A stretch of DNA of 64,000 bases from positions 621,036 to 685,035 of the forward strand of contig NZ_BAAARN010000001.1 in the NCBI RefSeq assembly GCF_039532215.1, written 5' to 3'. Each line of letters starts with the position of its first letter. The first letter of the stretch is position 1. This document shows positions 1 to 64,000 of this stretch, piece by piece. Origin of the DNA: Pedococcus aerophilus (GTDB lineage: Bacteria; Actinomycetota; Actinomycetes; Actinomycetales; Dermatophilaceae). The position numbers and the translations under genes were made by a program. A model generated the notes under the pieces. That model searched no databases. It was given only the letters and a program-made list of their open reading frames with translations, and was not told the DNA's origin.

Positions 1-3
1 GCC

Positions 4-1320
4 GTGGGGGTGGCGGTCGACGCGATGTCCGACGCGCAGGCGACCCGGGTGTGGGCCCTGTCCGAGCCCGAGCTGAGGGAGGCTGTCCGCGCCCTCGGCG
101 AGCTCTCCGCGCGGGTCGACGCCACCCTGGTGAGCGTCCTCGCAGAGGCCGGCTCGCGCGGGCTCGGCACGGGTGAGGGCTGGGGCCCGGTGGACTGGGT
201 GAGGTCGCTCGTGCCGCTGCTGCCGCTGCGCACGGTCACCGATGCGCAGGCGGTCGCACGTGCAGCCGGCGACCCCCGGCTGTCCGGGGTGGTCGAGGCG
301 GCCACCGTCGGTGCGCCGTCGCCCGAGGGGCACCACGGGGCGTCCGCAGACCTGCTGCCGGTCGGCAAGGCGGCGCAGCTCGTGCGGTTCCACCAGTCGG
401 TGGCCGGGCTGGCAGACCCCGGACACCTGGACGAGGCCCTTACCACGCTCCTGGACGGTGCCACCGGCCCCGGTGGCCTGAGCGAGCGCGACCTGGCCAT
501 CTGCCTGCGCCGCACCGGCGACCTCCTCCGACCCGACCGCGCCGTCGAGCACGACGCCGATGTGGCCCGGGCCCACCGGTCCCTCACCAAGGCCCGGGGC
601 CCGGTGGGGCTGTCCCGCTACACCCTGCTGCTGGACGACGACGGTGCGGCGGTCGTCGATGCCGCGGTCGACGCCCTCGCCCGCCCCCGTCGCGACGAGG
701 ACACCGGCGACCTCGACACCCGGACGCCCGCCGCGCGACGTGCCGATGCCCTGCTGGACCTGGTCACCCGCGCCGTGGAGGCGCCCGACGGCCTGCCCCG
801 GCAGACCAAGACCACCATGCTCGTCACCGTGCCGCTCGAGGTGCTTCAGCGACGGGCCCGGGGCGCGGGCCTCACCCTCACCGGTGGCGTGCTCACGACC
901 GACACGGTTCGCCGGATGGCCTGCGACGCCGAGGTCGTCCCCGTCGTCCTCGGCAGCCGCGGCGAGGTGCTCGACCAGGGCACGGCGGTCCGCCTGTTCA
1001 CCACCGCCCAGATCAGGCACCTCTGGGTGCGCGACCGGGGCCACTGCACGTTCCCCGGCTGCAGCAGGCCCGCGCGCTGGACCGACGCGCACCACCTGGT
1101 GCACTGGGCCGACGGCGGGCGCACGGACGTCGACAACGCCGCCCTGCTCTGCCGGGCCCACCACACCGTCGTCCACCGGGAGAGGTTTGCCGGCGACGTC
1201 GTCGACGCGGACGACGGCCGGGCGGTGGTCTGGGACCTCACGCCGGGCTCGTACGACTCCCGCCTGACCGCAGCTGGGCGCGACGCCCGGTCCGGACCGC
1301 TGGGCCGACGTCGAACGTGA
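4..1320 (+). CDS. DUF222 / HNH endonuclease signature motif protein (13E12 family), possibly 5'-partial
   Basis: The N-terminal two thirds is the alanine/arginine-rich helical DUF222 (13E12 repeat) domain. The C-terminal part carries an HNH module: a CTFPGC zinc knuckle, then DAHHLVHW and LLCRAHH, which supply the metal and catalytic histidines. This family is common and multicopy in actinobacteria; a nuclease role is predicted from HNH, but the substrate is unknown. The frame is open to the window edge, so the GTG at 4 may not be the true start; ATG at 25 is an internal alternative. It ends in TGA and is followed by a long perfect hairpin that separates it from the convergent aconitase gene. 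The lack of a partner gene fits its usual solitary context. Confidence 0.85.
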   Translation: MGVAVDAMSDAQATRVWALSEPELREAVRALGELSARVDATLVSVLAEAGSRGLGTGEGWGPVDWVRSLVPLLPLRTVTDAQAVARAAGDPRLSGVVEAATVGAPSPEGHHGASADLLPVGKAAQLVRFHQSVAGLADPGHLDEALTTLLDGATGPGGLSERDLAICLRRTGDLLRPDRAVEHDADVARAHRSLTKARGPVGLSRYTLLLDDDGAAVVDAAVDALARPRRDEDTGDLDTRTPAARRADALLDLVTRAVEAPDGLPRQTKTTMLVTVPLEVLQRRARGAGLTLTGGVLTTDTVRRMACDAEVVPVVLGSRGEVLDQGTAVRLFTTAQIRHLWVRDRGHCTFPGCSRPARWTDAHHLVHWADGGRTDVDNAALLCRAHHTVVHRERFAGDVVDADDGRAVVWDLTPGSYDSRLTAAGRDARSGPLGRRRT

Positions 1321-1415
1321 CCTCGCCCCGCACCCCGCCCGTCGGCGGGGTCACCGGCATGCGGACGGGCGAGCCTCCGTTTCTCGTCCCGACTCCCCTG
1401 CGCGCCACCCACGAC

Positions 1416-1456
1416 CGAGGGGTATGCCGCGTGGTGACCACGCGGCATACCCCTCG
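1416..1456. terminator. 19-bp perfect inverted repeat between convergent genes
   Basis: The arms 1416-1434 and 1438-1456 are exact reverse complements with a 3-nt loop. The repeat lies between the 3' ends of the HNH gene and acnA, so it fits a bidirectional terminator, although no T-run follows. Each arm contains GGTATGCCGCG, the octamer that is over-represented across this window; a second long hairpin at 37029-37069 has the same core. Confidence 0.75.
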
Positions 1457-1479
1457 AATCAGGTGCGGGAGAAGCGAAC

Positions 1480-4272
<2,793 letters not shown>

Positions 4273-4331
4273 TGCCTGCTCCTTCGATGCTCAGTTGTGT
4301 GCGTCGTTGCACTCTGCTGTCGATCTCGATT

Positions 4332-4349
4332 TATCTTGACGTCAAGATA
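4332..4349. promoter_or_regulatory. 18-bp perfect palindrome in the acnA promoter region
   Basis: TATCTTGACGTCAAGATA is a perfect palindrome about 60 bp upstream of the acnA start and 20 bp beyond the end of the thioesterase gene. On the acnA strand it contains TTGACG, so a bound protein would overlap a plausible -35. Dyad-symmetric sites of this size suit a TetR or MarR dimer; AcnR-type control of acn is known in corynebacteria, but this sequence differs from the published AcnR site, so the regulator is not identified. Confidence 0.6.
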
Positions 4350-4368
4350 TCACGTCGGTCGTGCGTGG

Positions 4369-4815
4369 TCAGGTCTGGACACGATCCTCGTCCAATGCGG
4401 TGCGCAGCGAAAGTGGCAGCTCTCGTTTGGTCCGCTCGGCGAGACCCGCGGCGACGTAGGTGATCGTCAGCACGGCGCACAGCAGCTGGTCCGAGTGCCG
4501 GTGGATCTCGTGCCGCAGGGTGAAGCTCGTCGTCCCCACGCGGACGGGTCGCACGACGATGTCGGCCCGGTCCCCCGCCGCCAGGCTCGCCAGCCACTCG
4601 ATGTCCGCGTGCCGCACCAGCGGCAGCGCGTCCGCCTCCTTGGCGTCCTCGAGGCCGTACCCACGCGATGCGAGGTAGGCCAGCCGGGCGTCGTCGCACC
4701 ACGCCAGGTACCACGCGTTGAACACCACCCCTACCTGGTCGACCTCGTAGAAGTGGACCTCGACGTGGTGGGTGAAGGGGGCGGGGCTGGGCTCGTGGTC
4801 AGGCTGCGTCGGCAC
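4369..4815 (-). CDS. acyl-CoA thioesterase, 4-hydroxybenzoyl-CoA thioesterase (hot-dog) family
   Basis: A 148-residue single hot-dog domain. The segment HVEVHFYEVDQVGVVFNAWY matches the family active-site region, with the catalytic Asp in the D-Q-V-G-V-V-F-N stretch and the long helix following. These enzymes hydrolyse acyl- or aroyl-CoA; the actual substrate cannot be read from sequence. It starts with GTG at 4815 and has no SD, but TAGGCT lies 8 nt upstream (4824-4829), so the mRNA may be leaderless. The gene is transcribed toward acnA but the palindrome and promoter lie between them, so it is probably a separate unit. Confidence 0.85.
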   Translation of the reverse strand: MPTQPDHEPSPAPFTHHVEVHFYEVDQVGVVFNAWYLAWCDDARLAYLASRGYGLEDAKEADALPLVRHADIEWLASLAAGDRADIVVRPVRVGTTSFTLRHEIHRHSDQLLCAVLTITYVAAGLAERTKRELPLSLRTALDEDRVQT

Positions 4816-4919
4816 GACGAGCGAGCCTAGGTCACGCCTGCCGTATGGCGCCCCGGCAGCCCCTCGGGCACGTCACCCGCCGCGGACGGAAAGGACCCAC
4901 CGTCCGGAATCGAGGCACG

Positions 4920-6089
4920 TCACCGCCGGGACGGGACGGTGAGCACCAACGCCGCGGCGCAGGCCGCTGCCAGGAACAGCAGTCCCGCGGGGAAGCCGGC
5001 GGCCGTCGCGATCGCGCCCACCACCACGGCACCGGCCGCGGTGCCGCCGTCGAACCCGATGTTCCAGCCTGCGCTGGCGACCGGGATGTGCCCCGGGTCG
5101 ACGCGGGCGAAGGCGACCACGAGCGTGAGGTTCTGCAGGGCTCCGTACGCGACACCGGCCAGGGCTGCGCCGAGGAGCAGCAGACCCAGGTCTCCGTCGC
5201 GGCTCGCACCCCAGGCACAGGTGGCGAGGCCTGCCACCCCGGTGAGGAGCAGGGGCGCGAGAAAGCGCTCGGCGCCATACCGGTCGGACAGGTGCCCGGC
5301 ACCCCACCGGCACAGGGCGGTCCCGATCCCGAGCACGAGCAGGACGACGGCCGAGGCGGTGCCCGATCCGACGATCTGGGGCACGAAGGTGAGCAGCCCG
5401 CCACCGGCCATCGTCACCGCGAACAGGATCGCGGTGGGACGGGCCACGGCGAGCGCGCTGCCCCGGTCGATCCGTGGGGTCCGCTCGGTGACCCGGTCGG
5501 CCGGTCCGAGGGCGCGGGCCACGGCGAAGGCGAAGGGCGCGGCCAGGACGGGCAGCGCGCCGAGGGCGAAAACGGCGCCGTAGCCCCAGTGTTCGGCGAC
5601 GGCCACCGAGGCGGGGAGCAGGACGAGGTTGGGCACGGCGACCGCGAGGCCGTAGGCGCCGATGGCTGCCCCGCGGCGGTGCACCGGGACGAGGTGGGCG
5701 GCCACGGCCGACCCGGTGACGGTGAGGATCCCGAACCCGATCCCCCGCACCGCGGACAGCGCGAGCACCGGACCGAGGGCATCGGACAGGAGGTAGAGCG
5801 GCGAGGCCGCGCCCATGAGGAGGACGCCGACGGCGATCACGGGCCCGTGACCGAACCGGCGCAGCAGCGCGGGCACGGCGAACTGCGTCACCACGGTGGC
5901 CGCGAGCAGCACCCCGTTGACCAGCCCGGAGCCTGCCTCGTCGGCGCCACCGCGGACCGCCCACAACGGGGCCACCGACAGCAGCGCGGCGTAGCCGCTG
6001 AAGCCGAACGCGGACAGCAGGCCCAGCGCAGGCATCCCGGGCAGCCGCCACACCGACCCGGTGGCGGCGTCCGGAGTGGTCGTGCTCAC
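4920..6089 (-). CDS. MFS transporter
   Basis: A hydrophobic protein of about 389 residues with roughly 12 predicted membrane segments and MFS-type loops (GAGHLSDRYGAERFLAP resembles motif A between segments 6 and 7). The substrate is unknown; drug/metabolite efflux is typical. The open frame runs further upstream, but I place the start at the GTG at 6089 because it overlaps the stop codon of the upstream methyltransferase as GTGA, the same coupling used by the preceding gene pair. It is the last gene of the APC permease-methyltransferase-MFS operon. Confidence 0.85.
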   Translation of the reverse strand: MSTTTPDAATGSVWRLPGMPALGLLSAFGFSGYAALLSVAPLWAVRGGADEAGSGLVNGVLLAATVVTQFAVPALLRRFGHGPVIAVGVLLMGAASPLYLLSDALGPVLALSAVRGIGFGILTVTGSAVAAHLVPVHRRGAAIGAYGLAVAVPNLVLLPASVAVAEHWGYGAVFALGALPVLAAPFAFAVARALGPADRVTERTPRIDRGSALAVARPTAILFAVTMAGGGLLTFVPQIVGSGTASAVVLLVLGIGTALCRWGAGHLSDRYGAERFLAPLLLTGVAGLATCAWGASRDGDLGLLLLGAALAGVAYGALQNLTLVVAFARVDPGHIPVASAGWNIGFDGGTAAGAVVVGAIATAAGFPAGLLFLAAACAAALVLTVPSRR

Positions 6090-7381
6090 CGTTCGAACAG
6101 GGCCACGCACTCGACGTGGTGCGTCATGGGGAACGCGTCGAACGCGCGCACCTCACGCAGCTCGTAGCCGGACTCCTTCAGGTAGGCGGTGTCGCGCGCG
6201 AGGGCGGCCGGGTCGCAGGCGACATAGGCGATGGCTCGCGGTGAGAGCCGCACGAGCTGGGCGACGATGTCCTTGCCGGCACCGGTGCGCGGCGGGTCGA
6301 GCACCACGACGTCGGCCGACAGCGGCAGCAGGGGGTGCCGGCGCAGCTTGCGCGAGCGTTGGGCGCGGCGGCCGTTGGGTCCCGACTTCGACGCCCGCGG
6401 CACACCGAACGCGTCGTCGACCCGGGCGCGGATCGCCAGGACCGAGGGGTATTTCGCGAGGTTGCCTGCCGCTGCGGCGACCGCGCCCGGGTCGGACTCG
6501 ACCGCGACGACCTTCCCGTCCGGGCCGACGGCCCGGCCCAGGGCCGCGGCGAACAGGCCCACACCGGAGTAGAGGTCGAGGGCGGTCTCGCCGTCGCGGG
6601 GAGCGAGCATGCCGAGCACGGTGTCGACGAACGTCGCGGCCGCGCCGGGGTGGACCTGCCAGAAGCCCCGCGCACCCACCTCGAAGTCGGCGACGAACGA
6701 GCTGCCCTCGACGTGCTCGACGACCGTCGGGGCCTCGGCCTCGCCGGACGGCACGCGGACGACGACTGCCTCGCCCTGCGACGGGGCGACGACGTCGACC
6801 GCGTCCTCACCGTCCCAGTGGCCGCGCAGGACACCAGTGGCGAGGATGCGCTCGTCGGCGATGAGGCAGGTGTCGACCGGGACGACGTCGTGCGACCGGT
6901 GCTGGCGCAGGCCGGCCCGTCCCACCTCGTCGACGGCGAACTCGACCCGCGTCCTCCAACCGAGGCCGTCGTGGTCACCGGGAACCGGCTCCACGGCGAC
7001 GTCCACGTCGAGCCTGGCCAGGCGGGAGAACTGCTCGCGCACCACGGTGGCCTTGAGCTCGCGCTGGTGCGGCAGGCCCACGTGCTGGAAGTCGCAGCCG
7101 CCGCACAGTCCCGGCGCCGCATACGGGCACGGGGCGGTGACCCGGTGCTCGCTGGCCTCGAGGACCTCGACGCAGTCGGCGCGGACGAATCGCTGGCCCT
7201 CCCGCGCCTCGGTGACCCGTACGCGGACGCGCTCGCCGGGCAGGGCGTGCCGGACGAAGACGACGCGTCCCTCGTGGCGGGCGATGCAGAAACCGCCGTG
7301 CGCGATGGGTCCGACCTCGACCTCGACCTCGTCGCCGACCCGGAGGTCGGCCTGCACCTCGGTGGACCGGTCGGCGCTCAC
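6086..7381 (-). CDS. class I SAM-dependent RNA methyltransferase, TrmA/RlmD (RumA) family
   Basis: The 431-residue protein (GTG start at 7381) begins with a TRAM-like RNA-binding domain. Cysteines 85, 93 and 96 (CPY..LCGGC) resemble the 4Fe-4S site of RlmD. The C-terminal Rossmann domain has the SAM loop DLYSGVGLFAAALG, the DPPRTGAGKD motif and the nucleophilic Cys389 in ACDPAALARD that forms the covalent uridine C6 adduct. It should make 5-methyluridine in tRNA or rRNA; the target is not decidable here. The upstream permease stop overlaps this start (GTGA), which argues against the longer frame starting at 7546. The M. tuberculosis counterpart by position is Rv2689c. Confidence 0.93.
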   Translation of the reverse strand: MSADRSTEVQADLRVGDEVEVEVGPIAHGGFCIARHEGRVVFVRHALPGERVRVRVTEAREGQRFVRADCVEVLEASEHRVTAPCPYAAPGLCGGCDFQHVGLPHQRELKATVVREQFSRLARLDVDVAVEPVPGDHDGLGWRTRVEFAVDEVGRAGLRQHRSHDVVPVDTCLIADERILATGVLRGHWDGEDAVDVVAPSQGEAVVVRVPSGEAEAPTVVEHVEGSSFVADFEVGARGFWQVHPGAAATFVDTVLGMLAPRDGETALDLYSGVGLFAAALGRAVGPDGKVVAVESDPGAVAAAAGNLAKYPSVLAIRARVDDAFGVPRASKSGPNGRRAQRSRKLRRHPLLPLSADVVVLDPPRTGAGKDIVAQLVRLSPRAIAYVACDPAALARDTAYLKESGYELREVRAFDAFPMTHHVECVALFER

Positions 7382-9384
7382 TGGCCGAGCCGGACCGAGC
7401 CGGCGGTCGGTCCGTCGAACCGCTCCTCCTGGCCCTCGGAGGAGGCGAGCTGCCAGGGCACGCTCGCGACCATGACACCGGGGGTGAAGAGCAGCCGGCC
7501 CTTGAGCCGCAACGCACTCTGGTTGTGCAACACCTGCTCGTACCACTTTCCGAGGACGTACTCAGGGATGTAGACCACGACGACGTCGCGGGGGTGGCCG
7601 GAGCGCAGCGACTTGACGTAGTCGACCACCGGCCGGGTGATCTCGCGGTAGGGCGAGTCGAGCGCCTTGAGCGGCACGGGGATGTCGCGGCGGTCCCACT
7701 CGTCCTGGAGGGCCTTGGTCTCCTCGGGCTCGACGTTGACCGTGATCGCCTCGAGCTTGGAGGGGCGGGTGGCCCGCGCGTAGGCCAGGGCCCGCAGCGT
7801 CGGCTTGTGGATCTTGGACACCAGCACGATGGCGTGCACCCGGCTGGGCAGCATCTGCGCGTCGAGGTCGTCGTCGGAGACGCGCAGCTCGGCGCGGACC
7901 CGCTCGTAGTGCTTGTTGATCCCGAGCATGAGGAAGAACAGGACGACCATGGCGGCGATGGCGAAGCCCGCACCGTGGAGGAACTTCGTGGCCAGGACGA
8001 CGAGCAGGACGGTGCCGGACATCGCCGCACCGACGGCGTTGATGACGCGGCTGCGCATCATCTGCGAACGCACCGCCGCGTCGCGCTCGAGGCGCAGGTG
8101 GCGGTTCCAGTGCCGGATCATGCCGATCTGGCTCAGGGTGAAGGACACGAACACCCCGACGATGTAGAGCTGGATCAGCTTGGTGACCTCGGCGTCGTAG
8201 ATGATGATCAGCACGATCGCCGCCCCGGCCAGGATGAGGATGCCGTTGGAGAAGGCGAGGCGGTCGCCGCGGGTGTGCAGCTGGCGCGGCAGGTAGCCGT
8301 CCTTGGCGAGGATCGAGCCGAGCACCGGGAAGCCGTTGAACGCGGTGTTGGCCGCGAGGATGAGGATGACGCCGGTGACGATCGAGACCAGGACGACCCC
8401 GGGCGGGAAGTTGTCGAAGACGGCGTGGGCGACCTGGCCCATGATCGTCTCCTGCACGTAGCCGTCACCGACCGGGACACCGTCCCGGGTGAGCTGCTGG
8501 GCGGGGTCCTCGGCGTACTTGATGCCGGTCCAGCGGGCCAGCGTCACCATCGACATGAGCATCGTGATGGCGATGAGCCCCATGAGGAGCAGGGTCGTCG
8601 CGGCGTTGCGGCTCTTGGGCTTCTCGAACGCCGGGACACCGTTGGAGATCGCCTCGACGCCCGTCAGGGCCGCACAGCCAGACGAGAACGCCCGCAGCAG
8701 CAGGAACGCCATGGCGATGCCGCCGATGGCCTCGTACCCCGGCTCGGGTGCCAGCTCGAGCCCGGCGCTCTCGGCCTGCGGCAGGTCGCCGAAGTAGTGC
8801 CGGTAGAAGCCCACGAGCGCCATGCCGAGGACGCTCACCATGAACAGGTAGGTCGGGATCGCGAACGCCGAGCCCGACTCGCGCACGCCGCGCAGGTTCA
8901 TCGCGGTGAGCAGGGCGATGAGGACGACGGCGACGATGACCTCGTGGCCGCGCACGAACGGCAGGGCCGCAGCCGCGTTCTGGACACCGGACGAGATGGA
9001 CACCGCGACGGTGAGGACGTAGTCGACGAGCAGGGCGCTGGCGACCGTCAGCCCGGCCTTGGGCCCCAGGTTGGTGCTGGCGACCTCGTAGTCACCGCCG
9101 CCGGAGGGGTAGGCGTGCACGTTCTGGCGGTAGGACGCGACGACGACGAGCATGACGACGACGACGCACAGCGCGATGATCCACGAGTTCGTCAGCGCGA
9201 GCGCCCCGCCGGCGAGGCCGAGGGTCAGGAAGATCTCGTCCGGCGCGTACGCCACGGACGAGAGCGCGTCGCTGGCGAAGACGGGCAGTGCGAGCTTCTT
9301 GGGGAGCAGGGTGTCGCCGAGGCGGTCGCTGCGCATCGCGCGACCGACAAGCACACGCTTGAGGACGCGTCCGGGAGTTGCCAC
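7378..9384 (-). CDS. APC superfamily amino acid / cation permease with long cytosolic C-terminus
   Basis: About 668 residues: 12 hydrophobic segments, then a hydrophilic C-terminal domain of about 170 residues rich in Val/His motifs (VHAIVLVSKIHKPTLRALAYA, resembling a USP-like fold). The N-terminal sequence RSDRLGDTLLPKKLALPVFASDALSSVAYAPDE is the signature of the actinobacterial Rv2690c family. The substrate is unproven. I choose the GTG at 9384 because TAGAGT sits 7 nt upstream (9392-9397), like a leaderless promoter, and because starts further upstream would run into the divergent trkA promoter. The divergent TrkA pair suggests a link to potassium or osmotic homeostasis (inference). Confidence 0.9.
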   Translation of the reverse strand: MATPGRVLKRVLVGRAMRSDRLGDTLLPKKLALPVFASDALSSVAYAPDEIFLTLGLAGGALALTNSWIIALCVVVVMLVVVASYRQNVHAYPSGGGDYEVASTNLGPKAGLTVASALLVDYVLTVAVSISSGVQNAAAALPFVRGHEVIVAVVLIALLTAMNLRGVRESGSAFAIPTYLFMVSVLGMALVGFYRHYFGDLPQAESAGLELAPEPGYEAIGGIAMAFLLLRAFSSGCAALTGVEAISNGVPAFEKPKSRNAATTLLLMGLIAITMLMSMVTLARWTGIKYAEDPAQQLTRDGVPVGDGYVQETIMGQVAHAVFDNFPPGVVLVSIVTGVILILAANTAFNGFPVLGSILAKDGYLPRQLHTRGDRLAFSNGILILAGAAIVLIIIYDAEVTKLIQLYIVGVFVSFTLSQIGMIRHWNRHLRLERDAAVRSQMMRSRVINAVGAAMSGTVLLVVLATKFLHGAGFAIAAMVVLFFLMLGINKHYERVRAELRVSDDDLDAQMLPSRVHAIVLVSKIHKPTLRALAYARATRPSKLEAITVNVEPEETKALQDEWDRRDIPVPLKALDSPYREITRPVVDYVKSLRSGHPRDVVVVYIPEYVLGKWYEQVLHNQSALRLKGRLLFTPGVMVASVPWQLASSEGQEERFDGPTAGSVRLGQ

Positions 9385-9487
9385 GGCGAACACTCTAGGC
9401 GGCGCAGGTGGCCGTTGCGCGAGACCCCGTCCCTGACCTGCGCGGCACCGTGCACGAGCAGGTATGGCGCGGTGTAGCGTCGGCGTC
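9385..9487. promoter_or_regulatory. Divergent promoter region with two leaderless-type -10 boxes
   Basis: The 103-bp gap between the permease and trkA carries TAGAGT (minus strand, 9392-9397), 7 nt before the permease GTG, and TAGCGT (plus strand, 9475-9480), 7 nt before the trkA GTG. Neither start has an SD. It also contains one copy of the GTATGGCG octamer at about 9462. Confidence 0.5.
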
Positions 9488-10156
9488 GTGCACTTCGTGA
9501 TCATGGGCTGCGGCCGAGTGGGCTCGTCCCTCGCGCTGAGCCTCGAGAGCCAGGGCCACGACGTCGCGGTGATCGACCAGGAGGAGTCCGCGTTCCGACG
9601 CCTGGGCTCCGCGTTCGAGGGGCGCCGGGTCACCGGGGTCGGCTTCGACCGCGACACCCTGGGTGAGGCCGGCATCTCCGACGCCTACGCCTTCGCCGCC
9701 GTGTCCAGTGGTGACAACTCCAACATCCTCGCGGCCCGTGTGGCGCGCGAGACGTTCGGCGTCGAGCACGTCGTCGCGCGCATCTACGACCCCGGTCGCG
9801 CCGAGGTCTACCAGCGGCTCGGCATACCCACCGTCGCCACGGTGAAGTGGACCTCCGACCAGATGCTGCGCCGACTGCTCCCACAGGGCCACGTGCCCGA
9901 GCTCGTCGACCCGTCCGGCAAGGTCGTCATCGCCGAGGTCACCGTCAACCCGGGTTGGGTCGGACGGCTCGTCAGCGAGCTCGAGGGCGTCACCGGGACC
10001 CGCGCCGCGTACCTCACGCGCCTTGGCTCCGGCATGCTCCCCGGCGCCGAGACCGTCTTCCAGGAGGGTGACCTGCTGCACCTGGCCGCCCTCGCGTCCG
10101 AGCTCGCGGCCGCAGAGCGCACCCTCGACGCCCCGCCCGCCCCGTCCGGGCACTGA
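9488..10156 (+). CDS. TrkA-family potassium uptake regulatory protein (CeoC-like)
   Basis: A 222-residue cytosolic RCK protein. An N-terminal TrkA-N Rossmann domain (FVIMGCGRVGSSLALSLESQ, the G-x-G-x-x-G NAD-binding loop, ending with acidic D-Q-E) is followed by a TrkA-C ligand-binding domain. Such proteins gate Trk/Ktr potassium channels. A long open frame begins at 9464, but GTG 9488 gives the expected family N-terminus (MHFVIMGCGRVG) and has TAGCGT 7 nt upstream. The second trkA follows 14 bp later, and the pair matches ceoC/ceoB of M. tuberculosis. No channel subunit is in the window. Confidence 0.93.
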   Translation: MHFVIMGCGRVGSSLALSLESQGHDVAVIDQEESAFRRLGSAFEGRRVTGVGFDRDTLGEAGISDAYAFAAVSSGDNSNILAARVARETFGVEHVVARIYDPGRAEVYQRLGIPTVATVKWTSDQMLRRLLPQGHVPELVDPSGKVVIAEVTVNPGWVGRLVSELEGVTGTRAAYLTRLGSGMLPGAETVFQEGDLLHLAALASELAAAERTLDAPPAPSGH

Positions 10157-10170
10157 GCAGAAGGATCCAC

Positions 10171-10854
10171 ATGCGCGTCGTCATCGCCGGGGCCGGGAGC
10201 GTCGGCCGCTCCATCGCCCGGGAGCTGCTGCACAACGGCCACCAGGTCCTGCTCATGGACAAGGACCGCAAGGACATCCAGTCCAGCCGCGTCCCCGAGG
10301 CCAACTGGCTGCTCGCCGACGCCTGCGAGATCACGGCCCTGCACGAGGCGGGCCTGGCGGAGTGCGACGTCGTCGTCGCCGCCACCGGTGACGACAAGGT
10401 CAACCTCGTCGTCTCGCTGCTGGCCAAGACCGAGTTCGGCGTCCCGCGCACCGTGGCCCGCGTGAACAACCCGAAGAACGAGTGGATGTTCGACGAGGCC
10501 TGGGGCGTCGACGTCGCCGTGTCGACGCCGCGCCTGATGACCGCCCTCGTCGAGGAGGCCGTCAGCGTCGGCGACCTGGTGCGCATCTTCCAGTTCCAGC
10601 AGGGCAAGGCCACGATGGTCGAGCTGACCCTGCCGCCGGAGAGCCCCTACGCGGGCAAGCGCGTCGGCGACGTCGAGTTCCCCGGCGAGACGGTGCTGGT
10701 CGGCATCATCCGCGAGGACCACCCGATCGCGCCGAGCCGCGACGACTCCCTCGAGCCGCACGACGAGCTGCTCTTCATCTCGACGCCGGAGTTCGAGGAC
10801 GAGCTCGAGGCGATGCTCAGCCCCGGCGACCGCAACCCCCGCGGCGAGGCCTGA
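10171..10854 (+). CDS. TrkA-family potassium uptake regulatory protein (CeoB-like)
   Basis: A 227-residue second RCK protein: an N-terminal MRVVIAGAGSVGRSIARELL nucleotide-binding loop, the TrkA-N domain to about residue 130, then TrkA-C with a P-x-S-x-Y-A-G-K-R-V-G-D motif. The ATG is preceded by AGAAGGA at ideal spacing, so it is translated from the trkA operon mRNA. Two single RCK proteins in tandem probably assemble as a hetero-oligomeric gating ring (inference from paired ceoB/ceoC). The convergent DUF3159 gene ends 2 bp after its stop. Confidence 0.94.
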   Translation: MRVVIAGAGSVGRSIARELLHNGHQVLLMDKDRKDIQSSRVPEANWLLADACEITALHEAGLAECDVVVAATGDDKVNLVVSLLAKTEFGVPRTVARVNNPKNEWMFDEAWGVDVAVSTPRLMTALVEEAVSVGDLVRIFQFQQGKATMVELTLPPESPYAGKRVGDVEFPGETVLVGIIREDHPIAPSRDDSLEPHDELLFISTPEFEDELEAMLSPGDRNPRGEA

Positions 10855-10856
10855 CC

Positions 10857-11693
10857 TCAGGTCGGGTCGGGCTCCCGCTCGGCTTGGCGGCCGTCGTGGT
10901 GCCTGTCGCCGTGCTCGACGTGGTGACCGTCGGGTGCCGGCACCTCCTGCGGTGTCTGGCCGCGGACGAGCATCAGCCCCATCACGGCGAGGCCGGCCAG
11001 CCACAACGGCCAGCCGAGCGCCACTTTGGCGACGCCGAGCCAGGCCACCTCACCCGCGAAGTACAGCGGGAGCATGATGGCGACGCGCACGGCATACATG
11101 ACGACGAGCACCAGGGTGAGGCGCTGGCAGACGCGCACCAGACCGCGGTCCCGACGCCAGGCGAACGGGTCCTCGGCCGCCCGGGGGTCGCCGGCGCCGA
11201 CCATGAAACCCACGAGGGGCCAACGGCTCACGACCGACACGAGGGCTGCGACGCCCCAGCCGGCGCTGGTGAGGATGCCCGGCAGGAACGCGTCCTGCGC
11301 CCGGCCGCTGCGCAGCGCGAAGAACGCCGCGATGCCTGTCGCCAGGGCGGCGGAGAGCACGAACTGCAGGCTCTGTCGCTGCACGATGCGCACCAGCGCC
11401 AGGACGACGATGACCCCGCCGGCGGCGATGACCGCGGTCCGCACGTCCTTGGTGGCGGTCCACACGATGACGAAGGCCACCGTCGGCAGCGCGGTCTCGA
11501 GCGAGCCGCGCCACCCACCGAGGGCCTTGGACAGGCGCTGGCGGATGACCTCCTCGACCGTGGCAGGCGGCGTCGTCACGTCGGTCACGGCACCGTGACC
11601 GACCACGCGATCGGCCGCGCTGGTCCCGGCATCGGCGGCGGGGTCGGTGCCGGCACTCGCGTCGGCACCGGCGGCGACACGGTCAGTGGGCAC
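10857..11693 (-). CDS. DUF3159 family membrane protein
   Basis: A 278-residue integral membrane protein. After about 60 Ala/Thr-rich cytosolic residues come roughly six hydrophobic helices (for example VAFVIVWTATKDVRTAVIAA and the run AALVSVVSRWPLVGFMVGAG), and the tail is His/Asp-rich. DUF3159 has no proven function; the gene sits at the position of Rv2693c in the dut cluster of actinobacteria. The GTG start at 11693 overlaps the end of the upstream OB-fold gene by 11 bp, so the two are translationally coupled. Confidence 0.85.
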   Translation of the reverse strand: MPTDRVAAGADASAGTDPAADAGTSAADRVVGHGAVTDVTTPPATVEEVIRQRLSKALGGWRGSLETALPTVAFVIVWTATKDVRTAVIAAGGVIVVLALVRIVQRQSLQFVLSAALATGIAAFFALRSGRAQDAFLPGILTSAGWGVAALVSVVSRWPLVGFMVGAGDPRAAEDPFAWRRDRGLVRVCQRLTLVLVVMYAVRVAIMLPLYFAGEVAWLGVAKVALGWPLWLAGLAVMGLMLVRGQTPQEVPAPDGHHVEHGDRHHDGRQAEREPDPT

Positions 11694-12111
11694 GCAGCGG
11701 CACGATCTCGTAGGAGGGGTTGAAGATCGTCGGGATGCCGCGGTAGTAGGTGACCCGACCCTGTGCGCGCAGGTAGGTGCCCGGCTCGATCCCGGCGATC
11801 GACCGGCGACCGAGCCATACGAGGTTGATCGTGCGGCTGCCGTCGTAGAGGTCGATGACGAGCGCGGGCACGTTGACGCGCGGGCGCAGGGTCACGGCTC
11901 GGACGGTGCCCGACACGGTCGCCTGCTGCCGGTCGAGCAGGTCGCACATCGGGGTGCAGCCGAGCCGGGCCGCGTCCTCCCGCAGCTCGTCGGCCTCCAT
12001 CTGGGTGACCGACTTGGTCAGGCGCTCGCCGAGACGGGCGATGGCCGACTTGTGGTGGCCCCGCGGGCCCTGGCTCCCCGTGGGCGGGGCCGTCTGCGCG
12101 TTGGTGGCCAT
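11683..12111 (-). CDS. OB-fold nucleic acid binding domain protein (Rv2694c-like)
   Basis: A 142-residue protein whose central VSGTVRAVTLRPRVNVPAL through RRSIAGIEPGTYLRAQGRV region reads as a five-stranded OB fold of the RecG wedge/tRNA-anticodon type. It ends with the stretch GRVTYYRGIPTIFNPSYEIV. Function is unproven; nucleic acid binding is the family prediction. The ATG at 12111 lies 5 nt after the DUF3710 stop. It belongs to the conserved dut-DUF3710-OB-DUF3159 run. Confidence 0.85.
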   Translation of the reverse strand: MATNAQTAPPTGSQGPRGHHKSAIARLGERLTKSVTQMEADELREDAARLGCTPMCDLLDRQQATVSGTVRAVTLRPRVNVPALVIDLYDGSRTINLVWLGRRSIAGIEPGTYLRAQGRVTYYRGIPTIFNPSYEIVPLRAH

Positions 12112-12116
12112 GGTGG

Positions 12117-13001
12117 TCAGCGGACCTCGGTGATCTCGGGGCCACGCTCGAACGGCTTGAGGTCGTCGGTGTGGACCGGGGCGGCGTCGCCGGAGTCGGT
12201 GGCCTCGCCGTCGGCGTCGGCCTCGCCCTGGGCATCAGGCTGGACCGGCAGGGTCAGCGCGAGCATCTCGCGCGGGGCCATGGCGTTCTCGCCGCGGACG
12301 ACGACCACGCTGCGCACGACCTCGAGCAGGGGCGCCGCAGCCTCGTCGTCGATGGCTGCCCGGCCGGAGAAGACCGCGCGGAGGAACCAGCGCGGGCCGT
12401 CGACACCGGCGAAGCGCGCCGGGGCGAAGACGGTGCGGCCGTCGGGGCCGGCCTGCGGCATCCGGGTGCGCAGCTCGGTGCCGAGCGCACCCTGGACCTC
12501 GTCGGCCGTACCGCCCTGGGCGAGGATCGACTCGGCGATCTCGGTGCGGATCTCGTCCCAGATGCCCATCGTGCGCGGGGCCGCGAAGGCCTGCAGCTGC
12601 ACGGCGGAGTCGGCGACGACCGCCGTGGCGCCGACCACCTGGTCGGCGGCCTCGTCCACCTCGAGCCGCAGCTCCATGCCGGAGATCCCACGGATGCGCA
12701 GGGCGCCGAGGTCGAGCCGCCCGTCGTCGGTGACGTCGACCTCGGAGCTGTCGTGCGGGCCGTTGGCCTCGCGGTCGACGGGGGCAGCCTTGGCCGCCTG
12801 CTCGTCCTTCGAGACGTCGCCACCCGGGGTGCCGTCCGGGGCTCCGCTGTCGGAGTCACCGCTGTCCGCGATGTCACCGTCGGAGTCGGCGAGCGCGCTG
12901 GAGCCGGGTCCGGAGTCGGACGCCCCGTCCGTGGTGGGGTCGGGGGTCGGGTCGACCTCGTCGATCTGCTCGGACTTCTTGCCGCGTCGGAAGATGGCCA
13001 C
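12117..13001 (-). CDS. DUF3710 domain-containing protein (Rv2696c-like)
   Basis: 294 residues. The first 90 are low-complexity and acidic (long Asp/Ser/Gly/Thr stretches), followed by the DUF3710 domain from about residue 100 (LDLGALRIRGISGMELRLEV) and a short acidic tail. The MAIFRRGKK start is the family hallmark. Its function is unknown, and it is almost always found directly downstream of dut in actinobacteria, as here (8 bp gap). GTG start at 13001. The charge-rich N-terminus is probably disordered. Confidence 0.88.
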   Translation of the reverse strand: MAIFRRGKKSEQIDEVDPTPDPTTDGASDSGPGSSALADSDGDIADSGDSDSGAPDGTPGGDVSKDEQAAKAAPVDREANGPHDSSEVDVTDDGRLDLGALRIRGISGMELRLEVDEAADQVVGATAVVADSAVQLQAFAAPRTMGIWDEIRTEIAESILAQGGTADEVQGALGTELRTRMPQAGPDGRTVFAPARFAGVDGPRWFLRAVFSGRAAIDDEAAAPLLEVVRSVVVVRGENAMAPREMLALTLPVQPDAQGEADADGEATDSGDAAPVHTDDLKPFERGPEITEVR

Positions 13002-13009
13002 TGGAGTGT

Positions 13010-13489
13010 TCAGTCCTTCGTTGTCTGGGGGTGGTTGCCGAAGCCGCCACTGGCACCGTGTCCAGTGTCACCCCGGGAGGTGTCCTCGAGCGAATCCACC
13101 TCGACGAAGTCGGCGACGGCCACCTGCTGGACGACCAGCTGGGCGATCCGGTCGCCGCGGCGGACGGTGAACGCCTCGCGTGGGTCGAGGTTCACGAGGT
13201 TGACGAGGATCTCGCCGCGGTAGCCCGCGTCGACGGTCCCCGGCGCGTTGACGATCGTGATGCCGTGCCTGGCCGCGAGGCCCGAACGCGGGTGGACGAG
13301 GCCGACGTAGCCGTCGGGAAGGGCGAGGGCGATCCCGGTCGGGACGAGCACCCGCTCCCCCGGTGCCAGCGTCGCGTCCCTCGCCGCGTGCAGGTCTGCC
13401 CCGGCGTCGCCGGGGTGCGCGTAGGACGGCATCGGCAGGTCGGGATCGAGCCGCCGGACAGGCAGAGAGACGCGGATAGGGCCAGTCAC
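13010..13489 (-). CDS. dut: deoxyuridine 5'-triphosphate nucleotidohydrolase (dUTPase)
   Basis: A 159-residue trimeric dUTPase that hydrolyses dUTP to dUMP and PPi, keeping uracil out of DNA and feeding thymidylate synthesis. All five motifs are present: [25 protein letters not shown] with the catalytic Asp, [10 protein letters not shown], and the C-terminal [13 protein letters not shown] that closes over the substrate. The longer open frame back to 13609 runs into DUF4193; GTG 13489 gives the normal family length and is preceded at 8 nt by TAGGGT (13498-13503) with no SD, so the transcript is probably leaderless. Confidence 0.96.
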
Positions 13490-13510
13490 GTGGACTGACC
13501 CTATCGGTGG
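13479..13510 (-). promoter_or_regulatory. dut leaderless promoter with start codon inside a dyad
   Basis: On the minus strand TAGGGT is followed after 8 nt by the dut GTG. The sequence GGTCAGTCCACGTGACTGGCC around the start (13480-13500) is an imperfect dyad centred on CACGTG, so the initiation codon itself lies in a potential protein-binding site or small hairpin. Confidence 0.45.
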
Positions 13511-13521
13511 TTGCTGCACGG

Positions 13522-13821
13522 TCAGGCCGCGCACTCCCGGCACACCATCTGCCCGTTGACCTCCTTGGCCAGCTGGCTGCGGTGGTGCACGAGGAAGCAG
13601 CGCGAGCACGTGAACTCGTCGTACTGCCGCGGGATGACCCGGACGGACAGCTCCTCGCCGGACAGGTCGGCGCCGGGGAGCTCGAAGCCCTCGGCCTGCT
13701 CCGTCTCGTCGACGTCGACGCTCGAGGCGCTCTTGTCGACCCGGCGGGACTTCAGCTCTTCGATCGAGTCCTCGGACAGCTCGTCATCGGTCTTGCGCGG
13801 CGCGTCGTAGTCAGTCGCCAT
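13522..13821 (-). CDS. DUF4193 family protein, C-terminal zinc ribbon
   Basis: A 99-residue acidic protein ([18 protein letters not shown]...) with a C-terminal zinc ribbon formed by CSRC and CREC pairs about 30 residues apart ([18 protein letters not shown] then MVCRECAA). This is the highly conserved actinobacterial DUF4193 (Rv2699c) next to dut; its function is not established. The start at 13821 has a GA-rich region (AGAGGGAGAG) about 13 nt upstream. Its stop lies 32 bp before the dut start, inside the dut promoter region. Confidence 0.92.
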
Positions 13822-14190
13822 AGTCGCTGTCGCTCTCCCTCTTCAGTCTCATCAGTGCCCACCCGATGATCGGGAAAGGCAAGTCGCCGGTGTTAACGCT
13901 GATCGTCGTGGTTTTGTGCCCACCGCCGGCGGGGATTGTGCCCTATCTGGCTGGTGCCGTCACCATCGAGTCCACGACGACGTCCGCGGCAGCCTCCCAG
14001 ACCGTCGGCAACCGGGACCAAGCGCCCCGCCCGGGACGTCAAGACGCGGTCTGGGTTCATCCACAGTTCATCCAAGCGGGGCAACCCGAAGTGGGCTCCG
14101 GAACGTCTGTTCCCTTAGAGTCCTGTCTCCACCTGACCCGGATCCCCCGGTGCGAGACCGCTCCGGAACCAGACCAGAGAGGGGTGCAGA
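13822..14190. other. Intergenic region, divergent promoters of DUF4193 and a small protein gene
   Basis: A 369-bp non-coding gap. It should hold the promoter of the DUF4193 gene (minus strand) and of the 61-residue gene at 14191. I see two copies of GTGCCCACC (13856-13864 and 13916-13924), lower GC than the surroundings, and no convincing -35/-10 pair. Short open frames here have no SD and no recognisable product. No hairpin or RNA gene is evident. Confidence 0.5.
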
Positions 14191-14376
14191 ATGACCGAGT
14201 TCCACACCGAGATCACCGAGCGCGCCAGCCGCGCCGTCCAGTCCCTGCGTACGGCGCAGGAGTCCGGCGACGACTACCTCGCCTCCGTCCGTGAGGCCGA
14301 GCTGGAGAACTTGGCCCGCCTCGCCACCGAGCACGGCCTGCGCATCCCCGAGCTCGTCAGGTTCAACGCCGCCTGA
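14191..14376 (+). CDS. Small conserved hypothetical protein, 61 aa
   Basis: A short, mostly helical, charged protein (MTEFHTEITERASRAVQSLR... ending ELVRFNAA) without signal peptide or membrane segment. AGAGGGG precedes the ATG at good spacing, and a strong 15-bp hairpin follows the stop, so it is a real monocistronic unit. I do not recognise a named family; the amphipathic heptad spacing could support a small helical bundle or a protein-binding peptide (inference). Confidence 0.75.
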   Translation: MTEFHTEITERASRAVQSLRTAQESGDDYLASVREAELENLARLATEHGLRIPELVRFNAA

Positions 14377-14389
14377 CCCTCACCGCTCC

Positions 14390-14425
14390 ACGACGGCGCG
14401 CCCCACCAGCGGGGCGCGCCGTCGT
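14390..14425. terminator. 15-bp perfect GC-rich hairpin, bidirectional terminator
   Basis: The arms 14390-14404 and 14411-14425 are exact reverse complements with a 6-nt loop, 13 bp after the small gene and about 60 bp beyond the end of convergent suhB. It is the best terminator candidate for both genes. A GTATGGCG octamer lies just beyond it at about 14437. Confidence 0.8.
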
Positions 14426-14488
14426 CGTGTCCGGACCGTATGGCGCGCAGGGGGCACCCGCCGCCCTCACCCGCTCGCCGCTGGAGAC

Positions 14489-15349
14489 CTACTCGTCGCC
14501 GGCGGCCTGCACGGCCCGGCGGACGACCGCCTCGAGCTCGGCGTGCAGCGTCGGTGCGGCGCCGACGACCATCCACTGGTCCGGGGCGGCGCCCTCCAAC
14601 CCGGTGAACTCGCCACCGGCCTCGGTGAGGACGAGCCAGGCGGCTGCCAGGTCCCACGGGTTGAGGCCACGCTCGAAGTAGCAGTCCAGGGAGCCTGCGG
14701 CCACCGCGCAGATGTCCAGGGCCGCACTGCCTATGCGGCGGATGTCGCGCAGGTGCGGCAGCACCTCGACGAGCACCCTGGCCTGCCACAGGCGACGACG
14801 GGTGTCGTAGCCGAACCCGGTCCCGGCGAGCGCGTGCCCGAGCCCGGGTGCCGTGCCGATGGTCAGCGACTGCGACGGCCCGTCACCGCGACGCAGCCAC
14901 GCCCCTGCGCCGAGGTGGGCGTGGAACAGCTCCCCCGTCACCGGGTTCACCACGGCACCTGCCACCGGGCGCCACGCGCCGGGCGTCGTGGGGTCGCCGA
15001 CGACGGCGGCGACGGACACGGCATACGAAGGGATCCCGTAGAGGTAGTTGACCGTGCCGTCGATGGGGTCGACGACCCAGGTGATCTCGGACTCGCGGTC
15101 GGTGCCGCCCTCCTCCTCGCCGAGGAAGCCGTCGCCCGGCCGCGCCGCCTGCAGGCGCGAGCGCAGGAGGTCCTGGGCCCGCTGGTCCATGACCGTCACC
15201 ACGTCGGTGGCCGTGCTCTTGGTCTTGGAGACCCCGAGGTCGGCGGGCCGGTCGTCGACGATGAGGCGACCGGCCTCGAGGGCGACCTCGACGGCCAGGC
15301 GCTCCAGCTCGGCAAGGACGTCGTCGCCGGGGACCGCGAGCTGGTCCAC
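14489..15349 (-). CDS. suhB: inositol monophosphatase family protein (SuhB-like)
   Basis: A 286-residue Mg-dependent phosphatase. Metal-site motifs are present: GEEEG, WVVDPIDGTVNY and, near the C-terminus, GLNPWDLAAAWLVLTEAGG. In actinobacteria such enzymes make myo-inositol for phosphatidylinositol and mycothiol, but they can also act on other sugar phosphates. The longer frame to 15808 is only read-through of hemH in another frame; GTG 15349 lies one nucleotide after the hemH stop. It is the last gene of the TRIC-hemH-suhB operon and lies at the Rv2701c position relative to the dut cluster. Confidence 0.93.
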   Translation of the reverse strand: MDQLAVPGDDVLAELERLAVEVALEAGRLIVDDRPADLGVSKTKSTATDVVTVMDQRAQDLLRSRLQAARPGDGFLGEEEGGTDRESEITWVVDPIDGTVNYLYGIPSYAVSVAAVVGDPTTPGAWRPVAGAVVNPVTGELFHAHLGAGAWLRRGDGPSQSLTIGTAPGLGHALAGTGFGYDTRRRLWQARVLVEVLPHLRDIRRIGSAALDICAVAAGSLDCYFERGLNPWDLAAAWLVLTEAGGEFTGLEGAAPDQWMVVGAAPTLHAELEAVVRRAVQAAGDE

Positions 15350-15350
15350 G

Positions 15351-16502
15351 TCAGTCCTGGCCGCAGAGCGCCGGCTTGGCGACGCGCAGGTTGGGGCAGC
15401 AGCCGGGGGCGCAGGTCGAGCGCAACGGTTCCCGACCCGGCCACGACGGCTGGGCCGGCTGCTCGCCGCGGGCCACGGCGGCCCGCTCCTCGACGAGGTC
15501 GACCAGGCCCGAGACGAACTCGGGGTCGATGCCGACGGTGGGCACGCGCACCAGCCGGATGCCGAGCTTCTCCGCTGTGGCGGCCGCCTCGGTGTCCAGG
15601 TCGTACACGACCTCCATGTGGTCGGAGACGAACCCGATCGGCGACACGACGACGACCTTCGCACCCTCGGCGGCGAGCTCCTCGAGCCGGTCGTTGACGT
15701 CGGGCTCGAGCCACGGCTGGCTCGGGGGACCGGACCGCGAGCAGAAGACCAGCTCACCGGACAGGTCGGTGTCGAGCGTCGCGTTGACCTCGTCGGTGAT
15801 CGCGGCACCCAACGCGATGTGCTGGCGGCTGTAGGCGCTGCCGTCCTCGTCGCCGGGGCCGGAGGTCTCGTCCATCGCGATGGGGATGGAGTGCGTGACG
15901 AACAGCAGGCGCACGTCGCTCGCGTCGGTGCCGCCGCGCAGCACCTCGCGCACGGACTCCGTCACGAGGCGGCTGTTCGTGCGCGAGAAGCCGGGGTGGT
16001 TGGCGTAGGTGCGGATCTTGTCGATGGCGATGTCGATGCCGGCCTCCGCCACCTCCGCCTGCGCCCCGGCGAGGTCTTCGCGGTACTGACGGCAGGAGGA
16101 GTAGCAGGAGTAGGCGCTGGTCATCACCGTCACGAGGCGGGACAGGCCCTGGTCGTGGGCCTCGCGGAGCGCCTCGGGCACGAAGGGGGTGAAGTTCCGG
16201 TTGCCCCAGATGATCGGCGTGCTGATCCCACGTCGGTCCAGCTCGGAGCGCAGGGCGGCGAGCAGGGCGCGGTTCTGGTCGTTGATCGGGCTGCGTCCAC
16301 CGAATCCGTAGTAGTGCTCGCCGACCTCCTCCAGCCGCTCGTCCGGGATGTTCTTCCCGGCGGTGACCGTCCGCAGGAACGGCAGGACGTCCTCGGGCTT
16401 CTCCGGACCACCGAAGGACAGCAGCAGGATGCCGTCGTACGGCTCGAGCGGAGAGGCGTCGTCGGTGGGTTCGGGCGTGGGGTCGGTGCTGGGGGTGCTC
16501 AC
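15351..16502 (-). CDS. hemH: coproporphyrin/protoporphyrin ferrochelatase
   Basis: 383 residues. It inserts Fe2+ into the porphyrin in haem synthesis; actinobacterial members work on coproporphyrin III (CpfC). Visible landmarks: ILLLSFGGPEKPEDVLPFL at the start of the domain, the conserved THSIP histidine segment, the metal-site region around SPIGFVSDHMEVVYDLD with its His and Glu, and a C-terminal cysteine cluster (CAPGCCPN plus a later Cys) typical of the 2Fe-2S-bearing actinobacterial enzymes. The first 20 residues are Thr/Pro-rich. The GTG start overlaps the upstream TRIC stop as GTGA. Confidence 0.95.
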   Translation of the reverse strand: MSTPSTDPTPEPTDDASPLEPYDGILLLSFGGPEKPEDVLPFLRTVTAGKNIPDERLEEVGEHYYGFGGRSPINDQNRALLAALRSELDRRGISTPIIWGNRNFTPFVPEALREAHDQGLSRLVTVMTSAYSCYSSCRQYREDLAGAQAEVAEAGIDIAIDKIRTYANHPGFSRTNSRLVTESVREVLRGGTDASDVRLLFVTHSIPIAMDETSGPGDEDGSAYSRQHIALGAAITDEVNATLDTDLSGELVFCSRSGPPSQPWLEPDVNDRLEELAAEGAKVVVVSPIGFVSDHMEVVYDLDTEAAATAEKLGIRLVRVPTVGIDPEFVSGLVDLVEERAAVARGEQPAQPSWPGREPLRSTCAPGCCPNLRVAKPALCGQD

Positions 16503-17134
16503 GTGAGTTCTCCGGTTCGCAGGGGCTTGGGGGCGTGCACATCGAGCACGACGGCAATCATCCTCACCGCGAACACCAGGGCGACACAGCCCCAGATGAC
16601 GAGCGGGCTGACGGCGTCGAAGTGGTGGGCGGTCACGATCAGGGCGGACCCGAGCAGGGCGGGCAACGCATACATCTCGCGGCGCAGGACCTCGGGCACC
16701 TGGCCGGCGAGGACGTCGCGGACGATCCCGCCGCCGACCGCGGTGATGCCGCCGACGATGACGGAGGTGAGCGGGTCCATGCCGGCGCCGAGCGCCTTGA
16801 GCGAGCCACCGATCGCGAACACGGCGAGACCGGCCGCGTCGAGCACCCGGACGAAGCGCGAGATGCGCTCAACGCCCGGGTGGTAGAGGAAGGTCACGAG
16901 CCCGGCGATGAGCGCACTCGTCAGCAACCGCCAGTCGGAGATCCCGACCGGGGGCAGGTCGCCGATGAGGACGTCGCGCATGACTCCGCCGCCCAGGGCC
17001 GCGGCGCCGGACAGCACGAGGACACCGAAGAGGTCGAGCCGCTTCTTCACCGCGACCAGTCCACCGGACAACGCGAACGCGAAGACGCCGACCAGGTCGA
17101 GGGCCAGCTGGAGGTGGGGGTCGAAGGTGAGCAT
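16499..17134 (-). CDS. trimeric intracellular cation channel (TRIC/UPF0126) family protein
   Basis: A 211-residue membrane protein with two internally repeated units, each with a Gly-rich motif followed by an Arg-Asp pair (ALGGGVMRDVLIGDLPP and AVGGGIVRDVLAGQVPE), in about seven helices. Prokaryotic TRIC proteins form trimeric K+/cation channels; the physiological role is not settled. TAGTTT lies 10 nt before the ATG on the minus strand and no SD is seen, so the leader is very short. It heads the hemH-suhB operon and is divergent from sepH. Confidence 0.9.
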   Translation of the reverse strand: MLTFDPHLQLALDLVGVFAFALSGGLVAVKKRLDLFGVLVLSGAAALGGGVMRDVLIGDLPPVGISDWRLLTSALIAGLVTFLYHPGVERISRFVRVLDAAGLAVFAIGGSLKALGAGMDPLTSVIVGGITAVGGGIVRDVLAGQVPEVLRREMYALPALLGSALIVTAHHFDAVSPLVIWGCVALVFAVRMIAVVLDVHAPKPLRTGELT

Positions 17135-17228
17135 CGCGAGGTCAAAACTACCCTCGCGGCGTGGTCACTTCCTCGGCGAGGCCCGTGGTGGCAGAGTCGA
17201 CCACGATGTGGCGATACGGGAGAAGGCA

Positions 17229-18626
17229 ATGCGAGACCTGCGGCTGATCGGTGTCCATGAGGACGGTCAGCGATTGCTGCTGTCCGATTCCGGGGGCGAG
17301 CAGTTCAGCGTCCCCCTCGACGAGCCCCTGCGAGCGGCGGTCCGACGCGACCGCCCGCGCCTCGGCCAGCTCCAGATCGAGATCGACGGTGGCATGCGCC
17401 CACGTGAGGTCCAGGCCATGATCCGTGCCGGCCTGAGCGCCGAGGACGTCGCCGACCGCTCCGGCTGGCCGGTCGAGAAGGTCCGCCGCTACGAGGGTCC
17501 GATCCTCGCCGAGCGTGAGTATGTCGCCGGGCTGGCCCGCGGGGTCCGCCTCCGTGGCCGCGCCGGTGGCGGCTCGACCACCCCCACGCTCGCGGCCCGC
17601 GTCAGCGCCCGGCTCTCCGGTCGTGGCGTGGACCCGGCTGCCGCCCTGTGGGACTCCGCCCGCAACGAGGCCGGTGAGTGGACCGTCGTCGTGACCTTCC
17701 CCGCCGGCGGCCGTCAGCGAGAGGCGCACTGGCACTTCGACGTCCCCGCCCGCACCGTGACGGCGGCCGACGACGAGGCGCGCTGGCTCAGCGAGGAGGA
17801 CTCCTCGCAGGGCGCCTCACCCCTGCCTGCCCCCCACCTGGCCACGCCCCCGGCCCGCGCCACGACCGTGTACGACGTCGAGGCGGAGGGCGGCGTCCAG
17901 GCCACCCCGCGCCGCACGGCGCCGCCGCGTGCCGAGGAGCCGCTCGACCTCATGACGGCGATGCGCGAGCGCGCGTCGCACCGCGGCCGCCCCCGTCGTC
18001 GCGGCGCCAAGGCGTCCGCGACCCAGACCCCCGGTGACCAGGCTCCCCGCGAGGACGCGCTCCCGCTCGAGGACCTCGCCTACGATCCCGAAACCATGCC
18101 CCCGCCCCCCGCCGCGCGAGGGCCGCACCCGCTCGACCCCGCACCGGCCACAGACGAGAGCCCGAGCCCCGAGGCGCAGGAGCTCGTCGTCGACGAGGCG
18201 CAGGCGGAGGAGCCGGTGCTTGACGAGTCCGTGCGGGATGGGTCCGTGCGGGACGAGGCCGCACTCGACGAACCTGCCGTCGTCACGCCGCCCGAGCCCC
18301 GCCCTCAGGCTGAGGTGGAGGTCGAGACTGAGGTGGAGTCCGAGGAGGAGGTCGAGGAGCCGACCGCAACGGTCGAACGCCTCACCGCCGTCGCCCCGTC
18401 AACCGAACCCGCGCCTGCCCATGCCCCAGCCCCGACTCCGGCCTCGAACGAGGTCCAGGACGAGCAGGACGACGCGGCGGACGACCGCCACGAGGACGTC
18501 GGCCCTGCCGCCGAGAGTGACGAGCCCATCGCGGCACCCGAGCGACCGCGCCCGGCGAAGAAGTCCGGCCGGCGCAGCGTCCCGAGCTGGGACGACGTGA
18601 TGTTCGGGGCCAGGTCCCGCGACTGA
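17229..18626 (+). CDS. sepH: septation protein SepH (DUF3071)
   Basis: 465 residues. The N-terminal DUF3071 domain (MRDLRLIGVHEDGQRLLLSD...) contains a helix-turn-helix (AMIRAGLSAEDVADRSGWPVEKVRRYEG, about residues 60-90). Then comes a long disordered region rich in Glu/Pro/Ala and a short basic conserved tail (RRSVPSWDDVMFGARSRD). SepH binds FtsZ and promotes filament assembly in Streptomyces and mycobacteria. The start at 17229 has GGGAGAAGG at good spacing; the open frame further upstream overlaps the divergent channel gene and is not used. Confidence 0.93.
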   Translation: MRDLRLIGVHEDGQRLLLSDSGGEQFSVPLDEPLRAAVRRDRPRLGQLQIEIDGGMRPREVQAMIRAGLSAEDVADRSGWPVEKVRRYEGPILAEREYVAGLARGVRLRGRAGGGSTTPTLAARVSARLSGRGVDPAAALWDSARNEAGEWTVVVTFPAGGRQREAHWHFDVPARTVTAADDEARWLSEEDSSQGASPLPAPHLATPPARATTVYDVEAEGGVQATPRRTAPPRAEEPLDLMTAMRERASHRGRPRRRGAKASATQTPGDQAPREDALPLEDLAYDPETMPPPPAARGPHPLDPAPATDESPSPEAQELVVDEAQAEEPVLDESVRDGSVRDEAALDEPAVVTPPEPRPQAEVEVETEVESEEEVEEPTATVERLTAVAPSTEPAPAHAPAPTPASNEVQDEQDDAADDRHEDVGPAAESDEPIAAPERPRPAKKSGRRSVPSWDDVMFGARSRD

Positions 18627-18662
18627 CGAACCGTCCTGCGCCGGCGGATCGTCCGCAGCTGC

Positions 18663-18785
18663 TCAGCCGCCGACCATCGCCACGATCCGCCGCGCCGCCT
18701 GTTCCGGGGTGAGGGCCGTAGTGTCGACCAGGGCGCCGATCGTCGTCTTGCCCGCGCCGTGGGTCCCGTTGAGCCAGATGATCAC
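18663..18785 (-). pseudogene. Relic of a P-loop nucleoside/shikimate-type kinase, internally deleted
   Basis: A 40-codon frame starting with GTG 3 nt after the thymidine kinase stop. Residues 1-20 (MIIWLNGTHGAGKTTIGALV) are a textbook P-loop N-terminus of the small AAA-type kinases normally about 170-190 residues long. The last 18 (TALTPEQAARRIVAMVGG) look like their C-terminal helix. Everything between is missing, in frame, so the protein cannot fold as a kinase. I read this as an in-frame internal deletion rather than a frameshift; a functional micropeptide is possible but less likely. Confidence 0.6.
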
Positions 18786-18788
18786 GGG

Positions 18789-19463
18789 CTACTGCTGCGG
18801 GACGGGGCAGAGATCAAGGTCGAACGGCAGCACATCGGGTGACTCGGCGGCGGCCCGTGCCGCGGCGGAGTTCATCCGGCGCATGAAGTGCCGGCGGCAG
18901 AGCACCTCGTACTCCACGAGCGCCTCGCTGCCCGGCTTCGTGTCGCCGACCACGACCTGCTCGCCCTCGACCACCATGAGGCCGTCGACGACGCGGGCGT
19001 TGTGCGTGGCGCGACGACCACACCAGCACAGGGCCTCAACCTGGAGCACCTGGACCTTGTCGGCCAGCTCGATCATCCGCCGGGAGCCGGGGAACAGCTG
19101 GGTGCGGAAGTCCGCGGTGATCCCGAACGCGAACACGTCGACGCCCATCTCGTCGACGAGCTTGGCGAGCTGCTCGACCTGCTGCGGAGTGTAGAACTGC
19201 ACCTCGTCGCAGATGAGGTAGTCGACGCGCAGGCCGTTGGTGGCGTGCTCGACCACGGCGTCCCAGAAGTCGAGGTCGTCGCCCACCTCGTGCGCCGCCG
19301 TCGACAGGCCCAGCCGCGAGGACAGCACGTCCGTGCCGGCACGGTCCATCTTGGTGTAGATCAGGCCGGACCGGCCGCGCGCCTGGTGGTTGTGGTCCAT
19401 CTGGAGGGCAAGGGTCGACTTGCCGCAGTCCATGGTCCCGGAGAAGAAGACGAGCTCAGCCAC
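18789..19463 (-). CDS. tdk: thymidine kinase
   Basis: A 224-residue type II thymidine kinase that salvages thymidine to dTMP. It has the P-loop SGTMDCGKSTLALQ, the DEVQFYTPQQVEQL segment with the catalytic Glu, the ADFRTQLFPGS lasso region, and zinc-binding cysteines (CWCGRRATHNAR and LCRRH). The frame extends to 19736 but overlaps the phosphodiesterase gene; GTG 19463 gives the family start (VAELVFFSGTMD) and has TAGGGT 8 nt upstream (19472-19477), the same box and distance as dut. The upstream phosphodiesterase ends inside that box. Confidence 0.95.
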   Translation of the reverse strand: MAELVFFSGTMDCGKSTLALQMDHNHQARGRSGLIYTKMDRAGTDVLSSRLGLSTAAHEVGDDLDFWDAVVEHATNGLRVDYLICDEVQFYTPQQVEQLAKLVDEMGVDVFAFGITADFRTQLFPGSRRMIELADKVQVLQVEALCWCGRRATHNARVVDGLMVVEGEQVVVGDTKPGSEALVEYEVLCRRHFMRRMNSAAARAAAESPDVLPFDLDLCPVPQQ

Positions 19464-19474
19464 GAGGGAACACC

Positions 19475-20695
19475 CTAGGCGGTGTCCCGGGCCGGCACGT
19501 GGAAGAGGGGTATGGCGGACTCGTCGGGGGTGAGTGACCCGTGCAGTCCGACGAGCGCCAGCAGCTGTGGCCGCGCCCGGCGGGAGTCCACGATGGCGAA
19601 GTTGTCGCGCATGGCGACGACGACGTCGCCGATCCGGGGCAGGTTGGTGGCGCTGACCGGGCCGAACCACCCCTCGCGCACGGCCTCGTCCCGCGAGCGG
19701 ATCCAGGCACGCTCCCCCACCCGCTCGGTCCAGCACTGCTCGACGTCAGCCGCGGCACCGTCCTCGCAGTAGAGCTGCAGGGCACGAGGCTCCCCGCCGA
19801 CGTGCCTGACGCCGGCCGCGAGCTCGGGGTCGTGGGCGAGGTCGATGCGCAGGGCGTGCGGGGCGTCGACCATCCCGTGGTCGGCGGTGACGTAGACCGC
19901 GGTGTCGGAGGGGACCGACCGGCACAGCCGTGCCAGCTCGGAGTCGATCGCCTCGAGCTCGTCGCCCCACTCCCAGGACTGGCAGCCGTGCACGTGCCCG
20001 ACCTTGTCGAGCTCGCCCCAGTAGAGGTAGACCAGCGAGCGCTTCGACGCACGGACTGCGGCGATCGAGGCGTCCACCCGGTTCGCGAGCGTGTCGGCGG
20101 CCTTGAACCGGCCTCCGCGCACCGCGGCCCGGGTCAGCCCGGAGCCGTCGAAGAAGCGGGGGCCGACCCGGGTGACGGAGACCCCGGCCCGCTCGGCGTG
20201 CTCGAAGACGGTGTCCTGCGGCTGCCAGGCGAGCGGGTCGGGACCGTCCTCCCACGACAGCTCGTTGACGAGGCGGTCCTCGCCGGGGACGAGCACCTCG
20301 TACCCGAGCAGGCCGTGGCTGCCCGGGGGCAGGCCGGTGCCGAAGGTGCCCATGGAGGTGGCCGTGGTCGAGGGGAAGCCCGCCGTGATCCGGTATGCAG
20401 CCGGCAGCAGCGAGCGCAGGAACGGTGCGTGTCCGCCGCGGCGGCGGATCAGCTCGTACCCCAGTCCGTCGACGAGCACGACGATGGCGCGTCGGGACGG
20501 GCCGAAGGCCAGCCCTGCGTTGCCCTCGTGGTCGATCCCGTCAGGACCGGTCGGGGCGGTGGCCGCCTGCTCGGGCGAGCTGCCGGCGAGCGCGGCGGCG
20601 AACCGGTCGACCCCGAGCGTCGCCGCCACAGCGGGCAGGACCCCCGCGAGTCCGGCCGCGTCGTAGCGCGGGTGGAGCAGACCTTCGTGCGGCAC
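19475..20695 (-). CDS. alkaline phosphatase family protein (nucleotide pyrophosphatase/phosphodiesterase type)
   Basis: A 406-residue cytosolic type-I phosphodiesterase fold. Metal/nucleophile sites: VLVDGLGYEL near residue 70, the Thr nucleophile in PSTTATSMGTFGTGLPPGSHG, YWGELDKVGHVHG with the second-metal Asp/His, and VTADHGMVDAP. No signal peptide. The substrate is unknown; these enzymes cleave nucleotide or phosphonate esters. GTG start at 20695. It is just upstream of tdk and its TAG stop lies in the tdk promoter. The rare Ile codon ATA near its end sits in a GTATGGCG octamer. Confidence 0.9.
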   Translation of the reverse strand: MPHEGLLHPRYDAAGLAGVLPAVAATLGVDRFAAALAGSSPEQAATAPTGPDGIDHEGNAGLAFGPSRRAIVVLVDGLGYELIRRRGGHAPFLRSLLPAAYRITAGFPSTTATSMGTFGTGLPPGSHGLLGYEVLVPGEDRLVNELSWEDGPDPLAWQPQDTVFEHAERAGVSVTRVGPRFFDGSGLTRAAVRGGRFKAADTLANRVDASIAAVRASKRSLVYLYWGELDKVGHVHGCQSWEWGDELEAIDSELARLCRSVPSDTAVYVTADHGMVDAPHALRIDLAHDPELAAGVRHVGGEPRALQLYCEDGAAADVEQCWTERVGERAWIRSRDEAVREGWFGPVSATNLPRIGDVVVAMRDNFAIVDSRRARPQLLALVGLHGSLTPDESAIPLFHVPARDTA

Positions 20696-20778
20696 GGTCT
20701 AGGCCGTCGCCGTCGGGGAAGGAGCTGACCGGGGAGGGGGCAGGGGCGGGCGCAGGACCGACGTCGGGAGCACCGGGG

Positions 20779-21390
20779 TCACGTGCCGATGCTCGTCGAC
20801 AGCGCCTGGGCGAAGTCGAGAGCCTGCTGGAGGGCGACCTCGCCCTCGGCGTCGGCGCTGATGCGCAGCGAGATGTCGTCCGAGGCGACGCTGCCCTCGT
20901 AGCCGTGGTCGGCGTCGCAGTCGGGATCGGCGCAGGACGCGGGCATGAGGTCGATGCGGCTCACCGCTCCCCAGCCCAGGGTCAGGGTGATCTCGCGGCC
21001 GAGCGAACCGGGCACGTAGTCCTGCGGGCGGGCCACGACGTGGGTGACCATCACCCCGCGGACGGCGCTCAGCGGGACGCTCTCGGTGGTGGCCGTCGCG
21101 ACGTCCTCCTGGCCGGGACCACCGTCGGTGTGGTCGTCGGCGTGCGCGATGACGAGGCGGCTGGCCGTGAGTGCCAGGACCGTGATGTGGCGGCGCACCA
21201 CGTCGTGGTCGAAGGTCGTCTCCTGGTGCACCAGGTGCGAGACGACCTCGTCCCCTCCGAGTGCCGCGCGGACGACGTCACCCACGAGGGCCGGGTAGTA
21301 GCCGGCCTGCTGGATCGCTCGGGTGAGGTCGTCGGGCAACGCCAGTGGCGTCGACGCGGGGTGGGAGGAGGTTGGACCCATGCTGTCCAT
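20779..21390 (-). CDS. DUF5998 family protein
   Basis: A 203-residue soluble protein with no membrane segment. The C-terminal half has a CADPDCDADHG cluster of two Cys and one His, spaced as a possible metal site, and the N-terminal half looks PH-like (FDHDVVRRHITVLALTASRLVIAHADD). This matches the actinobacterial DUF5998 group, which has no known function. Start ATG 21390; an internal ATG three codons in is equally possible. A 13-bp dyad GCCCTAGTAGGGC (21394-21406) lies 3 nt upstream of the start codon and may be an operator. Confidence 0.8.
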   Translation of the reverse strand: MDSMGPTSSHPASTPLALPDDLTRAIQQAGYYPALVGDVVRAALGGDEVVSHLVHQETTFDHDVVRRHITVLALTASRLVIAHADDHTDGGPGQEDVATATTESVPLSAVRGVMVTHVVARPQDYVPGSLGREITLTLGWGAVSRIDLMPASCADPDCDADHGYEGSVASDDISLRISADAEGEVALQQALDFAQALSTSIGT

Positions 21391-21393
21391 CTT

Positions 21394-21406
21394 GCCCTAG
21401 TAGGGC
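21394..21406. promoter_or_regulatory. 13-bp dyad directly upstream of the DUF5998 start
   Basis: GCCCTA-G-TAGGGC is a perfect odd-length palindrome 3 nt before the start codon. On the minus strand it includes TACTAG, 6 nt before the ATG, so a leaderless promoter could be embedded in the dyad. No other motif is visible in the 118-bp gap to the next gene. Confidence 0.4.
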
Positions 21407-21508
21407 TCCCCCCGCCGATGCGCACCGGGCCTGCGCGAGTCCGACGACGGTGACCTGCGACGAAGCCGGTGATCGAGGTCCGAAGGCCTTGGTTTGCGTG
21501 GGTTCGCG

Positions 21509-24175
21509 TCAGGTCAGGGTGCGGCGGCCGGGGTCCTTGCGCCGCGGCGTCGGGGCGACGACGACCTCCGCGCCGAGGACGTCCACCCCGGAGGTGTGGG
21601 CGTTGACGGGGTTGAGGACGAGGCTGGCGATCTCCGGCAGGTTGTCGGCGAGCACCGACACCCGGGCGATGAGGTCGGCGAGAGCGGCGCGGTGGACCGG
21701 GGCCGAGCCGCGGTGCCCGTGCAGCATCGGTGAGGATTTCACCGACGAGATGAGGTCGGAGACGTCGACGTCGGTGAGCGGTGGGATGCGGTGGCCGATG
21801 TCGCCGAGCAGGTCGGTCGGCGGCCCCGCGATGCTGAACGACACGACGGGTCCGAAGAGCGGGTCCTCGTCGGAGCGCACGACGCACGAGACACCGGGGG
21901 TCGCCATCCGCTGGACGACGAAGGAGTTGGCCGACAACGGCGCGAGACGTTCGGTGAGGCCGGCGAAGGCCTCCCGGACCTGGGCCTCCGAGCGCAGGTC
22001 GACCCGGATCCCGGAGAGCCCGGGCTGGTGGCGCATGAGCGGCGCGACCGACTTGATGACCACGGGGTACCCCACGGACTCAGCCGCGGCGACGGCGTCC
22101 TCGACGGTCCGGGCAGGGACGCTCCCCCACAGCCGGACGCCGTACGCAGCCAGCAGCTCGGTGACCTCCGCGAGGCTGAGCCGGCGCCCCTCCGGTGCGT
22201 CGGTCAGGACCCGCTCGACCAGGGCCTCGGCCGCCTCGCGGTCGATCCCGACGGGGTGGACCGGCACGCCACGGTCGCGAGCGCGCCACTCGGAGTAGCG
22301 CGTCGCCGCCGCGAGCGCGCGCACCGCGTCCTCGGGCATGGCGTAGGCGGGCACGACCTCGACCCGCCCCTCGCCACCCTGGTCCGACAACCGCTCGAGG
22401 ACTCCGCGCATGCCGAGGAACGTTGCGAGACAAGGTTTCTCGGACGCGATGGCTGCGTCGCGGACCGCGGTGGCCACCTCGGCGTCCTCGGTCACGAGCG
22501 GCGGGATGAAGCAGGTGAGGACGCTGTCGACCTCGGGGTCGCCGAACGCGTCGGCGAGCGCACGGGCGAAGTGCTCCCCCTTGGCGTCGCTCGGCAACGA
22601 CACCGGGCCGTGCGCCACCTCCAGCCCCCAGCTAACGCACGCCTCGGCCGTGAGGGCGCCGAGGGCATCGGAGTTGCCGACGATCGCGACCCGGTTGCCC
22701 TGCGGCAGCGGCTGGTGCACGACGAGCTGGGCCACGTCGAACATCTGGTGGACGTTCTCGACGCGGATGACGCCGGCCTGGCGCAGCATCGCGTCGAACG
22801 CCTCCGGGCGCACCCGGGTGGGCCGTGCCCGGTGACCCGGCGGCACGCCGTACGACGAGACACCGGACTTGACCACGATGACCGGCTTGGTCGTCGCGAG
22901 CCGCCGCGCGATGCGGGAGAACTTGCGCGGGTTGCCCATGGACTCCAGGTACAGGCCGACCGCGTCGGTGTCGTCGTCGTCGATCCAGTACTGCATGAAG
23001 TCGTTGCCGGAGACGTCGACGCGGTTGCCGGCCGACGCGAACACCGAGATCCCGAGGCCGCGACGGGCGGCCGACGCGAGGACGGCGATGCCGAGGGCAC
23101 CGCTCTGGGCGAACAACCCGAGGCGACCTGTCGGCGGGAGCTCGGGCGCCAGCGACGCGTTGAGCCGCACGCTGGGGTGGTTGTTGATGACGCCGAAGGA
23201 GTTGGGTCCGAGCACGCGCATGCCTGCGGTGCGCGCTGTCGCGAGCAGCTCGCGCTGGAGCTCCTCCCCCGCCGCACCGGCCTCGGCGAAGCCCGCGGAC
23301 ACCACGAGCAGCGTCTTGACCCCGGCCTCCGCGCAGTCCGCGACGACATCGAGGACCTCCTCGGCCGGGACCGCCACCACGGCGAGGTCGACCTCGTCGG
23401 GGATCTCCGAGACGCGGGCGTGGGCGTGCAGGCCGAGCACCTCCATGGCCTCGCGGTTGACCGCGTAGACCGCGCCGTTGAACCCGGCGGCCTGGATGTT
23501 GGCCAGGATGTGGTGGCCGATCGAGTCGCTGCGCCGGCTCGCACCGACGACGGCGATGGTGTCGGGGAACAGCACCGAGTGCATGCTCACCGACTCGGCG
23601 CGGTGCTCGCGGGAGAGCCGCACCGCCTCGGACCGCTCGGTCGGCTGGATCTGGAAGCGCACCGAGACGACGCCGTCCTCGAACCGCCGGCTGACCTCGT
23701 AGCCCGCCTCGCTGAAGACCGAGATCATCTTGCGGTTCTGCGGGAGCACCTCTGCGGTGAACTCCTCGACGCCGGCCTCCCACGCGATGACCGCAAGGTG
23801 CTCGAGCAGGACCGAGCCGATCCCCCGGCCCTGGTAGGAGTCGGAGATGTTGAAGGCGACCTCGGCGCTGGTCGCGGTGATCTTGTCGTACCGGCCGATG
23901 CCGATGATCTCGCCCCGCACGGTCGCCACCAGGGCGACGCGGTCGTGGTAGTCGACGTTCGTGAACCGGGTGACGTCGCGGTCGCTGAGCTTGCGCAGCG
24001 GGGCGAAGAACCGCATGTAGATCGACTCGTCGGACTGGCCCGCGTGGAAGCGGTGCACCGCCTCGACGTCGCTCGGGGTGATCGGCCGCAGGTGGGCGAC
24101 CGACCCGTCACGGAGGACGACATCGGCTTCCCACTGCGCCGGGTACCCCTCGGGGCGCCCTGCGGCCTCGGTCAT
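21509..24175 (-). CDS. GNAT acetyltransferase fused to NDP-forming acyl-CoA synthetase (Pat-like protein lysine acetyltransferase)
   Basis: 888 residues in type II Pat order: GNAT domain at about 15-185 (acetyl-CoA loop NISDSYQGRGIGSVLLEHL), CoA-binding domain from about 210 (IAVVGASRRSDSIGHH), succinyl-CoA-ligase-like domains, and a C-terminal ATP-grasp domain. Such proteins acetylate Lys of acyl-CoA synthetases. In true ligases the phospho-His lies in an SHTGALAG-type loop; here the matching segment is PPGHRARPTRVR. His448 is kept but the loop is altered, so ligase activity is doubtful. The start MTEAAGRPEG at 24175 is chosen from family length; the frame above it is a shadow of the next gene. 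Confidence 0.9.
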   Translation of the reverse strand: MTEAAGRPEGYPAQWEADVVLRDGSVAHLRPITPSDVEAVHRFHAGQSDESIYMRFFAPLRKLSDRDVTRFTNVDYHDRVALVATVRGEIIGIGRYDKITATSAEVAFNISDSYQGRGIGSVLLEHLAVIAWEAGVEEFTAEVLPQNRKMISVFSEAGYEVSRRFEDGVVSVRFQIQPTERSEAVRLSREHRAESVSMHSVLFPDTIAVVGASRRSDSIGHHILANIQAAGFNGAVYAVNREAMEVLGLHAHARVSEIPDEVDLAVVAVPAEEVLDVVADCAEAGVKTLLVVSAGFAEAGAAGEELQRELLATARTAGMRVLGPNSFGVINNHPSVRLNASLAPELPPTGRLGLFAQSGALGIAVLASAARRGLGISVFASAGNRVDVSGNDFMQYWIDDDDTDAVGLYLESMGNPRKFSRIARRLATTKPVIVVKSGVSSYGVPPGHRARPTRVRPEAFDAMLRQAGVIRVENVHQMFDVAQLVVHQPLPQGNRVAIVGNSDALGALTAEACVSWGLEVAHGPVSLPSDAKGEHFARALADAFGDPEVDSVLTCFIPPLVTEDAEVATAVRDAAIASEKPCLATFLGMRGVLERLSDQGGEGRVEVVPAYAMPEDAVRALAAATRYSEWRARDRGVPVHPVGIDREAAEALVERVLTDAPEGRRLSLAEVTELLAAYGVRLWGSVPARTVEDAVAAAESVGYPVVIKSVAPLMRHQPGLSGIRVDLRSEAQVREAFAGLTERLAPLSANSFVVQRMATPGVSCVVRSDEDPLFGPVVSFSIAGPPTDLLGDIGHRIPPLTDVDVSDLISSVKSSPMLHGHRGSAPVHRAALADLIARVSVLADNLPEIASLVLNPVNAHTSGVDVLGAEVVVAPTPRRKDPGRRTLT

Positions 24176-24243
24176 GCGGCCTCGCTCACGGCCCGGCTCA
24201 TGGAGGAAGCATGGCACGACCGCACCCCGCGGGGTCGACCGGC

Positions 24244-25689
24244 TCAGCGGCGCAGCGGGACCGTCTCGAAGGTCGAGCCGGCGTCGTTGCTCTGCCAGTA
24301 CGACCCGCCGCCGCTGAAGGCGTAGACCAGTCCGCCTCCGGCTGCGCCGGCCCACGCCGTGTCGGTCGCGCCGCCGGGGGCGACCGCCTTCCACGCGGCC
24401 CCTCCGGTGCTGGTCGCGAGCATCGTGGTCGGCGACGGCACCTCCCCCGTGCTCGCCGGCAGGGCCTGCCGCACGGCGACGAGGTGCTGGGCATCGGTCG
24501 CCGTGAGCCAGACCCCTGCGGCGGTGGGGGTGCCCAGCCCGGGGGCGGGGCGCAGCCGCCAGGTCGCGCCCCGGTCCGTGGACGTCACCACGGTGTAGCG
24601 GCTGTCGGGCGCGTCCGAGGACGGGCAGACGCCGACGAGGGTGCCCCTCGTGTTCGCGGTGGCCGCGAGGGTCAGTCCCTGCTCGGGGTCGCATCCTTCC
24701 GGCACCGGGAGCGTGGTCGGGGTCCCCGAGACCCGTATGGCGCGTACGGGCTGCTGGGGGTCGGCGGCGGTCGCGTTGAGGTAGGCGTCCGGACCGTCCA
24801 GCGAGATCCAGGCGTTCTCGACCACCGGCGCGGCAGCAGGGAGCGGGACGGTGGAGGTGGTGGTCGAGGTGACGGCGCCGGTGCGCACCTGCAGGTCGGA
24901 GCAACCGCGTGGCGTCGAGGCGGTGCCGGTGTGCCTGCACGTCCCGGCCGTGGCCATCCACACCCGGCTGCCGTCGGTCTCGAGCGAGAGGACGGTGCGG
25001 CCACCCACGTCGACCGAGGTCCAGCTGCGGCCACCGTCGGTGGTGCGGCGCACCTCGGTGCCGAAGACGTAGCCGACCTCGGCGCTGGCGAAACGCACAC
25101 CGACGAGCTGGCGTGGTCCGGCCGGCGTCACCAGCGGCCCGCGGGTGGTCAGGTCGGTGAAGGAGGCCCGCGTCGACCACGTCCGGCCGTTGTCGTCGGA
25201 CCCCACCACAGCGGTGCATTCGCCGGAGGGACACACGGCCGACCCGAGGGCGAAGAGTCGGCCGCCGCCGGCGTTGGTCATCGACGCCAGCCCGAAACCG
25301 ACCGGGACGGCGAGGCTCCCGGCCGCTGGCGTGCTGCGGGTGGGAGGGGGCGTGGTCGTCGTGGCCTTGTCGGTGGCCGGCGGACCGGGCTGGACGGTCC
25401 GGGTCACCGTGACCGTCGGCAGCGGACCGGTCGTCGTGGCGCTGGCGGTGGTCGTGGTGCTGGGTGCGTCCGACGCCGACTGGAGGCCAGGTCCGTTGCC
25501 GGTCCCGACGACCACCGAGGCGGCGACCACGGCGGCAGCAGCAGCGGCCCCCAACCAGACGACGGCGCCGTGTCGGCGGGGTCGCCTGGACTCGGCCAGC
25601 ATCGCCTCCCAGCGCTCCTCGCCGGCAGGCAGCTCGCGGACCTCGTCGCGCTCGTGCGCGAAGAAGTCCTCGAGGGGGTCGCGGCTCAT
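24244..25689 (-). CDS. Membrane-anchored BNR/sialidase-type beta-propeller protein (possible sigma factor sensor)
   Basis: 481 residues. About 40 charged cytosolic residues (MSRDPLEDFFAHERDEVREL...) precede one membrane helix (residues 42-62, Ala/Val-rich) and a Thr/Pro linker. The exported part has repeated S-x-D-x-G-x-T-W Asp-box motifs (VGSDDNGRTWSTR, TTDGGRSWTSVD, TSTDRGATWRL, SNDAGSTFETV) typical of a BNR propeller. Its ATG overlaps the stop of the ECF sigma gene as ATGA, the position of an anti-sigma factor. The short cytosolic tail lacks a recognisable zinc anti-sigma motif, so that role is inference. Confidence 0.75.
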   Translation of the reverse strand: MSRDPLEDFFAHERDEVRELPAGEERWEAMLAESRRPRRHGAVVWLGAAAAAAVVAASVVVGTGNGPGLQSASDAPSTTTTASATTTGPLPTVTVTRTVQPGPPATDKATTTTPPPTRSTPAAGSLAVPVGFGLASMTNAGGGRLFALGSAVCPSGECTAVVGSDDNGRTWSTRASFTDLTTRGPLVTPAGPRQLVGVRFASAEVGYVFGTEVRRTTDGGRSWTSVDVGGRTVLSLETDGSRVWMATAGTCRHTGTASTPRGCSDLQVRTGAVTSTTTSTVPLPAAAPVVENAWISLDGPDAYLNATAADPQQPVRAIRVSGTPTTLPVPEGCDPEQGLTLAATANTRGTLVGVCPSSDAPDSRYTVVTSTDRGATWRLRPAPGLGTPTAAGVWLTATDAQHLVAVRQALPASTGEVPSPTTMLATSTGGAAWKAVAPGGATDTAWAGAAGGGLVYAFSGGGSYWQSNDAGSTFETVPLRR

Positions 25690-26225
25690 CTCGTCCCTCC
25701 CAGGGTCGCGGCCATGCGGTGGCGGGCGTCGAACAGGTCGCGCTTGACCGTGCCCTCCGACTTCTCGAGCTGTCGGGCCACGGTGGCTACCGGGAGGTCG
25801 GCGAAGTAGTGCAGCAGGACGACCACGCGCAGCCGGTCCGGCAGCTGCTGCACCGCGTCGCGCACGGTCAGCGTCGTGGCCAGGTCGGGCGCCGGCGTGA
25901 AGTCGTCGCGGCCCGCCTCGTGGCGCTCGTAGGCAGCGGCCTCGCGCCCGCGCTTGCGCCAGTGGTCCCGGACGAGGTTGGCGGCCACCGTGTAGAGCCA
26001 GGCCCGCGGGTCGTCGACCTTCGCGAACTCCCGGAAGAGCTTGAGGAACGCCTCGGTGGCGATGTCGTGTCCGAGCTCGGGGTCGCTGACCAGCCGCGCG
26101 GTCCAGCCGGCGAGGCGGCCGTAGTGGACGTCGTAGACCTCGCGGACGGCAGCCTCGACGTCGACCCGGTCCCGCGTCGCCACTGCCACCCCTCCCCTGA
26201 GTGCCACGGCGGTCATCGTCGTCAT
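25686..26225 (-). CDS. ECF RNA polymerase sigma factor
   Basis: 179 residues with region 2 (YGRLAGWTARLVSDPELGHDIATEAFLKLFREFA and the DPRAWLYTVAANLVRDHWRK promoter-melting helix) and region 4 (LPDRLRVVVLLHYFADLPVATVARQLEKSEGTVKRDL, a helix-turn-helix for the -35). Group IV (SigE-type) size. Start at 26225 or at the second ATG two codons in. The stop overlaps the start of the propeller protein. It is divergent from the nitroreductase gene with an 11-bp inverted repeat in between. Target promoters cannot be assigned. Confidence 0.92.
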   Translation of the reverse strand: MTTMTAVALRGGVAVATRDRVDVEAAVREVYDVHYGRLAGWTARLVSDPELGHDIATEAFLKLFREFAKVDDPRAWLYTVAANLVRDHWRKRGREAAAYERHEAGRDDFTPAPDLATTLTVRDAVQQLPDRLRVVVLLHYFADLPVATVARQLEKSEGTVKRDLFDARHRMAATLGGTR

Positions 26226-26261
26226 GCCCTGATGGACGCCGCACCCCCGCGCGTGGTTGGT

Positions 26262-26304
26262 CCCATCCTGTCAGCGGCTCACGAGGAGTTCGCGACAGGA
26301 TGGG
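26262..26304. promoter_or_regulatory. 11-bp inverted repeat between sigma factor and nitroreductase genes
   Basis: CCCATCCTGTC (26262-26272) and its exact complement GACAGGATGGG (26294-26304) flank a 21-nt spacer. The second arm abuts the nitroreductase start codon and covers the place of its SD. It could be a translation-blocking hairpin or spaced half-sites for a dimeric regulator. Confidence 0.45.
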
Positions 26305-26307
26305 GGC

Positions 26308-26955
26308 ATGGAGCTCTCGCAGGTGGTCCGACGTCGCCGGATGGTGCGCCGCTTCGACCCCGAACGCCCCGTGCCGCGCGAGGTCCTGGAGCGGATCCTG
26401 CATGCCGCGCAGCGGGCCCCCAGCGCCGGGTTCAGCCAGGGCTGGGACTTCGTCGTCCTCGAGGGCCGTGGACAGACCGAGGCGTTCTGGGCTGCCACCC
26501 GTGACGGCGGGCGCCAGCCGGACGCCTGGCTGCGTGGCGTCTCGGCGGCTCCGGCACTGGTGCTGTGCCTGTCCGACCCGGGCGCCTACCTCGACCGCTA
26601 CGCCGAGCCCGACAAGGGCTGGACCGACCGCGACCCGGCCCGTTGGCCGGTCCCCTACTGGGACGTCGACACCGGCATGGCCGCGATGCTCATGCTGCTC
26701 ACCGCGGTCGACGAGGGCCTCGGTGCGCTCTTCTTCGGGGTGCCCCCGGACCGGCACCCGGACGTGCTGGAAGCCCACGGCATACCGAGGGACCGCCGGC
26801 TGGTGGGGGTCGTGGCGCTCGGGCACGAGCTCGAGCGGACCACGTCCCCGAGCCTGCGGCGAGGCCGTCGCGACGAGGCGGACGTCGTGCACTGGGGCCG
26901 CTTCGACGGCGGTCCGGGGACGGGCCCCGGCGAGTCGCCCGTCGAGCCCGTCTAG
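26308..26955 (+). CDS. nitroreductase family protein (FMN-dependent)
   Basis: 215 residues of the nitroreductase fold. The N-terminal RRRMVRRFDPERPVPREVLERIL gives the FMN-phosphate-binding arginines; RAPSAGFSQGWDFVVLEG is the Ser/Gly flavin loop; GLGALFFGVPPDR is the usual C-terminal flavin strand. Reduces nitro-, quinone- or flavin-type substrates; which one is not visible. The upstream frame to 26257 is not used because ATG 26308 gives the conserved MELSQVVRRRRMVRRF start. The tail is Gly/Pro-rich. Divergent from the ECF sigma gene. Confidence 0.9.
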   Translation: MELSQVVRRRRMVRRFDPERPVPREVLERILHAAQRAPSAGFSQGWDFVVLEGRGQTEAFWAATRDGGRQPDAWLRGVSAAPALVLCLSDPGAYLDRYAEPDKGWTDRDPARWPVPYWDVDTGMAAMLMLLTAVDEGLGALFFGVPPDRHPDVLEAHGIPRDRRLVGVVALGHELERTTSPSLRRGRRDEADVVHWGRFDGGPGTGPGESPVEPV

Positions 26956-27020
26956 CCGTGGTCCAAGATTGGGTGGATCCCCGCACCCTGCGGGACGACT
27001 GCTAGGAGTGGCACCCAGGT

Positions 27021-29465
27021 ATGGCCCGCAAGACCCCGTCAGCCCCCGAGGACGAGTCCTTCGTCGAGCGGATCGTCGACATCGACGTCCGCGAGGAGAT
27101 GCAGGGGGCGTTCCTCGAGTACGCCGTCTCCGTCATCCACTCCCGGGCCCTGCCCGACGCCCGGGACGGCCTCAAGCCGGTGCAGCGACGGATCCTCTAC
27201 TCCATGAACGAGATGGGCCTGCGTCCCGAGCGCGGCCACGTGAAGTCCTCGCGCGTCGTGGGCGACGTCATGGGCAAGTACCACCCGCACGGTGACACGG
27301 CCATCTACGACGCCCTCGTGCGCATGGCCCAGCCGTTCACGATGCGCCTGCCCCTCGTCGACGGGCACGGCAACTTCGGCTCCCTCGACGACGGCCCGGC
27401 CGCCTCGCGGTACACCGAGGCGCGCCCTGCCCCGGCCGCGATGCTCATGACGACCGGGCTCGACGAGGAGACCGTCGAGTTCGTCCCCAACTACGACGAC
27501 CAGCTGCTCCAGCCCGAGGTCCTGCCCGCGGCGTTCCCCAACCTGCTCGTCAACGGTGCCAGCGGGATCGCCGTCGGCATGGCCACCAACATGGCGCCGC
27601 ACAACCTCGTCGAGGTCATCGGTGCGGCCCGCCACCTCATCAGCAACCCGACCTGCTCGCTGGACGACCTGATGAAGTTCGTCCCCGGCCCCGACCTGCC
27701 CGCCGGCGGTCGCATCGTCGGCCTCGACGGGATCCGTGACGCGTACCTCACCGGCCGCGGCAGCTTCAAGACCCGCGCCACCACCCGGATCGAGAAGACC
27801 TCGCCGCGCCGCCAGGGCATCGTCGTCACCGAGCTGCCCTACCTCGTCGGGCCCGAGAAGGTCATCGAGAAGATCAAGGACGCCGTCCAGTCCAAGAAGC
27901 TCCAGGGCATCGCGGACGTCAAGGACCTCACCGACCGCAAGCACGGCCTCCAGCTGGTCATCGAGGTCAAGAACGGCTTCAACCCCGACGCCGTCCTGGA
28001 GCAGCTCTACAAGCTGACGCCGATGGAGGACTCGTTCTCCATCAACAACGTCGCCCTGGTCGGCGGGCAGCCGCGCACCCTCGGGCTCAAGGACCTCCTC
28101 AAGGTCTACGTCGACTTCCGCACCGATGTCGTCCGCCGCCGCACCGAGTACCGCCTCGGCAAGCGCAAGGACCGCCTGCACCTCGTCGAGGGACTGCTCG
28201 TCGCGATCCTGGACATCGACGAGGTCATCCAGCTCATCCGCACCTCTGACGACGGCACCACGGCGAAGGCGCGCCTGATGGACGTCTTCGACCTGTCCGA
28301 CCCGCAGGCGACCTACATCCTCGACCTCCAGCTGCGTCGCCTGACGAAGTTCTCGCGCATCGAGCTCGAGACCGAGAAGTCGGACCTGGAGCGCCAGATC
28401 GAGGAGCTCGAGGCGATCCTCGGCGACGAGAAGCTGCTGCTCAAGACCGTCTCCACCGAGCTGGCCGACGTCGCCAAGAGCCACGGCACCCCGCGGCGCA
28501 CCGTCCTGCTGGAGTCCGCCGGCGTCCCCGCCACGACCGCCTCGCCGCTGGAGGTGGCCGACGACCCGTGCTGGGTCCTGCTGTCCTCCACCGGACTGCT
28601 GGCCCGCACCAACGGCGCCGACCCCATCCCGACCGAGTCGTCGCGGAGCAAGCACGACGCCCTGGTCGGCGCCGTGCGCACCACGGCCCGCGGGGAGGTC
28701 GGCCTCGTCACGTCCCGTGGCCGCCTCATCCGGCTCTCCGCGCTCGAGCTGCCGACGCTGCCCCCGACGAACGGGGCACCGTCGCTGTCCGGCGGAGCCC
28801 CTCTGGCCGCCTACGTCGACCTCCCCCGCGGCGAGGAGCCGCTGACCATCGTGAGCCTGCTCGCCGAAGCCCCCGGGATCGCCCTCGGGACCGCCCAAGG
28901 CGTCGTCAAGCGCGTCACGACCGACTACCCCGGCCGCAGCGACTTCGAGCTCATCTCGCTGCGCGACGGCGACCACGTCGTCGGCGCCGTCGGCCTGGCC
29001 ACCGGCGACGAGGACCTCGTCTTCATCACCTCCGACGCACAGCTGCTGCGCTTCGGCGCCGGGGTCGTCCGGCCCCAGGGTCGCGCCGCGGGCGGCATGG
29101 CCGGCATCAAGCTCGCTGCTGGGGCCACCGTCGCCTTCTTCGGCGCCGTCCCGCAGGGTGCCGACGCGGTCGTGGTGACCTCGTCCGGGTCCTCCGGCGC
29201 CCTGCCCGGCACCGAGCCGGGTTCGATCAAGGCCACCCCGTACTCCGAGTACCCGCCCAAGGGTCGGGCCACCGGCGGCGTCCGCTGCCACCGGTTCCTC
29301 AAGGGCGAGGACACCCTGGTCCTGGCGTGGGCAGGACCATTGCCCGCCAAGGCATCTGGCGCCAACGGCGTCGCGCTCGAGCTGCCCGAGCCCACCGGGC
29401 GCCGAGACGGTTCCGGCATGCCTGCACCGGCCGCCATCGCGCGGATCGCCGGGCCGCCGCAGTGA
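27021..29465 (+). CDS. parC: DNA topoisomerase IV subunit A (ParC-like)
   Basis: 814 residues. The winged-helix breakage domain has [22 protein letters not shown], the [20 protein letters not shown] quinolone-binding helix and the active-site Tyr131 in ASRYTEAR. Thr93 and Asp97 occupy the positions of E. coli GyrA Ser83/Asp87. The C-terminal pinwheel lacks a clear GyrA box (a degenerate [13 protein letters not shown] is present), which favours the decatenase ParC over GyrA. parE lies 8 kb away on the other strand. AGGAG lies about 13 nt before the ATG. The stop overlaps the next gene as GTGA. Confidence 0.93.
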
Positions 29466-30484
29466 GTGCGTCCGTGCCCTCGTCCGGGCACGGTGTCCCT
29501 GCTCCCGACGCCTGCTCGGTCGGGTTCGACGTCGTGGGCGTCTCCGCCTTTGGCACAGCGGCGCAGGCGGGCTTCTTCGTGGCCCTGGAGCAGCCCGGCC
29601 CGTGGGGTCGGGACGCGGCCACGGAGTCGCACCTCCCCCCGGAGCTCGGGTCCGCCCTCGCCGACGCGTGCAGCCGCCGCGGAGGTCGGCTCAGCCTCAT
29701 CCGTCGCCCCGGACGGCACCCCGCTGACGCCCACGACGCGGCGCAGGCCGGCCACACGGCATACCTCGCCTGGGCAGGTGAGCAGCCGTGGCTGCTCACG
29801 GGTCGGGTCACGGACCCGGCCGTCCTGCTCGACGTCGACCTCGACGCCCTCGCCCGCGGTGACCGCGACGCGGTCGCGGCATCCCTGCCCGGTATGGCGC
29901 CGTGCCCGCCCGTGCTGCTCGTGTGCACCAACGGGCGGCGCGACGTGTGCTGCGCGGTCCGTGGCCGCCCCGTGGCGCTCGACGCCGCAGTGGCCGCACC
30001 CGGAAGGGTGTGGGAGGCCTCGCACACCGGTGGCCACCGGTACGCCCCGACCGGCGTGCTGCTCCCCCACGGAGCCACCCTGGCCCGACTCGACGCCGCA
30101 CTGGCCGGCGAGGTGCTGGCCGCTTCGGCCCACGGCGAGCTGCCGCCGTCGGTCCTCGGGCCGGACCACGACCGCGGCCGCAGCGCCCTGCCCCCCGGAG
30201 CCCAGGCCGCGGAGTCCCTGGTGCGCCACGTGGAGGGCGTCACGGACCTCATGGCGCTGCACGTGACCCCGGACGTGACCCTGGACATGACCCGCCGCGA
30301 CGAGCCCGGAACGCCGGGAACTCCTGCCGTCGACGGGGTCCCGGCAGCGTTCGTGGTCAGTCACCGCGACGGTCGCAGCTGGTCGGTTCGATGCGAAAGG
30401 CGTATCACCGCACGTGAATTGCCTGAGTCGTGCGGCAAGGCGCCTGTCCACGTCGCGAGCTGGGACGCCCAGCTCATCCGCTGA
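29462..30484 (+). CDS. sucrase/ferredoxin-like domain protein (thioredoxin-fold ferredoxin)
   Basis: 340 residues of the Sucrase_ferredoxin-like family. [19 protein letters not shown] cysteine cluster and the [17 protein letters not shown] motif are the hallmarks of this thioredoxin-like 2Fe-2S domain, which is followed by a basic C-terminal region ([18 protein letters not shown]). Its role is not known; electron transfer is the family guess. GTG 29462 overlaps the parC stop, so it is co-translated with parC. Long upstream reading is only the +2 shadow of parC. Confidence 0.85.
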
Positions 30485-30647
30485 CGAACGATCACCCACG
30501 CACGCATTGCGTCGCAGTTACGGAATCGTTACCGCCTTCCACCTCAGAAGCGATTGCCACAGCGGAGCGCAAACGTTTACATGGGGCCGTTACCTCAGCG
30601 CTGAGGCACGTCCGCCTCAGCACGACGCGAGAAATGGAGGCGGGCGC
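30485..30647 (+). promoter_or_regulatory. Promoter and leader of the sugar ABC operon, with LacI-type operator
   Basis: AT-richer 163-bp region. GCAAACGTTTAC at 30569-30580, with the perfect core AAACGTTT, fits a LacI/GalR-type operator, and a LacI-family gene follows the operon. Further down, the perfect palindrome CCTCAGCGCTGAGG (30593-30606) and a third CCTCAG (30615-30620) can pair in the leader RNA. GGAGG lies 7-8 nt before the lipoprotein ATG. Confidence 0.6.
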
Positions 30648-31931
30648 ATGGCCCTCCGAATGAACAAGCGGCGCACCTTCTCGGTGCTTGCCGGTGCAGT
30701 GTCCGTTGCGCTCGTCGCAGCAGCCTGCGGTGGTGGCGACGACGGCGGCAGTGACGCCGCGGCCTCCGGGGCTGACGCCCGCGGCCCCATCACCTACGTC
30801 CAGGGCAAGGACAACAGCGGTCTGCTCGGGCCGATGGCCGAGCGCTGGAACGCTGCCCACCCGAACGAGAAGGTCACGATCAAGGAGCAGTCGGACCAGG
30901 CCGACCAGCAGCACGACGACCTCGTGCAGCACTTCCAGGCCAAGGACCCGAGCTACGACGTGGTCTCCGTGGACGTCGTCTGGACCGCCGAGTTCGCGGC
31001 CAAGGGCTGGCTCACGCCGCTCAAGGACAAGTTCGCGCTGCCGACCGAGGGCTTCCTCAAGCCGACCGTCGACGCCTCGACGTACAACAACACGCTGTAC
31101 GCCGCCCCGACCTCCTCGGACGGCTCGATGCTGTACTACCGCAGCGACCTCGTGAAGACGCCTCCGAAGACGTTCGACGAGATGTGGTCGATGTGCTCCA
31201 TCGCCAAGGAGAACGGCATGGACTGCTACGCAGGCCAGTTCGCCAAGTACGAGGGCCTCACCTGCAACGCCACCGAGTGGATGAACGCCTACGGCGCCAA
31301 GGTCGTCGACTCGGCCGGCAAGCCCACCGTCGACTCCCCCGAGGCCGCTGCCGGCCTCAAGGCCCTCGCCGAGCACTACAAGAACGGTGACATCCCCAAG
31401 CAGGGCATCACCTACCAGGAGGAGCAGAGCCGCGCTGCGTTCCAGAACGGCAAGCTGCTGTTCCTGCGCAACTGGCCCTACGTCTACAACCTGGCCTCGA
31501 CCGACGCCTCGTCTAAGGTCAAGGACAAGTTCAAGGTCGCCCCGCTCCCCGGTGTGAGTGGCCCCGGCACCTCCACCCTCGGTGGTCACATGGCCGCGAT
31601 CAGCGCCTACTCCAAGTACAAGGCCACGGCCCTGGACTTCCTGAAGTTCCTCACCAGCCCCGAGGAGCAGAAGACCAACATGGAGAAGGGCTCGCTCGCC
31701 CCGGTCATCGAGTCGATCTACACCGACCAGGCCCTGGTCGCGAAGTACCCGTACCTGCCGACCCTGCTCGAGTCGATCCAGAACGCCGTGGCCCGCCCGG
31801 TCACCCCGTTCTACCCGGCCGTGACCAAGGCGATCCAGGACAACTCCTACGCGGCGATCCAGGGTCAGAAGACCCCGGAGCAGGCCGTGAAGGACATGCA
31901 GGCCGCCATGCAGGCCTCCACGGGCGGCTGA
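30648..31931 (+). CDS. ABC transporter sugar-binding lipoprotein (ThuE/LpqY-like, trehalose/alpha-glucoside)
   Basis: A 427-residue extracytoplasmic receptor. The signal peptide has basic MNKRR, a hydrophobic core and a lipobox ending VAAAC with the lipidated Cys27. The mature protein has the CUT1 features VSVDVVWTAEFAAKGWLTPL, LYAAPTSSDGSMLYYRSDLV and NWPYVYN near the end. The combination with ARPVTPFYPAV resembles trehalose receptors ThuE/LpqY, so trehalose or another alpha-glucoside is the likely ligand (inference). The start at 30648 has GGAGG; a second ATG (30660) is possible. First gene of the importer operon. Confidence 0.9.
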   Translation: MALRMNKRRTFSVLAGAVSVALVAAACGGGDDGGSDAAASGADARGPITYVQGKDNSGLLGPMAERWNAAHPNEKVTIKEQSDQADQQHDDLVQHFQAKDPSYDVVSVDVVWTAEFAAKGWLTPLKDKFALPTEGFLKPTVDASTYNNTLYAAPTSSDGSMLYYRSDLVKTPPKTFDEMWSMCSIAKENGMDCYAGQFAKYEGLTCNATEWMNAYGAKVVDSAGKPTVDSPEAAAGLKALAEHYKNGDIPKQGITYQEEQSRAAFQNGKLLFLRNWPYVYNLASTDASSKVKDKFKVAPLPGVSGPGTSTLGGHMAAISAYSKYKATALDFLKFLTSPEEQKTNMEKGSLAPVIESIYTDQALVAKYPYLPTLLESIQNAVARPVTPFYPAVTKAIQDNSYAAIQGQKTPEQAVKDMQAAMQASTGG

Positions 31932-31967
31932 TCCAGCCACCCGGGACCCGACGGTCCCGTCGGTGTG

Positions 31968-31991
31968 GGGGGTGCGCCACGGCGCACCCCC
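31968..31991 (+). terminator. Intercistronic hairpin after the binding-protein gene
   Basis: GGGGGTGCGCC (31968-31978) pairs with its complement 31981-31991 (a real loop of about 6 nt, stem at least 9 bp), 37 bp after the lipoprotein stop. Such hairpins protect or attenuate the mRNA so that the binding protein is made in excess over the permeases. A second small stem, GGGACC/GGTCCC, lies just upstream. Confidence 0.6.
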
Positions 31992-32135
31992 TCACCGGCA
32001 GCACGACGCACCACCCGCACGCCCCGACGTGCGCGGCACCACCCCCAAGCAGGAACCGGGGGTCGACGAGCCGCTTCGGACTCCTCGGCCCTCCCCACGG
32101 GCTTTCTCACCACGTTCTCCGGGCAAGGAGCAGGT

Positions 32136-33209
32136 ATGAGCGCAGTCGCGCAGTCGACAGGGCGGTCGACGAAGAACACGCCGCCCAAGAAGCAAAAAGG
32201 GCTGAACGCCGGACAGGGTCGGCAGGGGCTGCTGCTCGTGGCCCCCACGATCGCGTTCCTGACCGTCATCATCATCTACCCGCTGTTCAAGGCGATCCAG
32301 CTCTCGTTCGGCAAGGACGAGGGCCTCGACCCCGCGACCGGCCTGTTCGTCGAGGGTGGCAACGCCGGCATCTCCAACTACACCCACTGGCTGCTCCAGC
32401 GCTGTGGCGACATCGACTGCCCCCCGGGCACGCTCGGCGCCCAGTTCTACGACGCGCTGTGGGTGACGCTGTTCTTCACCGTCGTCAGCGTCGTCATCGA
32501 GGTCCTGCTCGGCATGTGGTTCGCGATGATCATGAACCGCGACTTCAAGGGCCGCGGCCTGGTCCGCGCCGCCATCCTCATCCCGTGGGCCATCCCCACC
32601 GCCGTCACCGCGAAGCTCTGGTTCTTCATCTTCGCCTACGACGGCATCGCGAACGTCCTGCTCGGCTTCTTCGGGATCTCGCCGCAGCTGTGGACCAGCG
32701 ACCCGTGGGCCGCCAAGTTCGCCATCGTCATCGCCGACGTCTGGAAGACGACGCCGTTCATGGCGCTGCTCATCCTCGCCGGTCTCCAGCTCATCCCGGG
32801 CGACGTCTACGAGGCCGCCCAGATCGACGGTGCCTCGAAGTTCCAGACGTTCATCCGCATCACCCTGCCCCTGGTCAAGGTGCCGCTCATGGTGGCGGTG
32901 CTGTTCCGCACCCTCGACGTGCTGCGCATCTACGACCTGCCGGCGATCCTCACCCAAGGAGCCGGCGGGACGACCTCGTTGTCGATGCTCGTGATCAACC
33001 AGATCAGACAGGGCTTCCACAGCGCCTCTGCGCTGTCGACGATCGTGTTCGCCCTCGTCGCGTTCACCGCCTTCCTCTTCATCAAGTTCGGTGGGGCCGA
33101 CGTCGTGCAGCGTCCGCCCAAGTCGGCCAAGAAGAAGGACGACGACAAGCCCACCAAGTCCGCCGACACCGGTAACCCGGTCGCCGCCAACGTCACCACG
33201 GGAGCCTGA
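32136..33209 (+). CDS. ABC transporter permease, MalF/ThuF type
   Basis: A 357-residue inner-membrane subunit with about six helices. The first follows a basic KKQKGLNAGQGRQG stretch (LLLVAPTIAFLTVIIIYPLF). The EAA loop reads EAAQIDGASKFQTFIRITLP, which docks the ATPase. A periplasmic loop with two Cys (RCGDIDCPP) before helix 2 could form a disulfide. AAGGAG precedes ATG 32136 at ideal spacing; the frame above it covers the hairpin leader. The stop is 1 bp before the MalG-type gene. Confidence 0.92.
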   Translation: MSAVAQSTGRSTKNTPPKKQKGLNAGQGRQGLLLVAPTIAFLTVIIIYPLFKAIQLSFGKDEGLDPATGLFVEGGNAGISNYTHWLLQRCGDIDCPPGTLGAQFYDALWVTLFFTVVSVVIEVLLGMWFAMIMNRDFKGRGLVRAAILIPWAIPTAVTAKLWFFIFAYDGIANVLLGFFGISPQLWTSDPWAAKFAIVIADVWKTTPFMALLILAGLQLIPGDVYEAAQIDGASKFQTFIRITLPLVKVPLMVAVLFRTLDVLRIYDLPAILTQGAGGTTSLSMLVINQIRQGFHSASALSTIVFALVAFTAFLFIKFGGADVVQRPPKSAKKKDDDKPTKSADTGNPVAANVTTGA

Positions 33210-33210
33210 G

Positions 33211-34116
33211 ATGACTGCTACGACGACCACGGCTCCCCCCAGCTCGGGGCGCACCGAGGCGCAGGAGATCCACTTCAAGAGCGACCGCAACGCCAAGCTG
33301 CGGATGTACTTCGGCCTCGCCGCGATCATCATCTGGGGCCTGGCCCCGTTCTACTGGATGGTCGTGACGGCGTTCCGCGACGTGGGCTACACCTTCGACA
33401 GCACCCCGTGGCCCACCCACGTCACGCTGGACAACTTCCGCACGGCGTTCTCGACGGCCCGAGGCAACCACTTCGGTGACGCCCTCGTGCACTCCATCAT
33501 CATCGGCATCATCACGACCATCGTCGCGATGCTCGTCGGCGTCTTCGCGTCCTACGCCCTGGCCCGCCTGCAGTTCCCGGGCAAGTACGCCGTCCTCGGC
33601 GTCATCCTCGGCGCATCGATGTTCCCCGGTGTCGCCCTCGTGTCGCCGCTGTTCCAGATGTTCTCCAACTGGGGCTGGCTCACCGGAGCCAACTACCAGG
33701 CGCTGATCATCCCGAACATCTCGTTCGCCCTCCCCCTGACGATCTACACGCTCACGGCGTTCCTGGCGGAGATGCCCTGGGAGCTCGAGGAGTCGGCACG
33801 GATCGACGGCTGCACGCCGGGTCAGGCGTTCCGCAAGATCATGCTCCCCCTCGCAGCGCCCGGCCTGTTCACCACGGCCATCCTGGCGTTCATCGCGAGC
33901 TGGAACGAGTTCCTGCTCGCCGCCCAGTTCTCGACGCCGCAGACGCAGACGGTGACCGTCGCCATCGCGCAGTTCACCGGCGCCCAGCCCCGCCAGGAGC
34001 CCTACACCGCGGTCATGGCGGCCGGCACCATCGTCACCGTGCCGCTGATCATCATGGTGCTCATCTTCCAGCGGGCCATCGTCTCCGGCCTCACGGCTGG
34101 AGGTGTGAAGGGCTAG
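33211..34116 (+). CDS. ABC transporter permease, MalG/ThuG type
   Basis: A 301-residue partner permease with six helices and the EAA loop ESARIDGCTPGQAFRKIMLPL. GGAGC lies before ATG 33211 and overlaps the end of the upstream gene. No ATP-binding subunit is encoded here; actinobacterial CUT1 importers often share one multi-task ATPase (MsiK/SugC type) made elsewhere, and that is the simplest reading. Confidence 0.92.
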   Translation: MTATTTTAPPSSGRTEAQEIHFKSDRNAKLRMYFGLAAIIIWGLAPFYWMVVTAFRDVGYTFDSTPWPTHVTLDNFRTAFSTARGNHFGDALVHSIIIGIITTIVAMLVGVFASYALARLQFPGKYAVLGVILGASMFPGVALVSPLFQMFSNWGWLTGANYQALIIPNISFALPLTIYTLTAFLAEMPWELEESARIDGCTPGQAFRKIMLPLAAPGLFTTAILAFIASWNEFLLAAQFSTPQTQTVTVAIAQFTGAQPRQEPYTAVMAAGTIVTVPLIIMVLIFQRAIVSGLTAGGVKG

Positions 34117-34141
34117 GCCCCGGCCTTCCCCCTCAGCACCC

Positions 34142-34366
34142 ATGGGACTGTTCAACCCCGGAAGTGGCACAGGCGGTCAACGGGCCAGGGCCCAACGGCT
34201 GGACATGCTGCTCGGCATCATCGGGTTCTTCACGTTCATGGCCGTGATCCAGACGGTCGTCCTGGAGGTTCGCGGGGAGCCGGCGGGAACATCCGCCGCG
34301 CTCCTCGCGGTCCTCCTCGGCGTCCTGTACGTCGTCTGGCGGGCCAGGCGCAACACCGGAGTCTGA
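34142..34366 (+). CDS. Small two-helix membrane protein
   Basis: 74 residues. Two predicted membrane helices (LLGIIGFFTFMAVIQTVVLEV and TSAALLAVLLGVLYVVWRA) with a short Gly/Arg N-terminus and a basic tail that should stay cytosolic. It sits 25 bp after the permease gene and 17 bp before lacI, so it is in the sugar operon. No clear SD. I do not recognise a named family; a role in the importer or its regulation is only suggested by position. Confidence 0.65.
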   Translation: MGLFNPGSGTGGQRARAQRLDMLLGIIGFFTFMAVIQTVVLEVRGEPAGTSAALLAVLLGVLYVVWRARRNTGV

Positions 34367-34383
34367 CCTCCAGGACAGGTGTC

Positions 34384-35484
34384 ATGACCACCATCGGCGA
34401 CGTTGCCAAGGCTGCGGGAGTGTCCGTGGCGACGGTCTCCCGCGCGCTGCGCGGAGTGGACCGTGTGAGCCCGCGCACCCGCGAGCGGGTCCTCGCTGCG
34501 GCCACCGAGCTCCACTACGTGGCCTCCCCCGCCGCCACCTCGCTCGTGTCGGGACGCACGCGCGGCATCGGCGTCATCACGCCGTACTTCAACCGGTGGT
34601 TCTTCGCCACCGTCGTCACCGGCATCGAGAAGGCGCTGCGCGACGACGGGCACCACGTCCTGCTCTGCGACCTCGAGAGCCACACCTTCGACACCCGCCT
34701 GCCGATCACCCAGAGCATGCTCTGGAAGCGGGTCGATGGCGTGATCATCCTCAACGTCCCCCCCGACGCCCAGGAACGCGACCTCCTCGACCGGATGGGC
34801 CTGCCGGTCGTCACCGTGGGCAACCGCCAGCCGGGGTGGCCGTCGGTGCGCATCGACGACCGGGCCGCGATGTCGATGGCCGTCGAGTACGTCGTGGGGC
34901 TGGGCCACCGCGACATCGCGTATGCGGGCACCGTCCCGTCGTCGGTGTCCCACCTCCAGACGCCCTTCGACCGTCGTCACGCCTTCGACGAGGTGCTCGC
35001 CGCGCACGGCATCCGCAACCGACCGGAGTGGACGCTGCGGTGCGACTGGACCGCCGACGGTGCGGCCGAGCACGCCGACCGCCTGTTCGCGGGCTCCGAC
35101 CGCCCGACCTGCGTCGTGGCAGCCTCCGACGAGATGGCCTTCGGTGTCATGAGCGCCGCGAGGCGCCACGGCCTGGACGTGCCGGGCGATGTGTCGGTCA
35201 TCGGGATCGACGACCACGTCCACTCCCGCATCCACGACCTCACGACGGTCCGCCAGGACGTCGAGGCGCAGGGCCGGCACGCTGGTTCGCTCATGCTGGC
35301 CGCGCTGCACGGCCACGAGGTCAGCAGCAGCCACGACGAGGTCCTTGGCGTGGAGCTGGTGGTCCGTGGCTCGACCGCTCCCCCGAAGAAGCAGGCTCGT
35401 CCCTCGCAGACGACCGGGCGCCCGACGCGAACGCGAACGGCACCGAAGGCCTCAGCCTCCGGTGCCGTCCAGGCGACCGCGTGA
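34384..35484 (+). CDS. LacI-family transcriptional regulator
   Basis: 366 residues: N-terminal LacI helix-turn-helix (TTIGDVAKAAGVSVATVSRALRG, residues 2-24), hinge, then the periplasmic-binding-like effector domain (from TRGIGVITPYFNRWFFATVV). The C-terminal extension is basic and Thr/Ala-rich, longer than usual. It is the last gene of the sugar operon and should repress it through the GCAAACGTTTAC site at 30569, responding to the transported sugar or a derivative (inference from the usual arrangement). Confidence 0.92.
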   Translation: MTTIGDVAKAAGVSVATVSRALRGVDRVSPRTRERVLAAATELHYVASPAATSLVSGRTRGIGVITPYFNRWFFATVVTGIEKALRDDGHHVLLCDLESHTFDTRLPITQSMLWKRVDGVIILNVPPDAQERDLLDRMGLPVVTVGNRQPGWPSVRIDDRAAMSMAVEYVVGLGHRDIAYAGTVPSSVSHLQTPFDRRHAFDEVLAAHGIRNRPEWTLRCDWTADGAAEHADRLFAGSDRPTCVVAASDEMAFGVMSAARRHGLDVPGDVSVIGIDDHVHSRIHDLTTVRQDVEAQGRHAGSLMLAALHGHEVSSSHDEVLGVELVVRGSTAPPKKQARPSQTTGRPTRTRTAPKASASGAVQATA

Positions 35485-35506
35485 GCAGTCGCGTGATGCT
35501 GCCGCG

Positions 35507-36946
35507 CTAGTTCATGCCGCCCTCGCGCTCCCCGAGCTCCTCGGGGTCGCGGATGTAGGTCTTCTTCGCCCGCAGCGCCCGGTTGGCGAACCACGTGATC
35601 GCCCACAGCACCACGCCGAGGACGAGCAGCCACCCAGCGATCTCGTACTGGATCGGCTTGCGGCCGGTGAGCGGCGTGACGAAGTAGGCACACAGGATCG
35701 CGCCGAGGATCGGTAGAACCGTCGGGGCGACGAAGTGCTTGCGGTTGATGGTGTCCTTGCGCAGGACGAGCACGCAGACGTTGACGATGGTGAAGACACC
35801 GAGCAGCAGCAGGGCGGTCGTTCCACCGAGGGCCCCGATCACTTCGCCGTCGGAGTTGAGGGTCACCAGGGTGATGAGGCCGAAGGCGATGGCCGTGGTG
35901 AAGATGATCGCGGCCCACGGCGTCTGGCGGGTCTTGTGCACCTTGCCCAGGAACGGCGGGAGCACCTCCTGGCGGGCCATGCCGTAGAGCAGGCGGCTCG
36001 CCATGAGCATGTTGATCAGTGCCGAGTTGGCCACGGCGAACATGGAGATGAAGGGCAGCAGCGTGTCGATCGGCACGTCGGGGGCGGCTCGCTCGACGAC
36101 GGTCACCAGAGGCGTGTCGGACCCGGCCAGCTCGCCCACCGGCACGACCGCCACGGACAGCAGGGCCACGAGCACGTAGATGACCCCGGTGATGCTGATG
36201 CCCGCGATCATCATCTTCGGGAAGTTCTTGACCGGGTCCTTGGTCTCCTCGGCCATGTTGACCGAGTCCTCGAAGCCCACCATGGCGAAGAACGCCAACG
36301 ACGTCGCCGCCGTGACCGCGAGGAAGGCGTTCTTGTCGCTGGGGCTGTCGAAGATCATCGTGCGGCTGAAATCGGTCTTCCCTGCGGTGACGGCGTAGAA
36401 GCCGCACATGATGACGAGCAGCAGACCGGACAGCTCGACGAGGGTGAGCACGATGTTGGCCCGGACGCTCTCGCCGACGCCCCGGAAGTTCACCAAGGCG
36501 ATGACGGCCATGAAGGCCAGTGCGATGAACAAGATCAGGTTCGAGTTGTCGCTGTCGAGACCGAACCCCTTGGCCAGGTTCGAGGCGAAGGCACGCGAGG
36601 CCGTGGAGGCACTGGTGATCCCGGAGCACATCACCGTGAAGGCCACGATGAAGGTGAGGAAGTGCACCCCGAATGCCTTGTGCGTGTAGAGCGCCGCGCC
36701 TGCCGCCTGCGGGTACTTCGTCACCAGCTCGAGGTAGGAGAAGGCCGTGATCATGGCGATGCCGAAGGCCACGATGAACGGCGCCCAGGCGGCACCGCCG
36801 ACCTCGGCGGCCACCTCTCCGGTGAGCGCGTAGACCCCGGTGCCGAGGATGTCACCGACGATGAACAGCAGCAGCAGCTTGGGCCCCATCACCCGCTTGA
36901 GCTCGGTCTGCTCTTCCCCGGTGTCGACGTTAGTCGTCGCACTCAT
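35507..36946 (-). CDS. APC family amino acid permease
   Basis: 479 residues with 12 predicted helices. The start is LLLFIVGDILGTGVYALTGEVAAEVGG, the family Gly-rich helix-1 substrate loop; helix 6 carries SLAFFAMVGFEDSVNMAEETKDP. This matches the basic/cationic or small neutral amino acid carriers (CAT/YfnA group); the exact substrate is not visible. The ATG is preceded by GGAGGAGGAA. The tail is charged (RDPEELGEREGG). It is convergent with lacI and a long hairpin separates it from parE. Confidence 0.9.
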   Translation of the reverse strand: MSATTNVDTGEEQTELKRVMGPKLLLLFIVGDILGTGVYALTGEVAAEVGGAAWAPFIVAFGIAMITAFSYLELVTKYPQAAGAALYTHKAFGVHFLTFIVAFTVMCSGITSASTASRAFASNLAKGFGLDSDNSNLILFIALAFMAVIALVNFRGVGESVRANIVLTLVELSGLLLVIMCGFYAVTAGKTDFSRTMIFDSPSDKNAFLAVTAATSLAFFAMVGFEDSVNMAEETKDPVKNFPKMMIAGISITGVIYVLVALLSVAVVPVGELAGSDTPLVTVVERAAPDVPIDTLLPFISMFAVANSALINMLMASRLLYGMARQEVLPPFLGKVHKTRQTPWAAIIFTTAIAFGLITLVTLNSDGEVIGALGGTTALLLLGVFTIVNVCVLVLRKDTINRKHFVAPTVLPILGAILCAYFVTPLTGRKPIQYEIAGWLLVLGVVLWAITWFANRALRAKKTYIRDPEELGEREGGMN

Positions 36947-37028
36947 GCCGTTCCTCCTCCAGTCGCGGAGGCCGCCCTACGCGGCCCCTGCACTGCCCCA
37001 CAGTGGCGCAGAACGGCACCGGCGGCAA

Positions 37029-37069
37029 CGACACACGCGGTATGGCGCACAGCCATACCGCGTGTGTCG
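37029..37069. terminator. 18-bp perfect inverted repeat downstream of parE
   Basis: The arms 37029-37046 and 37052-37069 are exact complements around a 5-nt loop, and outer bases can extend the stem with a bulge. It lies 28 bp past the parE stop and about 80 bp upstream of the permease start, so it can terminate parE. The arms carry GGTATGGC, as in the hairpin at 1416-1456. Confidence 0.75.
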
Positions 37070-37097
37070 TGCCGTTTGCGTGGTGTTGCTCCCGCCC

Positions 37098-39245
37098 TCA
37101 GGCGTCGATCCGCTCCCGGTCGAGCTCGGCCGCGGACTCGACGATGAAGTCCTTGCGGGGACCGACGTCGTTGCCCATGAGCAGGTCGAAGACGTGCTCG
37201 GCCATCTCCGCGTCTGCGAGGGTCACCCGGCGCAGCGTGCGGTGCCGGGGGTCCATCGTCGTCTCGGCGAGCTGGTCGGCGTCCATCTCCCCCAGGCCCT
37301 TGTAGCGCTGCAGCGGCTGCTTGATGTTCTTGCCGCGCTTGCCGAGGGAGGCGACCGTCGTCCGCATCTCCTTCTCGGAGTAGGTGTAGATGAGGTCGTT
37401 CTTCTTGGCGCCGTTGTTGACGACCTCGATGCGGTGCAGCGGGGGCACGGCGGCATACACCCTCCCGGCCTCCACCAACGGACGCATGTAGCGGAAGAAC
37501 AGGGTCAGCAGCAGCGTGCGGATGTGGGCGCCGTCGACATCGGCGTCGGTCATGATGATGACCTTGCCGTAGCGGGCGGTGTCGAGGTCGAACGAGCGTC
37601 CCGACCCCGCACCGATGACCTGGATGATCGCGGCGCACTCGGCGTTCTTGAGCATGTCCGAGACCGAGGCCTTCTGGACGTTGAGGATCTTGCCCCGGAT
37701 CGGGAGCAGCGCCTGGTAGTCGCTGGAGCGCGCGAGCTTGGCGGTGCCGAGGGCGCTGTCACCCTCGACGATGAACAGCTCGGACCGCTCGACCTCGGAC
37801 GACCGGCAGTCGGCGAGCTTGGCCGGCAGGGTCGAGGACTCCAGGGCGTTCTTCCGGCGCTGGGTCTCCTTGTGCAGACGCGCACTGATGCGCGACTTCA
37901 TCTCGGAGACGACCTTCTCGAGCAGCAGGGCGGCCTGGGCCTTCTCGCCGCGCTTGGTCGAGGTCAGGGCCGCGGTGAGCTCCTGCTCGACGACCTTGGA
38001 CACGATGGCGCGGACGGCGTTGGTGCCGAGGACCTCCTTGGTCTGGCCCTCGAACTGCGGCTCCGCGAGGCGCACGGTCACGACGGCGGTCAGGCCGGCG
38101 AGGACGTCGTCCTTCTCGGGCTTGTCGCTGCCCACCTTGAGGCGGCGGCTGTTCACCTCGAGCTGCTTGCGGAACACCTTGAGCATCGCCTGCTCGAACC
38201 CGGCGATGTGGGTGCCGCCCTTGGGCGTCGCGATGATGTTGACGAAGGAGCTGACCTTGGCGTCGTACCCGGTGCCCCACCGGACCGCGATGTCGACGCC
38301 GCACTCGCGCTCCACGGCCATGGGGGTCATGTGGCCCTTGCTGTCCAGGACCGGCACCGTCTCGGTGAACGTGCCCGTGCCCTGGAGCCGCCACACGTCG
38401 GTGACCGCGGTGTCGGGGGCGAGGAACTCGGCGAACTCGGAGATGCCGCCGTCGTGGACGAAGGTCTCCTCGTGCGGGCCCTGCTCGCCGGGGGTGCCCG
38501 GGAGGCCGCGCTCGTCGCGGATGACCAGCGTGAGACCGGGGACCAGGAACGACGTCTGCCGAGCGCGCGAGACCAGGCTCGGGTAGTCGAAGGCCGCGTC
38601 CTTGAGGAAGATCTGCTCGTCGGCCCAGTAGCGCACCCGGGTGCCCGTCACGCCGCGCTTGGCCTTGCCGACGACCGCGAGCTCGCTGGAGCGCTCATAC
38701 GGCGTGAACTCGTGGTCGGGGGCCTTGTCGGCGGTCGCGACGTCCGGGAAGTAGCCGGGCTCGCCACGGCGGAAGCTCATCGCGTACGTCTTGCTCGCGC
38801 GGTCGACCTCGACGTCGAGGCGCGCGGACAGCGCGTTGACGACCGAGGCGCCGACGCCGTGCAGGCCACCGGAGGCGGTGTAGGACCCGCCGCCGAACTT
38901 GCCGCCGGCGTGCAGCTTGGTGAAGACCACCTCGACACCGGTCAGGCCGGTGCGCGGCTCGATGTCGACCGGGATGCCGCGGCCGTTGTCGCGGACCTCG
39001 ACCGACCCGTCGCGGTAGAGGATCACCTCGATGCGGTCGCAGTGGCCACCGAGGGCCTCGTCGACGGCGTTGTCGATGATCTCCCACAGGCAGTGCATGA
39101 GGCCGCGGCCGTCGGTCGACCCGATGTACATGCCGGGTCGCTTGCGGACGGCCTCGAGGCCCTCGAGGACCTGCAGGTGGTGGGCGCTGTAGTCCGACGT
39201 GGACTTCGTCGTCGCGGCCTTCTTCGCGGTGGTGGCTTCAGCCAC
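37098..39245 (-). CDS. parE: DNA topoisomerase IV subunit B (ParE-like)
   Basis: 715 residues. GHKL ATPase: EIIDNAVDEALGG, DNGRGIPVD and GGLHGVGASVVNALS for ATP binding; then the transducer; then the TOPRIM domain with EGDSALGTAKLARSSDYQAL and MTDADVDGAHIRTLL. The sequence EGDSALG (instead of the GyrB EGDSAGG) marks the actinobacterial ParE form that pairs with parC. GTG 39245 has AAGGGA upstream at good spacing; the longer frame to 39401 is not needed. It relaxes and decatenates replicated chromosomes. Confidence 0.94.
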   Translation of the reverse strand: MAEATTAKKAATTKSTSDYSAHHLQVLEGLEAVRKRPGMYIGSTDGRGLMHCLWEIIDNAVDEALGGHCDRIEVILYRDGSVEVRDNGRGIPVDIEPRTGLTGVEVVFTKLHAGGKFGGGSYTASGGLHGVGASVVNALSARLDVEVDRASKTYAMSFRRGEPGYFPDVATADKAPDHEFTPYERSSELAVVGKAKRGVTGTRVRYWADEQIFLKDAAFDYPSLVSRARQTSFLVPGLTLVIRDERGLPGTPGEQGPHEETFVHDGGISEFAEFLAPDTAVTDVWRLQGTGTFTETVPVLDSKGHMTPMAVERECGVDIAVRWGTGYDAKVSSFVNIIATPKGGTHIAGFEQAMLKVFRKQLEVNSRRLKVGSDKPEKDDVLAGLTAVVTVRLAEPQFEGQTKEVLGTNAVRAIVSKVVEQELTAALTSTKRGEKAQAALLLEKVVSEMKSRISARLHKETQRRKNALESSTLPAKLADCRSSEVERSELFIVEGDSALGTAKLARSSDYQALLPIRGKILNVQKASVSDMLKNAECAAIIQVIGAGSGRSFDLDTARYGKVIIMTDADVDGAHIRTLLLTLFFRYMRPLVEAGRVYAAVPPLHRIEVVNNGAKKNDLIYTYSEKEMRTTVASLGKRGKNIKQPLQRYKGLGEMDADQLAETTMDPRHRTLRRVTLADAEMAEHVFDLLMGNDVGPRKDFIVESAAELDRERIDA

Positions 39246-39592
39246 GGGGTTCCCTTCTCGGTGCTCTGGCGGCCAGGTCGCTGACCGGTCTCCGCAGGGT
39301 AACCCGCTGCCCGGACACCGCTGCGCAGGCACGCGGCACGTCCGGCACCCGGCACGCGTTGGACCCCTCGCGAGCACGGGTGGGGCCACAGACCCATCCA
39401 CCGGACACCTGACCTACGAATCACCCATTGCGACATGACATGACCCACATGGTGACCCAATACGCGCCGGGAAGAACGCGGCGTGCTTGACTGTTCTAAC
39501 CGGCACTGGACCCGCAAGTTGTCCCACCCCTGTGACAACCCCGGACCAGTGGAGGACGTCTCATGGAGACAGACGAATGAAGGAAGGCTGAC
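39246..39592. other. Intergenic region, divergent promoters of parE and DUF7455 gene
   Basis: A 347-bp AT-richer gap. It contains ACATGACCCACATGGTGACCC-like repeats near 39430-39460 (TGACCCA twice, CATG twice) and TTGACTGTTCTAAC at about 39488, which may serve the DUF7455 gene. A five-codon frame with its own GGAGG (ATG at 39563) lies just upstream of the next gene. No RNA gene recognised. Confidence 0.45.
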
Positions 39593-39814
39593 GTGACCAC
39601 TGCACTGGCACCCTCTCTGAACGCGGCCGACCGCTGCGACCGCTGCGGCGCCCAGGCCTACGTGCGCGCTCGCCTTCACGCTGGTGGGGAACTGCTGTTC
39701 TGCGCCCACCACGGACGCGAGCACCTGCCGAAGCTGCGCGAGCACGCCGACATCCAGGACGAGAGCGACCGTCTCCACGAGACGCCGTCGACCGTCCCGG
39801 ACGAGGAACGGTAG
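39593..39814 (+). CDS. DUF7455 family small zinc-ribbon protein
   Basis: 73 residues with a CDRCG pair at about 15-19 and CAHH at about 37-40, a compact zinc knuckle, followed by a charged helix. Conserved small actinobacterial protein (DUF7455); function unknown. GTG start with AAGGAAGG at good spacing. The five-codon frame that ends 14 bp upstream could affect its translation (inference). Confidence 0.85.
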   Translation: MTTALAPSLNAADRCDRCGAQAYVRARLHAGGELLFCAHHGREHLPKLREHADIQDESDRLHETPSTVPDEER

Positions 39815-39836
39815 GCAGACCGCTCCACCCTCCGCC

Positions 39837-40319
39837 GTGGAGTCCACCCTGTGGGTCCCCGCCGTCCTGATCCTGATCGGGCTGGTGGGGATCGTCGTTC
39901 CTGTGCTGCCCGGGCTGCTGCTCGTGCTCGCCGCCGTGTTCATCTGGGCGTTCGACACGAGCACGTCCGCCGGTTGGTGGGTCTTCGGCCTCTGCGCGCT
40001 CCTCTACGTCACCGGCATGGGCCTGCAGTACGCCGTGCCAGGTCGACGGATGCGCGCCGCCGGGGTGCGCCGCTCCACCCTGCTGCTCGCCGTCCTGCTC
40101 GCCGTGGTCGGGTTCTTCGTGATCCCCGTGGTGGGGGCCGCGGTGGGCTTCGTCGGCGGGATCTACCTCGTCGAGCTGGGCCACTCCCGTGACCGGTATG
40201 CCGCGTGGACCTCGACCAGGGCCGCGCTCGGTGCGGTCTTCCTGTCGATCGGGATCGAGCTGCTGGCCGGGTTGGCCATCGCGACCACCTGGGTCGTGGC
40301 CGTGCTCGTGACCCGCTGA
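39837..40319 (+). CDS. DUF456 domain-containing membrane protein
   Basis: A 160-residue integral membrane protein with four to five Gly/Val-rich helices (VPAVLILIGLVGIVVPVLPG, LLAVLLAVVGFFVIPVVGAA and so on), the DUF456 pattern of repeated glycine-zipper helices. Function unknown. GTG 39837 is 22 bp after the DUF7455 stop, so the two form an operon; the frame back to 39684 is a shadow of DUF7455. A GTATGCCG octamer lies inside the gene at about 40196, encoding Tyr-Ala. Confidence 0.8.
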   Translation: MESTLWVPAVLILIGLVGIVVPVLPGLLLVLAAVFIWAFDTSTSAGWWVFGLCALLYVTGMGLQYAVPGRRMRAAGVRRSTLLLAVLLAVVGFFVIPVVGAAVGFVGGIYLVELGHSRDRYAAWTSTRAALGAVFLSIGIELLAGLAIATTWVVAVLVTR

Positions 40320-40332
40320 GGGGCCGACGCGG

Positions 40333-40761
40333 TCAGTAGCCGCTGTCCTTGCGGCGGTCCCAGCGCTCCTCCATGCGGTCCATGAAGGACCCGGACGTGC
40401 GGCGCTGCTTGGGACCCTTGGCCTGACCGGCCTTCGAACGCGACCCGGCGCGACGCACCGTGCCGTCCGCCTGGACCGCGCCGAGCGAGGCCTTGCCACC
40501 GCGGCGGGGCGGGGTGAGGGCGAAGGCCACCGCGGCGACCATCACCGCGAAGCCGATGGCGCCGATCCACATGGTCGTGTTGACCCCGACGAGCACGAGG
40601 GCGAGGCCCACGACCACGCCGACGACACCGATCGCCACCCTGCGGCGGGCGGCCGCGCGAGCGCCGGCCCCCTGCATCTGCGAGGCGAACTTGGGGTCCT
40701 CGGCATACAGAGCCTGCTCCATCTGCTCGAGCAGCTGCTGTTCGTGCTCTGAGAGCGGCAC
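40333..40761 (-). CDS. DUF3040 domain-containing membrane protein
   Basis: 142 residues. The conserved start PLSEHEQQLLEQMEQALYAEDPKFAS is followed by a basic stretch, two membrane helices (VAIGVVGVVVGLALVLVGV and IGAIGFAVMVAAVAFAL) and a charged tail. A strong AGGAGG lies 5 nt before GTG 40761, so I use that start rather than the ATG at 40797. Function unknown; in many actinobacteria the gene lies near the division/cell-wall (mraZ) cluster. Here it follows dinB but has its own 191-bp leader, so it is probably transcribed alone. Confidence 0.88.
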   Translation of the reverse strand: MPLSEHEQQLLEQMEQALYAEDPKFASQMQGAGARAAARRRVAIGVVGVVVGLALVLVGVNTTMWIGAIGFAVMVAAVAFALTPPRRGGKASLGAVQADGTVRRAGSRSKAGQAKGPKQRRTSGSFMDRMEERWDRRKDSGY

Positions 40762-40952
40762 GGTGACCTCCTGGCATTCGGCGTGCATGTGCTCCAACGC
40801 GCCGCGCCGCCGAATCGTTGCGCCTGCGAAGGAGCATCTTTGCCGGTCAGTGGCGAAGCGCTGACTCCCTCAGGATATGTCGCCGGGCGGTGTTGCACCA
40901 TCCGTTCGCCAGAGCCCGTCACCGTGATCTGGACGACGGACGAAAGCCCTGC
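40762..40952 (-). promoter_or_regulatory. Leader and promoter region of the DUF3040 gene
   Basis: A 191-bp gap between dinB and DUF3040. On the minus strand TATCCT (near 40871-40876) is a plausible -10 about 110 nt upstream of the start, giving a long leader. No terminator for dinB is obvious, so some read-through from the SOS operon is possible. Confidence 0.35.
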
Positions 40953-42239
40953 TCAGCGGTCGCGCGGAGGGCGTTCGTCGCGATCGCGACCACGGCCTCC
41001 CGGCTCGCGGTGGTGACGGTCCTTGTCGCTGATGAGCGCAGCGGGGCGGACGCTGCCGGCGCCGAAGCGGGCACTGGCCCGGTCGACGGCACGGTCGGCC
41101 TCGCGCCAGCCGTGGTCCGGTTCGTCGAGCAGGCCCTGGATGGGGGCGCCCTCGCTGTCGACGAGCCCTTCCATCCGCACCCCGACGAGGCGGATCCGGG
41201 CGCGCTGGAGGCCCAGCGCGTCATACAGGCCGCGGGCGGTCTCGTAGATCTCGCGGCTCACGTCGGTGGGGTCGCGCAGCGTCTTGCTCCGCGTGATCGT
41301 CGTGAAGTCGGCGAAGCGCACCCGGATCGTGACGGTGCGCCCGAGCATCCCCGCGGAACGGACCCGTGCGGCGGTCCGGTCGCTGAGCTTGAGCAGGTGG
41401 CGGTGGATCTGGACCGGGTCGTCGAGGTCGAACTCGAACGTCTCGTCCGAGCCGATGCTGCGCTCACGGCGCACCGGCTCGACACCACGGGGGTCGCGGC
41501 CCCACGACAGGTCGTGCAGGTGCGGACCGGCGGACTCTCCCAGCGCCCGGCGAAGGGTGTCGAGCGGGGTGTGCGCGATGTCGGCGACGGTGCGCAGCCC
41601 CAGCCGCAGCAGCGTCTCCTCGGTCTTGTCGCCCACTCCCCACAGAGCCCCGACCGGGAGCTGCTGGACGAAGCTCACCACCTCGTCCCGGGGCACGACC
41701 ACCAGGCCGTCGGGCTTGGCCAGCCCGGAGGCCAGCTTGGCCACGAACTTCGTGGGGGCCACACCGACCGAGCAGGTGATGCCCTGCTCGTCGTGGATGG
41801 TGTCGCGGATCAGCTGGCCGATGCGGGCGGGGTTGCCCAGGCGGCGGACCGAGCCGGCGACGTCGAGGAAGGCCTCGTCGAGGGACAACGGCTCGACCTT
41901 CGGCGTGATGGTGTCGAAGGTGGCCATCACCCCGGCAGAGATCTGGCTGTAGAGGGCGTGGTCGGGCGCGATCACGGTGGCCTGCGGGCACAACCGGCGG
42001 GCCCGGGACATCGGCATCGCCGAGGCGACCCCAAACCGCCTGGCCTCGTAGGTCGCCGACAGCACCACCCCGCGGTTGCCGCCGCCGATGATCACGGGCG
42101 TGCCGACGAGCTCGGGACGGCTCAGCAGCGACGCCGAGGCGTAGAAGGCGTCCATGTCGACATGCAGCACCGTGCAACCGGTGTCGTCAGGTGGCCGGTC
42201 CGCGCTGCGTGACGGCAGGGTGAACTGGCGACGACTCAC
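40953..42239 (-). CDS. dinB: DNA polymerase IV (Y-family)
   Basis: 428 residues. Palm/finger motifs HVDMDAFYAS (metal Asp), VIIGGGNRGVVLSATYEAR and SLDEAFLDVAG (catalytic Asp-Glu) are intact; a helix-hairpin-helix thumb (LPVGALWGVGDKTEETLLRLG) and the little-finger domain follow. The C-terminal 40 residues are basic and Arg/His/Asp-rich. GTG 42239 overlaps the upstream methyltransferase stop as GTGA, so it is the last gene of the SOS operon that starts at 48255. Translesion synthesis past damaged bases is the known role. Confidence 0.95.
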   Translation of the reverse strand: MSRRQFTLPSRSADRPPDDTGCTVLHVDMDAFYASASLLSRPELVGTPVIIGGGNRGVVLSATYEARRFGVASAMPMSRARRLCPQATVIAPDHALYSQISAGVMATFDTITPKVEPLSLDEAFLDVAGSVRRLGNPARIGQLIRDTIHDEQGITCSVGVAPTKFVAKLASGLAKPDGLVVVPRDEVVSFVQQLPVGALWGVGDKTEETLLRLGLRTVADIAHTPLDTLRRALGESAGPHLHDLSWGRDPRGVEPVRRERSIGSDETFEFDLDDPVQIHRHLLKLSDRTAARVRSAGMLGRTVTIRVRFADFTTITRSKTLRDPTDVSREIYETARGLYDALGLQRARIRLVGVRMEGLVDSEGAPIQGLLDEPDHGWREADRAVDRASARFGAGSVRPAALISDKDRHHREPGGRGRDRDERPPRDR

Positions 42240-43021
42240 GTGCGGGCGAGGACGTGGACCGCAGCGCCGAGCTGGCCGAGGAAGGCGAACTCGGGGTGCC
42301 TGCTGGCGGCGGCCTCGAGCTCGAGCAGCGCGGTGCGGTCGGCGTCGGAGTCGATGAGGGCCGACGGCACGAGGTCGCTGAACAGGCGGACCCCGTGGAC
42401 GTCCTCGACCACCAGCCCGGTCTGCTCGACCATCGCCCGGAGGGCGCTGGCGTCGAAGCGTCGGGGCAGCGGGTCGGCTGCCCCCCACCGGCCGTCGTCG
42501 CTGACCAGCGCCTGCTTGGCCTGGGTGAACTGGCCGGCCAGCACCCGCGCCAGGACGACGGCCAGGCGCTGGGCGGCGACGATGCTCAGGTGCCCGCCCG
42601 GAGCGACGACACCGGCCAGGGCGACGAGCGTGGCCTGCGGGTCGTCGACCACCTCGAGGGTGCCGTGGCAGCAGACGAGGTCGACGAGGCGGTCGCCGAC
42701 GATGGCGGCGAGCGAGTCGGCGTCACCCTGCACGGCGGTGACCCGTTCGGCCACCCCGCGCTCGGCGCTGCGCCGGGACAGCGATGCCAAGGCGTCGGGG
42801 CTGGGGTCGACGACGACGACCTCGTGGCCGAGCTCGGCGAGGGGGACGGCCAGGCCGCCGGTGCCACCACCGAGGTCGAGGACACGCAGCGGGCGGTCGT
42901 CACCGGTCGGCCGGGCCGCCTGCTTGTCGGCGAGCAGACCCGTCACCGCGGTCCAGACCGCAGACGTCCGCAAGGCTGTCTCGACGCCACCGCGTCGGGT
43001 CCGCCACTGCTCGTCGGCCAC
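42236..43021 (-). CDS. SAM-dependent methyltransferase (class I)
   Basis: 261 residues with the SAM-binding loop VLDLGGGTGGLAVPLAELG, the acidic VVVVDPSPDAL, and a GDADSL motif II. The target is unknown; the fold is closest to UbiE/SmtA-like small-molecule or RNA methylases. AGGAGG lies 7 nt before GTG 43021, which I prefer over an upstream GTG (43063) next to the dnaE2 stop. It sits between dnaE2 and dinB with stop/start overlaps on the dinB side, so it is SOS-regulated by position. Confidence 0.85.
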   Translation of the reverse strand: MADEQWRTRRGGVETALRTSAVWTAVTGLLADKQAARPTGDDRPLRVLDLGGGTGGLAVPLAELGHEVVVVDPSPDALASLSRRSAERGVAERVTAVQGDADSLAAIVGDRLVDLVCCHGTLEVVDDPQATLVALAGVVAPGGHLSIVAAQRLAVVLARVLAGQFTQAKQALVSDDGRWGAADPLPRRFDASALRAMVEQTGLVVEDVHGVRLFSDLVPSALIDSDADRTALLELEAAASRHPEFAFLGQLGAAVHVLART

Positions 43022-43064
43022 CGGGGCCACCTCCTGTGCTGCCGTCTGGATCGTCGCTCTCACC

Positions 43065-46000
43065 CTAGTGGCCGGAGCTGCCGGGGCTGGAGTGCCACAG
43101 CTTGCGGGGGGCAGCGAGCCGACCCATGCCGCTATCGTCGGGCACCTCGGCACCCTGGGCCAGCGCCCGCGACCCGCGCACGTCGCCGCCGGCGGGCTTG
43201 ATGTCGGCGTACGGCGACTGCTTGAAGCCCGAGGCGTGCACCAGCACCCTGCGCCCTCCCGGACCTGCGGCGCGCTGGACCTCCTCGGCCGCCTCGGCCT
43301 GCTCGGTGGCGCTGCGCTCGCTGTCCTCCATGGCGGCGTGCACGGCCTCGATCCCGCCGCGGGTCCACGCCTCCCACAACGGGGTGAGCTCCCACGCCCC
43401 GGTGGCCCGCAGGGAGATCCCCCGCGGTCCGGTGCGACGGACCACCCCGCGCACGAGCATCATCCAGGAGTGGAAGACCGTGGCGGCGTAGGGCCCCTGG
43501 ACGTCCTCGAAGAAGGTCGCGTCGACCGGACCGGTGGAGTCGTCGAGGGTGAGGAAGACGACTCGTCGCCCCGAACGGATCGGCGGGGTCTGGGTCGCCA
43601 CCTTGACCCCGCAGACCCAGACCGTGGACCGGCTGCGCGAACGCAGCAGGTCACGGCTGCGGGTCACCCCGAGCGCCTCGAGCAGCGGGGCGTAGAAGTC
43701 GACGACGTGGGCGCTGGCGTCAAGGCCGAGGATGTCGAGCTCGGCCCGGACGCGTTCGGGACCGGTGAGCTCCGGCAGGCCGGTGCCCGAGGTGAGCTCG
43801 GGCCGGTCGCCGAGGTCGAGGGTGAGCTGGGTCGGCTGCTCCGACGCCGCCGTCACCGGCAGCGCGGCCTGCGACTGCCCTGCCGCGAGCGCCCGCACCC
43901 CTGACCCGTCACTCACGCCGGCGTCCGGGGACCGTCCGCCGACGGGTATGCCGCGCCCACCCCTGCCGCGCCGGGGCGCTGCACGCTTGGCCGACCGGTC
44001 CAGGGCCCGGCCGTAGCGGTCGAGCTCGGCGACGTGCAGCAGGAGGTCACGACGGGTGGTGCGGCCGCGGCGCCCGAGGCCGCCACTGCCCATCCCCCGT
44101 GAGCCCAGGACACCTCCCCCTGAGGTGGAGCCGGTGCTGGACCCCGAGCCTGACCGGTCGCCGGAGCCATGGTTCGAGCCGTCGCCTGAGCCGTCGCCGG
44201 AGTCATCGCCGGAGTCATCGCCCGACCTCGCCCCGGGTCTGGTGCCCCAGCCGCTGCCTCCGGGTCGCGGGGCTCCCCCCGGACCACCCAGCGACCCCAT
44301 GCCGTAGAGGGAGTCGAACCCGCCGGCGAGCACGAGGCGCTCGGCGACCGGCCGCGAGACGTGCGCCCGGTGCCAGAAGTCGGCGAGACCGGCGTAGGGC
44401 TGGCCCGCGACGATCCGGGCCACCTCGGCGTCGCTGATCCCCCGCACGTCGGCCAGGGACAGCCGGATGCCGTAGCCCCGGGCGTCGGGGAGGTCGGGGT
44501 GGGCCGGCTCGGGAACGGACCAGCCCCACGACGGCTCGTCGAAGTCCTGCACCTGCGGGTCCGTGGCGAGGTCGTCGAGGCGCTCGACACGGTAGGCGCC
44601 GGTCGAGGCGTTGACGTCCAGCCCGAGCACCGCGATGCCGAGCGAGCGGGCGTCGTCGAGGATCAGCCGCTTGGGGTACATGCCCGGGTCGTGGGTGAGC
44701 ACCCCGGACAGGAATGCCGCCGGGTGGTGGGTCTTCAGCCACGCCGAGTGGTAGGTCGGCAGGGCGAAGGCCGCAGCGTGGGCCTTGCAGAACCCGAACG
44801 ACGCGAAGGCCTTGAGCACCGCCCAGATCCGGTCCACGTCGGCCGGGCTGTAGCCACGTGCCAGCGCGGCAGGTCGCCACCAGGCCTCGATCTCCACCTG
44901 ACCTCGAGGGGTGCCGAGGGTGCGGCGGACCTCGTCGGCCTGGGCCAGCGAGACCCCGGTCGTCTCGGCGACGATCATCAGCACCTGCTCGTGGAAGACC
45001 ACGACCCCCTCGGTCTCCCGGAGCGCCTCGATGAGCGTGGGGTGCAGGTAGCTGACCTCCTTCCAGCCGTGCCGGGCCTCGAGGAAGGGCGTGATCATGT
45101 CGGACTTGACCGGGCCGGGCCGGAACAGCGAGATGTCGATGACGAGGTCCTCGAAGCGCTCCGGGCCGAACTTGCCGATCAGCTCGCGCTGGCCGGGGCT
45201 CTCGATCTGGAAGCAGCCGAGGGTGTGGGCCGTGCGGATCAGCCGGAACGTCGCCTCGTCGTCGAGCGGCACCTGTCGCTGGTCGTCGAGGTCGACCTCC
45301 ACCCCGTCGACCCGCTGCACCTCCTGTACCGCGTGCGCCATCGCCGACTGCATGCGGATGCCCAGCACGTCGAGCTTGAGCAGGCCGAGGGCCTCGACGT
45401 CGTCCTTGTCGAACTGGCTCATCGGGAACCCCAGCCAGCTCGCCTCCACCGGGGTGCGGTCGAGCAGCCGGCCGTTGGAGAGCACCACGCCGCACGGGTG
45501 CAGCGCGATGTGGCGCGGGAGTCCGTCGAGTCGCTCGACGAGGTCGAACAGGACCCGCATCCGGGGGCTGTCCAGCCCACGCGAGCGCAGCTCGGGCAGC
45601 TCGGCGATGGCGCTGCGGGCGTCCCTGGCCCTGATGTGCGGGAAGGCCTTGGCGATCTCGTCGATCTCGCTCGGCGGCAGGCCGAGGGCTGCCCCCACGT
45701 CGCGGATCGCGTGGCGCACCTTGTAGGTGTCCATCATCGAGACGCAGGTGACGCGCTCCCCACCGAACCGGTCGAGGATGCGTTCGTAGACCTCGGTGCG
45801 ACGGGCGGACTCCACGTCGATGTCGATGTCGGGCAGCTCGGCCCGCAGCGGCGAGCAGAACCGCTCCATGAGCAGGTTGTAGCGGATCGGGTCGACCCCG
45901 CTGATGCCGAGCAGGTAGTTGACCAGCGACCCTGCGCCGGACCCGCGCGCGGCGACGCGGACCCCCATCCCGCGGATGAGGTCGACGACCTCGGCGACGG

Positions 46001-47219
46001 TGAGGAAGTAGGTGGGGTAGCCCAGCTCGGCGATGACCTTGAGCTCCTCGGTGAGCCGGCGCTCGACCGCAGCGAACTCCTTCTCCCCCACTCCCGGGTA
46101 GCGGGTCGCGACAGCCGCGCGGCAGCGCTCCTCCAACCTCGCCTGCGGGCTCTCCCCGGGCCCGATCCCCAGCGTGTGCGGCTCCGGGAGCTGCACCGAA
46201 CCGATGCCCAGGTCGTGCCGGGCGTTCTGCGCGCAGCCCAACCCCAGCGCCAGGGTGCGCCGGAGCAGCTCGTCGGCGCGACCGCGCTCGCCGCCGGTGA
46301 CGTCGAGCGCGATGGAGTACATCGTCGGGGTGGCGGCGAGGTGGGCGGCATCGGTGACCCGGTCGAGGTGACGGGTGTCGAGGGCGACGAGGCGGCGGGC
46401 CGCGTCGAGCAGGTCGACCACGGCCGACTCCCCCGGGTCGACGTGGCGCACCGCGGCGGTGAGCACCGCGGGCACCCCCTGCTCGTCGGCCAGGCCGAGC
46501 ATCCGACGGGCGTGCCCACGCGAGGCCGGGGTGCCCTCGGGCCCGCCGTGGCAGACCACCTCGAGGACGACCGCGCCCTCGGGCAGCCGTCGGCGCCAGG
46601 CGTCGAGCAGGACCCGCGCGCGGTCGACGCGCTTGGCCAGCAGGGCCCGGCCCACGTCGGAGTCGGGTCCGAGCAGGACGACCAGCGGGCTGGCGTGGTC
46701 ACGGCTGGACCTGCGGTCGCCACCGCGCCAGCACCCGGCGGCGACGACGGCGGCCGAGGTCACCGGGACGCCCCGCTCCCCGCGCAGGTGGGTCTCGGTC
46801 ACCAAGCGGCACAACGCCGCCCAGCCGACTCCGTCCGGCACGCCGGCCGCCCGCCCCCGGGCCAGCACCGTGACCCGCGGGTGGCGGGGATCGCGGTCCG
46901 CGCCGCCCCGGGCCGGGATCCGCGGCGACCGGACGGCACCGGAGCCACCTCGAGGTCCACCGTCATCGTCGCCGGGGGCGTCCGGCCCCACGGCGAGGTC
47001 GACCCCGAGGACCGGGGCGATCCCGGCCGCGCTTGCCGCCTGGACGAAGCGGACCGCGCCGTAGAGACCGTCGCGGTCGGTCAGTGCGAGGATCGGCTGC
47101 CGGTGCTGGGCGGCGCGCTCGACGAGGGCCTCCGGGGTGGAGGTGCCGTAACGCATCGAGAACCCCGAGGCGACGTGCAGGTGCACGAACTCCGTCGCCG
47201 CACCGGGGACGGCGCTCAT
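43065..47219 (-). CDS. dnaE2: error-prone DNA polymerase DnaE2 (ImuC)
   Basis: 1384 residues, longer than the usual 1050-1180. PHP domain first (HLHVASGFSMRYGTSTPEAL), then the C-family palm with catalytic PDIDIDVESARR (about residues 458-469), fingers with the LDVLGIRMQSAM and GCFQIESPGQRELI motifs, and a C-terminal OB fold. Two inserts explain the size: about 45 Gly/Arg/Asp-rich residues in the PHP domain and about 80 Gly/Ser/Asp residues at roughly 976-1055, encoded partly by a 12-bp tandem repeat. ATG 47219 overlaps the HEPN stop as ATGA. Confidence 0.95.
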   Translation of the reverse strand: MSAVPGAATEFVHLHVASGFSMRYGTSTPEALVERAAQHRQPILALTDRDGLYGAVRFVQAASAAGIAPVLGVDLAVGPDAPGDDDGGPRGGSGAVRSPRIPARGGADRDPRHPRVTVLARGRAAGVPDGVGWAALCRLVTETHLRGERGVPVTSAAVVAAGCWRGGDRRSSRDHASPLVVLLGPDSDVGRALLAKRVDRARVLLDAWRRRLPEGAVVLEVVCHGGPEGTPASRGHARRMLGLADEQGVPAVLTAAVRHVDPGESAVVDLLDAARRLVALDTRHLDRVTDAAHLAATPTMYSIALDVTGGERGRADELLRRTLALGLGCAQNARHDLGIGSVQLPEPHTLGIGPGESPQARLEERCRAAVATRYPGVGEKEFAAVERRLTEELKVIAELGYPTYFLTVAEVVDLIRGMGVRVAARGSGAGSLVNYLLGISGVDPIRYNLLMERFCSPLRAELPDIDIDVESARRTEVYERILDRFGGERVTCVSMMDTYKVRHAIRDVGAALGLPPSEIDEIAKAFPHIRARDARSAIAELPELRSRGLDSPRMRVLFDLVERLDGLPRHIALHPCGVVLSNGRLLDRTPVEASWLGFPMSQFDKDDVEALGLLKLDVLGIRMQSAMAHAVQEVQRVDGVEVDLDDQRQVPLDDEATFRLIRTAHTLGCFQIESPGQRELIGKFGPERFEDLVIDISLFRPGPVKSDMITPFLEARHGWKEVSYLHPTLIEALRETEGVVVFHEQVLMIVAETTGVSLAQADEVRRTLGTPRGQVEIEAWWRPAALARGYSPADVDRIWAVLKAFASFGFCKAHAAAFALPTYHSAWLKTHHPAAFLSGVLTHDPGMYPKRLILDDARSLGIAVLGLDVNASTGAYRVERLDDLATDPQVQDFDEPSWGWSVPEPAHPDLPDARGYGIRLSLADVRGISDAEVARIVAGQPYAGLADFWHRAHVSRPVAERLVLAGGFDSLYGMGSLGGPGGAPRPGGSGWGTRPGARSGDDSGDDSGDGSGDGSNHGSGDRSGSGSSTGSTSGGGVLGSRGMGSGGLGRRGRTTRRDLLLHVAELDRYGRALDRSAKRAAPRRGRGGRGIPVGGRSPDAGVSDGSGVRALAAGQSQAALPVTAASEQPTQLTLDLGDRPELTSGTGLPELTGPERVRAELDILGLDASAHVVDFYAPLLEALGVTRSRDLLRSRSRSTVWVCGVKVATQTPPIRSGRRVVFLTLDDSTGPVDATFFEDVQGPYAATVFHSWMMLVRGVVRRTGPRGISLRATGAWELTPLWEAWTRGGIEAVHAAMEDSERSATEQAEAAEEVQRAAGPGGRRVLVHASGFKQSPYADIKPAGGDVRGSRALAQGAEVPDDSGMGRLAAPRKLWHSSPGSSGH
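44181..44228. repeat. 12-bp tandem repeat inside dnaE2
   Basis: Four near-identical 12-bp units (44181-44192, 44193-44204, 44205-44216, 44217-44228; consensus [ag]tcgccggag[tc]c). They encode a Ser-Gly-Asp-Asp-type repeat on the minus strand and lie in the low-complexity linker of DnaE2. Copy number could vary by slippage. Confidence 0.8.
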
Positions 47220-47680
47220 GGCGCGGCGCGGGTCGGGACGGGTCCACCGGCGAGCGCGGTGGGCACGAGCACCTCGTCGTGCCCACCGGGGTGCACGGGC
47301 AGCCCGAGGCTGCGGCAGACCAGGTCGAGGAACACCTCGGCCTGGCGGATCAGGTCGTCGGCCTCACGGGCGCTGTGGGGCAGGCTGCGGCGGGCCGCGA
47401 CGAGCTCGAAGAACTCGGCCCACTCCGCGAGCTCGGGAGCGACCGTCGGCAGCAGCTCCCACAGCGAGCGCGGACCGCAGTGGCCGTCGGGGGTGGCCCG
47501 AGCCGCCACCAGGGCGGCGGCAGCACGCAGCGCACCGAGCTGGGCCTGCAGGTAGCGCTGGGACACCTCCTGGGTCTGGCAGGCCTCGAGCAGGGAGTGC
47601 CGGGACCGGTCGAGCAGGTCGAGGCTCGCTCCGGCGCTGCGCGTGGTGCCGACCGCGGACGTGATCGTCATGGCAGTCAT
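47216..47680 (-). CDS. HEPN domain protein, SAV_6107 family
   Basis: 154 residues, mostly helical. It fits the SAV_6107-type HEPN domain seen with dnaE2 in actinobacteria. R97-x4-H102 (RRSLPH) matches the R-x4-6-H catalytic motif of HEPN RNases, so RNase activity is possible but unproven. ATG 47680 lies 1 nt after the DUF6504 stop; a second ATG at 47671 is possible. The frame beyond 47680 is a shadow of DUF6504. Second gene of the SOS operon. Confidence 0.8.
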   Translation of the reverse strand: MTAMTITSAVGTTRSAGASLDLLDRSRHSLLEACQTQEVSQRYLQAQLGALRAAAALVAARATPDGHCGPRSLWELLPTVAPELAEWAEFFELVAARRSLPHSAREADDLIRQAEVFLDLVCRSLGLPVHPGGHDEVLVPTALAGGPVPTRAAP

Positions 47681-47681
47681 G

Positions 47682-48074
47682 TCAGTCCGCCACCCGCAGC
47701 AGGCGCCAGCGCAGGCCGAGGTCCTGGTGGTCGGCGCCGAGGTCGTAGACCCCGACGGCGGCGCAGCGTCCGGCACTGGCCTCCACCCGCCACACCTGGC
47801 GCTCCCGGGCGGCGGCGAGGACGTCGCCGCTGCCCTGCTCACGTGCTTCGCGCCACCAGGGTCGGCGCTCCTGCCAGCGGTCGAGGACGGCCCGCACGAC
47901 ATAGAGCCGACCGCGCCACACGAAGGCCTCGGGCTCGGGGACGGCGGGACCACCCTGGCCGGGATCCCCCGCGGTGGCACCGCCCTGGACGGGACCGCCC
48001 GGGGTGGCAGCGATGCCAACGGCACCGACTGCCTGTTGGCGGACCTCGATGGGTTCTTCGTACTGGCGCACCAC
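47682..48074 (-). CDS. DUF6504 family protein
   Basis: A 130-residue soluble protein (VVRQYEEPIEVRQQ... PEAFVWRGRLYVVRAVLDRWQERRPWWRE ... WRLLRVAD) of the DUF6504 family. In other actinobacteria it lies near imuB/dnaE2; its function is unknown. The first of two GTG codons (48074) has AGGAGG 7 nt upstream. The mature family core includes the invariant WRGRLY and WWR segments. A 15-residue Gly/Pro stretch separates the N-terminal strand from the rest. First gene after the LexA box. Confidence 0.82.
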   Translation of the reverse strand: MVRQYEEPIEVRQQAVGAVGIAATPGGPVQGGATAGDPGQGGPAVPEPEAFVWRGRLYVVRAVLDRWQERRPWWREAREQGSGDVLAAARERQVWRVEASAGRCAAVGVYDLGADHQDLGLRWRLLRVAD

Positions 48075-48238
48075 GAGCAGGCCTCCTTCGTCACGGCAGG
48101 ATGAGATGGTGTGGCTCTGGCCCTGCAGGGGCGGGGTCGAGGCGCCCGCTGCGGGCCAGAGCCCCACGGTGGTCCTTGGCGCGGGCTGCAGGTGGCGGGA
48201 GTCGTCCGCCCTGCTGCGCCCCACCCTTCGATGGAACC

Positions 48239-48256
48239 TTCGAACAGATGTTCGAA
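48239..48256 (-). promoter_or_regulatory. Perfect LexA (SOS) box of the dnaE2-dinB operon
   Basis: TTCGAACAGATGTTCGAA contains the actinobacterial SOS box TCGAAC-N4-GTTCGA with all consensus bases. It lies 165 bp upstream of the DUF6504 start. A possible TTGACG -35 lies on the minus strand at 48289-48294, so LexA would sit just downstream of or over the -10/start region. This makes damage induction of DUF6504-HEPN-dnaE2-methyltransferase-dinB likely. The divergent YbaK gene starts 125 bp away. Confidence 0.9.
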
Positions 48257-48368
48257 TAGAAGAACCGTACACCCGGCCTCGGACAGCGCGTCAAGGCCGA
48301 TCGGCGCGTCGGCGCACCCGGGCGCGTCGGCACCGGGCGCAGCGCTGGTGGCTGTCGGCCACCCGCCC

Positions 48369-48374
48369 TAGGCT
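48369..48374 (+). promoter_or_regulatory. Putative leaderless -10 of the YbaK gene
   Basis: TAGGCT ends 6 nt before the ATG. It supports the choice of the long N-terminus. Confidence 0.45.
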
Positions 48375-48380
48375 CCGGAC

Positions 48381-49064
48381 ATGAGCCCGCTCGAGCCGGT
48401 GGCTCCCACCCCCGCGGACACCCCCGCGACCATGCCTGCGATCACGCCCGAGACGACACCAGCAACCACACCCGCGAGCATCTCCGCGAGCATCCCCGCG
48501 ACCACCCCGGCTTCGACCTCTGCACCCCCGGCGGCGACCTCTGCGACCACACCCGCCACCGGCCCCGGTCGCGACCTCACCGGGCACCCCGCCGTCCAGC
48601 GCGTGCTGGCCACCCTCGCCGTGCACAGCGTGGAGCCAGAGCTCCTCAGCCTGCCCGACGCCGTCCGCACCGCTGCCGCCGCCGCTGCGGCGATCGGGGT
48701 GACCCCGGCCGAGATCGCCAACTCCCTGATCTTCCGCGCGCACGACGAGCAGGGCACGATCACCCCGCTGCTCGTCCTCACCTCCGGCGCCCACCAGGTC
48801 GACCTCGTCAAGATCGCCGACCTCCTCGACGGTGTCGACCACGTCGACCGGGCCGACGCCGACTTCGTCAGGGCCGCCACCGGCTTCGCCATCGGCGGGG
48901 TCGCCCCTGTCGGCCACCCCGAGCCGATCCGGACCATCGTCGACGTCTCACTGAGCCGCTACCGCCACGTCTGGGCCGCGGCAGGCCACAGCCACACCGT
49001 CTACCGCACCACCTACGAAGAGCTCCTGCGCGTCACTGCCGGGCACGCCATCGAAGTGGCCTGA
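48381..49064 (+). CDS. YbaK/EbsC family protein (aminoacyl-tRNA deacylase) with Thr/Pro/Ala-repeat N-terminus
   Basis: 227 residues. From about residue 65 it is a YbaK/ProX-type domain (HPAVQRVLATLAVHSVE, then IGVTPAEIANSLIFRAHD and ATGFAIGGVAPVGHP), which deacylates mischarged tRNA. The first 60 residues are an unusual run of TPATTPAS/ISASIPAT-like repeats. TAGGCT lies 6 nt before ATG 48381 with no SD, so the mRNA may be leaderless and this start is plausible; if wrong, the repeat would be non-coding. Divergent from the SOS operon. Confidence 0.82.
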   Translation: MSPLEPVAPTPADTPATMPAITPETTPATTPASISASIPATTPASTSAPPAATSATTPATGPGRDLTGHPAVQRVLATLAVHSVEPELLSLPDAVRTAAAAAAAIGVTPAEIANSLIFRAHDEQGTITPLLVLTSGAHQVDLVKIADLLDGVDHVDRADADFVRAATGFAIGGVAPVGHPEPIRTIVDVSLSRYRHVWAAAGHSHTVYRTTYEELLRVTAGHAIEVA

Positions 49065-49085
49065 CCGCGCACTCGGGACGGAGAC

Positions 49086-49475
49086 TCAGGTCCGGTGCGC
49101 CTCGTGGATGCACAGGACGTTCCCGTCGGGGTCGACGAACCACGCGGCCCGCTCCCCCGCGAGGTCCGCGATGTGGCCCTCGGTCTGCAACCCCGGCAGG
49201 TCGTAGTCCTCGAAGACCACACCCCGCCCCTCGAGCTCGGTGATCTCGGCGGCGACGTCCGGCACCTCCCAGGTCAGGGCGGTGCTCGGGTTCTGTGAAC
49301 CACCCTCCCTCGGCAGCAGCATGAGGACCGTCCCGCCGCTGAGCTCGTACATCAGACTGCCCTCGGCGTTCGTCCCCTGGAACGGCAGGCCCAGCCGGTC
49401 GGAGTAGAACTCCTTCGCGCGATCGATGTCCGTCACGGGGAGCATCGTCGCTACTGCACTCATGGCCAGTGACAT
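49086..49475 (-). CDS. VOC family protein (glyoxalase/bleomycin resistance fold)
   Basis: 129 residues with the paired beta-alpha-beta-beta-beta modules of the VOC fold: TDIDRAKEFYSDRLGLPF at the start and WFVDPDGNVLCIHE at the end, where the C-terminal metal-binding Glu lies. The substrate is unknown. ATG 49475 has GGAGG 8 nt upstream and gives MSLAMSAVATM; the frame further up is not needed. It is divergent from the HAD hydrolase gene. Confidence 0.85.
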   Translation of the reverse strand: MSLAMSAVATMLPVTDIDRAKEFYSDRLGLPFQGTNAEGSLMYELSGGTVLMLLPREGGSQNPSTALTWEVPDVAAEITELEGRGVVFEDYDLPGLQTEGHIADLAGERAAWFVDPDGNVLCIHEAHRT

Positions 49476-49561
49476 CACCAGCACCTCCTTCAGGCACCCT
49501 CCAGCCTCCTCCCCGTCCGCGCCCTGGCGATCCACCAAAGTGGTGATCGCTCTGCGCCAGA

Positions 49562-50380
49562 ATGGGCGACATGACCAGACCCAGGCCCGTCGAGTGCTGG
49601 CTCACCGACATGGACGGCGTGCTCGTCCACGAGGAGAGCGCGATCCCAGGGGCCGCCGAGTTCCTCGCCGCCCTCACCGAGCACGGGCGGCGGTTCCTCG
49701 TCCTGACGAACAACTCGATCTTCACGCCGCGGGACCTGCGCGCCCGCCTGCTGGCGAGCGGGATCGACGTGCCGGAGGAGTCGATCTGGACCTCGGCGCT
49801 GGCCACCGCGCAGTTCCTCGACGACCAGCGGCCCCGCGGCAGCGCGTTCGTCGTGGGCGAGTCCGGCCTGACCACGGCGCTGTACGAGGTCGGCTACACG
49901 ATGACCGAGCGGGACCCCGACTACGTCGTCCTCGGCGAGACCCGCACCTACTCCTTCGAGGCGATCACCAAGGCGATCCGGCTCATCGAGGCCGGGGCGC
50001 GCTTCATCGCCACGAACCCCGACGTCAGCGGCCCCAGCCAGCAGGGCACCCTGCCCGCGACGGGCTCGGTCGCGGCACTCATCACCGCCGCGACGGGTCG
50101 TCAGCCGTACTACATCGGCAAGCCCAACCCGTTGATGATGCGCAGCGCCCTCAACCGGATCGACGCGCACTCGGAGTCGACGGTGATGGTCGGCGACCGC
50201 ATGGACACCGACGTCATCAGCGGCCTCGAGGCGGGGTTGCGCACCATCCTCGTGATGACGGGCTCGACGCGACCGCACCAGGTCGACCAGTTCCCCTACC
50301 AGCCGACGCGCGTCGTCGACTCGGTCGCCGACATCGTCCCGCTCGTCGCCGAGCTGCGCCCGCTGGACGGACCGTCCTAG
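49562..50380 (+). CDS. HAD-IIA family hydrolase (NagD-like)
   Basis: 272 residues. HAD motif I is [10 protein letters not shown] (nucleophile and acid/base Asp), motif II LTNNSI, motif III Lys in [11 protein letters not shown] and motif [11 protein letters not shown]. The large C2 cap between motifs II and III marks the IIA (NagD/PGP) group, which dephosphorylates small sugar or nucleotide phosphates; the substrate is unknown. It may start at 49562 or at the ATG at 49571. The stop codon lies in a 16-bp tandem repeat. Confidence 0.9.
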
Positions 50381-50432
50381 CGACGGACCGTCCCAGCGAG
50401 AGACCGTCCCAGCGAGAGACCGTCCCAGCGAC
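50369..50432. repeat. Four tandem copies of a 16-bp unit spanning a stop codon
   Basis: Units 50369-50384, 50385-50400, 50401-50416 and 50417-50432 share [ag]gaccgtccCagcga[cg]. The first unit holds the last sense codons and the TAG (50378-50380) of the HAD gene, where C became T. The array ends 8 bp before the convergent arsR stop. It is a variable-number repeat candidate and could also form terminator-like structures. Confidence 0.85.
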
Positions 50433-50440
50433 GTCCGCCC

Positions 50441-50755
50441 TCAGCGCGGGCCGAGCACGCTGTCGAGCAGCCCTGGGAACGCCGCGTCCACCTCGGTGCG
50501 GCGCAGCGACACGAGCCGCTGGCGACCGTGCGGCTCGTTGCGGATGAGCCCGGCCTCACGCAGCACCTTCATGAGGTGCGACTTGGTCGACTTGGGCAGC
50601 GCCGGGTTGGTCGCCCCGCACTGGGCCATCTCGAGGGGTCCGTCAGCGAGGTCCCGCACGATCTGGAGCCGGGCCGGGTCGCTCAGGGCGAAGAGGACAT
50701 CGGTGAGGGCCACGTCCTCGAGGTCGGGGTGCACGAGCTCCGGCGTTCCACTCAT
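50441..50755 (-). CDS. ArsR/SmtB-family transcriptional regulator
   Basis: 104 residues of winged helix: LFALSDPARLQIVRDLADG (helices 1-2), then the recognition helix STKSHLMKVLREAGLI and the wing NEPHGRQRLVSLR. The single Cys (MAQCGATN) and the lack of an ELCVCD site argue against classical arsenic/cadmium sensing. ATG 50755 follows TATTGT by 6 nt and no SD is seen. It is divergent from the MFS gene and both probably respond to it through the twin operators at 50757 and 50813. Confidence 0.88.
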   Translation of the reverse strand: MSGTPELVHPDLEDVALTDVLFALSDPARLQIVRDLADGPLEMAQCGATNPALPKSTKSHLMKVLREAGLIRNEPHGRQRLVSLRRTEVDAAFPGLLDSVLGPR

Positions 50756-50756
50756 G

Positions 50757-50774
50757 GTTCGACAATACTCGAAC
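50757..50774. promoter_or_regulatory. ArsR operator candidate A
   Basis: GTTCGACAATACTCGAAC is an 18-bp dyad (GTTCGA arms) 2 nt upstream of the arsR start, overlapping its TATTGT -10. It matches operator B at 50813-50830 in the outer 6 bp on each side. Confidence 0.7.
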
Positions 50775-50812
50775 TGATTCGCCCCAGCGGGAATGCCCCA
50801 CCTCTCGGCACC

Positions 50813-50830
50813 GTTCGACAAATGTCGAAC
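50813..50830. promoter_or_regulatory. ArsR operator candidate B
   Basis: GTTCGACAAATGTCGAAC is an 18-bp dyad with 7-bp arms, 36 bp upstream of the MFS start. Operators A and B are 56 bp apart, about five helical turns, so both could be on the same face. It resembles a LexA box (TCGAAC-N4-GTTCGA) only in its half-site words, in inverted order. Confidence 0.7.
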
Positions 50831-50865
50831 CATTGTCCGCGAGCGTCCCCCGAGAGGTAGCCGTC

Positions 50866-52152
50866 ATGGCCGAGCGCACCACCCCCAGCACGCTCCCGCC
50901 CCGAGCGACGCCCACCACCACCACCACCACCACCCCCTCAGCCGAGCCCGCCCCAACCGCCGCGTCGGGACGTCGGCCACGTCGGTTGGCGCGCGGCCCG
51001 GCCTTCGTGACAGCCGTCGGCGCCCTCGCCGCCCTCATGGTCGGCGCCAGTGCCCCCTCACCGTTCTACCCGGTGCTCCAGTCGCAGATCGGCTTCTCGG
51101 CCGGCACCATGACGACGATCTTCGGCGTCTACGCCATGACGCTCCTCGTGACCCTGCTCGTCACCGGCTCGCTGTCGGACCACATCGGTCGCCGCCCGGT
51201 GCTGGCCACCGGCTTCGTCGTCCTGGCCGCGAGCACGCTGGGCTTCTGGCACGCCGACGACGTGACGACCCTCCTGGTGTCGCGAGCCGTCCAGGGCATC
51301 GCCGCGGGCCTGCTGATGTCGACGGTGTCAGCGGCGGCGGTCGACCTCGAGCCATCCACCCGCCCCGGCCTGGCCGCGACGGTCAACGGCGTCACCCCGA
51401 TGGCGGGGCTCGCGGTCGGCGCCCTGGTTGCCGGTGCGGCGATCGACTGGTCCCCCGATGCCCTGCCCCTCGTCTTCGGGGCCCTCACCGCGGCCTACCT
51501 CCTCCTCGCCCTCGTGACCCTCGCGCTGCCGGAGACGTCGCCGCGCCACGGCGGCTGGGTGCGCTCGCTGCGTCCCCAGGTCGGCATCCCGGTCACCGCA
51601 CGAAAAGCCTTCAACCTCAGCGCTCCTGCTCTCGTCGCAGGGTGGGCCACCGGTGGCCTCTACCTGTCCCTCGGCGCACCTCTCGTGGCCTCGCTCGGGG
51701 GCCGGGACCACGTCGCCCAGGGCGCGGCGGTCGCGCTCCTCACGGGCGCCGGTGGCCTCAGCTCCTACCTCGCCCGCCGCCGCTCGGCCCGCACCGTCAC
51801 CCTGTACGGCACGACCATGCTCGCCCTCGGCACCGCCCTGACGTTGGTCGCGCTCAACCTCGAGTCGCTGGTCGGCTTCCTGCTCGCCGTGGTGGTCGCC
51901 GGGTCCGGGTTCGGGACGTCGTTCCTGGGCATCATGCGTTCCGTGACGCCGACCGTGGGTCCGGACCAGCGCGGCGAGCTGTTCTCGTCGGTGTTCGTCG
52001 TCAGCTACCTCGCCTTCGGACTGCCTGCTGTCGCAGCGGGATTCGTCGTGCCTCACCTCGGCCTGGAGGCCACCGCGACCGGGTATGGCGTCGCCGTCGC
52101 GGTCCTGTCGGCCGCCGCAGCGCTGCTGCGCAGGTTCACCACCCGCGACTGA
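50866..52152 (+). CDS. MFS transporter, ArsR-linked
   Basis: A 428-residue efflux-type MFS protein: about 12 helices, motif A GSLSDHIGRRPVLATGF after helix 2 and the VSRAVQGIAAGLLMSTVSAA helix 4 region. The N-terminus is Pro/Thr-rich with seven threonines from an ACC repeat (50914-50934). GAGAGG lies 8 nt before ATG 50866. Operator B lies upstream, so ArsR probably represses it; the effector and substrate are not known. Confidence 0.9.
   Translation: MAERTTPSTLPPRATPTTTTTTTPSAEPAPTAASGRRPRRLARGPAFVTAVGALAALMVGASAPSPFYPVLQSQIGFSAGTMTTIFGVYAMTLLVTLLVTGSLSDHIGRRPVLATGFVVLAASTLGFWHADDVTTLLVSRAVQGIAAGLLMSTVSAAAVDLEPSTRPGLAATVNGVTPMAGLAVGALVAGAAIDWSPDALPLVFGALTAAYLLLALVTLALPETSPRHGGWVRSLRPQVGIPVTARKAFNLSAPALVAGWATGGLYLSLGAPLVASLGGRDHVAQGAAVALLTGAGGLSSYLARRRSARTVTLYGTTMLALGTALTLVALNLESLVGFLLAVVVAGSGFGTSFLGIMRSVTPTVGPDQRGELFSSVFVVSYLAFGLPAVAAGFVVPHLGLEATATGYGVAVAVLSAAAALLRRFTTRD
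50914..50934 (+). repeat. ACC trinucleotide repeat (7 copies)
   Basis: Seven perfect ACC repeats encode poly-Thr in the N-terminal tail of the MFS protein. It is the only clean trinucleotide run I see in the window. Confidence 0.85.
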
Positions 52153-52377
52153 GCGCCGTCGGCACCGGTCCGATCTGAGTACGGGTACGGATGCCGGCGT
52201 CCGCTCGGCACCGGCAGGCTCGTCGCGTCGCAGTCGGGGGAATGCGACGGCGCGGGGCACGAACCGCAGGCGCAGTCAGGAGGGGAGGCCGCGTCGGGCT
52301 CGTGCCCCGCGCTCGTCCGTGGTGGAACCATCACCTGCGCAGTCGGTCCGGACCGGACGGTCGGCGCAGGACGAGGT
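52153..52377. other. Intergenic region between MFS and metF genes
   Basis: 225 bp between convergent genes. A 7-bp inverted repeat (52226-52232 with 52243-52249) is a weak terminator for the MFS gene, and GGTCCGGACC (52347-52356) is a small palindrome. A Cys-rich open frame on the minus strand (52053-52334) has no SD and overlaps the MFS gene; I do not call it. Confidence 0.4.
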
Positions 52378-53295
52378 TCAGTCCAGGCCGAGGTTGCGGT
52401 GCACCTCGAGCGTCGCCGTCGAGCGGTTCATCGTGATGAAGTGCAGGCCCGGGGCACCCTCGCCGAGCATCCGGGTCGCGAGCTCCGTGGCGATCTGCAC
52501 GCCGACCTCGCGCGTCGCGGCCGGGTCGTCCGCCACGGCCTCGAGCCGCGACACGACAGCCGTGGGGAGCGGGGTCCCCATGAGCTGGGACATCCGGGCG
52601 ACCTGCTTGAAGTTCGTCACCGGCATCAGGCCGGGGGTGATCGGCAGCTCCGGTCGGCGGGCCGCGACGGCATCACGCAGCCGCAGGTAGCTCTCTGCGT
52701 CGAAGACCATCTGGGTGATGGCGAAGCTGGCCCCGGCATCGGCCTTGCGGACCATGATCTCGACGTCGTGCTCGAAGCTCGGCGAGGCGGGGTGGACGTC
52801 GGGGAAGGCCGCGACACCGATCGTGAAGTCCCCCAACGACTTCACGAGCGCGACGAGGTCGGTCGCGTGGTTGAGGCCTTCGGGGTGCGACACCCACTCG
52901 CCACCGGGGTCACCCGGCGGGTCGCCGCGCAGGGCGAGGATGTTGCGGACGCCCGAGGCGGCATACAGGCCCACGACCTGGCGCAGCGCACCGACGGATG
53001 CACCGACGCAGGTGAGGTGGGCCAGGGGCGTCAGGGTGGTCTCGCGGGCGATCCGCTCGGTCACGCGGACGGTGCGGTCCTGGTTCGAGCCACCGGCGCC
53101 GTACGTGACGGAGACGAAGTCGGGGCGCGCGGACTCGAGCCGACGGATGGCGTCCCAGAGCAGGGCCTCGCTCGCGTCGTCCTTGGGCGGGAAGAACTCG
53201 AAGCTCACCGACGGGGCGGGCGAGGAGAGCATGCCGGGGATCGACCGGGTCAGCTGAGCCGGCCGAGCAAGACGAGAGGGCTGCCCCAGTGCCAT
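52378..53295 (-). CDS. metF: methylenetetrahydrofolate reductase (MetF)
   Basis: 305 residues of the FAD-dependent TIM barrel that reduces methylene-THF to 5-methyl-THF for methionine. Landmarks: SFEFFPPKDDASEALLWDAI with the catalytic Glu, FVSVTYGAGGSNQDRTVRV, NILALRGDPPGD with the FAD/Asp site and FAITQMVFDAESY. ATG 53295 has TAGTCT 7 nt upstream and no SD. Divergent from the polyprenyl synthase gene. The M. tuberculosis neighbour of idsA2 is also MetF-like (Rv2172c). Confidence 0.95.
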   Translation of the reverse strand: MALGQPSRLARPAQLTRSIPGMLSSPAPSVSFEFFPPKDDASEALLWDAIRRLESARPDFVSVTYGAGGSNQDRTVRVTERIARETTLTPLAHLTCVGASVGALRQVVGLYAASGVRNILALRGDPPGDPGGEWVSHPEGLNHATDLVALVKSLGDFTIGVAAFPDVHPASPSFEHDVEIMVRKADAGASFAITQMVFDAESYLRLRDAVAARRPELPITPGLMPVTNFKQVARMSQLMGTPLPTAVVSRLEAVADDPAATREVGVQIATELATRMLGEGAPGLHFITMNRSTATLEVHRNLGLD

Positions 53296-53352
53296 GGCGG
53301 TGAGACTAGTCGAGGCCCCACGCCGTAGGCTCGGAGCCAGCACACGGTGAGA

Positions 53353-53374
53353 CACCACGGCCGCGGCCGTGGTG
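53353..53374. promoter_or_regulatory. 22-bp perfect GC-only-core palindrome between metF and the polyprenyl synthase gene
   Basis: 53353-53374 (CACCACGGCCG and its exact complement) is a perfect palindrome 60 bp before the polyprenyl synthase start. It could be an operator or an RNA hairpin in the leader. Confidence 0.5.
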
Positions 53375-53433
53375 GGACGGCGGGTGCTGACGAAGCCCAA
53401 CCATGACCGAGCAGGCCGCAACAGGAGGAGCGC

Positions 53434-54522
53434 GTGGTGGTCAGCCCCCTCGATGCCGCGCAGCTGCGTGAGCGCGTGCAACGGTGCGTCGACGACGTCC
53501 TCGTCCACCAGTCCACCGTCCTGGCCGAGGTCGGCCCCGACGCGCAGGAGCTGCTCGGCGCTGTGGCCCGTCTCCTCACCGGCGGCAAGCGGCTGCGTGC
53601 GGCCTTCCTCTACTGGGGGTACCGCAGCGCCGGACAGCCCGACTCCGACGCCGTCGTCCGGGTGGCCACGGCGATGGAGTTCTTCCAGGCTGCGGCCCTG
53701 ATCCACGACGACGTCATGGACGACAGCGACACCCGCCGCGGGATGCCCGCAGCGCACCGGTCCCTCGCGGCCCGGCACGAGCAGGAGTCCTGGTCCGGCG
53801 ACGCCGGACGGTTCGGGGTCGCGGGCGCGATCCTCGCCGGCAACCTGTGCCTCAACTGGACCGAGGAGCTCTACGCCACCTCGGGGCTGGACGCCCAGCA
53901 CCTCGCCCGCGGCCGCAAGGTCTTCGACCTCATGCGCACCCAGCTCATGGGCGGCCAGTTCCTCGACGTCGTCGAGTCGGTGCGGTCCTGGGACGGCATG
54001 CCGACGTCCGAGCGCATCGAGCGGGCCGAGCGGGTCATCCGGTTCAAGAGCGCGAAGTACACCGTCGAGCACCCGCTGCTCATCGGCGCGAGCGCCGGCG
54101 GCGTCGACGCCGACGACCTCGCCGCCCTGTCGCGCTACGGGCTCGACCTCGGCCAGGCGTTCCAGCTGCGCGACGACCTGCTCGGGGTGTTCGGCGACCC
54201 CGTGGCGACCGGCAAGCCAGCCGGCGACGACCTGCGCGAGGGCAAGCGGACCGTGCTCGTCGCCCATGCCCTCGCCGGGGCCGACGATGCTGGGCGAGAA
54301 CTGGTGGAGTCACGGCTCGGCGACCCCGCCCTCGACACGGACACGGTGGACCGGCTGCGCGAGGTGATCACCGCCAGCGGCGCGGTCGACGCGGTGGAGG
54401 CCGACATCGCCCGGCTGGCCGACTCGGCCCGTATGGCGCTGAAGTCGACGCGGTCGCTGGACCCCGACGCCGTCGCGGTGCTCGACCAGCTCATCGACAG
54501 CGCCACCACGCGGGAGCACTGA
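53434..54522 (+). CDS. polyprenyl (trans-isoprenyl) diphosphate synthase
   Basis: 362 residues. First Asp-rich motif DDVMDDSDTRRG with Mg ligands, second Asp-rich motif DDLLGVFGD, and the upstream GGKRLRAAFLYWG that binds IPP. The chain length of the product (GGPP or longer) cannot be fixed from sequence alone; the residues before the first motif (MEFFQAAALIH) favour a C20-type product weakly. AGGAGG precedes the GTG GTG start at 53434. Synteny with idsA2 (Rv2173). Confidence 0.9.
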   Translation: MVVSPLDAAQLRERVQRCVDDVLVHQSTVLAEVGPDAQELLGAVARLLTGGKRLRAAFLYWGYRSAGQPDSDAVVRVATAMEFFQAAALIHDDVMDDSDTRRGMPAAHRSLAARHEQESWSGDAGRFGVAGAILAGNLCLNWTEELYATSGLDAQHLARGRKVFDLMRTQLMGGQFLDVVESVRSWDGMPTSERIERAERVIRFKSAKYTVEHPLLIGASAGGVDADDLAALSRYGLDLGQAFQLRDDLLGVFGDPVATGKPAGDDLREGKRTVLVAHALAGADDAGRELVESRLGDPALDTDTVDRLREVITASGAVDAVEADIARLADSARMALKSTRSLDPDAVAVLDQLIDSATTREH

Positions 54523-54553
54523 CACCGCTCGCTGGGTGACGGGACAGCGAGCC

Positions 54554-54589
54554 GGTCCCGGGCGGCATACCGTCACGACCGCCGGGACC
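54554..54589. terminator. Terminator-like hairpin with GTATGCCG in the loop
   Basis: GGTCCCGGGCGG and its near-complement (one bulged G) flank a loop that holds GGCATACC. It lies 31 bp after the polyprenyl synthase stop and 30 bp before the convergent regulator ends, so it can terminate both. Confidence 0.6.
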
Positions 54590-54621
54590 AGCGCCGCAGG
54601 GACGAACGGGGCGAGGCCGAC

Positions 54622-55005
54622 CTAGAAGGCCTGCTCCATCGCGCGGCGACGCACCTCGGTCTTGAACCCGGCCGCGAGGTTGTCGACCGGCGTGCCGGGC
54701 ACGCGCAGGGTCGGGTCGGGGGTGAACAACCACTGGAGGATCTCCTCGTCACCCATCCCGCCGTCGGCGAGCACGGTGAAGGTGCCCCGCAGGTAGGGGT
54801 AGACCTCATCGAGGAGGAACTGCTCGGGCACCGCCACGACCCGGCGCTCGCCGATGCGGGCGCTCAGCAGCTCTCGCTCCTCGATGAGCCGGCGCACCCC
54901 GGACAGGGGGATGCCGAGCCGTTCGGCGATGTCTGGGACGGTCAGCCAGGACCCGACGAGGTCCTCCAGGGACGGCTCGGGCGAGGTGGGGGTCTGGTCG
55001 GTCAC
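54622..55005 (-). CDS. Rv2175c-family DNA-binding protein
   Basis: 127 residues: Ser/Thr/Pro-rich N-terminus (TDQTPTSPEPSLED), then a helix-turn-helix (LTVPDIAERLGIPLSGVRRLIEERELL) and a C-terminal dimer domain. In M. tuberculosis Rv2175c is phosphorylated by PknL on an N-terminal Thr, which lowers DNA binding; here the N-terminal threonines and the nearby PknL-like kinase fit the same pair. GTG start. A palindrome lies 36 bp upstream and may be its own operator (inference). Confidence 0.92.
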   Translation of the reverse strand: MTDQTPTSPEPSLEDLVGSWLTVPDIAERLGIPLSGVRRLIEERELLSARIGERRVVAVPEQFLLDEVYPYLRGTFTVLADGGMGDEEILQWLFTPDPTLRVPGTPVDNLAAGFKTEVRRRAMEQAF

Positions 55006-55040
55006 GAGGACAGCCTGCCAGCACGCGGGGGCATTGCAAA

Positions 55041-55054
55041 TTACATCGATGTAA
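55041..55054. promoter_or_regulatory. 14-bp perfect palindrome TTACATCGATGTAA
   Basis: It lies between the Rv2175c-like gene and the LysM gene in an AT-rich gap. A dimeric regulator binding here would control both genes. The helix-turn-helix protein next door is the obvious candidate. Confidence 0.6.
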
Positions 55055-55182
55055 GTCGATATGGGTGCGGGTGCGTGGTGTACCTTTCACTCTCGTCACA
55101 GTCGCCACACCCCTCACTTGAGCACCTTCTTCCTCTGCAGTCCCCCGCCCTGTCTGCGGTGGACGTCCCGAAAGGCACCACG

Positions 55183-56499
55183 ATGTCCCCAGTGATCGCT
55201 CCCGCGGCGCTCCCTTCGGCCTCGACACACGCGCCCACCGCGGTCGTCCAGAAGGCCAAGCCCGCCCCCCACGGCTGGACCTCGTACTCCGTCCGCAACG
55301 GCGACACGCTCGCCGCGATCGCCAGCCGGATCGGCACCACCACCGGTGTCCTCGTGGCACGCAACAAGCTGGCCGGCGGCGGGCACCACCTCTCGATCGG
55401 CCAGCACCTGTCGGTGCCGAGGTCCGCGGCCCAGGCCCGCGTCGACGCACACCGCGCCCGCGCAGCCTCCGCCGCACGCGCCGCAGCCATCGCCCGCAGC
55501 ACCTACGTCGTCCGCTCCGGCGACACCCTCGGTGGCATCGCGGCTCGCAAGGGCGTCTCGCTGGCGTCGCTGCTCAAGACCAACGGCCTGTCGGCCCGCT
55601 CGGTGCTGCAGATCGGCCAGAAGGTGCGCATCCCCGGCGCCGGGGCCGCGAGCGCGAGCCGCCCCTCGAGCAGCGGTGGCCTCTCGACCACCCGCTACAC
55701 GGTGCGCAGCGGCGACACCCTGAGCGGCATCGCGACCCGCACCCGGACCCCTCTGGCCACGCTCTACTCGCTCAACCACCTCAGCGGCCGCAGCGTCATC
55801 CACCCCGGGCAGAAACTGAAGGTCCGCGGCACCACGGCGGTGGCCAGCGCCTCGACGTCCGGCTACACCGTGCGCAGCGGCGACACCCTGAGCGGCATCG
55901 CAGCACGCCACGGCGTCTCCCTGGCGTCCCTGCTCAAGGCCAACCGGCTCGCCAACGCCAACCAGCTGTCCATCGGGCAGAAGCTCCGGGTGCCCGGGAA
56001 GAAGGCCTCGTCGGCGAGCAGCGCCAACACCTTCGCCGGTCGCACCTACCCGAGCTCGGTCGTCGGGGCGGCGAACCGCAACCGTGACGCCCTGGCGCAG
56101 GCGTCGGTCCCCAGCCGCAGCCAGACCCGCGACATGATCGTCGCCACCGCCCGCCGCCACGGCGTGGACCCGAGCCTGGCCCTGGCCGTCGCGTGGCAGG
56201 AGTCCGGCTGGAACCAGCGCCAGGTCTCGGTCGCGAACGCCATCGGCGTCATGCAGGTCATCCCGTCCTCGGGCGAGTGGGCCTCGCAGATGAGCGGCCA
56301 GAAGATCAACCTGCTGCGCACCCAGGACAACATCACCGCGGGGGTCGTCATCCTGCGGTCGCTGACCCGGTCGGCGAAGAACGTCGACCAGGCGATCGCC
56401 GGCTACTACCAGGGCCTCTACTCGGTGCAGCGCTACGGGATGTACGCCGACACCAAGGTCTACGTGAAGGCGATCAAGGCCCATCGCAGCCGGTTCTAG
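55183..56499 (+). CDS. LysM-domain lytic transglycosylase
   Basis: 438 residues from ATG 55183 (AAAGG upstream): four LysM domains at about 35-80, 107-150, 171-215 and 227-271, each opening with Y-x-V-R-x-G-D-T-L, then an SLT domain with HGVDPSLALAVAWQESGW, where Glu340 is the catalytic acid. It should bind and cleave peptidoglycan. No signal peptide is evident in either possible start; the longer frame from GTG 55075 adds 36 residues that also lack one, so secretion is unclear. Next to pknL. Confidence 0.85.
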   Translation: MSPVIAPAALPSASTHAPTAVVQKAKPAPHGWTSYSVRNGDTLAAIASRIGTTTGVLVARNKLAGGGHHLSIGQHLSVPRSAAQARVDAHRARAASAARAAAIARSTYVVRSGDTLGGIAARKGVSLASLLKTNGLSARSVLQIGQKVRIPGAGAASASRPSSSGGLSTTRYTVRSGDTLSGIATRTRTPLATLYSLNHLSGRSVIHPGQKLKVRGTTAVASASTSGYTVRSGDTLSGIAARHGVSLASLLKANRLANANQLSIGQKLRVPGKKASSASSANTFAGRTYPSSVVGAANRNRDALAQASVPSRSQTRDMIVATARRHGVDPSLALAVAWQESGWNQRQVSVANAIGVMQVIPSSGEWASQMSGQKINLLRTQDNITAGVVILRSLTRSAKNVDQAIAGYYQGLYSVQRYGMYADTKVYVKAIKAHRSRF

Positions 56500-56547
56500 G
56501 AGGGTTCGTGACGCCTCCCCCGGACCTGCCTGCATGAGTTGGCCAGA

Positions 56548-58542
56548 ATGACCTCCTACACTTTGCGGGTGTCTTCAGGTGTCACCGAGTCCTTGCTCGG
56601 CCGTGTGTTCGACGGGCGCTACCGCGTCCAGTCGCACATCGCCGACGGCGGAATGGCATCGGTCTACCTGGCCCTGGACACCCGTCTGGACCGCGACGTC
56701 GCCCTCAAGGTGCTGCGCCGCGACCTGGCCCGGGACGACGCGTTCGTCAGCCGGTTCCGCCGTGAGGCGCGCTCCGCAGCACGGTTGTCGCACCCCAACG
56801 TCGTGTCGGTCTTCGACCAGGGCGACGACGACGGCCACATGTTCCTCGCGATGGAGTACGTCCCCGGGCAGACCCTGCGCGAGGTGATGAAGGCGGAAGG
56901 ACCGCTCACCCCCCGCGCGGCCCTGGACATCATGGCGCCGGTCCTGCAGGCGCTCGGTGCCGCCCACCGTGCCGGGATCATCCACCGCGACGTCAAGCCC
57001 GAGAACATCATCCTGCGCGAGGACGACGGCACGGTGAAGGTCGCCGACTTCGGCCTCGCCCGTGCCGTGAGCAACCAGACCTCGCACTCCCAGACCGGCG
57101 TCCTGCTGGGCACCGTGGCCTACCTGTCGCCCGAGCAGGTCGAACGCGGCATCGCCGACGCCCGCAGCGACGTGTATGCCGCCGGCCTGATCCTCTTCGA
57201 GATGCTCACCGGCTCGAAGGCGTTCACCGGGGACACCCCGATCCACATCGCCTACCAGCACGTGCACAGCTCGGTGCCGGCCCCGTCCTCGCGGGTCACG
57301 ACCGTGCCCGCCGAGCTCGACGCCCTCGTGGCCCTGGCCACCTCGCGCGACCCCGACCAGCGACCGGCCGACGCCGGCGACTTCCTGGCGGAGGTGCGCA
57401 AGTCGCGGTCCATGCTCACCCCCACCGAGCTCGACCGTCGGCCCGAGGGCCCGTCCGCGGCCGGTCCCGGTGCGAGCACCATCGCCGTCGAGCGCACCAG
57501 CGCCCTGCCGGTCGAGGCCGGCCACGAGCCGCGACGGTCGCGTCCCATCGGACCCGTGGCGCTGCCGATGGACCACACCCCCACCGCACCGCCCGGACCC
57601 GACCCCTACCTCGAGGACCGGCACCGCGCGCTCGAGGGCCGGGTCGTCGATGACCGCCGTCGTGGCCCGTGGGGCTGGATCGTCGCGGCGCTGGCCGTCG
57701 CCCTGGTCGCCGGCGTCGCCGCCTGGTGGTTCCTCGCCGGGCCCGGGTCGCCGACCACGGTCCCCCGCGTGACCGGCCAGACGTACGAGCAGGCCCAGAG
57801 CGCCCTCACCACCTCGCACCTGTCCCCCGAGCGGGTCGACGCCTTCGACGAGACGATCCCCAAGGGTGTGGTCATCTCCACCGATCCCGGTGCCGGGACC
57901 GAGCTGCGTCGCAGCCAGGACGTCACCGTGACCGTGTCCAAGGGCCCGGAGCGGTATGCCGTGCCCCAGGTCGTGGGTGCCAGCGCCAACGAGGCCACGG
58001 CCCGGATCAAGGCGGAGAAACTCACCCTCGGCGACACCAAGCAGGCATTCAGCGAGACGGTCGACGCGGGCCTGGTCATCAGCGTCAGCCCCAAGGAGGG
58101 CTCGTCCCTCAAGCGGGGCACCAAGGTCTCCCTCGTCGTGAGCAAGGGGCGCCAGCCGATCGAGGTCACCGACTTCACCGGCAAGCCCGCCGACGACGCC
58201 GTCCGGGACCTGACGGGCAAGGGCCTCGAGGTCGACGCCACCAGGCAGGAGAACGACGACACCGTCCCGAAGGGCAGCGTCATCTCCCAGAGCCCGTCGA
58301 GCGGCACGCTGTTCAAGGGAGACAAGGTCACCCTCGTCGTCTCCAAGGGGCCGGTCCTGATCAAGGTCCCGGACGTGCAGGGCAAGCAGGAGGCCGAGGC
58401 CCGCAAGATCCTCGAGGACGCCGGCTTCAAGGTCGCCGTCGAACGCTTCATGGGTGGGATCTTCGGCACCGTCCGCAGCCAGAACCCCGCTGCCGGCAGC
58501 GAGCAGCCCAAGGACACCACCGTCACCCTCGTCGTCGTCTGA
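56548..58542 (+). CDS. pknL: Ser/Thr protein kinase with four PASTA domains (PknL-like)
   Basis: About 664 residues. The kinase domain is intact: Gly-loop IADGGMASVY, Lys54 (ALKVLRRDL), Asp148 in HRDVKPEN, Asp167 in DFGLARAVSN, and a Thr/Ser-rich activation loop before GTVAYLSPEQ. A Pro-rich linker and one membrane helix (about 377-399) lead to four extracellular PASTA repeats, which sense muropeptides or lipid II. The position matches PknL (Rv2176), which lacks PASTA, so this is closer to PknB in architecture. Start is ATG 56548 or GTG 56569, the latter 6 nt after TACACT. Confidence 0.88.
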   Translation: MTSYTLRVSSGVTESLLGRVFDGRYRVQSHIADGGMASVYLALDTRLDRDVALKVLRRDLARDDAFVSRFRREARSAARLSHPNVVSVFDQGDDDGHMFLAMEYVPGQTLREVMKAEGPLTPRAALDIMAPVLQALGAAHRAGIIHRDVKPENIILREDDGTVKVADFGLARAVSNQTSHSQTGVLLGTVAYLSPEQVERGIADARSDVYAAGLILFEMLTGSKAFTGDTPIHIAYQHVHSSVPAPSSRVTTVPAELDALVALATSRDPDQRPADAGDFLAEVRKSRSMLTPTELDRRPEGPSAAGPGASTIAVERTSALPVEAGHEPRRSRPIGPVALPMDHTPTAPPGPDPYLEDRHRALEGRVVDDRRRGPWGWIVAALAVALVAGVAAWWFLAGPGSPTTVPRVTGQTYEQAQSALTTSHLSPERVDAFDETIPKGVVISTDPGAGTELRRSQDVTVTVSKGPERYAVPQVVGASANEATARIKAEKLTLGDTKQAFSETVDAGLVISVSPKEGSSLKRGTKVSLVVSKGRQPIEVTDFTGKPADDAVRDLTGKGLEVDATRQENDDTVPKGSVISQSPSSGTLFKGDKVTLVVSKGPVLIKVPDVQGKQEAEARKILEDAGFKVAVERFMGGIFGTVRSQNPAAGSEQPKDTTVTLVVV

Positions 58543-58589
58543 CGACCACCGAACGACGACCACCGACAGACGAGCTGACCGGCCCACCC

Positions 58590-59504
58590 GTGCGGACCCT
58601 GCCCGCGAGTCGCCTCGCCACCCTGCTCCTCATCGCCGTCACCGCGGTGTGGGGCTCGACGTTCTTCCTCATCCGCGACCTCGTCGAGCACGTGCCGTCG
58701 GCCGACTTCCTGGCCGTGCGGTTCGCCATCGCCGCGGTCGTCATGGCTGTCGTTTTCCGTCGACAGACCCTGGCGCTGACCCGGCGCGAGGTGCTGATCG
58801 GTGTCGGGCTCGGGGTGCTGTACGGCTTGGCCCAGCTGCTCCAGACCGTCGGCCTCGAGCACACCGACGCATCGGTGTCCGGCTTCGTGACGGGGACCTA
58901 CGTCGTGCTCACCCCGGTCCTCGGCGCGGTGCTGCTCCGCGACCGCATACCCGGCTCCACCTGGTTGGCCGTCGGGCTCGCGACGGTGGGGCTGGGAGTC
59001 CTCTCCCTGCGCGGGATGACGATGGGTTTCGGGGAGGCGGTGACCCTGGCTGCGGCGGTGCTCTACGCCTTGCACATCATCGGGCTGGGCCGGTACTCGA
59101 CGGCGGCTTCCGCGACGGGCCTGGCCACAGTGCAGGCGTTCGTCATCACGGCGGTGACCTTCGTCGGCGCGGTGCCGGACGGCATCACGCTCCCCCAGGA
59201 CGGCGGGCAGTGGGCGTCACTGCTCTACATGGCCCTCATCGCCGGAGCCGTCGCCCTCTGGTCGCAGACGTGGGCGCAGTCGCACATGCCGGCCACCCGG
59301 GCCGCCATCGTCATGACCATGGAGCCGGTGTTCGCCGCGTTCTTCGCCGTCCTGCTCGGTGGTGAGTCCCTGACCGCGCGCATGCTGCTCGGTGGTGGCC
59401 TCGTGCTCACCGCGATGTATGTCGTCGAGATCCTCGGGCGGCGGTCCCCCGGCGCCACCGCGGAGGAGGATAGACCGGCGGAGCTGCTGCACCACGAGGT
59501 CTGA
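58590..59504 (+). CDS. DMT-superfamily (EamA) exporter
   Basis: A 304-residue ten-helix transporter with two EamA repeats (the first begins LATLLLIAVTAVWGSTFFLIRDL). Substrate unknown; drug/metabolite or amino acid export. GTG 58590 is set by family length, because the open frame upstream is the pknL shadow. No SD is obvious. It follows pknL by 47 bp and may be read from the same transcript. The tail is acidic. Confidence 0.85.
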   Translation: MRTLPASRLATLLLIAVTAVWGSTFFLIRDLVEHVPSADFLAVRFAIAAVVMAVVFRRQTLALTRREVLIGVGLGVLYGLAQLLQTVGLEHTDASVSGFVTGTYVVLTPVLGAVLLRDRIPGSTWLAVGLATVGLGVLSLRGMTMGFGEAVTLAAAVLYALHIIGLGRYSTAASATGLATVQAFVITAVTFVGAVPDGITLPQDGGQWASLLYMALIAGAVALWSQTWAQSHMPATRAAIVMTMEPVFAAFFAVLLGGESLTARMLLGGGLVLTAMYVVEILGRRSPGATAEEDRPAELLHHEV

Positions 59505-59529
59505 GGCAGCCGGCAGCAGTCCGGGTCCC

Positions 59530-59889
59530 TCAGAACTCGTCGACGGGGCGGATCTCGACGACCGGGTGGGCCCGCGTCAGCACCCGGGCGGCCTCGGTGA
59601 GCGCGTCGTGGTCGTCGCACGTCACGATGTAGAAGCCCGAGAGCTGTTCGACGGTCTCCGCGAACGGACCCTCGGTGACCACCGTGTCCGTCGGGGCGGA
59701 CCCGCGGCGGATCGTGCGGGCCCTGCTGCTGTGGGTGAGCCCGGCACCCCCGACCACGGCACCGCCACTCGCCTTGAGCAGCTGCACGAACTCGGCGTCG
59801 GTGTCGAACGTGGCCTGGTGCTCGGCCTCCGAAGCGGCCTCCCACTGCGCCTCGTCGTCGGCGGGGAAGAGTACGACGTACTCGGTCAT
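59530..59889 (-). CDS. YCII-related (DGPF) domain protein
   Basis: 119 residues with the YciI-like ferredoxin fold: MTEYVVLFPADDEAQWEAAS, and the EGPFAETVEQLSGFYIVTCDD segment (DGPF motif variant). These proteins are often encoded beside ECF sigma factors, but none is adjacent here, and their function is unproven. AAAGGA lies 6 nt before ATG 59889. The frame beyond 59889 is not supported. Confidence 0.85.
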   Translation of the reverse strand: MTEYVVLFPADDEAQWEAASEAEHQATFDTDAEFVQLLKASGGAVVGGAGLTHSSRARTIRRGSAPTDTVVTEGPFAETVEQLSGFYIVTCDDHDALTEAARVLTRAHPVVEIRPVDEF

Positions 59890-59995
59890 CGCATGTCCTT
59901 TCTGTGGTGGTCTGCACCAGGGTGACGAGCGACACCCTCCCAGATCGACAGCGGTGCACACTTTTCCCTCGGGTCGGGCCACCACCAGGACACAG

Positions 59996-60033
59996 GGGTG
60001 CCAGGGGCGCGGCACTCTTCGCCCCTGGCACCC
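59996..60033. terminator. 14-bp perfect hairpin downstream of the secreted-protein gene
   Basis: The arms 59996-60009 and 60020-60033 are exact complements with a 10-nt loop, 47 bp after the secreted-protein stop. It should terminate that gene before the YCII promoter. Confidence 0.8.
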
Positions 60034-60079
60034 GTCGACGGCGGCTCTGCACTGTGATCCGCCCCGAGGTCGAGGCGGT

Positions 60080-60418
60080 CTACGGCTCCTCGCCGCCGCC
60101 TGCGAGGAAGCCGCTGTGCCCGTTGCAGGAGTCGCCGGGCTGGAAGCCGGACGCCTTGAGGTCGGCAGGGGTCGCCCCTGCTGCACGCTCGGCCTGCTGC
60201 ACGTGGCCCCAGTTCTGCGGAGGCGCTCCCCCCGGTCCGGGGAACCCTGCCCCGTCGCCGTCCTCGAGGCCGGAGAAGGCGCAGATGGAGTTGGCATGGG
60301 CAGGGCCCTGGGCAGGCTTGCCGTTGCCGGTGATCTCCCCGGCACTCGCCGCCGACATCCCGACGAGAACGATGACCCCGGCGGCCGCCGGGACGATGAT
60401 CAGGCGCGTGAGGCGCAT
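60080..60418 (-). CDS. Secreted small protein, unknown family
   Basis: 112 residues. A Sec signal peptide (MRLTRLIIVPAAAG..., hydrophobic core, probable cut after ASA, near residue 26) leads to a Gly/Pro-rich mature part with one Cys in SICAFSG and another in GDSCNGHSG, a possible disulfide. GGGAG lies 8 nt before ATG 60418. I recognise it only as a conserved secreted actinobacterial protein; the function is not known. Confidence 0.8.
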   Translation of the reverse strand: MRLTRLIIVPAAAGVIVLVGMSAASAGEITGNGKPAQGPAHANSICAFSGLEDGDGAGFPGPGGAPPQNWGHVQQAERAAGATPADLKASGFQPGDSCNGHSGFLAGGGEEP

Positions 60419-60615
60419 GGGTGGCTCCCTTCGGTGGTGGACAGCCGCCCTGCAGCCAGCGCGGCTCCTGTCGACGCTAGGACCCCGGCCCGGCACGCCG
60501 CCTCCACCGACACCATGACCATCGCTAGAACATCTGCGGTGATTGACGATTCGTCGTGCAGACGCGTGTCCGACCCATCACACGATGTCGCGACATTCTG
60601 TCGACGGGCAGGCGG

Positions 60616-61002
60616 TCAGAACGCGGCGCCCTTCCGCCACGCCATCTCCTGGAGCTCGAACGAGTTGCCGTCGGGGTCGGCGAAGTTCGCGCCCAGCACG
60701 CCGCCACCGAAGTCGTGGACCTCACCGACCTCCACCCCTCGACCGATGAGCTCGGCGCGCGCCGCTGCCACGTCCTCGACGGCCAGGTGCACGCCTCGGA
60801 TGCTTCCCGGGACACCGCGGTAGACGTCGAGCCCGGTGCCGACGCCGATCGAGCAGCTCGACCCCTCGGGGGTGAACTGGACGACCCGGACACCCTCGCT
60901 CGGCGTGACGTCGAAGTCCTTGGTGAAACCGAGCCGGTCGACGTAGAAGCTGATGGCCCGGTCCACGTCCGAGACCGGCAGGGGGATCAGTTCCAGCTTC
61001 AT
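60616..61002 (-). CDS. VOC family protein (glyoxalase superfamily)
   Basis: 128 residues with the VOC pattern: MKLELIPLPVSDVDRAISFYVDRLGFTKDFDV, then VVQFTPEGSSCSIGVG and FADPDGNSFELQEM with the metal Glu at the C-terminus. Substrate unknown. ATG 61002 gives the typical start; the weak GAGAGG lies 13 nt upstream. The second VOC gene of the window (see 49086) is only distantly similar in sequence. Confidence 0.85.
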   Translation of the reverse strand: MKLELIPLPVSDVDRAISFYVDRLGFTKDFDVTPSEGVRVVQFTPEGSSCSIGVGTGLDVYRGVPGSIRGVHLAVEDVAAARAELIGRGVEVGEVHDFGGGVLGANFADPDGNSFELQEMAWRKGAAF

Positions 61003-61059
61003 CTGCACGGTCGTGCCTCTCGTGGCGGGGTGTCGTCGCCGCGATCCTGCCACGGACGG

Positions 61060-62121
61060 TCAGGCGGCGGAGGGGCCCTGCTCGAGCAGCGGCGTGAGCG
61101 CCTCGACCGCGCGGGACGTCCCGGCGTCGTCGACGTCCAGGTGCCAGACGAGGCGGACCGCCGTGGGGCTCACCGGATAGAGGCGTATGCCGCGTCGGCC
61201 CGCCTCCTCGACGAAGGCGGCCGACGTCCACCCGGTGACCGACACGTCGAGGACGACGATGTTGGTCTGCACGGTCGCCGGGTCGATGGACCCCGGGGCA
61301 GCCTCGGCGGCAGCGGTCGCGAACCGGTGCGCACGGGCGTGGTCGTCGGCGAGTCGCTCGACGTGGTGGTCGAGCGCGTGCAGACCGCCGGCAGCGAGGA
61401 TGCCGACCTGCCGCATGCCCCCGCCGAAGCGCTTGCGCCAGACACGGGCCGCCGCCATGCGGTCGCGCGACCCGACCAGCACCGAACCCACCGGAGCGCC
61501 GAGGCCCTTGGAGAGGCAGACGCTGACGGTGTCGAAGTGCTGGCCGTAGTCCGACAGCGCCACCCCGGTGGCCACGTGCGCGTTCCAGAGTCGTGCACCG
61601 TCGAGGTGCATCGCGACGCCGCGAGGCTGGGTCCCCGCCCGCAGCGCGGCGATCTGGTCGAGCGGCTGCACCGTGCCGCCACCGAAGTTGTGGGTGTTCT
61701 CCACGACCACGAGCCGGGTGTTGACCTGGTAGGTCCCACCGTCCGGGATCATCAGCGCCAAGGGCTGGGCGGCGTCGAGCAGTCCCCGTTGGGCGACCCA
61801 CGACCGCGACGACAGACCGGAAAGCGCTGCGGCAGCGCCCATCTCGGCACGCAGGACGTGGGCCAGCGAGTCGGCGATGAGCTCCTCACCCGGGGTGACG
61901 TGCAGCCGAAGCCCGAGCTGGTTGGCCATCGAGCCGGTCGGGGTGAACAGCGCGTCCTCGTGGCCGAGCAGCCCGGCCACGCGCTCCTCGAGCTCCCGGA
62001 CGGTCGGGTCCTCCCCGAACACGTCGTCGCCGACGGCGGCGGTGGCCATGGCGTGGCGCATCGCCTCCGTCGGCCGCGTCAGGGTGTCGGACAGCAGGTC
62101 GACGTCGACGGCAGTGGTCAT
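61060..62121 (-). CDS. ltaE: threonine aldolase (low-specificity, PLP-dependent)
   Basis: 353 residues of the fold-type I beta-eliminating lyase group: FTPTGSMANQLGLRLH for PLP phosphate, ENTHNFGGGTV and HLDGARLWNA with the pyridine-N Asp, and the Schiff-base Lys in CLSKGLGAPVGS. It cleaves threonine to glycine and acetaldehyde. ATG 62121 is 8 nt after the DAHP synthase stop, so the two genes form an operon. There is no SD beyond the upstream gene end. Confidence 0.93.
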   Translation of the reverse strand: MTTAVDVDLLSDTLTRPTEAMRHAMATAAVGDDVFGEDPTVRELEERVAGLLGHEDALFTPTGSMANQLGLRLHVTPGEELIADSLAHVLRAEMGAAAALSGLSSRSWVAQRGLLDAAQPLALMIPDGGTYQVNTRLVVVENTHNFGGGTVQPLDQIAALRAGTQPRGVAMHLDGARLWNAHVATGVALSDYGQHFDTVSVCLSKGLGAPVGSVLVGSRDRMAAARVWRKRFGGGMRQVGILAAGGLHALDHHVERLADDHARAHRFATAAAEAAPGSIDPATVQTNIVVLDVSVTGWTSAAFVEEAGRRGIRLYPVSPTAVRLVWHLDVDDAGTSRAVEALTPLLEQGPSAA

Positions 62122-62129
62122 CAGGGCGG

Positions 62130-63482
62130 TCAGTCCTTGGAGAGCATCTCGGCGACGAGGAACGCCAGCTCCAGGCTCTGCTGGTGGTTGAGACGGGGGT
62201 CGCAGACCGTCTCGTAGCGCTTGTTGAGGTCGGCGTCGAGGATCTTCTCGGCGCCACCGATGCACTCGGTGACGTCGTTGCCGGTGAGCTCGACGTGGAT
62301 GCCGCCGGGGACCGTGCCGAGGCCCTGGTGGACCTCGAAGAACCCGCGCACCTCCTCGACGACGTCCTCGAAGTCGCGCGTCTTGTAGCCGCTGGCCGAC
62401 TCGAAGGTGTTGCCGTGCATGGGGTCGCAGATCCAAGTGACCTGCGCGCCCGAGGCGGTGATCTTCTCGACGAGGGTGGGCAGCGCCTCCCGGACGGTCT
62501 TGGCACCCATCCGGGTGATGAACGTCAGGCGACCGGGCTCACGGTCCGGGTCGACCTTGTCGATGAGCCGCAGGACGTCGTCGACCTCGGCCTTGGCCGA
62601 CAGCTTCACCCCGATGGGGTTGAGGACCTTGGAGACGAAGTCGACGTGCGCACCGTCGAGGTCGCGGGTGCGCTCGCCGACCCAGATGAAGTGGCCGCTG
62701 GTGTCGTAGAGCTCACCGGTGCGGCTGTCGACGCGGGTCAGCGGGCGCTCGTAGTCGAGCAGCAGCGCCTCGTGCGCCGAGAAGAACTCGGTCGTGCGCA
62801 TCGCGTCGAAGTCGGCGCCACAGGCCGACATGAACTTCATCGCCTTGTCGATGTCCTTGGCCAGGCGCTCGTAGCGGCTGTTGGCCGAGTTGGAGACGAA
62901 GCCCTTGTTCCAGTCGTGGACGTGGCGCAGGTCGGCGAAGCCACCCATGGTGAAGGCGCGCACGAGGTTCAGCGTCGCCGAGCTCGCGTGGTACGCCTTG
63001 ACGAGGCGCTGCGGGTCCGGGGTGCGCGACTCGAGGGTGAAGTCGAAGTCGTTGACCATGTCGCCGCGGTAGGCCGGCAGGGTCACACCCTCACGGGTCT
63101 CGTCGCCGCTGCTGCGGGGCTTGGCGTACTGCCCCGCCATCCGACCGACCTTGACCACCGGCACCGAGGCGCCGTAGGTGAGGACGGCAGCCATCTGCAG
63201 GATCGTCTTGACGCGGTCACGGATGTTGTCGGCGGTCGCCGCGGCGAACGTCTCGGCGCAGTCGCCGCCCTGCAGGACGAAGGCCTCGCCGCGCGCGGCA
63301 GCGGCCATCCGCGACTTCAGGACGTCGCACTCGCCCGCGAACACCAGCGGCGGATACGACGCGAGCTCGGCGACAGCGCTGGAGAGTCGGGCGGCGTCGG
63401 GCCAGACCGGCTGCTGGGCGGCCGGGAGGTCGGCGCCGGCCGCGAGGCTGGCGAGGGCGTCATGGTGCTGCGTGGTGCTCAC
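62130..63482 (-). CDS. type II DAHP synthase (3-deoxy-7-phosphoheptulonate synthase)
   Basis: 450 residues of the plant-type/class II enzyme that starts the shikimate pathway from PEP and erythrose-4-phosphate. FVLQGGDCAETFA, KVGRMAGQYAKPRS, RAFTMGGFADLRHVHDWN and WICDPMHGNT are family hallmarks. GTG 63482 follows TATCCT by 6 nt with no SD, so the mRNA is probably leaderless. In mycobacteria the family is feedback-inhibited by aromatic amino acids. Confidence 0.95.
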   Translation of the reverse strand: MSTTQHHDALASLAAGADLPAAQQPVWPDAARLSSAVAELASYPPLVFAGECDVLKSRMAAAARGEAFVLQGGDCAETFAAATADNIRDRVKTILQMAAVLTYGASVPVVKVGRMAGQYAKPRSSGDETREGVTLPAYRGDMVNDFDFTLESRTPDPQRLVKAYHASSATLNLVRAFTMGGFADLRHVHDWNKGFVSNSANSRYERLAKDIDKAMKFMSACGADFDAMRTTEFFSAHEALLLDYERPLTRVDSRTGELYDTSGHFIWVGERTRDLDGAHVDFVSKVLNPIGVKLSAKAEVDDVLRLIDKVDPDREPGRLTFITRMGAKTVREALPTLVEKITASGAQVTWICDPMHGNTFESASGYKTRDFEDVVEEVRGFFEVHQGLGTVPGGIHVELTGNDVTECIGGAEKILDADLNKRYETVCDPRLNHQQSLELAFLVAEMLSKD

Positions 63483-63565
63483 CCGTCAAGGATAGGTGCG
63501 CGCCGGACCGCTCCGTCCGCCAGCCCGCATCCCGGTCACCGCGCAACCCCGGTATGGCGCCTGCC

Positions 63566-64000
63566 TCAGGCCTCGGGGGTGTCCAGTCCCCTGGCGATGG
63601 CGAACCGGACCAGCTCGATGCGGTTGTGCATCTGCAGCTTGCCCAGGGTGTTCTGCACGTGGTTCTGCACGGTGCGGTGGGAGATGAACAGCTCCGACGC
63701 GATCTCCTTGTAGGACATGCCTGTCGCGACGAGCTTGAGCACCTCGGTCTCGCGCTCGGTGAGCTCGGGGATGGGGCGCGAGGGGTCGGCCTGCGGCTGG
63801 GTCGACAGCTTGCGGAACTCGCCCAGGACCAGCCCGGCCAGGCCCGGCGTGAACACCGCCTCGCCGCGGGCGGTGGCCTCGACCGCCGCCACGATCTCCT
63901 CGCGGGACGCGGACTTCACGAGGTACCCGGTCGCCCCGGCCTTGACCGCCTCGAGGACGTCCTGCTGCTCACCGGACGCCGACAGCACCAGCACCCGGGT
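63566..64000 (-). CDS. LuxR/NarL-family response regulator, 5'-truncated by the window edge
   Basis: Only the C-terminal 144 residues are inside the window. The receiver-domain end (VLVLSASGEQQDVLEAVKAGATGYLVKSAS, with the conserved Lys) leads to the LuxR helix-turn-helix ELTERETEVLKLVATGMSYKEIASELFISHRTVQNHV. The phospho-Asp and the start lie beyond position 64000. A GTATGGCG octamer (about 63552) lies 5 bp past its stop. A partner histidine kinase would be expected next to it outside the window. Confidence 0.93.
   Translation of the reverse strand, partial: TRVLVLSASGEQQDVLEAVKAGATGYLVKSASREEIVAAVEATARGEAVFTPGLAGLVLGEFRKLSTQPQADPSRPIPELTERETEVLKLVATGMSYKEIASELFISHRTVQNHVQNTLGKLQMHNRIELVRFAIARGLDTPEA

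Follow-up and report, generated by a model that had tools for sequence, protein, structure and literature searches.

A putatively LexA-controlled operon of Pedococcus aerophilus most probably encodes a DnaE2B mutasome with a stand-alone ImuB C-terminal domain

How could an error-prone DnaE2 polymerase work in an SOS operon that has neither imuA nor imuB beside it? The question is raised by the window analyzed here (the whole stretch of 64,000 nucleotides of Pedococcus aerophilus DNA), in which a putative LexA box, TCGAAC-N4-GTTCGA, reads TCGAACAGATGTTCGA at 48240-48255 (no strand; the letters 48239-48256, box included, are TTCGAACAGATGTTCGAA) and is followed by five genes, all on the minus strand, in the order DUF6504, HEPN, dnaE2, methyltransferase, and dinB. 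The DUF6504 gene (47682-48074) begins 165 bp from the box with a GTG at 48074, 7 nt behind an AAGGAGG Shine-Dalgarno sequence, and encodes a protein of 130 aa that matches PF20114 with 74.8 bits. The next gene (47216-47680, ATG at 47680) encodes an HEPN_SAV_6107 protein of 154 aa (PF18726, 78.4 bits) and is followed by dnaE2 (43065-47219), encoding an error-prone Pol III alpha subunit of the DnaE2B type with 1384 aa and a C-terminal LWHxSPG motif, by a gene for a SAM-dependent methyltransferase (42236-43063; distantly CmoM-like, with 103.5 bits for a model whose cut-off is 366), and by dinB, encoding Pol IV (40953-42239; PRK03858, 381.6 bits, cut-off 367). Read from the sequence, the junctions are 1 nt between DUF6504 and HEPN, an ATGA overlap between HEPN and dnaE2, 1 nt between dnaE2 and the methyltransferase gene, which starts with GTG (an internal GTG behind AGGAGG being an alternative start), and a GTGA overlap between the methyltransferase gene and dinB. 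The initial annotation had described five minus-strand genes joined in this way, which the sequence confirms directly and with which the family models agree.

That annotation had also noted the absence of imuA and imuB next to the operon and asked for a whole-genome search, which, once run, found neither gene. The assembly comprises 4.02 Mb in 10 contigs and is rated 100% complete. PF00817 detected two Y-family proteins in it, both Pol IV-like with catalytic motifs; the second gene, elsewhere in the genome, encodes a PRK03352-type Pol IV (519.5 bits, cut-off 330), and its best upstream LexA box scores 9/12. Actinobacterial ImuB and ImuA' protein queries gave no match at E 0.1 in this genome, in searches run without a positive control, and the ImuA' model (NF058630), with 12 of 34 candidates scored, gave a single match (E 2.3e-5) that scores far under the cut-off and is presumably RecA; in the same search, 123 of the 296 class genomes had a match over the cut-off. 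An imuB gene elsewhere in the genome was rejected on the basis of the Y-family, ImuB, and ImuA' searches, the second Y-family gene being a Pol IV.

On the evidence of profile matches, DUF6504 is the C-terminal domain of ImuB (ImuB-C) encoded alone. PF20114 scored over its cut-off at the C terminus of two of the eight ImuB proteins scanned, namely those of Mesorhizobium terrae (28.9 bits, residues 431-504 of 507) and Ensifer (26.2 bits, residues 428-504 of 506), whose genes both sit between the ImuA and DnaE2 genes. It matched below threshold, in the same C-terminal place, in the ImuBs of Rhizobium (15.6) and Agrobacterium (15.2), and found no match in the remaining four of the eight, Streptomyces ImuB2 and three betaproteobacterial ImuBs. 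The NCBI product name of the Mesorhizobium ImuB is "DUF6504 family protein"; together with the PF20114 matches in ImuB C termini, this led us to reject the possibility that DUF6504 is unrelated to ImuB. A profile comparison of DUF6504 with 26 ImuB sequences gave a weak match (hhalign probability 1.7%, P 0.03; unrelated controls, 0.44-0.73) that places DUF6504 on the ImuB C terminus (columns 377-472 of 472). The AlphaFold model of DUF6504, with a mean pLDDT of 79.7, is built of six strands and a single helix, and a fold search of the PDB with this model returned nothing at E <1 (best E 1.4), in line with the statement of PMC12926913 that ImuB-C has no closely related PDB structure. DUF6504 also accompanies dnaE on plasmids, as lexA-PolY-DUF6504-dnaE in Deinococcus QL22 and as DUF6504-dnaE on pYA7-1a of Arthrobacter YA7-1, arrangements that resemble the ImuB-C modules outlined in PMC12926913 and PMC6511836. 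The name ImuB-C, and solo ImuB-C with DnaE2, are found in PMC3765255, and our literature search (mainly of freely available main texts) found no paper that mentions DUF6504.

The polymerase itself falls, by our phylogeny, in the DnaE2B clade. In a FastTree analysis of 38 DnaE sequences (obtained from 39 loci tried, with one DnaE1 as outgroup), the window DnaE2 is one of the 21 members of a DnaE2B clade (support 0.849) that is separate from DnaE2A, with nested clades of 18, 17, and 15 members (support 0.895, 0.985, and 0.967). The same tree, with its one DnaE1, rejects the idea that this 1384-aa protein is a second replicative DnaE1. Its score with the NCBIfam error-prone model, 614 bits, is under the cut-off of 939 and close to that of other DnaE2B proteins (610 and 628), versus 1190 and 1381 for DnaE2A. 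The SRDF[HR] C terminus, reported in about 77% of DnaE2 proteins (PMC3919608), is lacking in the window DnaE2; it occurs within the last 60 residues in 0 of 155 DnaE2B proteins, of which 105 have LWHxSPG, and it is present in 8 of 14 DnaE2A proteins. LWHxSPG(SSG) is thus a frequent C-terminal ending of DnaE2B, in the place of the SRDF[HR] of many DnaE2A, and is perhaps an interaction motif. A Gly/Ser/Asp-rich stretch occupies residues ~980-1050 of the window DnaE2.

As for the Y-family partner, the window DinB is predicted from its motifs, HVDMDAFYA and SLDEAFL, to be a catalytically active polymerase, the two motif patterns being matched by 104 and 95 of 106 DinB homologues. Its C terminus appears to carry a RecA-NT-like motif, EADRAVDRASARFGAGSVRPAALI (41031-41102, minus strand), located by profile alignment with the RecA of the same genome. 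A profile of 96 DinB C termini aligns in register with this RecA (READRAVDRASARFGAGSV with AKSLDSVMGQIEKNFGKGAV), 8 of 20,000 shuffles scoring as high, and, of 79 RecA tiles, the eight with the best scores all begin in the first 37 residues of RecA. The match is short and two cruder tests were not significant: in an ungapped RecA-NT test, the window DinB did no better than shuffles (167/500) and a higher score, located internally, went to the second DinB (19/500); in a larger database, the RecA N terminus ranked 18th, behind shuffles and decoys.

Hence, the puzzle of the missing ImuA and ImuB dissolves if DUF6504 is ImuB-C, DinB is intact with a RecA-NT-like tail, and DnaE2 belongs to the DnaE2B clade. 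This fits the earlier suggestion that DinB or DUF6504 may supply the ImuB function, DUF6504 as ImuB-C and DinB as a Y-family core with a RecA-NT-like tail. The module type has already been described, as a prediction printed in 2026: according to PMC12926913, a computational study, DnaE2 proteins form groups A, B, and X, genomes with DnaE2B lack imuA and imuB, and one group combines DnaE2B, active PolY, ImuB-C, and RecA (exemplar, Tessaracoccus lapidicaptus), another DnaE2B and ImuB-C (Arthrobacter alpinus); as stated there, two of eleven module types have been characterized so far, and the AlphaFold complex models published are of other species. The window operon shares with the DnaE2B-PolY-[ImuB-C]-RecA module the DnaE2B clade, a separate ImuB-C (here DUF6504), the adjacency of the genes, and a PolY with intact motifs and a RecA-NT-like tail, with no imuA or imuB found here. 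The main text of PMC12926913 does not contain the words HEPN, methyltransferase, or LexA, whereas in the operon family studied here HEPN is a regular neighbor, the methyltransferase a frequent one, and the LexA box conserved.

The comparison with other systems also corrects the premise from which the question arose. The view that known mutasomes keep imuA, imuB, and dnaE2 together is contradicted by PMC12926913, by PMC6511836, according to which the cassette is split in Mycobacterium tuberculosis and M. smegmatis and variants without ImuA occur, and by PMC9380542, in which Streptomyces venezuelae dnaE2-dinP is bound by LexA (chromatin immunoprecipitation sequencing) and induced by mitomycin C (RNA-seq). 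Nor is the cassette split here, as had been suggested for the case that imuB lies elsewhere; the DnaE tree points to a separate module with another DnaE2 clade. The earlier interpretation is partly supported: imuA and imuB were not found in the genome and a substitution by DinB or DUF6504 fits the evidence; the constant association of the three genes and the split cassette do not hold. With the mycobacterial and proteobacterial ImuA-ImuB-DnaE2 mutasome the operon has in common LexA control, a DnaE2, an ImuB-C domain, and a Y-family protein; it differs in that ImuA and ImuB were not found, the DnaE2 clade is another one, the Y-family motifs are intact, and ImuB-C is encoded by a gene of its own. 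The Streptomyces dnaE2-dinP operon (DnaE2B-iPolY; in the LexA regulon of S. venezuelae, PMC9380542) likewise pairs DnaE2 with a Y-family protein in an SOS unit that has no imuA or imuB; unlike in the window, DUF6504 and HEPN were not found at the named Streptomyces dnaE2 loci surveyed (among the best 80 of 575). In S. coelicolor, the Y-family partner is called inactive in PMC6511836 and a dnaE2 mutant had no phenotype (Tsai 2012, as cited in PMC3919608), a point against the mutasome reading proposed below. The Arthrobacter DnaE2B-[ImuB-C] pair (PMC12926913; pYA7-1a) likewise has DUF6504, here directly, before a dnaE of the DnaE2B clade; unlike in the window, pYA7-1a has no PolY, HEPN, or methyltransferase gene beside DUF6504-dnaE.

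Altogether, we propose that the operon is, with high probability, a LexA-controlled DnaE2B mutasome made up of DnaE2B, a stand-alone ImuB-C, an active Y-family polymerase, and RecA. The proposal starts from what is read directly in the sequence, i.e., gene content, order, and spacing, the LexA box and its conservation, the search that found no imuA or imuB, the domains, and the DnaE2B clade. In our model, DNA damage would lead to RecA filaments, LexA cleavage, and transcription of the operon. DinB would then dock on RecA via its RecA-NT-like tail, replacing the polymerase core of ImuB, and RecA would stand where the canonical system uses ImuA. DUF6504, as a beta-rich, separate ImuB tail domain, would bridge to the PHP domain of DnaE2B, which would copy past the lesion in an error-prone manner, DinB providing a second active polymerase, and the HEPN protein would most likely be a noncatalytic adaptor of the same complex. 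Damage induction, physical contacts, and mutagenic activity are thereby predicted for this organism from its sequence. Under this model, DUF6504 would gain an identity as ImuB-C, the SOS mutagenesis of this lineage would be placed in a published module type, and the operon would offer a test of DnaE2 working without ImuA and ImuB.

The operon is conserved among relatives, PF20114 being matched in 23 of the 39 genomes of the relatives search, own genome included. With the window proteins as tblastn queries, the 22 relatives' loci gave HEPN in 22, dnaE2 in 20, the methyltransferase in 18, and dinB in 21; for the 21 untruncated loci (L056 is a short contig end), dnaE2 was present in 20, the methyltransferase in 18, and dinB in 21, dnaE2 being undetected in L037 and the methyltransferase in L046, L052, and L053. 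Class-wide, DUF6504 was matched in 121 of 296 genomes, in 119 of them over cut-off. Gene content was assigned by score thresholds at 165 loci, drawn from 67 stretches (roughly one for each genus, plus some second hits), 18 further stretches including four ImuA' loci, and a DnaE2-alignment search of named genome contigs (best 80 of 575 confirmed loci); L052 of the relatives set and L170 of the survey are one locus counted in both. The counts from these 165 loci (best 80 of 575 included) are not natural frequencies, because contig ends cut several loci and sampling was by DUF6504 or DnaE2: all five genes in 39 loci; DUF6504, HEPN, dnaE2, and dinB without the methyltransferase in 24; DUF6504, HEPN, and dnaE2 in 6, and with the methyltransferase as a fourth gene in 4; DUF6504, HEPN, methyltransferase, and dinB without dnaE2 in 3; and DUF6504 with HEPN only in 6. 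Loci without HEPN had DUF6504 and dnaE2 (14), these two with dinB (13) or with the methyltransferase and dinB (1), or DUF6504 alone (16). In the same survey, HEPN, dnaE2, and dinB occurred in 3 loci, dnaE2 with dinB in 1, dnaE2 alone of the five genes in 29, many of them from Streptomyces, where the inactive Y-family partner is matched, and none of the five genes in 6, four of which are the ImuA' loci. DUF6504 and dnaE2B thus occur together in 101 loci (best 80 of 575 included), with HEPN in 73 and dinB in 77 of them, and the methyltransferase is an optional member of the operon. The nearest named loci include Knoellia, Phycicoccus, Tetrasphaera, Terrabacter, Janibacter, and Humibacillus (among the best 80 of 575), which places the window in this family of Micrococcales (Intrasporangiaceae/Dermatophilaceae). 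The arrangement in Tessaracoccus antarcticus, which shares its genus with the published exemplar, is DUF6504-HEPN-dnaE2-dinB.

This variation in gene content bears on whether the two polymerases act together. DnaE2B with ImuB-C on one side and DinB on the other could be independent SOS polymerases that merely share one LexA-controlled promoter, DinB acting alone or with RecA only. The intact catalytic motifs of DinB would suit such an arrangement, as would the 14 of 165 loci (best 80 of 575 included; some cut by contig ends) with DUF6504 and dnaE2B but without HEPN and DinB, e.g., in Nonomuraea (L178), Planotetraspora (L201 and L202), and on the Arthrobacter plasmid, and three Geodermatophilus loci (L173, L180, and L190) in which dinB lies ~6-7 kb beyond dnaE2. 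However, dinB is in the unit in all 21 untruncated relatives' loci, its RecA-NT-like tail fits a RecA-bound role, and in four loci from which dnaE2B is absent (L037, L061, L123, and L145) DUF6504 and HEPN stay with methyltransferase-dinB, so that DUF6504 is also tied to dinB. We therefore consider independent polymerases unlikely, and the joint mutasome remains our preferred reading.

The HEPN protein of the window is likely noncatalytic, since the histidine of its RRSLPH is not conserved and the R-x4-H of helix 2 reads R-x4-Q in its sequence. Among 108 homologues, that histidine is kept in 6 and replaced by Glu in 76, and the second R-x4-H, in helix 2 of the family, has its Arg in 106 and its His in 87, the window protein having Gln at the latter position. 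Of the 108 tails, 78 match a loose R-x4-6-H pattern, and SAV_6107 HEPN is listed in PMC3710099 as lacking the Rx4-6H motif, the active site of HEPN RNase toxins. The AlphaFold model has five helices (mean pLDDT 85.8), and its top PDB matches are HEPN proteins (best probability, 1.00 with E 0.048; none at E 0.001). A known defense protein was rejected as an explanation for HEPN, which had no PADLOC match; the methyltransferase matched mad2 in PADLOC (60.8 bits, E 2.6e-17), which probably reflects a general resemblance among methyltransferases. For both proteins, we infer their roles in the operon. In Nonomuraea gerenzanensis, DUF6504 and dnaE2B lie at ~10.02 Mb and the HEPN gene at ~4.34 Mb of the record; close to the start of this solo HEPN_SAV_6107-like gene (L271:5467-6234) are two LexA-like boxes, each 11/12, at 5467 and 5507, and no other gene of the operon was detected in the surrounding stretch. 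Plasmid searches with the DUF6504 and HEPN proteins gave one record each, the same Nonomuraea record. A different HEPN gene, of the RiboL-PSP type, lies just downstream of imuA-imuB-dnaE2 on a Mesorhizobium terrae plasmid (L264:6739-7272). No paper joining DnaE2, ImuB, and HEPN was found in the literature searched (mainly freely available main texts), nor did the titles retrieved for HEPN with LexA and the SOS response include one on this system; HEPN_SAV_6107 as a recurrent operon partner is apparently unreported.

Genomes of the class tend to carry either DUF6504 (119 of 296) or ImuA' (123), the two co-occurring in only 7 (G044, G170, G180, G209, G211, G235, and G317); the Fisher test for ImuA' in 7/119 DUF6504 genomes versus 116/177 others gives 2e-27, a value inflated by shared ancestry. 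In all seven, ImuA'-ImuB-DnaE2A with a perfect LexA box was present in the fetched stretch. Three of them have DUF6504-HEPN-methyltransferase-dinB without dnaE2B (L123 in G180, L061 in G211, and L145 in G235), with no dnaE2B remnant found below E 0.3 in these operons, and the canonical cassette elsewhere (L157, L158, and L268, respectively). In G044 (operon L065, cassette L160), dnaE2B is missing or cut by the contig end, and in G170, G209, and G317 dnaE2B is kept alongside the ImuA' cassette. A dnaE2B-less operon of the same composition occurs in L037 (G005, a genus-mate of the window genome). Since some operons lack dnaE2B, its neighbors do not strictly need it. As a tentative extension, to which we give somewhat less than even chances, HEPN_SAV_6107 could be a dedicated HEPN adaptor of the DnaE2B/DinB mutasome, and the DUF6504-HEPN-methyltransferase-DinB core could take either DnaE2B or ImuA'-ImuB-DnaE2A, the DnaE2s being exchangeable. 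Alternatively, DUF6504, HEPN, the methyltransferase, and DinB could form a DnaE2-independent SOS unit with dnaE2B as a removable passenger, replaceable by ImuA'-ImuB-DnaE2A, for which G180, G211, and G235, possibly G044 as a fourth such genome in spite of the contig end, and, for the missing dnaE2B, G005 would speak. We regard this as improbable. Of the 21 untruncated relatives' loci, 20 have dnaE2B in the operon, as do 73 of the 76 surveyed loci in which DUF6504 and HEPN go with dnaE2B or with methyltransferase-dinB (best 80 of 575 included; the six DUF6504-HEPN-only loci not counted), and three genomes (G317, G170, and G209) keep it together with the ImuA' cassette. The recurrent HEPN partner, which in Nonomuraea stands alone behind LexA-like boxes, and the dnaE2B-less operons in genomes with a canonical cassette make partner exchange among mutasomes testable.

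Finally, by its upstream box the operon is predicted to belong to the actinobacterial SOS (LexA) regulon and would be induced by damage in Pedococcus aerophilus. The window holds one exact match to the LexA box and five further matches with two mismatches each; these 6 matches with at most two mismatches compare with 2.99 expected and are reached by 6 of 100 shuffles, an unremarkable count, so that it is the perfect copy that counts as evidence. In the 4.02-Mb genome the exact pattern is found four times (reversed control, 0), the genome's own lexA and recA each have an 11/12 box in their upstream region, and the consensus given in PMC9380542 is tCGAAC-N4-GNNCGa. The perfect box reported at 48240-48255 is thus present in the sequence, and it is conserved in 23/23 loci (the window and 22 relatives), at 12/12 upstream of DUF6504 in 17 and at 11/12 in 6; among controls, a score of at least 11 was reached by 5 of 4600 shuffled stretches of 760 bp and by 3 of 285 tiles taken downstream. 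In the survey (best 80 of 575 included), 123 loci had enough upstream sequence for scoring: the best box was 12 in 63, 11 in 8, and 9 in 2 of the 73 loci with dnaE2B and HEPN, and 12 in 15, 11 in 4, and 10 in 8 of the 27 with dnaE2B without HEPN. Solo ImuB-C proteins may also be SOS genes, because 10 of the 14 surveyed DUF6504 loci with neither dnaE2B nor HEPN carry an 11-12/12 box upstream. DUF6504 genes without dnaE2B or HEPN (L078, L092, L111, and others) have Ser/Thr kinase, GNAT, or other unrelated genes nearby. This class-wide LexA footprint of the operon, the HEPN partner, and the dnaE2B-less operons in genomes that carry a canonical cassette were not found in print.

On the other side of the box, a divergent gene (48381-49064, plus strand) encodes an aminoacyl-tRNA editing domain with a Thr/Pro/Ala-rich low-complexity N terminus and is found by tblastn near the operon in many, not all, relatives' loci. 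That the box serves this gene and not the operon is very improbable: it does lie in the intergenic stretch common to both, at 125 bp from the divergent ORF's first ATG, but a box of 11-12 is kept upstream of DUF6504 in L042, L046, L049, and L052-L055, where tblastn finds no editing-domain gene, and is also widespread upstream of DUF6504 across the survey loci. The other exact boxes of the genome, three in all (L001:1501-1516, L003:1501-1516, and L004:1501-1516), comprise one without an identifiable gene nearby, one at the start of a ROS_MUCR-matching ORF, and one just before a DUF222 ORF.
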